Shown here: positions 1 to 40,884 of the stretch, in pieces
How the letters are laid out: the number at the start of each line of letters is the position of its first letter
Position numbering within the stretch: the first letter of the stretch is position 1
Virus record (IMG/VR): IMGVR_UViG_3300046171_000168
Location: 1 to 40,884 of that record
Reading direction: 5' to 3' (one strand)
Origin: a virus
Length of the DNA: 40,884 nucleotides
Notes under the pieces: model-generated
What the model was told of the DNA's origin: nothing
What the model saw: only the letters and a program-made list of their open reading frames with translations
Databases searched by the model: none
Translations under genes and position numbers: made by a program

Positions 1-176
1 AGCTTGTTCATCATAGGAACCAACTCATCCTTCCTCACAAAATCTTTGTGAAGCGTGGTTTCTATGCCGTCTAAACGGGTATCCATCGAGTCAAACCGCT
101 TACTAATGTAAGCAAAAGCTCCGCCACCTATACCACTGACGCCAAGGAATAGAGATAGGACGAAGGACGGGTCCAT
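1..176 (-). CDS. Small membrane-anchored protein, 5' part (gene crosses the window ends)
   Basis: The ATG is at 176 and the reading frame runs off position 1. The visible 58 codons start MDPSFVLSLFLGVSGIGGG, a hydrophobic, glycine-rich segment that should form one membrane helix. A charged part follows (SKRFDSMDTRLDG...VRKDELVPMMNKL) that looks alpha-helical or coiled coil. If the molecule is circular, the frame continues without a break at 40884 and stops at 40827, giving 77 residues with a typical amphipathic end (RIDEKLDRIL). It lies just before the endolysin gene and overlaps it by 23 bases. A small N-terminal-anchor protein next to an endolysin suggests a lysis accessory role (holin or spanin-like), but that is inference. 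The gene follows the previous stop (TAA-C-ATG) with one base between them. Confidence 0.7.
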   Translation of the reverse strand, partial: MDPSFVLSLFLGVSGIGGGAFAYISKRFDSMDTRLDGIETTLHKDFVRKDELVPMMNK

Positions 177-177
177 G

Positions 178-354
178 TTAAATCTTGTACTTTGACCTAA
201 TTTTTTGCATGTTCTTTTTGATCTGAGTACCAGCAGGAGTGTTATCCATGCCGTAGCGGTACAGGCGATCTTGAATCTGATCCTCGCTCATGCGGTAACC
301 GGGAGAACCTGCAACTTGTACAGACCCGCGCATTTTGTAGCCTTTCTTTTTCAT
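178..354 (-). CDS. Small basic protein, 58 aa, unknown function
   Basis: An ATG at 354 opens a 58-residue frame starting MKKKGYKMRGSVQVAGSPGY and ending in KKNMQKIRSKYKI. The ATG overlaps the TGA of the preceding small gene (ATGA), and the stop lies one base before the next ATG, so it sits in a tightly coupled chain. It is rich in Lys, Arg and Tyr and has no hydrophobic segment. I do not recognise a family with confidence. Small basic proteins of this kind follow tail-fibre genes in many marine phages. A virion or DNA-binding role is possible but unproven. Confidence 0.6.
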   Translation of the reverse strand: MKKKGYKMRGSVQVAGSPGYRMSEDQIQDRLYRYGMDNTPAGTQIKKNMQKIRSKYKI

Positions 355-455
355 TTTTTAGGGACACAATTGGGTACAGGCTTACCGCCTTTCTTTTTCA
401 TACCAACCATTTCATAACCCTTCCAACACGGGCCTTTTTTACCTTTTTTAGCCAT
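351..455 (-). CDS. Very small Lys/Gly/Cys protein, 34 aa
   Basis: An ATG at 453-455 gives a 34-codon frame reading MAKKGKKGPCWKGYEMVGMK and then a K-K-G-G-K-P-V-P-N-C end. The pattern CWKGYEMVGMKK...PVPNC, with two cysteines about 20 residues apart, resembles tiny proteins that recur beside structural genes in marine phage genomes. I recognise the pattern but know no assigned function. It overlaps its neighbours at both ends (start inside the preceding frame, ATGA with the next gene), which supports real translation as part of the late operon. Confidence 0.55.
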   Translation of the reverse strand: MAKKGKKGPCWKGYEMVGMKKKGGKPVPNCVPKK

Positions 456-556
456 TTTTAGTTTTGTACCCTTTCTTCATACTACAGTCACTACATTTTT
501 TAGATCCAGATTTTTTAGGTTTCTTTGACCCAGTTTTTTCCGTAATATCCAGGCAT
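448..556 (-). CDS. Small Lys-rich protein, frameshifted
   Basis: From the ATG at 556 the frame reads MPGYYGKNWVKET and stops. Omitting one A from the run of six A residues (minus strand, near 535-540) gives a continuous 35-residue protein instead: MPGYYGKTGSKKPKKSGSKK, then CSDCSMKKGYKTKNG, with its stop at 448-450, overlapping the next ATG. This composition (many K, G, S, one C-x-x-C) matches the two following small genes far better than the broken frame. It is probably intact in reality with a homopolymer error here, but a true disruption is possible. Confidence 0.45.
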
Positions 557-561
557 GGTAA

Positions 562-765
562 TTAAGTCAAAAGGTTGAGACAATTTTTAGACGTATGTAA
601 CTTAAATTTTTCATGAATCCGTAATCTGTCTCGATGGTTTTCTGGTCGAGCAAAAAACGGATCCGCGTACAAAACGTCTACAGCTTCATTATATTGCTTG
701 CAAGTCATCTCCCAATCTGTGTGATTGTTAATAAAAAGAAGACTAGCAAGCAACATTAGTTTCAT
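562..765 (-). CDS. Small protein with signal-like N terminus, 67 aa
   Basis: I chose the ATG at 765 because it overlaps the TGA of the upstream gene (CAATGA), a typical coupled start. The protein begins MKLMLLASLLFINNHTDWEM, a short hydrophobic stretch resembling a signal peptide or membrane anchor. A charged helical region follows (CKQYNEAVDVLYADPFFARP, then ENHRDRLRIHEKFKLHTSKN). It sits between the tail-fibre accessory gene and the cluster of tiny basic proteins. Its position near lysis genes and its N-terminal anchor would fit a spanin-type or other envelope protein, but I see no decisive motif. Confidence 0.6.
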   Translation of the reverse strand: MKLMLLASLLFINNHTDWEMTCKQYNEAVDVLYADPFFARPENHRDRLRIHEKFKLHTSKNCLNLLT

Positions 766-1295
766 TGGTCTAACTCGGGCCAAGGAGTAAGGTACGGTTT
801 AGGATTGACAACCATAGTGTCAGTATCTTGATCATAAACCTGTGTAGGAGCCTTCATAAGGGCTTCTAGCTCTTCAGTAGTAGTTACAGAGGTAATCTCT
901 ACTTCACGAGCGTTACAGACGGTTCTAACGGCTGCTCGGTAAGTGCTGACATCAGCAGGGACATCAACACCAGTTTCAGCTTTGCGAGTAACGTACCAAT
1001 CGGTGTTAGAAAGCATTTGACCGGCAACGGTCTTCTGCTCTTTTGCAAAGTTGGTTTTCAATCCTGTGTACTCATTGCCATCGTCATCGGTGCCATCAGC
1101 AACAGGGCGCGGATTGCCTGCGCTGTAGTAATACCGAGAATCAAACGGTGCAGGGTCAGGCTTGTAAGTAATGCCAACTCGCGCTTTATCTTCGTTAGAA
1201 GAAAGTTTGAGCCAATTAGACGGGTATTGAGTCCCGTTCTTGTCAGTAAAAGATCGTCCTTGCCGCAGTTTGCGGCCATCAAGCATGTAAGGCAT
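762..1295 (-). CDS. Tail-fibre-associated protein (assembly/chaperone-like candidate)
   Basis: This 177-residue protein follows the receptor-binding genes and starts with ATG at 1295, five bases after the upstream stop. The first half contains a short domain (residues 1-80) with aromatic motifs such as YPSNWLKLSS and DSRYYYSAGNPRP. The second half has the helical sequence NTDWYVTRKAETGVDVPADV followed by STYRAAVRTVCNAREVEI. That type of segment is seen in phage proteins encoded beside tail fibres, including DUF4376-like and fibre-assembly proteins. Function is inferred mainly from position and that helical segment. It could instead be a minor virion protein. Confidence 0.5.
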   Translation of the reverse strand: MPYMLDGRKLRQGRSFTDKNGTQYPSNWLKLSSNEDKARVGITYKPDPAPFDSRYYYSAGNPRPVADGTDDDGNEYTGLKTNFAKEQKTVAGQMLSNTDWYVTRKAETGVDVPADVSTYRAAVRTVCNAREVEITSVTTTEELEALMKAPTQVYDQDTDTMVVNPKPYLTPWPELDQ

Positions 1296-1300
1296 GGTGT

Positions 1301-2077
1301 TTAACGTGCGGTTGCGGGTGGAGCGTTTTCGCCCCCGAATGGATTTTCAGCAAAGGCCATGTAGACAAAGGTATGGCTAGATTTATTTAACTGATTTGAA
1401 TTATCTCGACACTTAAAACCATTTGACAAGATGTCAATAACCCTATTAGTTTGCTCAGCTGCAGTTTCATTAGCAGTCAAAAAATTAGTTGATGGATTGT
1501 TAGGATTTCGCGCTGTGTCGTACATCATCCATTCATAAGCTGCGTCGATGTTTTTAATCATAACGAAAGCTGGTCTAAATCCTGTATAAATAAATGGACC
1601 ATCAACATTACCGTTGCCTTCGTACGAACCAAATTTTGAAAACCCTTCCACAGAGTGCCAGCAGTAGGCAATCATATCGTTAGAGCCGTTTGTTTGTATG
1701 GCATCGCCTACTGAGAATACGCTAGAAGTTGGCGCCGTGTCATTCCAGCGGTCAACTGCATCAGCAATTCCATCGTTGGTATTGAGAGCCATATATTTAT
1801 CTTCAGGAGCCGTAGCGTCTACATACTTATGATAAACAGCCCAATCTGCCGAGCTGTCTCTGTTTTTAACTAATATCCATTCAGGCGGAGAACTTAAACC
1901 GTGGCCAATGGTTGCTCCAAGAGTGCTGTTACCAGTGTAAGAAACAATACTAAACCCAGCATCAGTGTTAGCGCTGACACTAGAAGCAATGGAAGGTGTG
2001 CTTGCTGTAATAGAGTTCACGGCAATGTTTGTAGCAGTGCCACCTGCTTTCCAGCACCAAGGCAACATAGCTGTCAT
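1301..2077 (-). CDS. C-terminal part of LamG-type tail protein (frame broken from 1980-4211)
   Basis: This frame carries the downstream third of a larger protein. The junction lies at a TT doublet near 2059-2060. Dropping one T turns the upstream end into DSYVAWCWKAGGT, followed by the sequence read here (ATNIAVNSITASTPSIAS...). The remainder contains SPPEWILVKNRDSSADWAVY, DMIAYCWHSVEGFSKFG and FRPAFVMIKNIDAAYEWMMY. This repeated pattern of W, Y and G is characteristic of C-terminal domains of large marine-phage structural proteins (DUF7483-like, from memory). The stop is at 1301. Read through, the two parts make one protein of about 969 residues. I think the break is a sequence error rather than a separate gene. 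Confidence 0.6.
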   Translation of the reverse strand: MTAMLPWCWKAGGTATNIAVNSITASTPSIASSVSANTDAGFSIVSYTGNSTLGATIGHGLSSPPEWILVKNRDSSADWAVYHKYVDATAPEDKYMALNTNDGIADAVDRWNDTAPTSSVFSVGDAIQTNGSNDMIAYCWHSVEGFSKFGSYEGNGNVDGPFIYTGFRPAFVMIKNIDAAYEWMMYDTARNPNNPSTNFLTANETAAEQTNRVIDILSNGFKCRDNSNQLNKSSHTFVYMAFAENPFGGENAPPATAR

Positions 2078-4211
2078 TTTGTTGATAAAGTTGTTCGCTT
2101 TGAGCGCTTAAAGTAAAACCATTAGTCGCAAAAGCAAAATTAGTGATGTCAGTTTTGCCGCCGCTGCTCCGAGGCTCCAAATATTGACCCGCCCCACGGT
2201 TTGAATCAATAATAACGCCCTCAGTTGCCCCGTTTGTCATCTTGATCCAGACCATATCTGGGCTGCCATCAAAATCTAACTCGCCAGTCCCGTTGTTACC
2301 GCCGCTTCCATTGATAGTAATTGGGAAAGATGGACTAGCAGGGACTGTGTAAGTTAACACACCAAAATGTTTATTGCCTTTTTTAATCGTTGGCTCAGGC
2401 AGGTTGTTAATTTGCAAATTACCTGTATCTGTTAAACCAGACGGGCGATATACAAAAGGTCGTTGTCCATAATTAACCTTTTCATTTGACAAAATAGGTG
2501 TAGCAAAAAAGCTGAGGGGTTGATTAGCTAAATTAACTTGAAGGTTTGTATTTAATTGAGCAAAAGTGTATGTGCCTTGGTCAGTGCCTTCGCCATAAAA
2601 TGTAACCTCCTCATTGTCAATGTTTACGCGCATTGCCATTATGAAGTCTGTAAAAGTCACCGAAGGTGACAAGGACATAGCGCTCACGCCGCTGATTCCG
2701 CTGAAAACGGTGTTTGGTCCAAACCAAATAGCAGGAGTGCCATTACCCCTTGGATCACCCAACGGATAATTAACATCATCACCAGGCACAATGCCAAAGT
2801 TGGTATTACCATTGCTGCCATCAAATTCAAAGTACCAGTCGCCAGAAGTAACATTACGAATAGTGGCTGGCACGTTTGGTGTACTGCCGACTGATGAAGA
2901 AGTAGCGTGTAAATTTGCCTCGCTAAGTGTTCCCGCAGATGGGCTTAAAGGATTTAACGTCGCATAGTTACTCGTTGGAGTATCGTTGTAATCAACGTCG
3001 TTTTCGATGTTATGTACAAGGATTGTGCCGTCTACTTCAATGGCAAACAAAGTCGCACCCGCTGCGGGAGACGGTGTACCTTGAATTGCAATGTTTGTTA
3101 TTTGAGTTTCACTGCCAATAGGGATGGTTTGCCAAGTAGTAGTGCCAGTTGAAGTAAAGCTGCTGTTTGAACCATTTAACCAAACCTGATTAACGTAAGC
3201 ACCTTCAGCCCAAATGCGTAAACCGGTTGACATTGGAATGGCAGAAGATGGTCTAAATATGATCCAAGAACCTGCACCGCTTGTATAAATACGAGTTGAT
3301 GTACTGCCATCAAACGCATTCGTGAAAGCATTGGTAAAAGTTGAAGCAGTGCTGCTTGTGTTGGGTGTAGCGCTTGCTCCAGTGTTTACATGATCGGTAA
3401 AAATTGTGCCTGCATAGGATGCAATATTAGCGGTGTCAAAACCACTTGCGGTGAAGTCATTGGCGCTTGCATGAGTACCGCCTGTGGGCGCCGTATCATC
3501 ACCAAGCCCAGCGCTGGAATCAAAAACAAGGCGATTGCCGAGAGCGCCATATTGGTTAGATGTCAAATCGCTTAAAGATTTAGGCACCCAAACGCCATCA
3601 TCATTAGTTCGACCAAAACTATCTGGACCAAGGCTGGTGCCAAAAAGCATGTTCCACTCTGCTAAATAACCATCCCAATAATTGTTTACATAACTACTAT
3701 CCGCGTATCTGCCAATCTGCATTGGCGAAGTTGCTCCATAAGAAGTTCTGGCGCTTGTAGCTATAGAAGTGCTCGAATGTTCACTGCCATTTACATAGAC
3801 TTTGACAAATTGATTAGCAGCATCAAACCTGTAAACGATGTGATACCAAGCAGAAAAATCTCTTAGCTTTTGCGTTCTAAACGCTGTAAAACTTGAAGTA
3901 TCTTGAAATCTTATACTCGCTTCATCGCTTGCCATATCGTAGCTAATGTTTCCCGAAGCACTACCAGCAGTGCCGCTAGAAAATATAAAGCGGCTATATC
4001 CAGAGGGAATACTGCCAAGTTTTACCCAAAAAGAAATAGTTAAAGCTGCAGTTGTAGAAGATGTTGTAATAGTTTTTGACAACATACCGCCATTGCCACT
4101 GCCGCTTATGCCGCCTCTAAAACGCAAACTCTGCTCAATAGTGTCGCCAAGGTCTGCAGACGGCCCCTGACCGCTAGCGCCAAGCAGTGGATTATTAAAA
4201 AGAATGCTCAT
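1980..4211 (-). CDS. LamG/concanavalin-like tail protein, probable receptor-binding protein (N-terminal part)
   Basis: The start ATG at 4211 overlaps the stop of the tail-fibre gene (4208), so the two are translationally coupled. After a short N terminus (MSILFNNPLLGASGQ) there is a beta-sandwich region at about residues 40-200 with LamG/Con A-type signatures: LTISFWVKLGSI, AWYHIVYRFDAANQFVKVYV and DGYLAEWNMLFG. A second region near 440-600 (SGDWYFEFDG...NTNFGIV) resembles a SPRY-type fold. Such lectin-like folds commonly bind surface polysaccharide, so host recognition is the likely role. The last roughly 25 codons here (ESRWHCYKHC...) are out of frame. The real sequence probably continues into the next frame after one extra T near 2060. 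Confidence 0.65.
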   Translation of the reverse strand: MSILFNNPLLGASGQGPSADLGDTIEQSLRFRGGISGSGNGGMLSKTITTSSTTAALTISFWVKLGSIPSGYSRFIFSSGTAGSASGNISYDMASDEASIRFQDTSSFTAFRTQKLRDFSAWYHIVYRFDAANQFVKVYVNGSEHSSTSIATSARTSYGATSPMQIGRYADSSYVNNYWDGYLAEWNMLFGTSLGPDSFGRTNDDGVWVPKSLSDLTSNQYGALGNRLVFDSSAGLGDDTAPTGGTHASANDFTASGFDTANIASYAGTIFTDHVNTGASATPNTSSTASTFTNAFTNAFDGSTSTRIYTSGAGSWIIFRPSSAIPMSTGLRIWAEGAYVNQVWLNGSNSSFTSTGTTTWQTIPIGSETQITNIAIQGTPSPAAGATLFAIEVDGTILVHNIENDVDYNDTPTSNYATLNPLSPSAGTLSEANLHATSSSVGSTPNVPATIRNVTSGDWYFEFDGSNGNTNFGIVPGDDVNYPLGDPRGNGTPAIWFGPNTVFSGISGVSAMSLSPSVTFTDFIMAMRVNIDNEEVTFYGEGTDQGTYTFAQLNTNLQVNLANQPLSFFATPILSNEKVNYGQRPFVYRPSGLTDTGNLQINNLPEPTIKKGNKHFGVLTYTVPASPSFPITINGSGGNNGTGELDFDGSPDMVWIKMTNGATEGVIIDSNRGAGQYLEPRSSGGKTDITNFAFATNGFTLSAQSEQLYQQNDSYVALVLESRWHCYKHCRELYYSKHTFHCF

Positions 4212-6253
4212 GAGTAGTTAGCGGTAAAGACAGCGTGGATAGAGGTTCCGCTACGTACAACATAATCAATACGATCAACAGCGTTAGCAGCAGTAGACAG
4301 AGTAGGAGGTGTTCCTCCAATAAAATCCCACGCATTTCCGTAAGTCAAAACCCTTGAACCAGTCGCGTCTTGAATAATAAAGATAGAACCACTTTGACCA
4401 GCAGTAATGTTGGTTGGGTTTTGCAGCTCACAGCTTGCAGTGTTGTTAAGGGTCAAAGCCCAGTTGTTAGTAGTATTGAAATTAAGTTGCTCAGTAGTGT
4501 CACCAGCAGCAACAGTTACGGCAGTAATAGTGCCCCGTTGTGACGCTGTAAACGTTTGGTTTGCGTCTGTAACGGCGTTATCAGCGTCAAACGCTTGAAC
4601 ATTAGTACCAATTACAAGGCCAAGAGTAGTGCGTTGAGCAGCTGCATCAGCATCGTCAATCAGTGCCCTACCAGCAGCAGTACAAGCAATTTCTTCTACT
4701 ACACCAGCACCAGCAGTACTACGACCAAGAATCCGATTTGTTGCTGAAACGTTATTAGCTAGTTTTTCAGTATCAAGCTCGTTAATAGCTGCTTGAACGT
4801 CAGTAGCAGCAATGTTTCCTGCAGCTACGTTGGTGACTTGAGCAGCAGTGTTAGCAACACCATTAATAAAATTAGAGCCGTCAAAAACACGTAAAATGTT
4901 GTTAGTAGTGTTGAAGTACAGGTCACCAGTATCGTTGTCTGTGGTGTAGTCAGTTGCACGAGCAGGACGATAACGCTCGTTAAAATCGTTAATATCATCC
5001 GACAGCTGGATAATATCGTCTTCACGAGCAATCAGCTTGTGATACGTATAAGTGTTAAGGGTAGTAGTGGTTTGAACTTGCAAACCAAGACCGTCTTGAA
5101 CAGTAGTGCTGTTCATACTGGCAGGAAAACCAGTAATTGTGACGGTGGCACTACCAGTGGTCCTACCAGTGGTTGACGTGCCACTACCGTTAATAACAAG
5201 CCCACCAGCATCAGCAACACTTACAACCGTACCAGCGTTATCCGAGGGGTCTGGGTTGGTTGTTGGGAAGCTTTGATCGTTTGCAATAGCAACAAAACCA
5301 CCCAACGAGTCCATCAAACCGACTACGTGAGTGTTAATGGCACTTGCGCTTGGAAACTCTGTATTAGAACTACTGTCAAACGTAGTAGTAAGGCTGTTAC
5401 CGTCAAGCTGGTTTAGCTCATTAGTAGTGACCGTTGCGCCATCAAGAATTTGTACTTCAGCTTCAGTTAAATCAGCCAGTGCAGCAGCAGTAGTAGCCCC
5501 CATCGTGGCTAGTTCTGTCAGCTCTGCATCAAGAGGTTGCCTAGCATCAAGCTGCGTTTGAATACTAGAAGTAGCGTCAACTCGGTTTAGCTCGTCAGTA
5601 GTAACAGTAGCCCCGTCAAGAATTGCTAGTTCAGTACTAGTAAGAGCAGCAAGCTGAGTAGCAGCACCAGTCTGCATATTCCGTAGCGTTGCAATGTCTG
5701 CATCTAGGTCAACGCGAATTTGACCAGCACCAGGCGAGTTATCAACAATGGTTACACCGTCACCACCACTAACATCGGTAGTTAGTACGGTATCAATACG
5801 AGCGTCAATACCAGCTGTAGTAGCAGCGTGAGCATCGTCAGAAGTCCACGTCTCACTACCGCCAATAAAGCCAGCAAGAGCACTCAGGTCACCAGTACCA
5901 GAGGACAAACCACCAAAACTGTCAGAAAACTCTTGTAGCGAGAATCTATTCTGTTTGTCTGAGTTGTTTAAATCAGCTGCTGTAAGGGTTGAACCAGGGG
6001 TAAAGCTAACAGTAGCGTCTGCAATACTCGTTGTACGAGACAAAACTACGGTTGCGCTACTAACTGCATTGTTAAGAACAATTGACGTTCCAGCAGTATT
6101 AAAGGTGTAATTAGTAGTAATAGTTTGAAGAGTGCCGTTAACAGTGACACTAATGTCAGATTGACGCAGGTACTCAATGGCATTGCCATCGCTGTTTGTC
6201 AGGGCAAACGTAGTACCGCTAGCGTTGGTGTAGGTGATTGATGCAAATGCCAT
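4208..6253 (-). CDS. Tail fibre protein (T7 gp17-like N terminus)
   Basis: I chose the ATG at 6253, four bases after the internal core gene's stop, which gives 681 residues. The N terminus (MAFASITYTNASGTTFALTN...) through about residue 120 matches the particle-binding domain of T7-like fibres: VNGTLQTITTNYTF, VVLSRTTSIADATVSF and AADLNNSDKQNRFSLQEFSD. The shaft contains repeated blocks around TELAILDGATVTTDELNRVD and AEVQILDGATVTTNELNQLD (nucleotides about 5585-5650 and 5410-5475), a repeat common in cyanophage fibres. The C terminus (SGSIFIIQDATGSRVLTYGN) looks like a beta-rich domain. The protein should attach to the tail nozzle and, with the following LamG-type protein, contact the host. 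Confidence 0.88.
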   Translation of the reverse strand: MAFASITYTNASGTTFALTNSDGNAIEYLRQSDISVTVNGTLQTITTNYTFNTAGTSIVLNNAVSSATVVLSRTTSIADATVSFTPGSTLTAADLNNSDKQNRFSLQEFSDSFGGLSSGTGDLSALAGFIGGSETWTSDDAHAATTAGIDARIDTVLTTDVSGGDGVTIVDNSPGAGQIRVDLDADIATLRNMQTGAATQLAALTSTELAILDGATVTTDELNRVDATSSIQTQLDARQPLDAELTELATMGATTAAALADLTEAEVQILDGATVTTNELNQLDGNSLTTTFDSSSNTEFPSASAINTHVVGLMDSLGGFVAIANDQSFPTTNPDPSDNAGTVVSVADAGGLVINGSGTSTTGRTTGSATVTITGFPASMNSTTVQDGLGLQVQTTTTLNTYTYHKLIAREDDIIQLSDDINDFNERYRPARATDYTTDNDTGDLYFNTTNNILRVFDGSNFINGVANTAAQVTNVAAGNIAATDVQAAINELDTEKLANNVSATNRILGRSTAGAGVVEEIACTAAGRALIDDADAAAQRTTLGLVIGTNVQAFDADNAVTDANQTFTASQRGTITAVTVAAGDTTEQLNFNTTNNWALTLNNTASCELQNPTNITAGQSGSIFIIQDATGSRVLTYGNAWDFIGGTPPTLSTAANAVDRIDYVVRSGTSIHAVFTANYS

Positions 6254-6257
6254 TGAA

Positions 6258-9200
6258 TTAAGAGCGTTCTTTGAGCTTGGTCTTGTAATTTTGATATTCT
6301 TCCTGCATATCAGCAGGAGCTGCAAATTTAGCCGGAACTTCATCAATAGAACCGTCCGGCATCCGAACACTTCTAGTTCCACTCAAAAATTCTACTCGAG
6401 CCTGTGCAATCATCTCTTGCTTAAGATCTTCCAATACTTCTCGTTTAGTAAGAGAATCAATGTTTGAAAACACTGGAGGACGTTGAATTGCGTTGAGATT
6501 TAGAGCAACCTTGTAATCATCAGGAAGATTGTCATAAGTAGTACCATCTACAGTTTGTTTACCGCTAATTACGCGGTCAAACATTTCATAAACACTGTAT
6601 TCAACAGGATTACCGTTTTCATCAAAAGTTTGATGTTTGTATTCGCTGCCAAGGAAACGCCTAAAACGGTTTAGAGCAACCTCATTTGCAAGGATACCAA
6701 ACTTCCTAAACACCTGTTCTGGTGGCCGAACTCCGTTTAGGAACAGTTCGTTATCTACAGTATCTGCTTGAGCTGGGAAAGGAACAACCTTACCAGCCAC
6801 AGAACTAAAGAACGTACGCTCTCTTACTCCAGGATAGGTAACATCTTCAGGCTTGTACCAGTGTGCTACACGGTAATCGCCTTCTGTAACCTCATCTGGG
6901 CTTATCTGCTCATCTAAGTACTCAACTATTGAAGTTAGACCCATAGTGTCTGCAATTTTGCTACCAACACCAAGACCAAAAGTAGCCATTTTTTCACCAT
7001 AACCACTAAGTCCATCAGCAGCAAGATGTAACTTTTCCATATACTGCAGTTTTTGCATTTCTTCTATTTCTTGAGGAGTTAATGCTTCTTCTGTAATTGG
7101 TGTAGTGTCAAGCATCCCAGCCCTAGAACCAGTAATAATCCGTTTTGTTTGATAAACGTCTGGTCCAACAGTTGTAAGAGCAAATTTTCTTAGACCAATA
7201 AGTTGTCCATTAGTAACCTTTTCAACGAATTGAAGCATTAAAGATTCTGCTTTGTGAGGATCCTGAGTTGCAGAAATAATTGTGTCTAGCCCTTGAATAG
7301 CCGGGTTATCAAGAATAGTCATTGCTGTAGCTGTAACTCCAGCACCAAAAACATGTTGAGAATCGCTAATGTTTTCGCTACGAATGTAGTCCCGCATGTT
7401 GGCGCTATAACTTAACAGTTCTCCAACAAAAGGAATGTACCGATACGGCATCCATTGGCCGCCTAATTTAATGTGATAAGCAGGGATTTCTGCATACAAA
7501 GCGTTTCTATACGTGCCTTTTTGTCCGCCAGTAATTTCAACATCGTTGTTCATTACAAGCGCTAACAAACCGGTGTTAACAGTTGTAGCCAGTATCAAAC
7601 TAGAGTTAGCTCGTTGACGAACAAAAGCGTCTGGATGACTAAGTTGAGATTGGAATCCAAGAATTTTACGCTCACTACGTTTCCAAGCTTCGTATTGAGT
7701 TGTGCCTTTTTTCCTTGCACCCATCGCAATTCGTTTACCAATGTGGTGCCAAGCAGATTCAACTGTTTCAACAGCAGCTCCTAAAGGTACAGGACCAGCA
7801 GTTGGTTGGTAGTAGACAAAGCGAGCAACTGCGTTCAAAGGTGCCTTAACGTAAGGCGAAATAATTGCTGAAAAGAGCTTGTAATTACCAGCACCAAAAG
7901 CTGTAAAGGCTCGTCCAATGTCACCTTTAATGGTGCCTTCAACGAACTCTTCTTGCATGTCAGTGTATTTTGCAAGATCAATGGCTTCTTGGTTTTTAAT
8001 TGCGTAACCAATCTCCTGCATATCATCACCAATACCTGCAAAAACAGGTTCGGTGTAGTGCGTAAAGAACTGTTTTTGAACAGCAAGGTCAAATGCAGGA
8101 GAACCTTGAACGTACTTAGCTACACCTTCTTCAGTCGTCATTGCAGCTACATCATCCATAGCCGCGGCCTTTGCGTAAACCTGAGCATAAATACTAGAAA
8201 TGTATTCAGTTGCCCATTCAGCTCCAGCAAAGCCAATGTTGCCGCCAACCTTTTCACCACCCGTATATTTGGATTTATAAGGGCTAAGGAAAGACCTACC
8301 TTTAGTAACTTCGTTAAGTTTTTGCAATCCAACTTGGCCTAAGCCTTGTAAAGACGCTTTGTTAAAGAAACTAGAAGCAGCTCCAGCTGTTAAGTTTCCG
8401 TCAGCACGGAGAGCTTGATCAGCTGAACCTAAGAAAAACAGATCGTTAAAGTTTTTAGCGTCTACTTTTAAATAGTTGTATTTACGTTGACCTTCTTCTT
8501 CGCCAAATGCCTTAATAAGCGCCTTATAAACAGTATTGTTTTCTGGTTCTTTGCTGTTAAGATCTTTGATCATCTGAGCTTCCCTCAAAGGATCAGACAT
8601 CATTTGACGCCCAAATTTAGAAGTAGTAACAGCGTCGTTAACGGTGCTACGACCAAACATCCGCATGGTTCGTGCGTTATCAGCTGCTGCACCAATTGTT
8701 CCAAGGAACGTATGGAACATTTTTCCAGCAAGCCTTGTTTGCCTAGAAGCCTCTAGCTGTGCCTCTTTGTCAGCTTTACCGCCAAGAGTTGTGCGTACAA
8801 AGTTGCTGAGTTGCATGGATGGACCAGCAATTAACTTTTGCGTAAAGTCGCCTGCACTTGTAACTCCAGCCTGTACTGGCTGAATAAATTGAGTAGAAAG
8901 GCTGGTCAAACCACCAGAACGTAGAGTCCTGACCAAAATTCCATCACCTTCTAAAGGCTTAGAACCAAGCAAATGCGGGTTAGCAGAAGCAAAGATAAGG
9001 TTATTGGTTAGCTCTTTGAATACGGCCTCTTCAGAAGCATCAAGAACTTGATCAGGGTCAGATGCTTTTGCAAGAATTTCTTCAACGTGTTGCAGGTTAG
9101 AAGGAAGACCAATGTATTCGTCTAAACCTTCTTTTATTACTGCAATTTTATTTAAAAACTCTTCGTTAGCAGCTGTTGCAAATTTTTCAAGATCTTTTTC

Positions 9201-12125
9201 TAGTTCAGCGGTTGTAACTTTTTTTCCTCTTACTTTTTTCAATTGTTGAGCAAGGTACATCCGATACTTACCTTTAAAGGAAGCCAGAAAAGTACCAGCG
9301 TTGTTTCGGTATTGCATAAAATCTCCCAAAGCTTGGTAAAGCATGAGAGCTTCTTTTGCTTGTTGAGCTACGTGCAGCCGATAGGTTCGACCATCAGACA
9401 TACCAGCCTCAAGAAACTGTTGAGTCTTTTTACTGGCAGTGTAAAGACGATCAGCAGTTACACCGATATTTAAACCAGTAGCAAAAGAGTATTTGATTGC
9501 TTCTGGAAGAGCTTTCAACAGTTTCTGACTCTTGAGAGCTCGCTTCTGCAAGAAATCAGCAAGGAAACCAAACCCCTGGTTTTCAGCATTAGACAACGCA
9601 TCCATATATGGACCCATTGCTCGCAAAGCATCAGGAAGAGCGCTTTGAGGCATCTTTTCAAACTTCTTATCGCTAAGAAGCTTCATCATGCGCTCTGCTG
9701 AGTTACTAGTACCGTTAACAGCTCTAACCAGAGAACGGTCAGCACGAGCACCCCAACCAGTATCGTTACGTCCGTACTCTTGAGCAAAGTTACCCCAAAA
9801 CTCGTCTACAGCTTCCTGCTCAGTAGCTTTAGAAACGTCTCGAGCCATGCCTTCAATATCAACAGGCTCCTCTCCGTAAAGCTCTGTCTCTGCTCGACGG
9901 GCTTCTACTTCCTTAGTAACAGCAGGTTGCTCAGTAAAACCAGTTTTAATGTTGGGGTTTTCACCAGGACGGATTTCTGCTTCGTTTGTATCAGCCAGCT
10001 GGCGAAGAGGAACTTGTTGACTGGTTTTCCAGGGATCTTCAACAACCTCAGCCTGTACAGTTTTAGCTGGCTCTTCAGCTGCCTCAGTTTTTGGTGCTGT
10101 CTCAGCTTGCAGCCGCTTGACAGCCTCTTGTACGACTTCTGGTTTTAGTTCAACCTTGTTAATCGAACTAGCGTTAGGAAGCTCGTTAAACAGCTCTTGA
10201 ATAGTCTCCAGCAACTGTCTTTCGTTTTTAATCTTGGCTAGATCAATAGTGGGATCGTCAACGCCCTCAACGGCTTTAGGCAGCAGCTCTTGATAACGTT
10301 TGACAGCCTGACGCAAACGAGAAACGCTTGCACGATAATTTAGATCACCACGAGCTTCAGCAGGGACTTGCTGATTGTTAACGTCAAACTGCTCTTCAAG
10401 CTTGTTAATACGCTCAATAAAGGTATTGATGTTGTTTTGGAAGGTTTCCCTACCCATACGCTGAGCAGCAAGCATAGAATCCATCTGCTCGCCAGACATC
10501 ATCTCGCGCTGTTCAATGCTCTCTACTTCTTCAAGACGACCATAAGTGCTTTCTTCTAGCTCTTTAATACGAGTTTCATACTCAGCTTGCTGCTTTTTAT
10601 AGCGGTTGTAACGTGTTTTGTTCTTAGCTTTTTTCAGATAACTAGGATCTGCTTTTGCAGCTCGATCCATCTCACGAATAGCACCTTGACGGGCCTTTGC
10701 AAGCTTTGTAAGGTTTTCAATTTCTTTTAGGTCAACATCAGCCTCTGCACCAAGTTCAATGCTTCTACGGCCAAAACCAATAGCCTCTTGGCTAGTACCA
10801 AGAATTGCATCTTGAGCACGCATCAGACCTGACGCATTCTCGTTTAATTTTGTAAGACTTTTCTCGTACTCATGGTTGTAACTACGAGTGGTGTTAGAAA
10901 CTGTTTCAATAACAGCGCGTTGGTTGCGATCCGCAGCTTCTGCCTCGACTTCTGCTAAAACTTTCTGCTCTTCAGCTTCAAGTTTGATTTGCTTTTCTTT
11001 CAGCGTTGCAGCTTCTTGACGGCTCAAAGTTTTGCTATTAGAAAGCTCTCGAATAGCTCTACGTTTGAGAGCGTTCTTTACTAGCGACAAGGAGCCACGG
11101 AAAACAGCTGTACCCAACATGCCGCCTAAAAAGGTTTGAGCACGTTTTGCGTAGTAATCTTCTTCAGCGTCTGTAGTAGCAAGAAGCTCTTTTAACAAAT
11201 CGTCTCTGTCTTCAGTACTAATTTGATCTAGTGCTTTACCTACTTGTGCTTCTGCAGCAGCATCAAGACGAACAGTTGAACCTAACAGCAGTTCTTCAAC
11301 GGCATCTTGAGGAAGATCAAGGCCAAGCCGTTTAGCAACAACTACTCCAGCTTGTCGCAAATTAGCTGCGTTAGGACGCAAAGCTGCCCTTTTAATAGCG
11401 GTTTCAGCGCCACGAATCTTGACGCTTGCGCTGCTAACCCCTGTAGCGTTAGGGAACAGCATACTTTGCAGGATAATTGTACCTACATCTGAAACGCCAC
11501 GTCCTAGCTCAGTTTTAGGATTAGTAGCTTCATAAATTGCACCACCTTTTGCAAGAGGCCCAACAATAGGCGTATCGCTGCCCATACCAAGGGGTTTGAC
11601 GATGCCTTCTTCAGTAGGCAGTTGGAGACCTAAAGCAGCGTATTGAGCGCCTACATCTGTTTCTTCTAGTTCTTCTGCAACAAAACGAGGAGCCTTACCT
11701 TTACGTGTTTCAACAGTTTCAAGCGATTCAGGAGCTGCTTGCTGTCTTGCCAGCAGTTGACCCATATAGGCTGCTGTAGGGTCACCACCAAAAGCAGCAG
11801 CCATTCCTACCTGAGCTTGGCTTGTAGGCGTTGTTTGGACTTGCTGTTGAAAGCCTTCGGTAGCGTCTTCAAGGATTTGAACGCCCATGGATACAGGCAC
11901 TCTCAGCGCTTCCTTAGCAAACTCAACGGTGTTTTCCCACCAGTCAGGCCCTTTTACCTCTTGTTCAGGCTGTGGCTGCTCTTCAGGCTGCTGCTCAGCT
12001 GAAACTTCAGGCTGTGCCTGGCTTTTGTAAGGACTTGTGAGTCCTTTGTCTGTTAGCTGTTTGTTGTACTCGTCTTCTGTATCGAAGTACTGGTAACCCT
12101 GATCAGGGATAAGAAAATAAGGCAT
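6258..12125 (-). CDS. Very large internal virion (core) protein, T7 gp16-like
   Basis: This protein has 1955 residues. It begins MPYFLIPDQGYQYFDTEDEY and its ATG overlaps the stop of the preceding gene. An acidic, Gln/Glu/Pro-rich tail follows (about residues 35-65). A long alpha-helical, coiled-coil-rich part fills roughly residues 330-720 (for example RKRAIRELS..., KIKLEAEEQKVLAEVEAEAA). The C-terminal half is conserved-looking with many aromatic positions. By size and by being the last of three core genes before the fibre it corresponds to T7 gp16, which is ejected into the host to form part of the DNA channel. I do not see the lytic transglycosylase motif that T7 gp16 carries at its N terminus. 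A peptidoglycan enzyme domain is found in the neighbouring gene instead. Confidence 0.8.
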   Translation of the reverse strand: MPYFLIPDQGYQYFDTEDEYNKQLTDKGLTSPYKSQAQPEVSAEQQPEEQPQPEQEVKGPDWWENTVEFAKEALRVPVSMGVQILEDATEGFQQQVQTTPTSQAQVGMAAAFGGDPTAAYMGQLLARQQAAPESLETVETRKGKAPRFVAEELEETDVGAQYAALGLQLPTEEGIVKPLGMGSDTPIVGPLAKGGAIYEATNPKTELGRGVSDVGTIILQSMLFPNATGVSSASVKIRGAETAIKRAALRPNAANLRQAGVVVAKRLGLDLPQDAVEELLLGSTVRLDAAAEAQVGKALDQISTEDRDDLLKELLATTDAEEDYYAKRAQTFLGGMLGTAVFRGSLSLVKNALKRRAIRELSNSKTLSRQEAATLKEKQIKLEAEEQKVLAEVEAEAADRNQRAVIETVSNTTRSYNHEYEKSLTKLNENASGLMRAQDAILGTSQEAIGFGRRSIELGAEADVDLKEIENLTKLAKARQGAIREMDRAAKADPSYLKKAKNKTRYNRYKKQQAEYETRIKELEESTYGRLEEVESIEQREMMSGEQMDSMLAAQRMGRETFQNNINTFIERINKLEEQFDVNNQQVPAEARGDLNYRASVSRLRQAVKRYQELLPKAVEGVDDPTIDLAKIKNERQLLETIQELFNELPNASSINKVELKPEVVQEAVKRLQAETAPKTEAAEEPAKTVQAEVVEDPWKTSQQVPLRQLADTNEAEIRPGENPNIKTGFTEQPAVTKEVEARRAETELYGEEPVDIEGMARDVSKATEQEAVDEFWGNFAQEYGRNDTGWGARADRSLVRAVNGTSNSAERMMKLLSDKKFEKMPQSALPDALRAMGPYMDALSNAENQGFGFLADFLQKRALKSQKLLKALPEAIKYSFATGLNIGVTADRLYTASKKTQQFLEAGMSDGRTYRLHVAQQAKEALMLYQALGDFMQYRNNAGTFLASFKGKYRMYLAQQLKKVRGKKVTTAELEKDLEKFATAANEEFLNKIAVIKEGLDEYIGLPSNLQHVEEILAKASDPDQVLDASEEAVFKELTNNLIFASANPHLLGSKPLEGDGILVRTLRSGGLTSLSTQFIQPVQAGVTSAGDFTQKLIAGPSMQLSNFVRTTLGGKADKEAQLEASRQTRLAGKMFHTFLGTIGAAADNARTMRMFGRSTVNDAVTTSKFGRQMMSDPLREAQMIKDLNSKEPENNTVYKALIKAFGEEEGQRKYNYLKVDAKNFNDLFFLGSADQALRADGNLTAGAASSFFNKASLQGLGQVGLQKLNEVTKGRSFLSPYKSKYTGGEKVGGNIGFAGAEWATEYISSIYAQVYAKAAAMDDVAAMTTEEGVAKYVQGSPAFDLAVQKQFFTHYTEPVFAGIGDDMQEIGYAIKNQEAIDLAKYTDMQEEFVEGTIKGDIGRAFTAFGAGNYKLFSAIISPYVKAPLNAVARFVYYQPTAGPVPLGAAVETVESAWHHIGKRIAMGARKKGTTQYEAWKRSERKILGFQSQLSHPDAFVRQRANSSLILATTVNTGLLALVMNNDVEITGGQKGTYRNALYAEIPAYHIKLGGQWMPYRYIPFVGELLSYSANMRDYIRSENISDSQHVFGAGVTATAMTILDNPAIQGLDTIISATQDPHKAESLMLQFVEKVTNGQLIGLRKFALTTVGPDVYQTKRIITGSRAGMLDTTPITEEALTPQEIEEMQKLQYMEKLHLAADGLSGYGEKMATFGLGVGSKIADTMGLTSIVEYLDEQISPDEVTEGDYRVAHWYKPEDVTYPGVRERTFFSSVAGKVVPFPAQADTVDNELFLNGVRPPEQVFRKFGILANEVALNRFRRFLGSEYKHQTFDENGNPVEYSVYEMFDRVISGKQTVDGTTYDNLPDDYKVALNLNAIQRPPVFSNIDSLTKREVLEDLKQEMIAQARVEFLSGTRSVRMPDGSIDEVPAKFAAPADMQEEYQNYKTKLKERS

Positions 12126-14854
12126 CAGTCAGCAAGTCCAGTTTGAAGAATAGTATCGAAAATAGTAACCATGTCTAATTGATTTATATTTGATCCGCCG
12201 CGACGAAGTTCAACGTGAAGGTGCATACCAGTACCGCCGTCTACATTGGTTTTGTAGGAATTTACAGTGTGTTGACGACCAAGAGGGTTTCCAGCGGAAA
12301 TAACGTCTCCGACTTGAACAGGCCAAGGGCTGTCGGTGTGACCGCTACGAGCATGAGCAATGCGAATAACATCCCCTTTGTTTAAATTGTGCTTCGATTC
12401 TAGGTTAGACCCAAAAGGAGTTAGAACCTCAACATCAATGTAATTTCCGTATCCAGTTGAACCGTAATTTTGGTGAATACCAACAACCTTAACGTTTGTA
12501 GGAGCTACAAAATTTACGTCGTTATTACCTGAGTTATCTTTACTTTCAAGATAAAAGTCAACTGCTCCATAAGCCCTTTGACCATAATTAGGATGACCGT
12601 GAGTACGGACTGCCCTTGTTGAATTAGTTTGTGTTGTTGGTATTGACAATTTACTTATAGGTTCTTCAAGCGCTTTTATAGCATTACTGAATTTTTCATC
12701 ATTTACCAATTTGACATTAAATACTGGTGCTTCGCTTTGAGCTTGAATTAACTGAGAAAGTGTTCCTTCTGGTTGCATTTGTTGAAAAATAGTCATAGCA
12801 TTTTTCAACTCATTATTTGCTTTATCACTTAACTCTGGAGCATTAGTGTGCTGAATTCGACCAACTACTTCATCAAAAGTGCTCTTACTTACCATAGGCT
12901 CCCGCGTGTAGTAAGTTTTAAATCCGTCTTTATTGCGGTTTTTTACAAGAAACTCTTGCGGAGTGTAGATAATAGTTGCTTTTTTGACAGACCCAGCTCC
13001 ATCTGCAAGGCGGGTAGTAACCGCAAGCTCATCAGCATTGTCAAAAGTGTTTTGATTTGGATCTTCAAGGTTAAAAATGTCCGTACTAAATTGTTCGTTT
13101 TGCTTTAAATCGTTTTTTAGATCTTGTTCAAGTTCAGCCCACCACTCTTTATTCTGTAAATCAGCAAGAGTAGCATCTTGCATTTTAAATTCAATAAATG
13201 CTTCAGCTCTTCCCTTTGCTTCATTTTTAAATTTATCCCTGTAAACGTTGTCGTAACGTTCTTGAACTTGCTTACGTTTTACCTCATCTTGAGCATTAGC
13301 TTTTAAAGCTTCTTCTTTGGCTGCGTTAAGGTTTGCTAGTGCTTCAACAACAACAGCGTTAGTAGTGTTACTAATCTCTGTTTCAAACTGAGCTGCTTTT
13401 ACAAGTGATTTTTCTCGTAAACCTAAAAGGCTGTTAAAAGCTGTACTACCTTGAGGATACTTATTTAAAATGTCGTTTTGCGTTGCTTCATCTTTTTGAC
13501 CCAAAGCCAACGTAAAAGCAGCTTTATCGTTTGCAAGCTGCATAGGGTCAGGCACTGCCAGGGATTCTGTGTAAAGTTTTTGTAACCCTTGACGGCTAAA
13601 GGTTCTAGGAATAAATAGTTCTACTTCTGTTGGTTGTCCGTTTTCATCAACACCAGGAACAGTATTAACTTGTCCTAATTTAAGACCACGAACAAAGCTG
13701 TCACCATTTCCATCTCCTTCAGCAATAAGCGACAAAGCTGTTTGAAGGGCACGACGGGTTCTGTTGTATTCAAGGCTATTCCTTTTATCTGCAATAGATT
13801 CTTCATTAACTATTTGAGCTTCAATTGCGTCTCTGTTTTCTCTAATAATTTGACGCATTGTTTTGCCGCTTTCTGAGTCCTTGTAATCAAGCAGCATTCC
13901 TTGACCATCTCCCAGGTCAAACCCACTAAGCTCTTTTAACAACAAGCCGTTTAATTGTGGGTTTTCTTTAAAATCGTTTACACCGTTTTTATTAACATCA
14001 AATTGGAGATTAGTGAGAAACGGAGTACGAATATTTTCAGCAAACTCAATAGCAGTTTTACCTGTAGCCATGTACTCAAACTGAGCTTTGCGAAGGTTTT
14101 CAGCAAGTTTACCTGGAGCCTTACCACTCATCCAAGCAGCAACACCACCATCAAGTGTTTCGTTTGCTGCTGCGTTAAGCAGCGTTACGTTGTACTCAGC
14201 ACGCTTTTCAGCAATGTTTTGCTGCAGCAGTGGCATTGCTTTTGCCAAAGCTGGTGCAACCAAACCGGAGTACATCCGATCAGGGATGTCAGGGTAGTTC
14301 TGTTTTAGGTAGTTTTGGTTTTGTTTAACCAGCTCAGCTGTAACTTCTGTTGGGTCTTCAATCTGCTGAAGACGCCCCATGTTATTAGTTACATAGTCGT
14401 TAAGGTTGACAACGGATTTAGTAGCAGCAGTCTCTGCTTTCTTGTTGTAATAGTGAAACTTAAACCAAGGGTTAGTGCTGATTACCTGCTCAGCAAGGTC
14501 TGGCCTACCCTTTTTACGGAGTTGACGTGCCGTTTCACCCAGTTCAACCGTGTCTAACTGGTATTGACTGATTTGATCAAACAGCTTATCTACTTGAAAC
14601 CCAACCTTTTCGGCTTGGTCTTTGACGTTCTGCCGCATGAGACCTTGACCGGTCTCTACAAGGTTTGCAATGCTGTTTACCTTGTCTTGTAGCTCTAGAT
14701 CAGGTTGGTAGCTAGTGAAATCTAAAAGCTGACCACCACGTTGTTGAGAAACCTGCTCTGGTTGAGCTGGTGGAGCAATCTCTGCACGTTGTTCAGGCTG
14801 CTCAAACGTATCTCGCAGCTGACGCTGGGGCTGGATGTTAAAGCTGCTGGTCAT
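12125..14854 (-). CDS. Internal virion protein with C-terminal M23 endopeptidase domain
   Basis: This protein has 909 residues, starts at ATG 14854 (overlapping the previous stop by 4 bases) and ends sharing one base with the next ATG. Residues 1 to about 740 are helical and polar, as expected of a T7 gp15-like core protein. The last 155 residues form a peptidase M23 (LytM-like) fold. The visible zinc-site elements are GHPNYGQRAYGAVDF (His...Asp), RIAHARSG and GTGMHLHVELRRGG (HxH). The family cleaves peptide cross-links of peptidoglycan. The likely job is local cell-wall opening during DNA entry. In T7 that enzymatic role belongs to a transglycosylase on gp16, so placement of the wall-degrading domain differs. 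Confidence 0.82.
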   Translation of the reverse strand: MTSSFNIQPQRQLRDTFEQPEQRAEIAPPAQPEQVSQQRGGQLLDFTSYQPDLELQDKVNSIANLVETGQGLMRQNVKDQAEKVGFQVDKLFDQISQYQLDTVELGETARQLRKKGRPDLAEQVISTNPWFKFHYYNKKAETAATKSVVNLNDYVTNNMGRLQQIEDPTEVTAELVKQNQNYLKQNYPDIPDRMYSGLVAPALAKAMPLLQQNIAEKRAEYNVTLLNAAANETLDGGVAAWMSGKAPGKLAENLRKAQFEYMATGKTAIEFAENIRTPFLTNLQFDVNKNGVNDFKENPQLNGLLLKELSGFDLGDGQGMLLDYKDSESGKTMRQIIRENRDAIEAQIVNEESIADKRNSLEYNRTRRALQTALSLIAEGDGNGDSFVRGLKLGQVNTVPGVDENGQPTEVELFIPRTFSRQGLQKLYTESLAVPDPMQLANDKAAFTLALGQKDEATQNDILNKYPQGSTAFNSLLGLREKSLVKAAQFETEISNTTNAVVVEALANLNAAKEEALKANAQDEVKRKQVQERYDNVYRDKFKNEAKGRAEAFIEFKMQDATLADLQNKEWWAELEQDLKNDLKQNEQFSTDIFNLEDPNQNTFDNADELAVTTRLADGAGSVKKATIIYTPQEFLVKNRNKDGFKTYYTREPMVSKSTFDEVVGRIQHTNAPELSDKANNELKNAMTIFQQMQPEGTLSQLIQAQSEAPVFNVKLVNDEKFSNAIKALEEPISKLSIPTTQTNSTRAVRTHGHPNYGQRAYGAVDFYLESKDNSGNNDVNFVAPTNVKVVGIHQNYGSTGYGNYIDVEVLTPFGSNLESKHNLNKGDVIRIAHARSGHTDSPWPVQVGDVISAGNPLGRQHTVNSYKTNVDGGTGMHLHVELRRGGSNINQLDMVTIFDTILQTGLAD

Positions 14855-15693
14855 GGCTGTGTTTCGGTTTGTTCAGTAGTTTCTTGCTGATCACTTCCTG
14901 ATCCACTTTTTTCAGTAGAAGGAGGCAGCATAGATTTATATTCACCAATTGCTGTTGCGGCAGCGTTTGTTACGTCGCCTAAAGTCAGACCCCGAGCTTT
15001 ACTTGGTTTGCTAGGCCCGTAAACTTGAGCAGCCAAAGGTGCCATAGGCTTAACAGGATCAGCATAAGGTCTTGGGTTGTAAAGACGTACAGAATTTGTT
15101 TTGTTTTGAGCTTCAATAGAGAAAGCCCTACCAGCGTCAAGTTTATCAGCAATCCTGTACTGACGAGTAATTAGACGGTTGCTAGCGTTTTGCAGGTACT
15201 GCTGGTTAGCGGTGTTTCTAATGTTTTCTACGGTGCGTCCTACTTGACCGCTAGCTACCTTTTTAACTGAGTTAGCAATTGACTGTAGACGAATAGTGTC
15301 TAGTTGAACCTCGTCTGCTGCCTCTTGCTCGTAAAAGCGGGCTTCAATAGAAGCAAGTTTTCTACCAAGATCACGAGTAGCAGCAATAGAAGTTTCTGTT
15401 TTAATCTCAGCTGCTTGCTTAGCTTTGAGTTCCTCGTATTGACGAAGCTCTTCTACATATTGAGATTTGCTAAACCAGTTTTGAAGGTCAACCTTGTAAG
15501 CTCGATAATTTTGCCTATTAACATCAGCAGCTTTTCGATAGGCTCGAACAGTGTCTGATTCCCACTTGCGCCAGTTTTCAATATCTGCTGCGCCTTTTTT
15601 AGCCATTGTTTGACCAAGCTGCGTAGCAAATGTAAAGGCAGCTCCAGCACCAGGACTAGCCAGCATGCTTTCAAGAGAGTTTTGTTTAGCCAT
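14851..15693 (-). CDS. Internal virion protein, T7 gp14-like
   Basis: This 280-residue protein (MAKQNSLESMLASPGAGAAF...) starts at ATG 15693, overlapping the end of tail tube B. It has an N-terminal alanine-rich region, then a long helical stretch (SQYVEELRQYEELKAKQAAE...), and a low-complexity Ser/Thr/Glu/Gln end. Size and gene order (tail tube B, this gene, two larger core proteins, fibre) match T7 gene 14, whose product forms the outer-membrane part of the ejection channel. No catalytic motif is visible. Assignment rests on position and helical composition. Confidence 0.72.
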   Translation of the reverse strand: MAKQNSLESMLASPGAGAAFTFATQLGQTMAKKGAADIENWRKWESDTVRAYRKAADVNRQNYRAYKVDLQNWFSKSQYVEELRQYEELKAKQAAEIKTETSIAATRDLGRKLASIEARFYEQEAADEVQLDTIRLQSIANSVKKVASGQVGRTVENIRNTANQQYLQNASNRLITRQYRIADKLDAGRAFSIEAQNKTNSVRLYNPRPYADPVKPMAPLAAQVYGPSKPSKARGLTLGDVTNAAATAIGEYKSMLPPSTEKSGSGSDQQETTEQTETQP

Positions 15694-17147
15694 TAGCCGT
15701 ACTTCCTCGCAACATCAAAATACAAACCAGTCCATTCCATAGCAATGAACTTGGATTGATCAATGCTATCGTTGACTATTTCTACTGTAACTTGGTCGTT
15801 TTTGCTTTGGATATAAGACCGAAACTTCGCTTGTTCAAACGCCTCTTCCTCACCAATAACAATGTTTCCGTTTAGCGGATCACGACGGTCAAACTCGTAA
15901 GTAATTTTGTCACGGTGTTTTGGCGTAACTTCTACTGTGAAGTAGCGGGCATCGTTGTAGTAGATATCCAAATATCTAAGCTGAAGCCTGCCAGTACGAT
16001 TGCCAATAAAAGTATTGTCAGTAGCAGTTCGGCTGTAAGGCATGAGCTGCGGAGGTCGGAAAGTGAACGTATACTTTTCACCAAAGACCCAAGAGCTGCT
16101 TGAAAAATCCCCAAGGCTATCGCATACGAAACTAGTAACGTCAGCCGGAACATTATTAGCCACGATCCAACGCTTTTCAGCTTCGTTTGCATCGCTTGCA
16201 TCGACTTTAATAACAACAAATTGACTTGCGTTAACAGTGCGATACGGCAGGTTTACGGTAGTTTTGTTTGTTTGTGCGTTGTAGGTAAACGTGACAGCAC
16301 CAGCGTTGGTAGTAATAGAGCTGGACAGCTGCCGATCTAGCAGAAACAAGCTAGTAGGTTCTTGAGGCGGTCGAGAAGCGTTAATGCCCTCAAGGTAATA
16401 CTCAGCAGTACCGTCGTTGTCGTACTCAGTCAAAGTATAAAGAGTACCTTCAACAAAATCGCACCAGTGGAGTTCTTTGTTAGGGAACGTCCATTTAGAC
16501 CAAGCGTTCTGTCTGTTAGTCAGAGAACCGCCAGAAGCTTCCCAAAAGAATTGATACACATAAAGTGCGTTTTTATCGTCATTACTAAGTGCAACAAGGT
16601 ACTGATCAGTACGGCTTACAGCTAAACTGTCGATATTTTTAGGGATGTATTTTGGTACAGTCTCTGTAATAACTGCCGTTTGACCCAAGTTAATGCCAAC
16701 GGTACGGTCAGTAGTAATAAAGGTATGAAGACCAGTAAAGTCACCCTCCTTAACTGGAAAGATGACTTGAGGCCCAACCTGCTCAGGCTTGACTTTTGAC
16801 TCCATACTGATGGAGCTGATTCTACCCACAGAAGCTGTCTCAGGACTAAACGTAACGTTGTCACCTGAGTACAAACGGAACTGGTTTTCGTTAGAGAACA
16901 GGACTAGTTCATCCTGCTGCTGCAACGCAAAGTTCAGCACAGCCACGTCGTTACTAACTGCAGTCAAATCAATAGTGTCGTTGTCTACAACTTGCAGTGC
17001 TGACTGCTGCCAGAAGTTGTAGTAAGAACCAGCTTCACTAAGGATGACGTTTTCACCGCTTACAAAACCAAGACGGTTTTTGAAAAACACAATGTCGTTA
17101 ATTGTGTCAGCAGCAAAAGGTTGGAGGCGGGAGTTCTTCTGCATCAC
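15693..17147 (-). CDS. Tail tubular protein B, C-terminal part (frame broken)
   Basis: Tail tube B is split here. The upstream frame ends ...RLAGDAEELPPPTFCC, while this frame contains FAADTINDIVFFKNRLGFVS, which in T7-like phages directly follows the PTF motif. Removing one T from the four-T run at 17115-17118 joins them seamlessly (PPPTF-AADTINDIV). The following GENVILSEAGSYYNFWQQSA block is the standard gp12 signature. The product is the lower tail nozzle. The first codons of this frame overlap the upstream frame and are not real. The combined protein would have about 1035 residues, encoded 15693-18801. Confidence 0.8.
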   Translation of the reverse strand: MMQKNSRLQPFAADTINDIVFFKNRLGFVSGENVILSEAGSYYNFWQQSALQVVDNDTIDLTAVSNDVAVLNFALQQQDELVLFSNENQFRLYSGDNVTFSPETASVGRISSISMESKVKPEQVGPQVIFPVKEGDFTGLHTFITTDRTVGINLGQTAVITETVPKYIPKNIDSLAVSRTDQYLVALSNDDKNALYVYQFFWEASGGSLTNRQNAWSKWTFPNKELHWCDFVEGTLYTLTEYDNDGTAEYYLEGINASRPPQEPTSLFLLDRQLSSSITTNAGAVTFTYNAQTNKTTVNLPYRTVNASQFVVIKVDASDANEAEKRWIVANNVPADVTSFVCDSLGDFSSSSWVFGEKYTFTFRPPQLMPYSRTATDNTFIGNRTGRLQLRYLDIYYNDARYFTVEVTPKHRDKITYEFDRRDPLNGNIVIGEEEAFEQAKFRSYIQSKNDQVTVEIVNDSIDQSKFIAMEWTGLYFDVARKYG

Positions 17148-18801
17148 CTGCTAACCGTGAGGTCCAGCCAGGAATATCAAAGCTAGTACTACCGTCTGTG
17201 TAAGTAGCACCGCTAAACGGTTGAAAGGTAAACCGAGCTAGTGCGTCATCGTTTCTGTAGTAAATAAACGCATGAGGCATCGTGTTGTCATCAAGCTGAC
17301 CAGCAGTGCCCCAGCTACCTACTTCTTCCCAAACACCGTTACCGTAATCGCCGTTTGTTGTTGTACCTTCTGCGTTGAACTGAAGGTAGTAAGAGCTTTG
17401 GTTTGAAGTACCGTCAGGCGTAACAACTACCGTATAACCCTGCCAATCAGAACTAGGCAGCTCTGTAATGCTGGTAACTTGGTTTGAAAAGCCATCCATC
17501 AGGGTGTTACCCCTGGCGTCAGACACGACAATGTTTCGAATAAACCGGGTTGCGTTAGCGCAAGTAATTAGAATCTGTGAGTTTTGACGCTCAAAATTTA
17601 GTTCGTTGTTGATGTCTGTTTGATCAAGACCTTCACCAAGAGTCAGAGTAGTGCTACCGTTTGCAGTTGCGTTGACTGCTGCTCCAGCTGCATTAACAAG
17701 GCCAAAACTAGTATCACCAACAGTACCAACAAAAGTGTTTGCTGGGATACCTGTACCTGTAACTAGTTCACCTTCATGTACTTGTGCAATATCAGCAGAG
17801 TTAACACTAGTAATTGTTGGGCTACCGCTTGATGTAGTACCTTGAATCTCCTCTGTGTTGCTAATTAAATTTTGAGCAATAGTTTCTGTACTAACAAAAT
17901 TTGTATTGCCGCTACTGTCAGTAAGAGAAGGCGTAAGGTGGTTACCAGTAATTACAGTGCCGTTATCAAGCGTTACACGGATTGTATAAATACTGTCGTA
18001 GTCAACTAGCTTGACATTTACCTGCGCTCTAGTCGGACGGAACTCATTACTAATCTCTGAAATGTTAAAACGAGTCAGAGTTTCAGTAGCGTCAAAAGCA
18101 ACCGTCTGCTGAATGTTTGTAATAAATACAAAGTCTTGAAAAGAAGTAGCACGCAGTCGATCTTTTGCTCTACCAGAGCCACGCAAGTAATTTAAGTTTG
18201 CAGTAGTAACGTTTGTAAAGGTTTGCTCTGCAGGCAACACTGACGGAATCGTACCAGTGATTGGTTCAACGTTAGAAACACCAGTAACAAACGTCAGCGA
18301 AGACGTGATAGTTAGAGTTGTGCCTGTGTTTGATGCTGTTGCGTTGTTACTTAACGTAATGGTTGTACCACTAATACTAGAGATTGTTGTATTAGCTGGG
18401 ATACCAGTACCAGTAACAGTAGCTCCAACAAACACATCAGTAGCACTACTGAGGCTGGCTACAACGTTTGAGTTGTTTGTAGTGTTACCAGTTCTAGTAA
18501 TAGTACGGCTGTCATCAACAACCATCAACACAAACCGTTCGTCTGTACTGCGGTTGTAAACAAACACCCAAGCTTCATCCCACTTGAGTGGAGCAGTAAG
18601 AGATTGGCCTCCAGCGTTTTGTGTGAGGTTATCAATTTGCCGTAGAGGCACAGAACCTAGTCGTTTTTTAAGACCTTCAACAAGGTCACAGTTGGCGTTT
18701 TCAAGAACTTTTGCAAAGCCTGGCAGCACAAAACTGTCAGCCTGTTGGTTCACGCCTTTGTTAAGTGGGCCAATAACTTGGCTATAAAGTTCTCTAGACA
18801 T
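17107..18801 (-). CDS. Tail tubular protein B, N-terminal part (T7 gp12-like)
   Basis: The ATG at 18801 follows tail tube A directly, with stop and start touching. The N terminus carries the gp12 signature SRELYSQVIGPLNKGVNQQA and then LENANCDLVEGLKKRLGSVP. The middle (about residues 95-170 and 300-380) has Thr/Ser/Gly-rich insertions with repeated motifs such as VTGTGIPANT, present twice, which look like beta-sandwich insertions. It then returns to conserved sequence (WEEVGSWGTAGQLDDNTMPH, ARFTFQPFSG). The stop at 17107 is premature because of one extra base at 17115-17118. The natural protein should run to 15693. It forms the distal tail tube that meets the fibres. Confidence 0.85.
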   Translation of the reverse strand: MSRELYSQVIGPLNKGVNQQADSFVLPGFAKVLENANCDLVEGLKKRLGSVPLRQIDNLTQNAGGQSLTAPLKWDEAWVFVYNRSTDERFVLMVVDDSRTITRTGNTTNNSNVVASLSSATDVFVGATVTGTGIPANTTISSISGTTITLSNNATASNTGTTLTITSSLTFVTGVSNVEPITGTIPSVLPAEQTFTNVTTANLNYLRGSGRAKDRLRATSFQDFVFITNIQQTVAFDATETLTRFNISEISNEFRPTRAQVNVKLVDYDSIYTIRVTLDNGTVITGNHLTPSLTDSSGNTNFVSTETIAQNLISNTEEIQGTTSSGSPTITSVNSADIAQVHEGELVTGTGIPANTFVGTVGDTSFGLVNAAGAAVNATANGSTTLTLGEGLDQTDINNELNFERQNSQILITCANATRFIRNIVVSDARGNTLMDGFSNQVTSITELPSSDWQGYTVVVTPDGTSNQSSYYLQFNAEGTTTNGDYGNGVWEEVGSWGTAGQLDDNTMPHAFIYYRNDDALARFTFQPFSGATYTDGSTSFDIPGWTSRLAGDAEELPPPTFCC

Positions 18802-19439
18802 TAGCGAGAAAGAATATCAGGACCAAAAGTAGTCATAACGCGACCGCCATATAGATCATCGGGACCACTAATGTAGTTATAATTTTGTGCCATATCTTCT
18901 GTGCGCTTCAAGATTTGCAAGGCTCGTGCTTCGTCTTCTGAAGTGTAGGTTTCAATAGACGCAGAAGTAACAGCACGGTTTGCAAACATCCGACCAGCGC
19001 GGATCATAATGTAGCGACGACCTGTTTCTGGAACACTGTCCCAATCCAGTTCTTCAACAATCTCTGCTACAAGGTCACTGTTTCCGCCAGTAATAGAGAC
19101 ACCAAAACTGCCTCTCAAATCAAAGCTATTTTTAACGCGATCAAAAAGCCTAAGGCCCCGAAGAACAAACCGTTGTGACGGATAAGAAATTGGGTTAAAT
19201 CGTACTGCCAGGGTGTTGCTGGGAAGTTGGGATTGGCCTGTACTAGCGTCCAGAGGAATTGTGTCATAAAGCATTGTGTTCCAAGACCAACCTGCGCCTT
19301 GGACTTCACGGCTTACTTCATCAAGTGTCCGCTCCGCCAAGCTTGCATCTCCAGTCAAAGGAGCGGTGAGAGAGTTGACTGGAGCTTCACCAATAATTGA
19401 TAGCAGCGTGTTGACTGCTGAAAGTTTGCTTGTAGTCAT
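18801..19439 (-). CDS. Tail tubular protein A (T7 gp11-like)
   Basis: The protein has 212 residues with ATG at 19439. It starts MTTSKLSAVNTLLSIIGEAP and continues VNSLTAPLTGDASLAERTLD, EVSREVQGAGWSWNT, the hallmark of T7 gp11 gatekeeper proteins. A further family signature is FDLRGSFGVSI...LDWDSVPETGRRYIMIRAGR. It forms the ring between the portal and tube B. The length is close to T7 gp11 (196 residues). An intrinsic terminator lies between the major capsid gene and this gene, so its transcription depends on readthrough, as in T7. Confidence 0.93.
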   Translation of the reverse strand: MTTSKLSAVNTLLSIIGEAPVNSLTAPLTGDASLAERTLDEVSREVQGAGWSWNTMLYDTIPLDASTGQSQLPSNTLAVRFNPISYPSQRFVLRGLRLFDRVKNSFDLRGSFGVSITGGNSDLVAEIVEELDWDSVPETGRRYIMIRAGRMFANRAVTSASIETYTSEDEARALQILKRTEDMAQNYNYISGPDDLYGGRVMTTFGPDILSR

Positions 19440-19448
19440 TATGCCAAC

Positions 19449-19480
19449 AAAAAAGGGGGAAACAAATTACTGCTTCCCCC
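19449..19480 (-). terminator. Intrinsic terminator after the major capsid gene
   Basis: On the minus strand the sequence GGGGGAAGCA-GTAATT-TGTTTCCCCC forms a 10-bp stem (nine Watson-Crick pairs and one G-U) with a 6-base loop (19455-19480), followed directly by six T residues (19449-19454). It lies in the 71-base gap between the capsid gene and tail tube A. T7 has its main late terminator (T-phi) at exactly this point, which lowers tail gene expression relative to capsid. The same function is inferred here. Confidence 0.9.
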
Positions 19481-19510
19481 ATTGTATTGGTTATTGACAA
19501 ATAAATTTTA

Positions 19511-20926
19511 TCAATAGGGATTGCCGTCGTGCAGCAGGCTGACGCAGCACTCAGGACGCAGGACACCGTGGCCCACAGCGTAAGAGGCAACCATCATGGT
19601 GCTCTGAGTCATGGCTTTGTACTCAGAACCGGTCATCTGCATGGACACGTCCTTCAGAGACACAGTACCGACAGCTTCCTTGGTAAAGCAAAGGCCGAAG
19701 GCATTAGCAATAGAGGAGGTGTTACCCTGCTCATCCTGGAAGTAATCGTTGTTGCCGTCTTGAACACGGCCATCAGAGCCGTCGCGGCCGTTGATGTAGT
19801 TAGGACGCTCACCACGGGTGGTAGCAGCTTGGTTAGCGATACCAGAGTAGGTTTGACCGTTGGTGTAAGCGTTAACACCCAGGTGGTTAGAGGTGATCAG
19901 CTTGAAGCCAGCAGCAGAAGCGACGCGGTTTTCAGCGAAGCTGCCGTTACGACCATCGTTGCCATTGAAGTCAACACTGATAGCGCGATCAGAAGCGAGC
20001 ACGTCATAATAGGCGCCTGGCGAAAGAACGCAAACACGTCCCTCTTTAGGGGCATCTTTTTCGTCGAGAACCTGGCAAGCATTGTACAGGTTGTCGATAA
20101 TCAGATCACCACGGGCGTTGCGGTTAGCAGCACCGTTCAGGTCAATACCGGTGAGAGAAGTACCACCAGGCATAGTGCCGATAACAAACAGACGCTCACC
20201 AACAGTGAAGGTGGCGTTAGAGCCAGTACCGATAGCACCAACAGGGTTGATGACAAAGGTAGCAGCGCCGTTAGTAGGAGCAGTGGTGATGATGCCGTAA
20301 GCACCAGAGTCTTCACCGTAGATGGTGGTGCCAACTGCAAAGCTACCCAGTTCAGCGGTTGCAAAGTTTGCGCTGAGGGTAACAGTGCCGTTAGTGGCAA
20401 CAGAAGAAACAGTACCGCCTGCGGTTTGGAAAGTCTTCTCATCCCAGTCGTTAACACGACCGTCAGACTCAGAAGCAGACAGCAGAGTACGAGCAAGGCG
20501 CTGATCGTATGCACGAGCCAGGGCGCGGCCCAATTCTTGACTGTAAATGCTCCTCACGTCCCAGTGAAGTTTGGCTTCGTCGAGGTCATAGATCGAAGCG
20601 TCGGCAATCAGAAGATCGTCAATGGTGATGATCTTTTCACCGATCATTCCTTTGTTACCTTGGCCAGTAATCCAATCGCCAGGGCGATGGTAGCGGCTGG
20701 AAAAACGACCCGTAATTGGGAAGCTAGCCGAGCGGCCAGATTGAATCGAACGCTTCATGGTCAGGTCTTTGAAGACCGTCTCACGCTCGAACGTAGTGAG
20801 AACCTCACCACTAAAAATTTTCAGGAAATTAGCGTTTTCACGCTCGTAGTTACCGGCTGCGGAGTTGGCGTTAAATTGTGCGCCGTTAATACTACCTAGC
20901 CGGCTAAGAGATGCAAAATCAGGCAT
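19511..20926 (-). CDS. Major capsid protein (T7 gp10-like)
   Basis: This 471-residue protein starts MPDFASLSRLGSINGAQFNA. The HK97-fold signature region of T7-like capsids is clear: FLKIFSGEVLTTFERETVFK, RSIQSGRSASFPITGRFSSR, YHRPGDWITGQG, then IDDLLIADASIYDLDEAKLH. Residues about 170-250 (GGTVSSVATNGTVTLSANFA...) form a Gly/Thr-rich insertion compared with T7. That insertion is likely an extra surface domain. The C-terminal half (VCVLSPGAYYDVLAS, VASAAGFKLITSNHLG) is standard. No clear Shine-Dalgarno is seen before the ATG. The 91-base gap upstream is where T7 places its strongest late promoter, and a terminator follows the gene. Confidence 0.96.
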   Translation of the reverse strand: MPDFASLSRLGSINGAQFNANSAAGNYERENANFLKIFSGEVLTTFERETVFKDLTMKRSIQSGRSASFPITGRFSSRYHRPGDWITGQGNKGMIGEKIITIDDLLIADASIYDLDEAKLHWDVRSIYSQELGRALARAYDQRLARTLLSASESDGRVNDWDEKTFQTAGGTVSSVATNGTVTLSANFATAELGSFAVGTTIYGEDSGAYGIITTAPTNGAATFVINPVGAIGTGSNATFTVGERLFVIGTMPGGTSLTGIDLNGAANRNARGDLIIDNLYNACQVLDEKDAPKEGRVCVLSPGAYYDVLASDRAISVDFNGNDGRNGSFAENRVASAAGFKLITSNHLGVNAYTNGQTYSGIANQAATTRGERPNYINGRDGSDGRVQDGNNDYFQDEQGNTSSIANAFGLCFTKEAVGTVSLKDVSMQMTGSEYKAMTQSTMMVASYAVGHGVLRPECCVSLLHDGNPY

Positions 20927-21017
20927 CGTAGCTAGTTGGTAAAGTGTTTACGTGCGCTCGTCGTCCTCGTTGTTATCGCCTCAGCGGCAACAATTATTAC
21001 TTGCGCGTACTCTTATA

Positions 21018-21644
21018 CTAACCCTTTGGTCCAAGAACTTCGCTACGTACAAGTTTTTCCTGCACATCATTAGTGTATGCAGAGTCTTTTAGGTAGCGAG
21101 GATCATTCATGGCTTGCATAACTTCTCCAGTAGAACGGAACACGTCCGTAGCGTTTGCAGAAATTTTACCGCCAAGAAGCTGAGGCTCTGATCCTTCGTT
21201 TTCTCGGTAGGCGTAACTAAGAGATTGAAGCGCGTTACGAGCGCGGTAGTAGTCACCGCTATTTACTTCGCGGTTGTAAGCATCAAGTTCAGCCTGGTCA
21301 AGGTTTTCCTTTGCCCAAGCTTGAACGGCGTTAAAGGTGTCTTGACCGCCAATGCTTTCAAGAATCGTTGTCTCTTCTTCTTGAGACAGAACAACAGGCT
21401 CTTGATCCTCAACCTCAGATTCAGATTCAGATTCCTCTGTTTCTTCGGTTTGACCACTACCAAGTTTCTTTTCAAGTTCTTGGTAAGCCTTGAGAAGATC
21501 ATCAGCGCTTTTAAATTTACCGCCAATAAGATCCTCGTCTTGTTGCTCTTGAGCTTCTTGTTGCTCTTGACCAAGAACTTCGAGATCCTTTTCGTTATAC
21601 GGCCCAGTCTCTTGACTGAGCACGTTGTCTGCGACGACTTCCAT
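21018..21644 (-). CDS. Capsid assembly scaffolding protein (T7 gp9-like)
   Basis: The protein has 208 residues, ATG at 21644. It is very acidic (KDLEVLGQEQQEAQEQQDED, EETEESESESEVEDQEP), with the short conserved motif GGKFKSADDLLKAYQELEKK typical of T7-like scaffolds (gp9). A C-terminal helical region (ARNALQSLSYAYRENEG..., VMQAMNDPRYLKDSAYTNDV) probably binds the capsid protein. It lies between portal and capsid genes as in T7. It would direct procapsid assembly and leave before maturation. Confidence 0.92.
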   Translation of the reverse strand: MEVVADNVLSQETGPYNEKDLEVLGQEQQEAQEQQDEDLIGGKFKSADDLLKAYQELEKKLGSGQTEETEESESESEVEDQEPVVLSQEEETTILESIGGQDTFNAVQAWAKENLDQAELDAYNREVNSGDYYRARNALQSLSYAYRENEGSEPQLLGGKISANATDVFRSTGEVMQAMNDPRYLKDSAYTNDVQEKLVRSEVLGPKG

Positions 21645-21646
21645 GT

Positions 21647-21880
21647 TTAACCAATACGAACGGTGAGATCAGGATAGATCCAAGCGGGACGACGTTGACG
21701 CAGTGCTTTGCGATATTGCTCATACACCGTAGGCTTTTCAACCTTCAAGCGTTCGATCAATTCATCAAGCTCACTTTTAGGTGCAGGAGGTTCTTCTTTA
21801 ATTACTTCCTCCACAACTTCAGGTTTAGGAGTAACAGCTTTAGCCGGCAGCGGCTTCTTGCTCGGTTCGGATTGAGTCAT
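21647..21880 (-). CDS. Small acidic/proline-rich protein between portal and scaffold, 77 aa
   Basis: I chose the ATG at 21880 (MTQSEPSKKPLPAKAVTPKP), inside the end of the portal gene (41-base overlap). The gene ends two bases before the scaffold start. The first half is low-complexity (Pro, Lys, Glu, Val: EVVEEVIKEEPPAPKSE). The second half is a compact helical motif with conserved look, LIERLKVEKPTVYEQYRKAL, then RQRRPAWIYPDLTVRI. Family unknown to me. Its position suggests a head-assembly accessory or a minor capsid component. Confidence 0.65.
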   Translation of the reverse strand: MTQSEPSKKPLPAKAVTPKPEVVEEVIKEEPPAPKSELDELIERLKVEKPTVYEQYRKALRQRRPAWIYPDLTVRIG

Positions 21881-23426
21881 TTTCGGCTTTGACAAGTGCG
21901 GCTTGTTTCGCAGGATCATTGTTAGGATCTTGCTGTGCCATTTGTTGCTGCATCATCATAGCCTGTTGTTGTTCCTCTGCCATCAAGTCTTCTTCCGACT
22001 TAATCAATTTGTAGGTATCAAGACCGTCAGCAGCTGCAAGTCGAGTAATAAGTTCGCGACTGTTGACAAACTTAGCCATTACTTCTGGACCCATCGTGCC
22101 AGCAAGAGTTTGAATAAACTCAATCAACTTGGCTTTGTCGTTGCCGCGGCCGAGAGCATCAAGACCAGTTGTGATCTGAGGCTTGACAATATCTTGAGGC
22201 AAGCGAGGCAAGCTACCCTCACGCTCCATCAACGCCATCTTGCGATTGACTAGAGGCACTTGCAGCTCCACGCTCAGAATGGAGTACACACCGCCTAAGC
22301 CGCTCTCCAGCTCATTGGCAACCATGCGGATCTCTTCGGCTGTGACGCGATCTCGTCCCGCTGCTCCTGCTTGGATTGCACTGTTAAGTAGGAACGCAAA
22401 GCTAAGGCGCTGCTCAATGCGTCCAATAGTGTTTAAGGCAACCGTCAGGTCTGCCTGCTTTTGCATCTGTATAGGAGCCACATCCGCTGGGTTGCCTGCA
22501 ACAATGGACCCATTAGCGGCACGCGCCAAAGCATCAGGTCGCGTAGTACCGTTTGGATTACAGAGGAAGATAATTTTGGCCGCGGCTGCACTACCTTCAA
22601 CAATTGCTTTGGACAAAAATTCCAAACTTTTAAGATCCCCAAGCAGCTCCTCTACGTACGAGCGACCATAGCTTTCATGAGCTACGCGGAACATCCTGAG
22701 AACAATCCAAGGGCTCTTTTCAATAGGAACTGAACCAGTCTTATTAACTTGCTTACCGTAAGCTTCTTGATACCAGTTGCAACGATCCTTTTCGTAATCC
22801 CAAGTTACGTGAGTGTAAAGAAACGTGCTCTTATCTTTAAATCCACCGTTTGAATTTTTGTCTGCTGTTCCTTCTGGAAGAACTTCTGGACTAACTTCTT
22901 CTCGTACAACAGCCTCAAGAATATTTCCTTCAGGGTCGCGGTTAACAACAAAAGACTTGAGCGGGTAAACGCGAGTACCTGTTTCAGATACATACAGCAA
23001 AGCGTTGCCGCCGATGATCAAATGCTTTAGCGCTTCAAACAGTGCAGTCCGATCACCAGACTCTTCAATGTTACGCATCACTGCGCGTTCCATTAAAGCA
23101 AGCTGTTGTTCAAACTGTGACTGCAGTTCTTTAAAATTATCTAACTCTTGCTGTAGTTTGATGTCATCTACAGACAACCGAAAGAAACTTTGGTTTGGAG
23201 GTAGAAGAGCAATAAGAAGTTTACTGGCTAAGTTATTAACTCCGCGGGCTCCAAGACCCTGGTAAGTTGTATCAATTTTTGTATAAAGATTCTTACCCGT
23301 GCTGCGGTCGTTATCCGTAATAAGGGTCGGCAAAGTGTATCGACTACACTCAATAGCACGATCAAGATAAACAGTTTTCTCTGGCTCAAGAAACGAATAC
23401 CGAGCCGCAGCTTTGTTTTTAGACAT
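21840..23426 (-). CDS. Portal (head-tail connector) protein, T7 gp8-like
   Basis: This 528-residue protein starts MSKNKAAARYSFLEPEKTVY. The N terminus has conserved connector sequence: LDRAIECSRYTLPTLI, GLGARGVNNLASKLLIALLP and PPNQSFFRLSVDD. The mid-region includes DRCNWYQEAYGK, SYGRSYVEELLGDLKSLEFL and IAPIQMQ-like turns (VAPIQMQKQADLTVALNTIG). TAEEIRMVANELESGLGGVY is the hallmark near the C terminus. The last part is Gln/Met rich. The length is near T7 gp8 (536). It forms the dodecameric ring through which DNA is packaged and ejected. Confidence 0.95.
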   Translation of the reverse strand: MSKNKAAARYSFLEPEKTVYLDRAIECSRYTLPTLITDNDRSTGKNLYTKIDTTYQGLGARGVNNLASKLLIALLPPNQSFFRLSVDDIKLQQELDNFKELQSQFEQQLALMERAVMRNIEESGDRTALFEALKHLIIGGNALLYVSETGTRVYPLKSFVVNRDPEGNILEAVVREEVSPEVLPEGTADKNSNGGFKDKSTFLYTHVTWDYEKDRCNWYQEAYGKQVNKTGSVPIEKSPWIVLRMFRVAHESYGRSYVEELLGDLKSLEFLSKAIVEGSAAAAKIIFLCNPNGTTRPDALARAANGSIVAGNPADVAPIQMQKQADLTVALNTIGRIEQRLSFAFLLNSAIQAGAAGRDRVTAEEIRMVANELESGLGGVYSILSVELQVPLVNRKMALMEREGSLPRLPQDIVKPQITTGLDALGRGNDKAKLIEFIQTLAGTMGPEVMAKFVNSRELITRLAAADGLDTYKLIKSEEDLMAEEQQQAMMMQQQMAQQDPNNDPAKQAALVKAENDSIRTEQEAAAG

Positions 23427-23916
23427 TCAGACCACCGACTCCAGATTTTGTAGTTTGCGACGGGCCACCCAGAGCAAGCGCGGACTGAGCGTCAACGGCT
23501 GTGCGGAGAGCACCAGGGCTACCAACTTTCTTACGCTTTTGCTGTCCTACTCTGGCAGCCGCTGATTGACGTTGAATAGCAGACTGCAATTGTTGTTGCT
23601 GAATAGCCAAAGCAGACGCAGACCTTTGCGCTGCAACTTGTTTCATTGTAGCTTGACGTGCCAATTCAGCTTCCCGCTGCGTAGCTGCAGTGCGCTCACG
23701 AGACGCTGCAAGCGATTGTTGGAACCGTCGAGAAGAAGCAGCAGACTCTGCCTGCATTTGCTGCAGCTCCATTTGCGTCCGACGACGAGTAGCCCTCATT
23801 TGAGCTTTTGCTTGTCGTTCTTGACGACGAGCTGCTTTACCAGTTTGGTAACCAGAATAAAGGGTAGAACCTGCAATAGCTGCAGAGCCTAGACCGATGA
23901 TAAGACCAAGAGCCAT
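23419..23916 (-). CDS. Small virion-type protein with hydrophobic N terminus, 165 aa
   Basis: It begins MALGLIIGLGSAAIAGSTLY, a Gly/Ala-rich hydrophobic helix, followed by a strongly basic, Gln/Arg/Ala-rich coiled-coil region (GKAARRQERQAKAQMRATRR, RTQMELQQMQAESAASSRRF). The end overlaps the portal start by 8 bases, so it is coupled to it. Cyanophage T7-like genomes carry such a gene just before the portal. A minor virion or internal head protein is likely (comparable position to T7 gp6.7/7.3), but this is inference from order and composition. Confidence 0.65.
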   Translation of the reverse strand: MALGLIIGLGSAAIAGSTLYSGYQTGKAARRQERQAKAQMRATRRRTQMELQQMQAESAASSRRFQQSLAASRERTAATQREAELARQATMKQVAAQRSASALAIQQQQLQSAIQRQSAAARVGQQKRKKVGSPGALRTAVDAQSALALGGPSQTTKSGVGGLNV

Positions 23917-23925
23917 AGCACTAAA

Positions 23926-24099
23926 TTAGTTGTACTTAGTTTCCTCTTGAATGTTGTACTGATCTCTCAAATGCCGTACAACAGAAACTTGTCCAGAAGA
24001 AAACCAAATTTGTTTCTCTTCCATACTAATATCAGGGCATTGATCAGGATACATTTCTTCCAGATATTTGATAATATCGGGGTCAATGTAAGGCGTCAT
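23926..24099 (-). CDS. Conserved-looking small protein, 57 aa
   Basis: The ATG at 24099 overlaps the end of the upstream gene by 4 bases. The protein reads MTPYIDPDIIKYLEEMYPDQ, then CPDISMEEKQIWFSSGQVSV and VRHLRDQYNIQEETKYN. The segment YLEEMYPDQCPDI followed by a helical VVRHLRDQYN looks like a compact folded domain rather than chance. I do not know its function. It sits in the small-virion-protein block before the portal. Confidence 0.65.
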   Translation of the reverse strand: MTPYIDPDIIKYLEEMYPDQCPDISMEEKQIWFSSGQVSVVRHLRDQYNIQEETKYN

Positions 24100-24647
24100 A
24101 TATTTAAAGCTGTTGGTGAGATGTCTCCGGGAGACGTTCCACTATAGCCGCCAAGAGGAGTTGTGCTAGCTGTTAGTTGTGTACGAGAGATACCAGGCTG
24201 ACCAACTGTTGCGCCTAATCGTTCTTCTGCACCTGCTACACCAATGTCACTAATAAATTGTTGAGAAGCTGCTTGCTCACGTTGAGCAACAATGTCTTGT
24301 TGTGCCTGTGTCGCAGCACCAATACGTTTTGTAGCTAGCGCAGCTGCTTCTGCTTTACGTTGCGCTGCTAGTGCGGCTGCTCTTGCTTGTGCTTGACGTG
24401 CAGCTTGTGCTGCTTGTGCTTGACGTTGCTGTTCTAGTTGCTGTTGGCGTTGACGTTCAGCTGCTTGTGCTGCTGCGGCTGCTGCTTGTGCTGCTTGCTG
24501 TGCACGTCGTCTTGCTTTCTTACCACTTTTACAAGTTCCTAAAACATCACACCAACGAATTGATAACTCAACACCAGAAAAATCCCAGCTAAAAGGATCA
24601 CTCCAAATAGCTGGGTCAACAGATTTACTTTCTGGACTATTAAACAT
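24096..24647 (-). CDS. Ala/Gln-rich low-complexity protein, 183 aa
   Basis: I chose the ATG at 24647, two bases after the RNR beta stop. A GTG at 24653 overlapping that stop is an alternative. Residues 1-45 hold a short unique part (MFNSPESKSVDPAIWSDPFS, WDFSGVELSIRWCDVLG). Residues about 45-115 are a nearly pure Ala/Gln/Arg helix (QQAAQAAAAAAQAAERQRQQ...), and the end is Gly/Ser/Thr-rich. Its long charged helix resembles that of the next-but-one gene (23419-23916), so the two may be paired minor virion proteins. No catalytic feature is visible. Confidence 0.6.
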   Translation of the reverse strand: MFNSPESKSVDPAIWSDPFSWDFSGVELSIRWCDVLGTCKSGKKARRRAQQAAQAAAAAAQAAERQRQQQLEQQRQAQAAQAARQAQARAAALAAQRKAEAAALATKRIGAATQAQQDIVAQREQAASQQFISDIGVAGAEERLGATVGQPGISRTQLTASTTPLGGYSGTSPGDISPTALNI

Positions 24648-24649
24648 AA

Positions 24650-25363
24650 TCACGCATAACTAGGTAAGTCCATGTTACTTGTTTCAAAGAAAGCAGGCAC
24701 ACGGGCTCGCTTAGTTTCAAGCAAACCTTCGGCTTTACCGGCGTACATCAAGCTATCGCTCTGATCAAGCCAGAACTGCTTGTCAAGGTATTTGTCTTCT
24801 GAGCGGCCAAGCGGCTGCATCACCCAAGCGATTGTAGCCTTTCGTAGGCGATCAAGGCTAGGAGAGACAGTGAGACCAAGCTCACGACAAACCAAGGAGT
24901 TACTCGCAACATGGACCTGTTCATCACGGCTGATGTCTTGTGAAGTTACGGCTAATCCGGTGTCTCCACAGAAGCGAAAGAACGGGAGGAGAACGAAGAA
25001 TACAGCTCTCTCAGCCACCATTGCTTTGAGTACGGTGTGGTCTGGATGATCGATCCAAGCCTCTTTAAGGCGTTGTGCTTCCGCTTCTGCTGTTGCGTCA
25101 ACACCGTGCGCTCTAGCTGCGTATCCGAGTGCAACATCATGCTTTTCCTCATCACGAATGTTTGAAATAAGAAGGTCTCGCGCCGCTCCGGGAACCTCAC
25201 CCATGACTGCCTCGGAGATAAACTCCCCGACAGGCAGTTCAAGAGCACGAAGAGCCAAAGCTCGACGAATGGTTTCTTCTGAACCTTCTCTTAGTTTACC
25301 CGCAGTGGGTTGAATCGGGGTCCAGGTACGCTTTCTTTGTTGTAGTTTTTGATACGGGTTCAT
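24650..25363 (-). CDS. nrdB: Ribonucleotide reductase class I beta (small) subunit, cyanophage type
   Basis: The ATG at 25363 overlaps the alpha subunit stop (TAATG), giving 237 residues. The ferritin-like metal site is visible: Glu47 (PVGEF), Glu72 and His75 (DEEKHD), Glu119 (VAERA), and Glu148 and His151 (DEQVHV). The position that holds the radical tyrosine in standard NrdB, four residues after the first His, is Leu79. The protein is short compared with cellular NrdB (320-390 residues). Published work on Prochlorococcus phage P-SSP7 reclassified this RNR type as class I, not class II. The pair makes dNTPs for phage replication. How the radical is held without that tyrosine is open. Confidence 0.85.
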   Translation of the reverse strand: MNPYQKLQQRKRTWTPIQPTAGKLREGSEETIRRALALRALELPVGEFISEAVMGEVPGAARDLLISNIRDEEKHDVALGYAARAHGVDATAEAEAQRLKEAWIDHPDHTVLKAMVAERAVFFVLLPFFRFCGDTGLAVTSQDISRDEQVHVASNSLVCRELGLTVSPSLDRLRKATIAWVMQPLGRSEDKYLDKQFWLDQSDSLMYAGKAEGLLETKRARVPAFFETSNMDLPSYA

Positions 25364-26739
25364 TACTCGGCGCAATCACATTGAACAGGGTCGGATTCCT
25401 CCAGGATTTCTGCAAGATAATCATCAACGTCAACGTCTTTTAGCGCTGCGTAAATGTCAGTTTTGTCTTGCGTATCCGGTATCACTTGAAGGCTGTAATA
25501 CAAACTCTTCAAGGGGGAGTTAATCCATCGTGCCATAAAATTACGGTCCATGGTTGTCATGTCTGACCACCAATTCATGGAAATAGCGTGTGCCATTCCA
25601 GTGCTATCCATCATTCTTTGCCATTCACAATTAAGTGTGAAGAAAATATCCCAACCTACTTCTTCAGCAGTTTCACACTTGGGATTAAATTCGTAACTTT
25701 GCACGCCAAGAGTTGAACTAGCGCGATCAATGTTACGGCTAACAGGAGGAGCGATTTCAGGGGTTGTAGTGTAACCTTCACGATCCTGGTAGCGGTACGC
25801 ACAAGAGGCTGTAGGGGCCACGGTAAAGGCGCGAGACATCCCGTGCTCTTCGGCTACTGCAGCGGCCCGTTTAAAGCCTTCCAGAAGAGCTTCAGAAATT
25901 GCTCCAGGTTTTGTTACGCCGTTATACACACCAAGGTTGGTGTATTGCAAAGCTTGAACAAAATCTTTGTAAGCAACACCTTCAATGGCGAGCAGGTTTG
26001 CAAGACCAAGAACACCAAGACCAACTTGCTTGTCTTTGTGAACGTAAATACCTGAATCTTCAACTTCAGTTTGTTTGTACAGTTCGCACAGGAACCGCAT
26101 ACCATCTTCAAAAGCTTGAGGAATATCTTCAACCTTGCAGATACCGAGGTTGATGTGATTCAACAAGCAAGTATCGCGACTCTTAAGAAGAATTTCTTGG
26201 CAAACGTTGGAATAAATGCGGTCACCGTTTTTGTCGTATTGCTTTTTAACAATCCAAACATCGCCACGACGAGCAGCATTCATGATTGCAGCTAACTTGT
26301 CAGGCTCGTTAACAATTTCAGGCTCAATGTTTACACAACGCTTCAACCAAGGAATACGTGAACGATCGTAATCTAAAAACTCAAGCAGATCTTTATGGTC
26401 CGCGTCGAGGTGACACACTATAGCGCCGTTGCGATACTGACCGCCTCTGCGAAGAATCTCGTTGAACTTGGAAAAGATTTCCATAAAACCGCAAGGACCA
26501 GAAGCAACCATGCCGTGCTCGTTTTCTGTTCCTTTGGCGCGAAGTTGTGATAGATGCACAGATACACCAGCTCCGTAGCGCAAAGCTTTAGAGACAAACT
26601 GGAACGCACCTTCCAAACCATCAGGATCTTCGTCCATCGTGTCGCGACAGACAAACACCGTGCAGCTGACAGGGTAGCGCCGCGTAGGATTTTCCAGCCA
26701 GCTTTCAACACGGCCGGTCATTGCGATTGCAGGATTCAT
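25363..26739 (-). CDS. nrdA: Ribonucleotide reductase class I alpha (catalytic) subunit, short cyanophage type
   Basis: The protein has 458 residues, much shorter than cellular NrdA (about 760), and lacks the ATP-cone. Catalytic residues are present: Cys26 (PVSC), Asn178, Cys180 and Glu182 (SNVCQEI) and Cys191 (DTCLLNH). The loop APTASCAYRYQDREG corresponds to the family PTGS loop. A Tyr-Tyr pair at 414-415 (KSLYYSL) matches the radical-transfer dyad of class I enzymes, and a cysteine pair lies at the very C terminus (CDC). This and the coupled beta gene support class I rather than B12-dependent class II. It reduces ribonucleotides for DNA synthesis using host reductant. Confidence 0.9.
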   Translation of the reverse strand: MNPAIAMTGRVESWLENPTRRYPVSCTVFVCRDTMDEDPDGLEGAFQFVSKALRYGAGVSVHLSQLRAKGTENEHGMVASGPCGFMEIFSKFNEILRRGGQYRNGAIVCHLDADHKDLLEFLDYDRSRIPWLKRCVNIEPEIVNEPDKLAAIMNAARRGDVWIVKKQYDKNGDRIYSNVCQEILLKSRDTCLLNHINLGICKVEDIPQAFEDGMRFLCELYKQTEVEDSGIYVHKDKQVGLGVLGLANLLAIEGVAYKDFVQALQYTNLGVYNGVTKPGAISEALLEGFKRAAAVAEEHGMSRAFTVAPTASCAYRYQDREGYTTTPEIAPPVSRNIDRASSTLGVQSYEFNPKCETAEEVGWDIFFTLNCEWQRMMDSTGMAHAISMNWWSDMTTMDRNFMARWINSPLKSLYYSLQVIPDTQDKTDIYAALKDVDVDDYLAEILEESDPVQCDCAE

Positions 26740-26740
26740 T

Positions 26741-27076
26741 TCAGAGATCAGTGAGGTTGGGTTTTTCGTAGTTTGGACCTTTCTGCACCTTACCGTCGAT
26801 TAGTTTGAACGGCAGTTTGGAATAGTTTGACGCAGCAATGCGATCAAAAGCAACGTCTGGATCAACTTCAAGTGTATGAAGCATACCGTAAGCAACCCAG
26901 ATAAGGTCGCAAAGTTCCTTGATAACTTCAGGTCGAGTTTCGCTTTTCCAAGCGTGCATAACTTCGTAAAATTCTTCTTCAAGAAATTGAAGTTGTTTGT
27001 CACAATCTGGCTTGTCAAGCTGATTCGCTTGTTTCATCCAGTGTTTCACTATTCGGGAATTGGAATTCAAAGTCAT
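26741..27076 (-). CDS. MazG-like nucleotide pyrophosphohydrolase
   Basis: I chose the ATG at 27076, which overlaps the end of the DUF3310 gene; 27037 (MKQANQ) is an alternative. The all-alpha NTP pyrophosphohydrolase motif is clear: EEEFYEVMHAW (ExxxE-type pair) followed by KELCDLIWVAYG (ExxD) and then ASNYSKLPF. The length of 111 residues fits single-domain MazG-like enzymes common in cyanophages. The family hydrolyses (d)NTPs to NMPs; in phages it is proposed to adjust nucleotide pools or alarmone levels. It lies directly before RNR, within a nucleotide-metabolism operon. Confidence 0.78.
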   Translation of the reverse strand: MTLNSNSRIVKHWMKQANQLDKPDCDKQLQFLEEEFYEVMHAWKSETRPEVIKELCDLIWVAYGMLHTLEVDPDVAFDRIAASNYSKLPFKLIDGKVQKGPNYEKPNLTDL

Positions 27077-27332
27077 TGCAGTTGAGAACAGATTCGTAAA
27101 CCGTCGGATCATAAGTTGGACGAGATTCGTAGCGTTTGATCAAGCGGTTGAGATACCAACGTGCTTTTTTAAGATCTTCAACACCGTTTTTGTGCTGATA
27201 CCGAGTGACGTATTTGATTACGTTGCCTTCAAGAAAATCAAAGGCGTGGCTTTCGATGTAATCAATGCACTCAATTACTCCTTCGTCGATGGCGTAGTGG
27301 GAGGGGTTGACGGGATCGTGAGTGGTGTCCAT
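27015..27332 (-). CDS. DUF3310-family protein (T7-like, nucleotide kinase-associated)
   Basis: The protein has 105 residues, ATG at 27332. The domain signature is complete: DPVNPSHYAIDEGVIECIDY, then FLEGNVIKYVTRYQHKNG and VEDLKKARWYLNRLIKRY. This matches DUF3310, a small family in many podoviruses and siphoviruses, sometimes annotated as nucleotide kinase, although its activity is not well established. The start overlaps the exonuclease end by about 58 bases and the end overlaps the MazG gene, so the three are packed in one operon. Confidence 0.85.
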   Translation of the reverse strand: MDTTHDPVNPSHYAIDEGVIECIDYIESHAFDFLEGNVIKYVTRYQHKNGVEDLKKARWYLNRLIKRYESRPTYDPTVYESVLNCNDFEFQFPNSETLDETSESA

Positions 27333-28051
27333 AACTGAAGTTCATCAAAGGTGTACTCGGTGTTCCGAAGGATGCGAGCAAGACGTGCTTGCGTGAGGGC
27401 ATAGTCAGGGCCAAAGCCTTTCTTTTCGTACTGTTTAATTACAGTTCTCCATGCGGAGGCTTCTGTGAAGTCTTCTTCTGGGATGAGTTTTTCCGCTGTC
27501 TTCGGACCAACTCCAGGGCAGCCAGGATACCCGTCAGTGGAATCGCCGGTAAGAACTTGGCGGTAAAAATAAACATCGGCTTCGAGGTCGGAGATGGAGT
27601 AAGTGTTGCCCTCGTTATCAAGATGCAAACCAGGAATCTGTTTCAGGTCTTTGTCACCTGACCAGAGAATGGTTTGTTCTGGATTACGAGTACTCAAAAT
27701 ACCGAGCACATCATCACCTTCCAGATTGAACCAGCACTCTGAGGGATACGCTCCTTCAGCCCAGTTCCTGGTTGCTACAAAACCAACAGGTTTGCGGCGG
27801 TGATAGTTGACACGATTGCCTTTGTAAGTTGGATCAACCTTCTTACGAAAGTTTTCGTTTGAAGTCCAACAAAGGACAACACTGTCAGCTTTGGCTTGCT
27901 TTTGTTTTGCTTCCACAAGCTCAGTAAACATGAGTTTAGCTTGCTTAATTGGAAGATGAGTAGTGATGATGTCAGTCATCCACTCGATCTCTGTCTCGCA
28001 ACTGGCCACTGTCTGATACAGCAGCATGTCTGCATCAAGCAGCAGTTTCAT
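27275..28051 (-). CDS. 5'-3' exonuclease (T7 gp6-like)
   Basis: I chose the ATG at 28051 because it is preceded by a strong Shine-Dalgarno (GGAGG, 8 bases upstream). The protein (258 residues) starts MKLLLDADMLLYQTVA, with metal-binding Asp6 and Asp8. Further FEN/exonuclease residues are NLEGDDVLGIL, LWSGDKDLKQIPG and TGDSTDGYPGCPGVGPKTAE, the last being the helix-hairpin-helix typical of the family. It degrades host DNA and removes RNA primers in T7-like replication. The Thr/Pro-rich tail overlaps the next gene. Confidence 0.92.
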   Translation of the reverse strand: MKLLLDADMLLYQTVASCETEIEWMTDIITTHLPIKQAKLMFTELVEAKQKQAKADSVVLCWTSNENFRKKVDPTYKGNRVNYHRRKPVGFVATRNWAEGAYPSECWFNLEGDDVLGILSTRNPEQTILWSGDKDLKQIPGLHLDNEGNTYSISDLEADVYFYRQVLTGDSTDGYPGCPGVGPKTAEKLIPEEDFTEASAWRTVIKQYEKKGFGPDYALTQARLARILRNTEYTFDELQLWTPLTIPSTPPTTPSTKE

Positions 28052-28526
28052 CGTGGTCACCTCCGTCAATTGATGTCAGCATATTTTTGCGCTCAAGGTA
28101 ATCAAGTGCGTTTAGGACGCCTTGAGTATCGTCCCCAAGCTTGCCAAGTGCGACGTTGCAATCACTGCACAGCCAGCCACGAAACTCCTGTGTTGTGTGG
28201 CAATGATCGAGCACTAGCTTTTTAACTTGACCGCAACATTCACACCTGCTGTTAGCTGGTGGTGGGTTGTGCTGTCGTAATCTTTTGCGATTCTTTACGT
28301 TAATCCTGTTGCAAGATTTGCAATGCGGATACCGACCATCAGCTTTCTGCTTGTCAGCATGAAACTCAGTAAGAGGTTTGTCTTGCTTACAGACCGTGCA
28401 GAACTTAGTGACAATCGGCCCAGTTGTCTCCCACCTTATATTCTGCTGCAATGGGAATCCGTAGGCCGAGGTCTTCCCCGGCAAGTGCAGCTGCTTTGAC
28501 CGCGAGTTCTCCGAGTTGTTGTGCAT
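28035..28526 (-). CDS. Endonuclease VII-like HNH nuclease
   Basis: The folded part starts near 28415. It has two zinc-type cysteine pairs (FCTVCKQDKPLTEF, HCKSC) followed by CECCG, LVLDHCHTTQEFRGWLCSDC and NVALGKLGDD...ALDYLERKN. That is the recombination endonuclease VII signature (His-Cys box). No ATG lies close upstream. An ATG at 28526 would overlap the polymerase by 120 bases, and an ATT at 28415 sits 12 bases after a GGGAG, so the start is uncertain. The end overlaps the exonuclease start. It could be a Holliday-junction nuclease of the phage or a free-standing homing endonuclease beside the polymerase gene. Confidence 0.75.
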   Translation of the reverse strand: MHNNSENSRSKQLHLPGKTSAYGFPLQQNIRWETTGPIVTKFCTVCKQDKPLTEFHADKQKADGRYPHCKSCNRINVKNRKRLRQHNPPPANSRCECCGQVKKLVLDHCHTTQEFRGWLCSDCNVALGKLGDDTQGVLNALDYLERKNMLTSIDGGDHDETAA

Positions 28527-29718
28527 GAGCTTTCTCCACAGAAAATTGAATCTCGTCGTGAATGTGGGCAAGGAAGGTCCAGTGTGTGTCGTACAGCAGC
28601 CCTGCTTTGGTCAATAGCTCAAAGCACCTGATGTACCAGACCTTGCTGATCAACGCTCCTGCCGACTGCAACAAGAAGTTCAAGCTGCTGTGTGCTGAAC
28701 GGATCTGGATCTCACGGCCATCCAAAGCTTTGATATAGCCTTGGCTTTCTGCCTTTTCAGTTACCAGCTTGGTGAGTTTGTCCAAGGCTGGCATGTTTTT
28801 AAAATACTTTCGCTTGAGCTTGCCACCGTCCTGTCCAGTGATCAAGGTCAACTTCTCTGCGCCAGCTCCGTACATCAAGGCGTAGAAAAATGTCTTCGCT
28901 TGATCTCTAGTAGCTAGCCCAGCAGCCTTTTGGTTTGCTGTGTGGATGTCGCCGTGCAACACCTCGTCGGCAAACTTACCGCCATCAAAGGGGTAGGTGT
29001 AGTGAGCCAAACACCGTGCCTCAATCCCGCTGAGGTCAACGCCCACCTGTTTGCGTTTCTTTGAAACGTCAGGTAAAAACAGAGTCCGGCACTCCTTACC
29101 CAGCACTGACCTGACAGCGGGAACCTGGGCTGTATTGGGATGCACGTGGCTACAGCGGGCTGTGGCACAGCCGACAGTGATAACACTGCCGTGCAGTGAG
29201 TGGTCCTCTCCTACGAGTTTGAGCCAGGCGTTGTTACCTGTGCTCAATTGACCTAGCCGTTTTTGGAGTGTGAGGTGTGAAACAAAATCCTCAGCTCCTG
29301 GAATCTTCGACAGAATCGTTTCATCCACCTTCGGTTTACCTGTCTCTGTCAGCTCTTCTGGCTTCCACTCCAGATGAGTTTGCAGAGCCCAAGCAATGTG
29401 ATCTCGTGAGTTGGGGTTCAACTCATCAAGACGACACATAGCCGCATCTTTGATGTAGCCCCGTGTGGAGTTGTCACGCTTTGGTGTGAAGACCCCACCG
29501 TCAACGAACGGGAACCGTTGTCTCAATCGTTCGCTGAGAATATTCAGTTTGTCATTGACCTCGGCTTCCAGCTTGAGCGCTCCTTCAACGTCAAACGGAA
29601 ACCCAGATCGTTCCTGCAGGGAGATCAACTTCGCAAAGTTCATCTCTAGATCCATGGCACAAGGGATGCCTTCGATCTTTGGTTGCAACCGAGTGAAAAG
29701 CTTAGCATTCAAATCCAC
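28405..29718 (-). CDS. DNA polymerase A family, C-terminal polymerase domain (T7 gp5-like; frame broken)
   Basis: This frame holds the polymerase domain. Motif A is VGVDLSGIEARCLAHY, motif B is RDQAKTFFYALMYGAG and motif C is LAHIHDEIQFSV. The stretch SVITVGCATARCSHVHPNTA is also typical of T7-like enzymes. The true N terminus (3'-5' exonuclease) lies in 29878-30144. Between them the reading frame shifts +1 near 29880 and back by -1 near 29790-29796. In the shifted stretch the expected conserved sequence DKDFKRKWPDMPMQMYGRHS, then LEAYGYRLG, is readable, and LSKAHADITDFSTLTPELAE follows in this frame. The reconstructed enzyme is about 579 residues. It replicates the phage genome. Confidence 0.85.
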   Translation of the reverse strand: MDLNAKLFTRLQPKIEGIPCAMDLEMNFAKLISLQERSGFPFDVEGALKLEAEVNDKLNILSERLRQRFPFVDGGVFTPKRDNSTRGYIKDAAMCRLDELNPNSRDHIAWALQTHLEWKPEELTETGKPKVDETILSKIPGAEDFVSHLTLQKRLGQLSTGNNAWLKLVGEDHSLHGSVITVGCATARCSHVHPNTAQVPAVRSVLGKECRTLFLPDVSKKRKQVGVDLSGIEARCLAHYTYPFDGGKFADEVLHGDIHTANQKAAGLATRDQAKTFFYALMYGAGAEKLTLITGQDGGKLKRKYFKNMPALDKLTKLVTEKAESQGYIKALDGREIQIRSAHSSLNFLLQSAGALISKVWYIRCFELLTKAGLLYDTHWTFLAHIHDEIQFSVEKAHAQQLGELAVKAAALAGEDLGLRIPIAAEYKVGDNWADCH

Positions 29719-29877
29719 GTCACAGACACACCTTTCGGCTAACTCAGGGGTGAGTGTGCTGAAGTCTGTGATGTCTGCGTGTGCTTTTGAAAGCCCAGAC
29801 GGTAGCCGTAAGCTTCCAAACTGTGACGGCCATACATCTGCATTGGCATGTCAGGCCACTTGCGCTTGAAGTCTTTG

Positions 29878-30144
29878 TCAAGGATGTTTGGGATACAACA
29901 TCCGACAAACAATCAACGTGTCAAGCAGGTGCCCCTTTGGTTTAAACCTGGGGTAAACCTGCTGTATGGCAGGCACGTCGTACTGGATGATGTTGTGACC
30001 AACCAGCACATCAGCGTTCTCAAGGATGGGAATCCAAACCTTGGGATCCTCATACAGCTGCGTCTGGTTCCCGTCGTGAATCGCACAGCAGTGAATCGTA
30101 GTAACGTCCCCGATTTTTAGGGCATTTGTCTCGACATCGAACAC
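29878..30144 (-). CDS. DNA polymerase, N-terminal 3'-5' exonuclease part (frame broken)
   Basis: The exonuclease motif I (FDVETNALKIG) and motif II (VLVGHNIIQYDVPAIQQVYP) are clear, followed by HLLDTLIVCRMLYPKHP and a TGA at 29878. The stop arises at CCT-TGA-C. Skipping the T puts the conserved DKDFKRKWPDMP in frame. Start: T7-like cyanophage polymerases begin a few residues before FDVETN, so a GTG at 30144 (or ATT at 30150) is favoured. An ATG at 30234 would add an unusual tail with no family resemblance. If one C near 30151-30153 were extra, an ATG (MILVFDVETN) would appear exactly there. Confidence 0.75.
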   Translation of the reverse strand: MFDVETNALKIGDVTTIHCCAIHDGNQTQLYEDPKVWIPILENADVLVGHNIIQYDVPAIQQVYPRFKPKGHLLDTLIVCRMLYPKHP

Positions 30145-30352
30145 CAGAATCGATGAAGGTTTTGAGTCCGGCTGCGAGAGCTTCGTCAACGAATCGCTCA
30201 AGCCCTTCGTAATTGCAATCGAAACAGAAGTCATTGGATTTGAAATAGGGCCTGCAGAAAACCTTGGCTTCCTCAGTTGTGGCAAGGACAGAAACTTTGC
30301 GCTCGTTCAGTTCACGGATGTGAACGTCAAAAATCGGTTTCAAGAGAATCAT
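30050..30352 (-). CDS. Small protein between primase-helicase and DNA polymerase
   Basis: The ATG at 30352 lies inside the end of the primase-helicase gene. The first 67 residues look like a real protein: MILLKPIFDVHIRELNERKV, SVLATTEEAKVFCRPYFKSN, DFCFDCNYEGLERFVDEALA. After about residue 67 the frame runs across the polymerase exonuclease in another frame and becomes Arg/Cys-rich (CRDKCPKNRGRYYD), which looks like chance. I expect the real gene to end near 30150, either with a lost stop or through an indel that joins it to the polymerase. I do not recognise its family. Confidence 0.5.
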   Translation of the reverse strand: MILLKPIFDVHIRELNERKVSVLATTEEAKVFCRPYFKSNDFCFDCNYEGLERFVDEALAAGLKTFIDSGVRCRDKCPKNRGRYYDSLLCDSRREPDAAV

Positions 30353-31958
30353 CTACTTTGGTGGATTTAGTTTTATTGCTTGAAAGCTCCAACATTCTGC
30401 CGGTACTTTCTTCATATTTCACTTCACCCACAGCTCCACACCACCCGGTGAACCGATTCTTGAGCACGCGTACGGTAGTCCCTTCGGTTGAGTTTGCGGT
30501 TTGTTGGTCACGTTCCAACCCCAAACAAACATCACTGAGCTGAGGGATGCTATGGCTGCCCCTGAGCTGAGATAGAGCAGTTTGCGCTCCATTTTCATGG
30601 CCCTTATCGCCTTGTGGTCGGCGTAAGTGTGACACAAGAATCATTCCGCAGCCAGTCTCTTCGACAAAGCTACGGAGTTTTGTCATGGTTTGATCAATTG
30701 CCCGCCTTTCGTCACCTTGATCAAGACCCGATACCAGAATCGAAAGGTGATCGAAAATGATCCAGTTACAATTGCAGCCAGAAACAAGATGGCGTATCCG
30801 ATTAAGAAGAACGGTAGGGTCCAAAGAACCAAAATGGTCGTAGAGATACAGACGACCGGATCCAAGCGTTTTATCAAACGCAGCTTCAACTTGTTCATCA
30901 GTGAAGTAACCCCGATCAATATGGATAGGGTAATCAAGCTCCATTCCAACAAAACGCCGAGCAGTACGTCTGATGTTCTCCTCAAGAGCGACGTAGCCAA
31001 CAGTCTCCCCTTGCCGCGTGAGCAAGTCATAAGCAATCTCTGAAACAAAAGTGGATTTACCAATACCTGTGCCAGCTGTGACAGTGACAAGCTCACCTTT
31101 ACGCAAGCCATGCAGCTTGTCGTTAAGGAATGAGTAGGGATATTCAACGCTCTCAACCTTAGGATCAGCCAGCACAAACTCCAGCAAATTGGAGCCGTTC
31201 ACAATCCCATCAGGCTCGTACTTAGCGGCTGTCCACACCATCTGCATGATGGCTTTGCTATCGCCCGCTACAAGGGCCTCAGAAGCGTCTTTGTAGCCCT
31301 CTATGGTGCCGATCTTTGCTTTGCGTGGTGGAAGCAGTTGAACCACCTTCTTGGCCGCGGCTGACCCATGCTCATCGCCGTCAAAGCACAGGATCACTTC
31401 TTCAAACTTCAGCAACCAATCAAGGTTGTTGCGGATGCAACGCTCTGCTGAGTCAGCACCGTTTGGCAGCGACACACAGGGCCAGGTCTTTCGCACCGTG
31501 GCGTAGCTGAGGCAGTCGTACTCACCTTCAAAGATGACCAGCAGCTTGCCACCAGCATTCCATTTCTCCTGTCCAAGGAACGTGTTATCAGGATTTGATC
31601 CGTGTTGGACAAACTGCTTGTTGGGTTTACGGATCTTGTAACCAGTCAAGCGCCGCTCTTTGTCGTAGATCGGCCAGAAGTACGCAGCACTGTCGCCGTG
31701 GTGGCCCTTGAAGTAGCCGAACAGGCGGCAAGCATCCTCTGTGACCCTGCGGCTTGCAATGGCGCCGTAGCTACCTACAAGCGGTTGGATCTCGTGTGTT
31801 TCTGTTTGTTGGATTGGCATAGGAATCGATGAGGAACTGGAAGCTTTGTGATAGTTGCAACCTGGGGTGAAGCAATGCTCACCTCCGTCTTCGTACAAAG
31901 CAACGTTGTCCCGAGAGCCACACAGCGGGCAGCTCAAACGGCGAACAACGCGAGACAT
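30327..31958 (-). CDS. Primase-helicase (T7 gp4-like)
   Basis: The protein has 543 residues. The N-terminal zinc ribbon has Cys10, Cys13, Cys29 and Cys34 (SCPLCGS, HCFTPGC), so it is a full primase form. The TOPRIM domain shows IFEGEYDCLSY and VILCFDGDEHGS. The RecA-like helicase has Walker A TAGTGIGKSTF (about 296-306), NWIIFDHLSILVSG as Walker B, and ILVSHLRRP. A strong Shine-Dalgarno (GGAGG) lies 7-8 bases before the ATG but is buried in a stable hairpin (see 31960-31993). It unwinds DNA and makes primers together with the gp5-like polymerase. Confidence 0.95.
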   Translation of the reverse strand: MSRVVRRLSCPLCGSRDNVALYEDGGEHCFTPGCNYHKASSSSSIPMPIQQTETHEIQPLVGSYGAIASRRVTEDACRLFGYFKGHHGDSAAYFWPIYDKERRLTGYKIRKPNKQFVQHGSNPDNTFLGQEKWNAGGKLLVIFEGEYDCLSYATVRKTWPCVSLPNGADSAERCIRNNLDWLLKFEEVILCFDGDEHGSAAAKKVVQLLPPRKAKIGTIEGYKDASEALVAGDSKAIMQMVWTAAKYEPDGIVNGSNLLEFVLADPKVESVEYPYSFLNDKLHGLRKGELVTVTAGTGIGKSTFVSEIAYDLLTRQGETVGYVALEENIRRTARRFVGMELDYPIHIDRGYFTDEQVEAAFDKTLGSGRLYLYDHFGSLDPTVLLNRIRHLVSGCNCNWIIFDHLSILVSGLDQGDERRAIDQTMTKLRSFVEETGCGMILVSHLRRPQGDKGHENGAQTALSQLRGSHSIPQLSDVCLGLERDQQTANSTEGTTVRVLKNRFTGWCGAVGEVKYEESTGRMLELSSNKTKSTKVDDSLETDF

Positions 31959-31959
31959 G

Positions 31960-31993
31960 AAAAAACCTCCAAAGGTAGTTAGCCCCTGGAGGT
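31960..31993 (-). promoter_or_regulatory. Hairpin plus U-tract that covers the primase-helicase ribosome binding site
   Basis: On the minus strand ACCTCCAGGGG-CTAACTA-CCTTTGGAGGT forms an 11-bp stem (nine Watson-Crick pairs, two G-U) with a 7-base loop (31965-31993), followed by a run of T residues ending one base before the ATG at 31958. The 3' arm contains the GGAGG Shine-Dalgarno. The element could act as an intrinsic terminator after the endonuclease I gene, as a translation brake for primase-helicase, or as both. The structure is seen directly; the function is inferred. Confidence 0.7.
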
Positions 31994-32021
31994 CGCGTGT
32001 CCTCTCATCTATCCGAACGAA

Positions 32022-32417
32022 CTATAACATAGTCCAGTCTTTCGGTAGTGAAGGACCCTCACACCAGGGAACATTGTGTTTCTCACACCACGTCGCGTAA
32101 GTCATACGCCCGTTCTTTGTGAGTTTTTGATGCGGCTTCTGCAGCACCATGCGGATGTCAACAGAGGGATGCTGCTCCTTGAACAACTTGATCAGCCGCC
32201 TGTCCTCTTGATCAAAGAAACCCTTGACCTCAAGCACAACATCGTTGGCAAGAAAGAAGTCAGGCGTGTAGCTGCGTGGGATTACAAGATCAAAGCTTTG
32301 TGACTCGTACCTGTAAGCCACACCAAGCTGTTCAAGGTCTGCAGCAACCTTGCTTTCAAAGCCCGAGCGATAACCGTCGTTTTGGCGTTTACCGTACTTA
32401 TGAAATCGTCGGGCCAT
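32022..32417 (-). CDS. Endonuclease I, Holliday junction resolvase (T7 gp3-like)
   Basis: The protein has 131 residues with ATG at 32417. It starts MARRFHKYGKRQNDGYRSGF. The active-site residues of the family are visible: Glu in GFESKVAADL, Asp in YTPDFFLAN, and the Glu-x-Lys pair in VVLEVKGFF. The C-terminal part (WCEKHNVPWCEGPSLPKDW) is also typical. It resolves branched DNA before packaging and breaks down host DNA. It begins 7 bases after the SSB stop, in the same leftward operon, and is followed by the hairpin at 31960-31993. Confidence 0.92.
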   Translation of the reverse strand: MARRFHKYGKRQNDGYRSGFESKVAADLEQLGVAYRYESQSFDLVIPRSYTPDFFLANDVVLEVKGFFDQEDRRLIKLFKEQHPSVDIRMVLQKPHQKLTKNGRMTYATWCEKHNVPWCEGPSLPKDWTML

Positions 32418-32424
32418 TTGCTAC

Positions 32425-32985
32425 TTAAAAATCAGGATCAGCTCCTTTGACTGATACCGTAGCAAGTTCTTCAACATTTGGCTTGGACTGAGTAAAACCA
32501 GATTGCTTTACAAACTTGACAGGTCCACGGTCACGTCCCGTGGTAGTCACAGCCTCAAGGATCTGAACACCAGTAGGACAAAGGCGGATGCCACCTTTGG
32601 GTGCTTTACGAGCGTGGAACTTAACCTCACCATGGGCAATCACCTTGGTTCCAGGACGCAGATACAGATCCTTTGCAATGGGCTCTAGCTCACAATCCAC
32701 TACAGGCAGAGGGAACTCTTCATAGCTCAGCTTTGCAGTCATCGTGACTTGCACAGAGCCATCGTCAAGCAGCTTGTACGGAGGATCGTAGAAAGATTTA
32801 CGACCGTTGATACCTTGCCACCACTCACAACCAGCGTCGTACTCCTTTTCAAGAGCAGACACAAGTTCTTCTGTGTCTTCAGTCACCAAGACCTTGATGG
32901 TCCAGTTGTTTTGTGGTTCACCGTTGAAGGTGGGCTCGTCGTACATGCTTGGCACGTAGCCAGTCAGTTCGCCTTTGATTTGCAT
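32425..32985 (-). CDS. Single-stranded DNA-binding protein (T7 gp2.5-like)
   Basis: The protein has 186 residues from ATG 32985; a GTG just before it (32988) is also possible. It has the OB-fold-type layout of cyanophage gp2.5: GELTGYVPSMYDEPTFNGEP, then NNWTIKVLVTEDTEELVSAL, KKSFYDPPY-like GRKSFYDPPYKLLDDGSVQV and PGTKVIAHGEVKFHARKAPK. The C terminus ends in an acidic aromatic tail (GADPDF), which in gp2.5 contacts polymerase and helicase. It is the first gene of the replication operon and lies downstream of the divergent control region at 32986-33220. Confidence 0.85.
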   Translation of the reverse strand: MQIKGELTGYVPSMYDEPTFNGEPQNNWTIKVLVTEDTEELVSALEKEYDAGCEWWQGINGRKSFYDPPYKLLDDGSVQVTMTAKLSYEEFPLPVVDCELEPIAKDLYLRPGTKVIAHGEVKFHARKAPKGGIRLCPTGVQILEAVTTTGRDRGPVKFVKQSGFTQSKPNVEELATVSVKGADPDF

Positions 32986-33220
32986 CACGCAGTTTGAGTG
33001 AAACGGACGCCTTGAACGTATTGAGGGTCTTACGCTCGGTAAACAGTGTTTGTGCCAGCCGGTAAAGTGGTCTTTTACCAGTGCTTGACCAGAGCAGCCT
33101 CAATACCCTTTTTAAAGAACACTTTTAAAACCACTTTTTATGAGGGTTTTTTACTCTTTCTGTAAGAAACCTTTAAAACTGGTTATAAACTCTGTTTTAC
33201 CACCTGCTTAAACACCAGAG
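32986..33220. promoter_or_regulatory. Divergent control region between ssb and the rightward 77-aa gene
   Basis: This 235-base stretch has no convincing gene. It contains an inverted pair GGTAAA (33061-33066) and TTTACC (33074-33079), a third site TTTTACCACC (33195-33204), TTTTAAAACC (33123-33132) and AAACCTTTAAAA (33167-33178). The last 12-mer recurs exactly in the other divergent region (37052-37063), and TTTTAAAACC recurs there at 37082-37091. TATAAA at 33184-33189 could be a -10 box for the rightward gene; its -35 is weak. It is likely a promoter region for both directions and possibly an AT-rich replication origin. Confidence 0.5.
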
Positions 33221-33454
33221 ATGACTTCCTTCACTGAAGTATCCGCAACTGATGATGACTACTTTGATCCTGATCACACTCATCAAGATCTGTCAGCAGA
33301 AAAGTTCTACCTCAGCGTGGAAGAGATCTTGGAGGAGTACTCCTGGGCTTCTGAACACTTCCGTAACGCCATTAGAGAGGATGACAAGCACTTCTGGGAT
33401 GGCTACATGCAGGCCATTGAACGTGTCTGTGGCAGCATCCTGCCTAAGGACTAG
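33221..33454 (+). CDS. Small acidic protein, 77 aa, rightward
   Basis: It is one of only two genes on the plus strand. It begins MTSFTEVSATDDDYFDPDHT and continues HQDLSAEKFYLSVEEILEEY, SWASEHFRNAIREDDKHFWD, GYMQAIERVCGSILPKD. The protein is strongly acidic, helical and without membrane segments. It overlaps the stop of the converging leftward gene at 33451-33454. It is preceded by AT-rich repeats shared with the region before the other plus-strand gene, so both may be controlled together. Small acidic early phage proteins often bind host enzymes or act as DNA mimics, but nothing here proves such a role. Confidence 0.65.
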   Translation: MTSFTEVSATDDDYFDPDHTHQDLSAEKFYLSVEEILEEYSWASEHFRNAIREDDKHFWDGYMQAIERVCGSILPKD

Positions 33455-33840
33455 TCATCAGCGTCGTAAAGGCCGTTCTCTTCGTACAACGGGATGATGT
33501 CACCGTCCTTGTCAACAAAGAAACAAGAGCTGTCCTTAATCCTGGCGTAATCATTCTCAAGTAAATCAGCAAAGGCACCAACCAATGTTTGACATAACCC
33601 TGCTTCCAGTACTGATTTGTGTAATGTCGTTTGAGCCTCTGCCATCCCTACAGTTCTCTCTTTCTCGTCCATCAGAACAAGAGCAGGTGAGTCCTCCTCC
33701 TCAGCCTCAAGGTATTCGATTGCTCCATTTGCGCGTTCCTGCAACACTCGCATGCGGGCCATCAGAAGAGGAACATACTGAGCAGCCACCTGTTTTAGAG
33801 GCCCATAGAACGCCTCTTTTGCAGTCCTGGGAAGAGCCAT
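33451..33840 (-). CDS. Unknown early protein, 129 aa
   Basis: The ATG at 33840 gives MALPRTAKEAFYGPLKQVAA. The protein is mostly helical, with an acidic centre (YLEAEEEDSPALVLMDEKER) and an acidic end (KDGDIIPLYEENGLYDADD). No catalytic motif or membrane helix is visible. A long leader with a candidate sigma70-like promoter (33939-33968), a hairpin (33894-33911) and the CGTATT repeats lies upstream. It converges on the rightward 77-aa gene with a 4-base overlap. Function unknown. Confidence 0.65.
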   Translation of the reverse strand: MALPRTAKEAFYGPLKQVAAQYVPLLMARMRVLQERANGAIEYLEAEEEDSPALVLMDEKERTVGMAEAQTTLHKSVLEAGLCQTLVGAFADLLENDYARIKDSSCFFVDKDGDIIPLYEENGLYDADD

Positions 33841-33893
33841 ATACGGATTTCTGATAACTTATTTTACTCTGTAAGATGGCTGTGGCTGTGATA

Positions 33894-33911
33894 GTATCCC
33901 TTCCGGGATAC
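33894..33911 (-). promoter_or_regulatory. Leader hairpin before the 129-aa gene
   Basis: GTATCCC and GGGATAC form a perfect 7-bp stem with a 4-base loop (GGAA on the minus strand), 54 bases before the ATG at 33840. No T-tract follows, so it is not a standard terminator. It could stabilise the 5' end of the transcript or be an operator. Confidence 0.45.
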
Positions 33912-33938
33912 CGCCCTTTGCCCGCCTTGTTGAGAACC

Positions 33939-33968
33939 GTTATCAATACGAATCCGTATTCGGATCAA
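33939..33968 (-). promoter_or_regulatory. Candidate sigma70-like promoter (island A)
   Basis: The minus strand has TTGATC, an 18-base spacer and GATAAC. Each box matches four of six consensus positions. The spacer carries the near-palindrome CGAATACGGATTCG. The same layout (TTGRTC-N18-NATAACG) is found at 35957-35986. It would drive the 33840 gene. Confidence 0.4.
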
Positions 33969-34024
33969 GTCTTAATCTAAATACGTATTCGTATTGTTAA
34001 CTAATGCTGATACGTATTCGTATT
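33949..34024. repeat. CGTATT-type repeats, island A
   Basis: The 15-mer ATACGTATTCGTATT occurs twice exactly (33981-33995 and 34010-34024), 29 bases apart. Next to it lies CGAATCCGTAT-N9-GTCTTAATC (33949-33977), which recurs in island B on the opposite strand with N8. The motifs are partly palindromic (ATACGTAT) and look like binding sites for a dimeric regulator or replication protein. Confidence 0.65.
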
Positions 34025-34034
34025 ACAAGTAGCT

Positions 34035-34068
34035 AATAAAAAGCCCCTAAAGATTAGGGGTCTTTATT
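34035..34068. terminator. Intrinsic terminator after the early four-gene cassette (bidirectional form)
   Basis: CCCCTAA (34044-34050), a 3-base loop and TTAGGGG (34054-34060) form a 7-bp stem. The flanks AATAAA and TTTATT can extend it. On the minus strand the stem is followed by CTTTTTATT, as expected for ending the transcript from the 34148-35737 genes. Confidence 0.8.
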
Positions 34069-34147
34069 GTTGCTTACCTGAGAAGCAATATCAACACTAA
34101 CGCGGACAGAAAACCAGCGTACGCTAACAGCTCACTGAACTTAAACA

Positions 34148-34843
34148 CTAGTGTTTCCTAAACGCTATGACGTAATCTCGATTATATCGAGCGCACAACT
34201 TACAAGACGCACAGGTTGCGCTGTCTGTGTATTGTTCCGGGCAAGGTATCACCTTGACGGGTGAGTTGATGTCGTAAGTGTTAACAACCTCTAGCGGGTT
34301 TTTGTTATCCTTGATCGCTCGTACTGCTAATTCAAAAACAGCAGAGTTAGTGATAACAACGTCTTGCCCGTCTCGATGATACTTAACAGCATCCGTCACT
34401 GACTCCGTGCTGATATTAATCACGAAGCCAGGAGATGAAAATCTCTTAATGGTGTTCGCGTTAACTTTGCCCAGCTGGTTTGTGTGGTGATGGGTGTAGG
34501 TGTAAAACCTTAACCCAGCGTTAACAGCAGCGCACTGCAGCTGGTCAAGCTTTTCAGTAAGGACCAGGCCCTGCGGACTCACCGGAAGGTCGCCACTCAC
34601 ATTGTGTCTAAGCATTGTGCCGAACTTTAACGACTCAACAGCAGCACAGAATGAGTCCCAATCAGTGCCACGCTCGCCATTACTGACGCGCTTAGCATGC
34701 CAGGACTGCGGCCCTCGCTTTGCGTAACATTCCTTAAACATTCCGCAGGAACTCGAACAGGTATCCCAGGAGCTGGTGCTGCTAGCAATGCCTCCTAGTT
34801 TTAAGTTTTTGCTTTTGCGTGATAGGTGAAAGTAAGAACTCAT
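34148..34843 (-). CDS. Cys-rich phage protein (DUF7227/gp88-like candidate), 231 aa
   Basis: It starts MSSYFHLSRKSKNLKLGGIA and has an N-terminal cysteine cluster, Cys29, Cys33 and Cys39 (WDTCSSSCGMFKECYAKRGP), followed by SWHAKRVSNG. A second cluster lies at the end (TCASCKLCARYNRDY). The middle is an alternating sheet/helix region (GLRFYTYTHHHTNQLG, GFVINISTESVTDAVKYHRD, DVVITNSAVFELAVRAI). The pattern of IPxSTTS...TCPxSCP...CYAxxGP is known from phage and plasmid proteins of unknown function, and I think this is a member. The cysteines suggest a metal or iron-sulfur site. It is the last gene of the early cassette, with a terminator after it. Confidence 0.7.
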   Translation of the reverse strand: MSSYFHLSRKSKNLKLGGIASSTSSWDTCSSSCGMFKECYAKRGPQSWHAKRVSNGERGTDWDSFCAAVESLKFGTMLRHNVSGDLPVSPQGLVLTEKLDQLQCAAVNAGLRFYTYTHHHTNQLGKVNANTIKRFSSPGFVINISTESVTDAVKYHRDGQDVVITNSAVFELAVRAIKDNKNPLEVVNTYDINSPVKVIPCPEQYTDSATCASCKLCARYNRDYVIAFRKH

Positions 34844-35040
34844 GAGAAGAAAGCTCCATCGAATAGTGCAGAAAAAAGATCATCAAGGCAAGCCTCGATA
34901 AATTTGCGAGCATCAGGACTAAGGTTTGGATCCTTTAATTGTTTCTCGAGCAATGCAGCGTGCTCGAAAGCTTCCTTTGGGCTTTCAAACATTACATCGG
35001 CCCACGTACAATCACTGGCTTTGATTTCATGCGTGCTCAT
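34840..35040 (-). CDS. Small early protein, 66 aa
   Basis: I chose the ATG at 35040 because it overlaps the TGA of the upstream gene (ATGA). The end overlaps the next ATG in the same way. It reads MSTHEIKASDCTWADVMFES, then PKEAFEHAALLEKQLKDPNL, SPDARKFIEACLDDLFSALF. It is acidic and helical, with no recognised domain. The tight coupling on both sides supports co-translation with the Cys-rich protein. Confidence 0.65.
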   Translation of the reverse strand: MSTHEIKASDCTWADVMFESPKEAFEHAALLEKQLKDPNLSPDARKFIEACLDDLFSALFDGAFFS

Positions 35041-35240
35041 GCTGCAACCTCCCAACCTTTGCAGGGTTTGGATGTTACGTAATAGACGGAATCAGGGTCT
35101 TTTAGTGTGTGTTCTCTCACGAGAAAAGTTGCCTCTTCTTTACTAGTTGTTTGATAAATAGTTGTTTTGTACCTGTTAGGCGCTGAAGAACAAGCCCAAC
35201 GTTCCTTCCGATTAAATCGGTTGATGTAATAATTTGCCAT
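35037..35240 (-). CDS. Small early protein, 67 aa
   Basis: The ATG at 35240 shares a base with the preceding stop (TAATG). It reads MANYYINRFNRKERWACSSA, then PNRYKTTIYQTTSKEEATFL, VREHTLKDPDSVYYVTSKPC. It looks like a small mixed alpha/beta domain rich in Tyr, Arg and Lys. Unknown function. It is the second gene of the four-gene early cassette. Confidence 0.65.
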   Translation of the reverse strand: MANYYINRFNRKERWACSSAPNRYKTTIYQTTSKEEATFLVREHTLKDPDSVYYVTSKPCKGWEVAA

Positions 35241-35737
35241 TACTTAGCAAAGCTCCGCAGTTGGTTTACTGTTGCTTTTGCAATTTGCTTGAGTTGGTGA
35301 ACGCTGAACTTTGGCAGCTCAACGCTTGGTTTACGCTTAACAACAACACAGCGGCTAGTCTTGTTTGCTTTAACTAGTTCTCGTTGAACTGGTGACTCAT
35401 CGAGCAGGAACTGAAGCCGCTCTTTTGGATCTGCTCCAAACGTTGAGACAGCGGCTTTACTGAATAGCATTCCCCTCTCCGCGAGAATGTTTCTAAAGTT
35501 ATCCCGGAGCCGTAGCTTGCAGCCAGGAAAATCAGGGAAGCTGTTGAAAGCATCAAGCGCATGACCTAGCTCACACTGAAGAATAGAGATCGTGAAATAA
35601 GAATCTTTCTGTCTTGAACCTTTTAGCTGTAGCTCGTAGCAATTCATGCTCAGCTGCTTCGGTATTGACCAAGAGTCAAGGTCGAAAGGATGTTCGACAA
35701 ACAGTCTGCCTGCCTTTGGATGGTGTTGAGAGATCAT
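35240..35737 (-). CDS. First gene of the early cassette, unknown, 165 aa
   Basis: The start is ATG at 35737; a second ATG at 35647 (MNCYELQLKG) is possible because neither has a good Shine-Dalgarno. The sequence includes HPFDLDSWSIPKQLSMNCYE, ISILQCELGHALDAFNSFPD, RLRDNFRNILAERGMLFSKA and a basic C-terminal part (SRCVVVKRKPSVELPKFSVH, QLKQIAKATVNQLRSFAK). The basic helix at the end could contact nucleic acid. I do not recognise the family. It lies about 65 bases downstream of a good TTGACA promoter candidate, which fits an immediate-early gene. Confidence 0.6.
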   Translation of the reverse strand: MISQHHPKAGRLFVEHPFDLDSWSIPKQLSMNCYELQLKGSRQKDSYFTISILQCELGHALDAFNSFPDFPGCKLRLRDNFRNILAERGMLFSKAAVSTFGADPKERLQFLLDESPVQRELVKANKTSRCVVVKRKPSVELPKFSVHQLKQIAKATVNQLRSFAK

Positions 35738-35801
35738 TAGATGAGATGAGAAGGAAGAAGAAAGCAGCCGGTAAAGGACCGTTTAACGGCTGTTAGACGG
35801 C

Positions 35802-35829
35802 ATTCTGCGGCCTCTGTGCGGCCTGTCAA
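35802..35829 (-). promoter_or_regulatory. Candidate sigma70 promoter for the early cassette
   Basis: The minus strand has a perfect TTGACA (-35, complement of 35824-35829), a 16-base spacer and CAGAAT (35802-35807), matching four of six -10 positions. It is followed after about 65 bases by the ATG at 35737. A host RNA polymerase start here would suit a phage without its own polymerase. ACGGC repeats 11 bases apart (35786-35790, 35797-35801) lie just downstream. Confidence 0.5.
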
Positions 35830-35899
35830 GGGCTGTTAACCGTTTGTTATGCCACTTGCATAGTTGGCCCCGGCCATGCGTGTGTACGCGCCCGCTGGA

Positions 35900-35932
35900 T
35901 GCCGTTCCGGTGCCGTTCGCCTGCCGTTAGAC
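35900..35932. repeat. Three tandem 11-base TGCCGTT repeats
   Basis: TGCCGTT starts at 35900, 35911 and 35922, an exact 11-base period, which is one DNA helical turn. The four bases between copies differ (CCGG, CGCC, AGAC). Sites on the same face of the helix suggest cooperative protein binding about 70 bases upstream of the TTGACA box. Confidence 0.65.
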
Positions 35933-35934
35933 GG

Positions 35935-36002
35935 TACGAATACGTATTCGGACTGCGTTATACGTGTTAATACGGATTAAGACCAATACTTATACGGATT
36001 CG
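35935..36002. repeat. CGTATT-type repeats, island B
   Basis: It contains the perfect 14-base palindrome CGAATACGTATTCG (about 35937-35950). It also holds GATTAAGAC (35975-35983), N8, ATACGGATTCG (35992-36002), the reverse-strand copy of the element at 33949-33977. These motifs are not part of any gene. Confidence 0.6.
35957..35986 (-). promoter_or_regulatory. Candidate sigma70-like promoter (island B)
   Basis: The minus strand has TTGGTC, an 18-base spacer and TATAAC (five of six -10 matches), followed by G. The box spacing and the sequence around them match the candidate at 33939-33968 (TTGRTC-N18-NATAACG). It would read leftward into the early cassette. Confidence 0.4.
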
Positions 36003-36084
36003 AACCCCGACCGGGGGCAATACCGCCGCCGTTATACGTTAACTAGTGCTTAAAAATCTGAAGCAAAAACCTTTTGAGGTAAAT

Positions 36085-36118
36085 AAAAAAAAAATACCGC
36101 CCTATTTTTTAGAGCGGT
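36085..36118 (-). terminator. Intrinsic terminator after thyX-HNH
   Basis: On the minus strand ACCGCTCT, a 7-base loop and AGGGCGGT form an 8-bp stem (one G-U pair), followed by A and then ten T residues (36085-36094). The stem overlaps the last codons of the HNH gene. It ends the leftward thyX transcript before island B. Confidence 0.85.
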
Positions 36119-36318
36119 TAGACGATTTTGACTTGACTGACAGGTTACTAAGCCTGTTATCTCGTGGATTACCGTTTTTATGATCTACATCCTTACCAGC
36201 AACAGCGTAACCAGCCTTTGTAGCTTTACGCCTGGCCTTTGTTTCTACTGCTTCTATTAGCCCTTTGTTCCGGTTTGGAGTGGTAGTTATCGTATTCTTT
36301 ACGGTAATTACGGGCCAT
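36102..36318 (-). CDS. Small HNH endonuclease, frameshifted
   Basis: From the ATG at 36318, three bases after the thyX stop, the frame reads MARNYRKEYDNYHSKPEQRA and then RSSRNKGQA, stopping at 36226. Dropping one G at the GG doublet near 36236 gives the expected continuation instead: NKARRKATKAGYAVAGKDVD, then HKNGNPRDNRLSNLSVKSKS. This holds the small phage HNH core (DVDHKNGNPRDNRLSNL). The intact product would be 71 residues. Free-standing HNH genes of this kind often sit between phage genes as homing elements. I favour a sequence error but a decayed gene is possible. Confidence 0.65.
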
Positions 36319-36321
36319 TTG

Positions 36322-36972
36322 TTAAATCCATTCAAGCGCTTTACTAATAATAGGTAATTCCTTGCAAAAAATATCTTTACAACGGTAAGCAACCCTTTGA
36401 TGTTCTAGTTGAGTACCTTTATCAGTACGCAGTTCGATGTAGTGAATCCAGCTTCTAACACTTCCAGCCATGTATAAACGGCTTGGAGTAGCGAGAGGAA
36501 GGACATCTCTTGCTGATTCTTTAGCAATACCGTTACTTACCATCTCTCTGTAGAGGTCTTGAGACTCTTCAAACAGCTGCCCAATGCGTCGGTAATACAT
36601 TTGGGTAGTTTCTAGAGGCAAATCATCGTGACTTGACTGTCTGTTTTTTGTATCTTGCCTACGGAGCTTAGGAACAACGGGATAACCAAGCTCTTTAATG
36701 TCTGCGTATCGCTGGCTGAACTCTTGGAAAGAAAAGCTTCTGTGCCTGAGTAGTTGAGCAGCAATAGACCTAGTGGTGTTGATTTCTAGCACTAGGTGGC
36801 ACATCTCAAAAGGAGACCAATGCTTGTGCTTAATGAGATAACGAATCAACCTTTCTTGATCTTTTTCTTCTCGCTGACTCTTAGGGTTGCTAACCCTAGC
36901 CATATAAACAATGAGATTCTCTGCGTCTGGAGTCTTAGTGATCAAAGAGATCCGATCTTGCGTAATGCTCAC
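36322..36972 (-). CDS. thyX: Flavin-dependent thymidylate synthase
   Basis: The protein has 216 residues, ATG at 36972. The ThyX motif RHR-x7-S is complete (RHRSFSFQEFS, residues 76-86), followed by QRYAD. HKHWSPFEMCHLVLEI upstream and GSVRSWIHYIELRTDKGTQL, HQRVAY downstream are also diagnostic. It makes dTMP from dUMP with methylenetetrahydrofolate, NADPH and FAD, complementing RNR in supplying DNA precursors. It heads its own leftward transcript, with the control region 36973-37198 upstream and a terminator after the following HNH gene. Confidence 0.95.
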   Translation of the reverse strand: MSITQDRISLITKTPDAENLIVYMARVSNPKSQREEKDQERLIRYLIKHKHWSPFEMCHLVLEINTTRSIAAQLLRHRSFSFQEFSQRYADIKELGYPVVPKLRRQDTKNRQSSHDDLPLETTQMYYRRIGQLFEESQDLYREMVSNGIAKESARDVLPLATPSRLYMAGSVRSWIHYIELRTDKGTQLEHQRVAYRCKDIFCKELPIISKALEWI

Positions 36973-37010
36973 TAGTACTGGTTTAACGGCTTTAGAAGCT
37001 TAATACATAT

Positions 37011-37039
37011 TTTTACCAGGTGGTTAACCAGTGGTAAAA
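37011..37039. repeat. Nested inverted repeat upstream of thyX
   Basis: TTTTACCA (37011-37018) and TGGTAAAA (37032-37039) are perfect inverted copies around the 10-base palindrome TGGTTAACCA (37021-37030). The TTTTACC half-site also occurs at 33073-33079 and 33195-33201 in the other divergent region. It looks like an operator for a dimeric DNA-binding protein. Confidence 0.6.
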
Positions 37040-37066
37040 GATAACCGTAAAAAACCTTTAAAAAGA

Positions 37067-37093
37067 AACCGTTTAAAACCGTTTTAAAACCGT
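37067..37093. repeat. Helically phased AACCGTTTTAA repeats
   Basis: AACCGT starts at 37067, 37077 and 37088 (10- and 11-base spacing), with another copy at 37043. The units read AAACCGTTT and AAAACCGTTTT, near-palindromes separated by A/T runs in helical phase. This should bend the DNA and could hold several protein molecules side by side. Confidence 0.6.
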
Positions 37094-37198
37094 TTTAAAA
37101 CTCTTTATAAATAATTATAACCATACTGGTTAAGGGGTGTGTTTTTGTTGTGCCGGTTAAGCAGCTGTAAACTAGGCGTAAGTACCTAAACCGGCCGT

Positions 37199-37381
37199 AT
37201 GGATGACGAGGGCTTAATGCCGTTTGAGCTAAACGGTCGTGCTATCCAGTTGATTCTTAAGTCTGTGTCGTTTCATCTTGAGAAATGGCCAGGTGGTGAC
37301 GCTCAAGAGCAGCAGGAGCTGATGGATATGAAGCTTTTGTTTACTGCAGCTAACCTAGAGTTCCAGTTCCGCTCTGAGTAG
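37199..37381 (+). CDS. Small acidic protein, 60 aa, rightward (cyanophage-conserved type)
   Basis: It reads MDDEGLMPFELNGRAIQLIL, then KSVSFHLEKWPGGDAQEQQE, LMDMKLLFTAANLEFQF. The motif HLEKWPGGDAQEQ with a following helix resembles small proteins found in many cyanophages whose function is unknown to me. The ATG at 37199 is used here. A second ATG at 37217 has GAGGG shortly upstream and could be the true start. It is one of two plus-strand genes; both follow divergent regions with shared repeats. Its 3' end lies 45 bases from the end of the converging large terminase gene. Confidence 0.65.
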   Translation: MDDEGLMPFELNGRAIQLILKSVSFHLEKWPGGDAQEQQELMDMKLLFTAANLEFQFRSE

Positions 37382-37426
37382 CCTCTGTAAGCCTCTAGAA
37401 GGCCGTTTAACCATTTGTCAGGTGTC

Positions 37427-39181
37427 CTACAGCCCAATCCAGTTAGCACCCCCTCCAGACGCTCCTAGGGCCTTCTGAAGGTCTTCAAGGCTTTGAGCGT
37501 AACCAATAGCATCAATACTTAGACCTTGATCACCCTGGATAAACCTCCGTTCAAGCTCCCACTGTTCTGCGTAACGAGCATCCATAGCTTTCTTTTCTGT
37601 GGTTGCCATGGACTGCGTAAAGTAGTGGACTGCCATTGCAAGGGCATCTAGGCGGTCATCATGCTTGATCGAGTTCTTTTCCTTTGTTATACGGGTCAAC
37701 TGCCAGAACAGTTGGTATTGAGATCTAGTTTCACCTGGATAGCATTCCGTGGATCTCAGATCCTCTGCGATTATGTCAGTGTCAATCATGAGCCTGTGCT
37801 GGTTCATGACCGGCTCAAGGGTGTCAATAATCCTGACTTCTTTCTGTTTGTTGTGTCGGACCTCTTCGATGGAGCAGGGATAGATGGTGCCCAAATAGCG
37901 CTTCAGAAGTTCGCTGAACATACCGAGGCCAAGGTTGCTTTCAACGATTATTTGTTTGACCTCATACTCTTTGGCGAGAAGAGCGAGCTTTTTAAGGTTC
38001 GGCTCGCTGTAACCGCCTCTAAGGCCCCCAGAAGCAAGGAGAAACAGATTGCCGTTAAGGTAGGCCACTACGGCGTACCCAAGCTCGTCAGAGCCCCTTC
38101 CAGAGGGGTCTACGGCCATAACTACACCCGTATAGTCAAGAAACTCCGAACCAATTTGAGCAGGTTTGTAAAACAGATCACCATGCAGTCCAACGGACGG
38201 TAGATCCAGTGCTTTATCACCGTTAGCCAGCCAAACCACTTTGTCAGGGCCTTGCTTACGGTTTAAACGGAACACACAAAGGTCACGCAGCTTGAGTGGG
38301 TATTTCTCCTCATCACTCAGGCTGATGTCCAGCAGAAACTGCAGGTTAAACGTTGATTTACCGATTGATTGCTGTCGAGCCTCCAGCTCTTCCCAACCAA
38401 AACGTCCGGGGTCTACAGGGTGACCAGCCAAGCTTTTATCATCAGCAAGGTCTGTACAAAGCTTTGGAGCTAGTCGATCACCGTAGTAGTTCTTGTGCTT
38501 CTTAGCTGTGGGATACAGAGCAGGCCAGATGCGGCATTTGTAGCCAGCAAGCTCTAGCTTTGCGTAAATCGAATCTTGCGTGTGTGGAGTACCGAGAAAC
38601 ACAATCTCACCACCAGGCTTAATCACCGAGTCAAACTCTTTGATTGATTCCCGCAGTTTGTCTCGAATCAGTTGCGTTTCGCACGACTGCGGGGTCTCTA
38701 CGTCATCAGCAACAATTAGATCTGCACGAGAACCAGTGATCTGGCCAAAGATGCCGCTAGAGCGCACTGACGGGCTCTGGTCAGGCTTTGCTCCGTAGAC
38801 ATCAAACGCAACCTTTGAGAAGCGTTGGGTATCGCTAGGAAACAGGTCTTTGACCATGAACCAGTTACGCAGCAAGTCGTGGCAAAACACTGAGAACGCG
38901 TCTGCACGGTCTTGTGCTGCAGAGATCACCAACACCTTTGTGTCTGGGTCTCTACGCAGTCTCCACAGCACGTAACCAGCTGTTAGGAACGATTTACCGC
39001 AGCCACGGTACGCCATGATGATGCGGCGATCAGGACCGTGCTGCAGGTAGTCAGCTAGTTGATATTGGACTGGAGTAGGACTAGGAAGCCGCAGGTAGTG
39101 CCAGAGGTGTGTAGCAAAGACTGGAAAACTAGCTACAGCTTCCTTAATTATCTTTTCAGTCTGTAGGTTTTTTCTTGGCAC
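37427..39181 (-). CDS. terL: Terminase large subunit (T7 gp19-like)
   Basis: The protein has 584 residues; the start is a GTG at 39181, since no ATG is available before the conserved region. The ATPase shows Walker A at about 57-65 (AYRGCGKSFL) and Walker B ADLIVADDVETPQ, with the coupling segment IVFLGTPHTQDSIYAKL. The nuclease domain has VVMAVDPSGRGSDELGYAVV, KQIIVESNLGLGMFSELLKR and HDDRLDALAMAVHYF. It packages and cuts concatemeric DNA. It overlaps the nblA-like gene by 26 bases upstream. Confidence 0.95.
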   Translation of the reverse strand: MPRKNLQTEKIIKEAVASFPVFATHLWHYLRLPSPTPVQYQLADYLQHGPDRRIIMAYRGCGKSFLTAGYVLWRLRRDPDTKVLVISAAQDRADAFSVFCHDLLRNWFMVKDLFPSDTQRFSKVAFDVYGAKPDQSPSVRSSGIFGQITGSRADLIVADDVETPQSCETQLIRDKLRESIKEFDSVIKPGGEIVFLGTPHTQDSIYAKLELAGYKCRIWPALYPTAKKHKNYYGDRLAPKLCTDLADDKSLAGHPVDPGRFGWEELEARQQSIGKSTFNLQFLLDISLSDEEKYPLKLRDLCVFRLNRKQGPDKVVWLANGDKALDLPSVGLHGDLFYKPAQIGSEFLDYTGVVMAVDPSGRGSDELGYAVVAYLNGNLFLLASGGLRGGYSEPNLKKLALLAKEYEVKQIIVESNLGLGMFSELLKRYLGTIYPCSIEEVRHNKQKEVRIIDTLEPVMNQHRLMIDTDIIAEDLRSTECYPGETRSQYQLFWQLTRITKEKNSIKHDDRLDALAMAVHYFTQSMATTEKKAMDARYAEQWELERRFIQGDQGLSIDAIGYAQSLEDLQKALGASGGGANWIGL

Positions 39182-39377
39182 GGCCTGCCCACTTAATTAC
39201 GTGACTTAGGTTGTTTTGCAACACCAAAGTCATTTTGACGAACTCTAGCGCCAATTCCTGTAGCTCTTCTCTAGGGACATCAGGCAGCTCCCGCTTCATA
39301 CGCTCTAGGCGCAGTTGCTGCTCCATTGATAACTCAAGGAGGGGGGCAGGAGGGACATCCACTTCGTAATCTTCCAT
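39156..39377 (-). CDS. nblA: NblA-like phycobilisome degradation protein
   Basis: The 73-residue protein contains LELSMEQQLRLERMKREL, then REELQELALEFVKMTLVLQN and NLSHVIKWA. The order ELS-x-EQQ, a first helix, RE-x-x-QE-x-L, then a second helix with a Met/Val-rich face and NL matches cellular NblA (about 55-60 residues). NblA is the adaptor that targets phycobilisomes to Clp protease. N- and C-terminal extensions make this copy slightly longer. Phage nblA genes are known in freshwater cyanophages and in uncultured marine ones. Here it overlaps the HNH gene upstream and terL downstream, so it is expressed with late packaging genes. The host should contain phycobilisomes. Confidence 0.75.
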   Translation of the reverse strand: MEDYEVDVPPAPLLELSMEQQLRLERMKRELPDVPREELQELALEFVKMTLVLQNNLSHVIKWAGRAKKKPTD

Positions 39378-39694
39378 TCTCTAGTTGCTGAATAGCTTTC
39401 GTGATCTCTGTACCATAGCTGCCATTGTTGACTTCCTTTATCTTGGTTGCAACATTGACAAGCTGGCACAAGGTTGGTTGCAACATCTCCGCCACCTTTA
39501 CAACGTGGTCTGATGTGATCAAGAGTCAGTGTTTCAGCTTGTACTCCGCAATATGCACATCTGTTTTGAAAGGCATCTTTGATTCCTTGTTTCCATAATT
39601 TAACTGCCTCTCGACGTTGTAAAGACTGGAGATTGGCCATAGCGCCATCGGGGGTCATATACACAAAACCCCCAGCAGGCGAGTAAATCACCAT
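39305..39694 (-). CDS. HNH endonuclease
   Basis: This 129-residue protein starts MVIYSPAGGFVYMTPDGAMA; a start at 39640 (MANLQSLQRR) is possible. The HNH core is clear: NRCAYCGVQAETLTLDHIRP, then RCKGGGDVATNLVPACQCCN, QDKGSQQW. There are two zinc-type pairs (CxxC, CxxC) around DHI and N. It is commonly found in cyanophages near terminase or nucleotide genes. A role in packaging is possible since HNH proteins can work with terminase, but it may be a homing endonuclease. The C-terminal end overlaps the nblA-like gene by 73 bases. Confidence 0.85.
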   Translation of the reverse strand: MVIYSPAGGFVYMTPDGAMANLQSLQRREAVKLWKQGIKDAFQNRCAYCGVQAETLTLDHIRPRCKGGGDVATNLVPACQCCNQDKGSQQWQLWYRDHESYSATREWKITKWMSLLPPSLSYQWSSNCA

Positions 39695-39733
39695 ACCGGG
39701 GGCTTCATTTGATACATATAGGAAACAGGGTTC

Positions 39734-40006
39734 CTAAGCACCAATATAAGACCTAACTTTCTTCAAGTCCACATCTGGAAGTGCAGAAATCATTTCAGAA
39801 ATAGCAGAGACATCACCACCGTTAAGAGCAGTAATACCCTGGTCTTTTAGAAACTTAATTGCGTTAGCCAGGTCAGATGCTTTTACATCTTCACGGTTAA
39901 GTTGATCAATTAGCTTCATTGCAACCAAACGGTGCAAGCTATACAAATCGTCCTCAGATGCAAGACCTTCGGATTTATTTAGAGATTTTTTTGGAGAAGC
40001 TGCCAT
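39734..40006 (-). CDS. terS: Terminase small subunit (T7 gp18-like)
   Basis: The protein has 90 residues; T7 gp18 has 89. It begins MAASPKKSLNKSEGLASEDD and has a helical core (LYSLHRLVAMKLIDQLNRED, VKASDLANAIKFLKDQGITA) typical of small terminases in T7-like cyanophages. It recognises the packaging site and guides the large subunit. Its start overlaps the holin-like gene by 32 bases. An HNH and an nblA-like gene separate it from terL, unlike in T7, where a small spanin pair does. Confidence 0.7.
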   Translation of the reverse strand: MAASPKKSLNKSEGLASEDDLYSLHRLVAMKLIDQLNREDVKASDLANAIKFLKDQGITALNGGDVSAISEMISALPDVDLKKVRSYIGA

Positions 40007-40139
40007 AAAGTACCTTGAACGCTTTCAATCCCAATTGTACGAGACCGTTTTCTTTTAGTTTGGATGCACCGATCAATTCGGATACAACAAAAGCAAGTGA
40101 CCAAAGAGCGGCCACAACAGTAGGGTCAGAGAAATCCAT
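39975..40139 (-). CDS. Holin-like small membrane protein, 54 aa
   Basis: I chose the ATG at 40139, two bases after the endolysin stop. The protein starts MDFSDPTVVAALWSLAFVVS, then ELIGASKLKENGLVQLGLKA and FKVLYGSFSKKISK. It has one hydrophobic helix at about residues 7-25, a second amphipathic segment and a basic C terminus. Such proteins (ending in KENG-x-VQL) recur after endolysins in cyanophages. The layout fits a holin that opens the inner membrane for the GH19 endolysin. No experimental holin signature can be read from sequence alone. Confidence 0.55.
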   Translation of the reverse strand: MDFSDPTVVAALWSLAFVVSELIGASKLKENGLVQLGLKAFKVLYGSFSKKISK

Positions 40140-40141
40140 AG

Positions 40142-40849
40142 TTAAAAGATGCAAAGCTGTGCTCGTTCCCAATAATAAACACGATCGTCAATACCGTTTA
40201 GACCGCCGTTTAACCGTCGTGTAGCGGCGTAAACATCACCATTCCTACAAACGCTGAAGTAATCGTTATCTGTAATCCACTTGTAAGCACAGAGAAACGG
40301 ATATTTATCAGCGGTATAGTCTGTGCCTATCTCCATAATTTTTGGATCTGGCGTACCACGCTCAGTCATCCAATCACTAAACGCCTGGTGATTTGCACGT
40401 CCAGTTAGCTGAATAGGGCCACAACCACGAAACTTAGGGCCGTCACCAGAATAAACATTCCCAAGATCATTTCGACCATTTAGGTATTCTCCAGAATCTA
40501 TCTCTTTCATATAAACGAAACCGGCACTTTCGTGTGCCATCTGTGCTACAAGCATCTGCCTTGCAACCAAACTTTCACTAAAACCTGTGGCGTTAAACAA
40601 CGCCTGCATATCATCTAGAAACCGATAATCAAAAGCTTCCTCATCGTGACCAGTTAGTTTGGCCAGCATTAAACCTGTGACTTGATGCTCCAGTCGAACA
40701 GGGGTTTGCTTAGGACCAGAACGCCAAAGGTCAGCAAATTTAGCCAGTACACCAGGCGATGTGTGGTCTTGCAGGAAATCTAGAGCGTCGTTTTGGTGTG
40801 GCTTTTCGTTGTAGTACTTCGCAACATCACGAAGAGAGATGTCGGCCAT
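40142..40849 (-). CDS. GH19 chitinase-family endolysin
   Basis: I chose the ATG at 40849 (MADISLRDVAKYYNEKPHQN), giving 235 residues. The catalytic GH19 segment is visible: AQMAHESAGF (Glu107) and MKEIDSGEYLNGR (Glu116 or Glu121 as second acid). Then DGPKFRGCGPIQLTGRANH follows, with ADKYPFLCAYKWI and RRLNGGLNGIDDR downstream. In the family the motif is usually FRGRGPIQLTGR; here the second Arg is Cys143. Many phage lysins have this fold and cut the glycan backbone of peptidoglycan. It lies between the N-terminally anchored small protein and the holin-like gene, consistent with a lysis cassette. Confidence 0.88.
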   Translation of the reverse strand: MADISLRDVAKYYNEKPHQNDALDFLQDHTSPGVLAKFADLWRSGPKQTPVRLEHQVTGLMLAKLTGHDEEAFDYRFLDDMQALFNATGFSESLVARQMLVAQMAHESAGFVYMKEIDSGEYLNGRNDLGNVYSGDGPKFRGCGPIQLTGRANHQAFSDWMTERGTPDPKIMEIGTDYTADKYPFLCAYKWITDNDYFSVCRNGDVYAATRRLNGGLNGIDDRVYYWERAQLCIF

Positions 40850-40884
40850 TGAGCAAGATCCGATCGAGTTTTTCATCAATGCGC
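40827..40884 (-). CDS. Small membrane-anchored protein, 3' part (continues from 1-176)
   Basis: Joining the end of the minus strand at position 1 to the start at 40884 completes a codon (CT plus G). The reading continues RIDEKLDRILLNGRHLSS, then TGA at 40827-40829. The DEKLDRIL heptad continues the charged helix begun before the junction. The join works without any gap or frame change, which argues that the window is a closed circle. The stop lies 23 bases inside the endolysin gene. Confidence 0.65.
   Translation of the reverse strand, partial: RIDEKLDRILLNGRHLSS

Follow-up and report, generated by a model that had tools for sequence, protein, structure and literature searches.

An NblA-family gene, probably gained once, at the terminase locus of a P-RSP2-like lineage of T7-type cyanophages

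In the IMG/VR virus record IMGVR_UViG_3300046171_000168, which we analyzed over its full length of 40,884 bases (the window), a short open reading frame resembling nblA lies among the packaging genes, raising the question of whether it is a true nblA, how it came to this site, and what it would do to the host. NblA acts as a ClpC adaptor for phycobilisome proteins; its dimers form four-helix bundles and deliver antenna proteins to the Clp protease (PMC7966870). Phage-borne nblA is already known, also from T7-like cyanophages, where it follows the exonuclease gene: PMC9602691 credits Nadel et al. (2019) with predicting nblA in 14 cyanopodovirus isolates, and PMC12892361, citing Nadel et al. 2025, describes NblA as encoded by many oceanic cyanophages.

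The sequence-only reading of this DNA had placed the gene at positions 39156 to 39377, between an HNH endonuclease gene and the large terminase gene terL and overlapping both. These coordinates are correct and the frame is real; the gene lies on the minus strand (Table 1), while the plus strand of this segment is full of stops. The order on the minus strand is endolysin-like gene, short ORF, terS, HNH gene, nblA, and terL. The HNH gene adjoins nblA directly upstream, and the nblA frame shares 73 bp with its 3′ end and 26 bp with the 5′ end of terL, which bears out the position claimed. The ATG at 39377 is present in the record and its nearest kin. An alternative GTG start at 39362 yields a protein of 68 aa that aligns with the 'MDELPP...' beginning of most relatives in the wider clade, so that we give the protein length as 68 or 73 aa; the alignment suggests that the shorter form may be the correct one. 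No convincing Shine-Dalgarno sequence was found at either start, and promoter and terminator scans of the record remained at chance level. The gene is under purifying selection, with a median pairwise dN/dS of 0.14 (interquartile range 0.09–0.19) among 56 distinct nblA core sequences and a value of 0.20 in the middle part, picked to fall largely outside the overlaps with HNH and terL. On the grounds of conservation and dN/dS, we reject an ORF artefact.

Table 1. Features of the packaging locus in the 40,884-base record.
Feature	Positions	Strand	Description and matches
terL, T7-type large terminase	37427-39181	minus	584 aa, GTG start; PF22530, E 6e-39; phrog_38, E 4e-108
nblA ORF	39156-39377	minus (39377 to 39156)	ATG start, 73 aa, MEDYEVDVPPAPLLELSMEQQLRLERMKRELPDVPREELQELALEFVKMTLVLQNNLSHVIKWAGRAKKKPTD
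HNH endonuclease gene	39305-39694	minus	PF14279 and PF01844 above cut-off; phrog_2214, E 2e-30
terS, small terminase (DNA_Packaging_2)	39734-40006	minus	intact; PF11123, E 5e-13; phrog_891
Short ORF	39975-40172	minus	
Endolysin/chitinase-like gene, upstream of terS	40142-40879	minus	phrog_9506, E 6e-28; phrog_181

The assignment to NblA was checked by HMM search, as the sequence-only reading had proposed, and the Pfam NblA model (PF04485) matched above its cut-off of 25 with 30.7 bits (E 4e-7), residues 15–62 aligning with profile positions 1–48 of 50. No other NblA match occurred in the 40,884-base record. Among 31 aligned phage relatives, 29 matched NblA individually, and NblA was the only consistent family in the alignment. 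The phage proteins scored 25–31 bits with PF04485, near the cut-off, and are therefore divergent; identity between subclades of the one phage lineage is 51–61%. A profile built from the alignment of the 31 phage relatives recovered all four solved NblA sequences (3cs5, 2q8v, 1ojh, and 2qdo), the best being 3cs5 of Synechococcus elongatus (E 7e-11). The N-terminus of the latter, LPPLPDFSLSVEQQF, aligns with the phage LPPMP...LSxEQQ, and its LPPLP...EQQ N-terminus and two-helix region align end to end. In reverse searches of cyanobacterial genomes, the same profile found NblA in 125 of 291. Among the key positions named in the sequence-only reading (ELS-x-EQQ, QE, and NL), EQ and the asparagine of 'NL' occur in every sequence of the phage alignment, but 'QE' is not conserved. 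No PHROGs family matched the ORF (best E 0.26), so that a PHROG-based annotation would miss the gene. Judged by these profile matches, the ORF is to be regarded as a true NblA-family gene.

AlphaFold, given single chains of the record's protein together with its metagenomic relatives only, predicted helices at residues 18–30 and 36–67 (mean pLDDT 83, pTM 0.57), with a mean pLDDT of 92–95 across residues 21–50. At 68 or 73 aa and with two predicted helices, the protein has the format of a small helix-loop-helix protein of about 60 aa. A Foldseek comparison with the PDB gave no significant match, NblA included (best E 1.8); two helices may be too little for the method, which was run with no positive control, and we count this outcome neither for nor against NblA, so that the identity of the fold rests on sequence.

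Portal, scaffold, major head protein, tail proteins, primase/helicase, DNA polymerase, exonuclease, ribonucleotide reductase, and ThyX mark the record as a T7-type phage. Together with its nearest isolate, P-RSP2, a Prochlorococcus phage, these genes place the nblA in a T7-type cyanophage. No direct terminal repeats were found in the 40,884-base IMG/VR record, which may therefore be incomplete. Elsewhere in the record, the DNA polymerase is split into a polymerase part (28405–29718) and an exonuclease part (29878–30285) with an adjoining endonuclease VII ORF (28035–28571); notes in the S-TIP37 record likewise mention a split or frameshifted polymerase. An HNH_3 ORF lies over the end of the thyX gene (36102–36392 and 36322–36972). 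A 456-codon open frame (19529–20899) with no Pfam match runs antisense to the major head protein gene and is probably a by-product of codon use.

Compared with this phage, the cyanophages S-TIP37, S-RIP2, KBS-P-1A, S-SBP1, S-CBP1/3/4, and P-SSP2, likewise T7-like and Autographiviridae, encode proteins of the same NblA family and similar length, with the N-terminal PP..EQ motif and the N...W positions in common. In those phages, however, the nblA ORF lies in the DNA-metabolism region and overlaps the exonuclease gene at its 3′ end, whereas in the record it lies between HNH and terL and does not adjoin an exonuclease gene, a difference that concerns position and not family. By tblastn, we found NblA ORFs at the exonuclease 3′ end of T7-like Synechococcus phages that are unannotated or 'hypothetical' in GenBank. 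In the unrooted NblA tree of 67 columns, in which the Prochlorococcus/Synechococcus family is not represented, the terL-linked proteins formed a group (support 100/98), as did the exonuclease-linked proteins, which are the nearest group to those of the record. Both phage groups jointly stood apart from 39 sampled cyanobacterial NblAs (99/92). We also considered recent acquisition from a host; all sampled cyanobacterial NblAs fell outside the phage group in this 67-column unrooted tree. The cyanobacterial NblA of the S. elongatus type differs from the phage gene in being a host gene for nutrient starvation. The Microcystis phages Ma-LMM01 and MaMV-DC also carry nblA, but these are large myoviruses whose nblA resembles the Microcystis-type host NblA (42% identity), and our search with the record's NblA did not recover them.

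How the gene came to this site was approached through three terL-based IMG/VR scans, taking from each at most 80 of the closest terL relatives and reducing them to distinct terL 5′ sequences. The order terS-HNH-nblA-terL occurred in at least 63 distinct relatives, whose terL is 86–100% identical to that of the record (G+C of the loci 42–49%). In at least 5 distinct relatives, P-RSP2 among them, HNH is present and nblA missing (G+C 33–35%), and in at least 29 terS abuts terL with neither gene between them (G+C 37–43%); two loci among the terL relatives listed were incomplete. P-RSP2 is the closest isolate (terL 86% identical in aa) and has the same terS-HNH-terL order, but unlike the record it lacks nblA, and its G+C in the region compared is 34% versus 46% in the record. 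Searches with the Pfam and phage profiles detected no NblA in P-RSP2 (42,257 bases) or in one 39,031-base record with abutting terS and terL. The description of the gene as inserted in the sequence-only reading is thus supported by sister lineages with the same locus and no nblA. The terS-terL junction was found in three forms, empty, with HNH alone, and with both HNH and nblA, and would thus be a small site of gene gain. Among the relatives listed, the nblA-bearing sequences form one clade on the terL tree (support 100/100), for which one gain with no observed loss suffices. The best explanation is therefore that a P-RSP2-like T7-type lineage gained nblA once. As to whether the HNH gene was gained once by the nblA clade and P-RSP2 together, the AU test gave p = 0.46 for the joint clade.

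The sequence-only reading had further taken the gene to limit the host to phycobilisome-bearing cyanobacteria, a claim that we do not maintain, as the gene by itself sets no such limit. Prochlorococcus, to which the isolation host of P-RSP2 (MIT9302) belongs, has no phycobilisomes. The absence of nblA from P-RSP2 thus fits a pattern in which nblA is found where the host has a degradable antenna, the G+C values being only a hint. Among 151 genomes whose membership in the Prochlorococcus/Synechococcus family is inferred (phycobilisome-family genes in 145), Pfam NblA scored above cut-off in one, and that frame reached 5 bits with the phage profile. The best match to the phage profile in this set (46 bits) lies on a 41,955-base contig beside frames whose translations resemble MazG and a T7-type exonuclease, and therefore probably belongs to phage DNA. 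Four of the presumed family genomes contain short host frames that follow the pattern LSLESNFELERIKRSIDAMDDLELLKHLAKQ and score weakly (about 11–24 bits) against the NblA models; they may be distant NblA relatives belonging to these hosts. Judging from these searches, the likely hosts would rarely have a recognizable nblA of their own, and compatibility of the phage protein with host ClpC and antenna is therefore assumed.

Taken together, we consider it likely that the ORF encodes a phage NblA, a ClpC adaptor for phycobilisome proteolysis, gained once in a P-RSP2-like T7-type clade; the virus very probably carries with it a gene that turns the host protease on the light-harvesting antennae. 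The phage NblA would form a helix-loop-helix dimer binding both the host phycobiliproteins of the phycobilisome and the host chaperone ClpC, whereupon the Clp protease would dismantle the antenna, with the result that amino acids would become available and less light would be captured during infection. The common ancestor of the clade would have taken up nblA once, beside HNH at the terS-terL junction, and the sampled descendants would have retained it. Dimerization, binding of phycobiliproteins and ClpC, and degradation are inferred from the NblA family, for which loss of phycobilin was reported upon expression of metagenomic and freshwater cyanophage NblAs (PMC9602691). The function proposed in the sequence-only reading, dismantling of the antennae to supply amino acids for virions, is plausible. 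S-TIP37 carries a T7-type RNA polymerase and psbA; in contrast, neither the polymerase (PF00940) nor psbA was found in the record, P-RSP2, or three other long P-RSP2-like records, and the absence of psbA from P-RSP2 has been noted before (PMC4646655). Hence, the T7 class rules, and with them the late timing proposed in that reading, cannot simply be transferred to this phage, nor can a partnership of psbA and nblA be assumed.

The position of the gene also invites quite different readings. Lying between terS/HNH and terL and overlapping the latter, to which it may be translationally coupled, the ORF could encode a terminase helper or regulator that is merely NblA-like. This is highly improbable, given that terS is separate and intact, that such a gene is missing from P-RSP2 and at least 29 other distinct relatives, whose terS and terL are of the same type, and that NblA is the only consistent family match. 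A small terminase of the T7 gp18 type was rejected, since DNA_Packaging_2 has no match in the NblA ORF and does match the separate terS. We give next to no weight to a frame arising by chance where two real genes overlap, which the shortness of the ORF and its overlap with both neighbors might suggest: it is kept in at least 63 distinct loci, with dN/dS of 0.14 (0.20 in the middle part), and its family match exceeds the curated cut-off.

A ClpC adaptor with the NblA fold might instead have changed its cargo and deliver other host proteins, such as a defence factor or a photosystem or regulatory protein, in place of or besides phycobiliproteins. The protein is divergent, with 51–61% identity even between subclades of one lineage, and forms its own well-supported group (100/98), while psbA was not found in the clade records tested, giving no sign of photosystem II maintenance alongside. 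Viral NblA is also said, in work by Nadel and colleagues from 2025, to affect further host proteins. The PP..EQ motif and the N...W positions, however, are common to the exonuclease-linked phage NblAs, and phycobilin loss was reported for a metagenomic cyanophage NblA (PMC9602691), and we regard such a change of cargo as rather improbable. A further reading, also unlikely but slightly less so, would be a stable T7-type branch, with psbA and phage RNA polymerase absent from the records tested, that brings a divergent Clp adaptor within its packaging module to hosts mostly lacking a recognizable nblA and uses it to point the host Clp protease at targets outside the phycobilisome, whether in addition to it or in its place.

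What is new at this locus is where nblA lies, that psbA and a phage RNA polymerase were not found, and that sister phages have an empty site. In the literature that we covered, we found no earlier description of nblA in the P-RSP2-like lineage. Viral NblA is a recognized route by which cyanophages reduce light harvesting of the host; one review cites an estimate that it affects as much as 5% of the light captured by photosynthesis worldwide (PMC12892361). The locus described here extends nblA to the P-RSP2-like lineage and to a second genome position. Sister phages whose packaging genes are closely related, some carrying nblA and others lacking it, provide a natural comparison by which it can be tested how the gene benefits the phage, and for which hosts.
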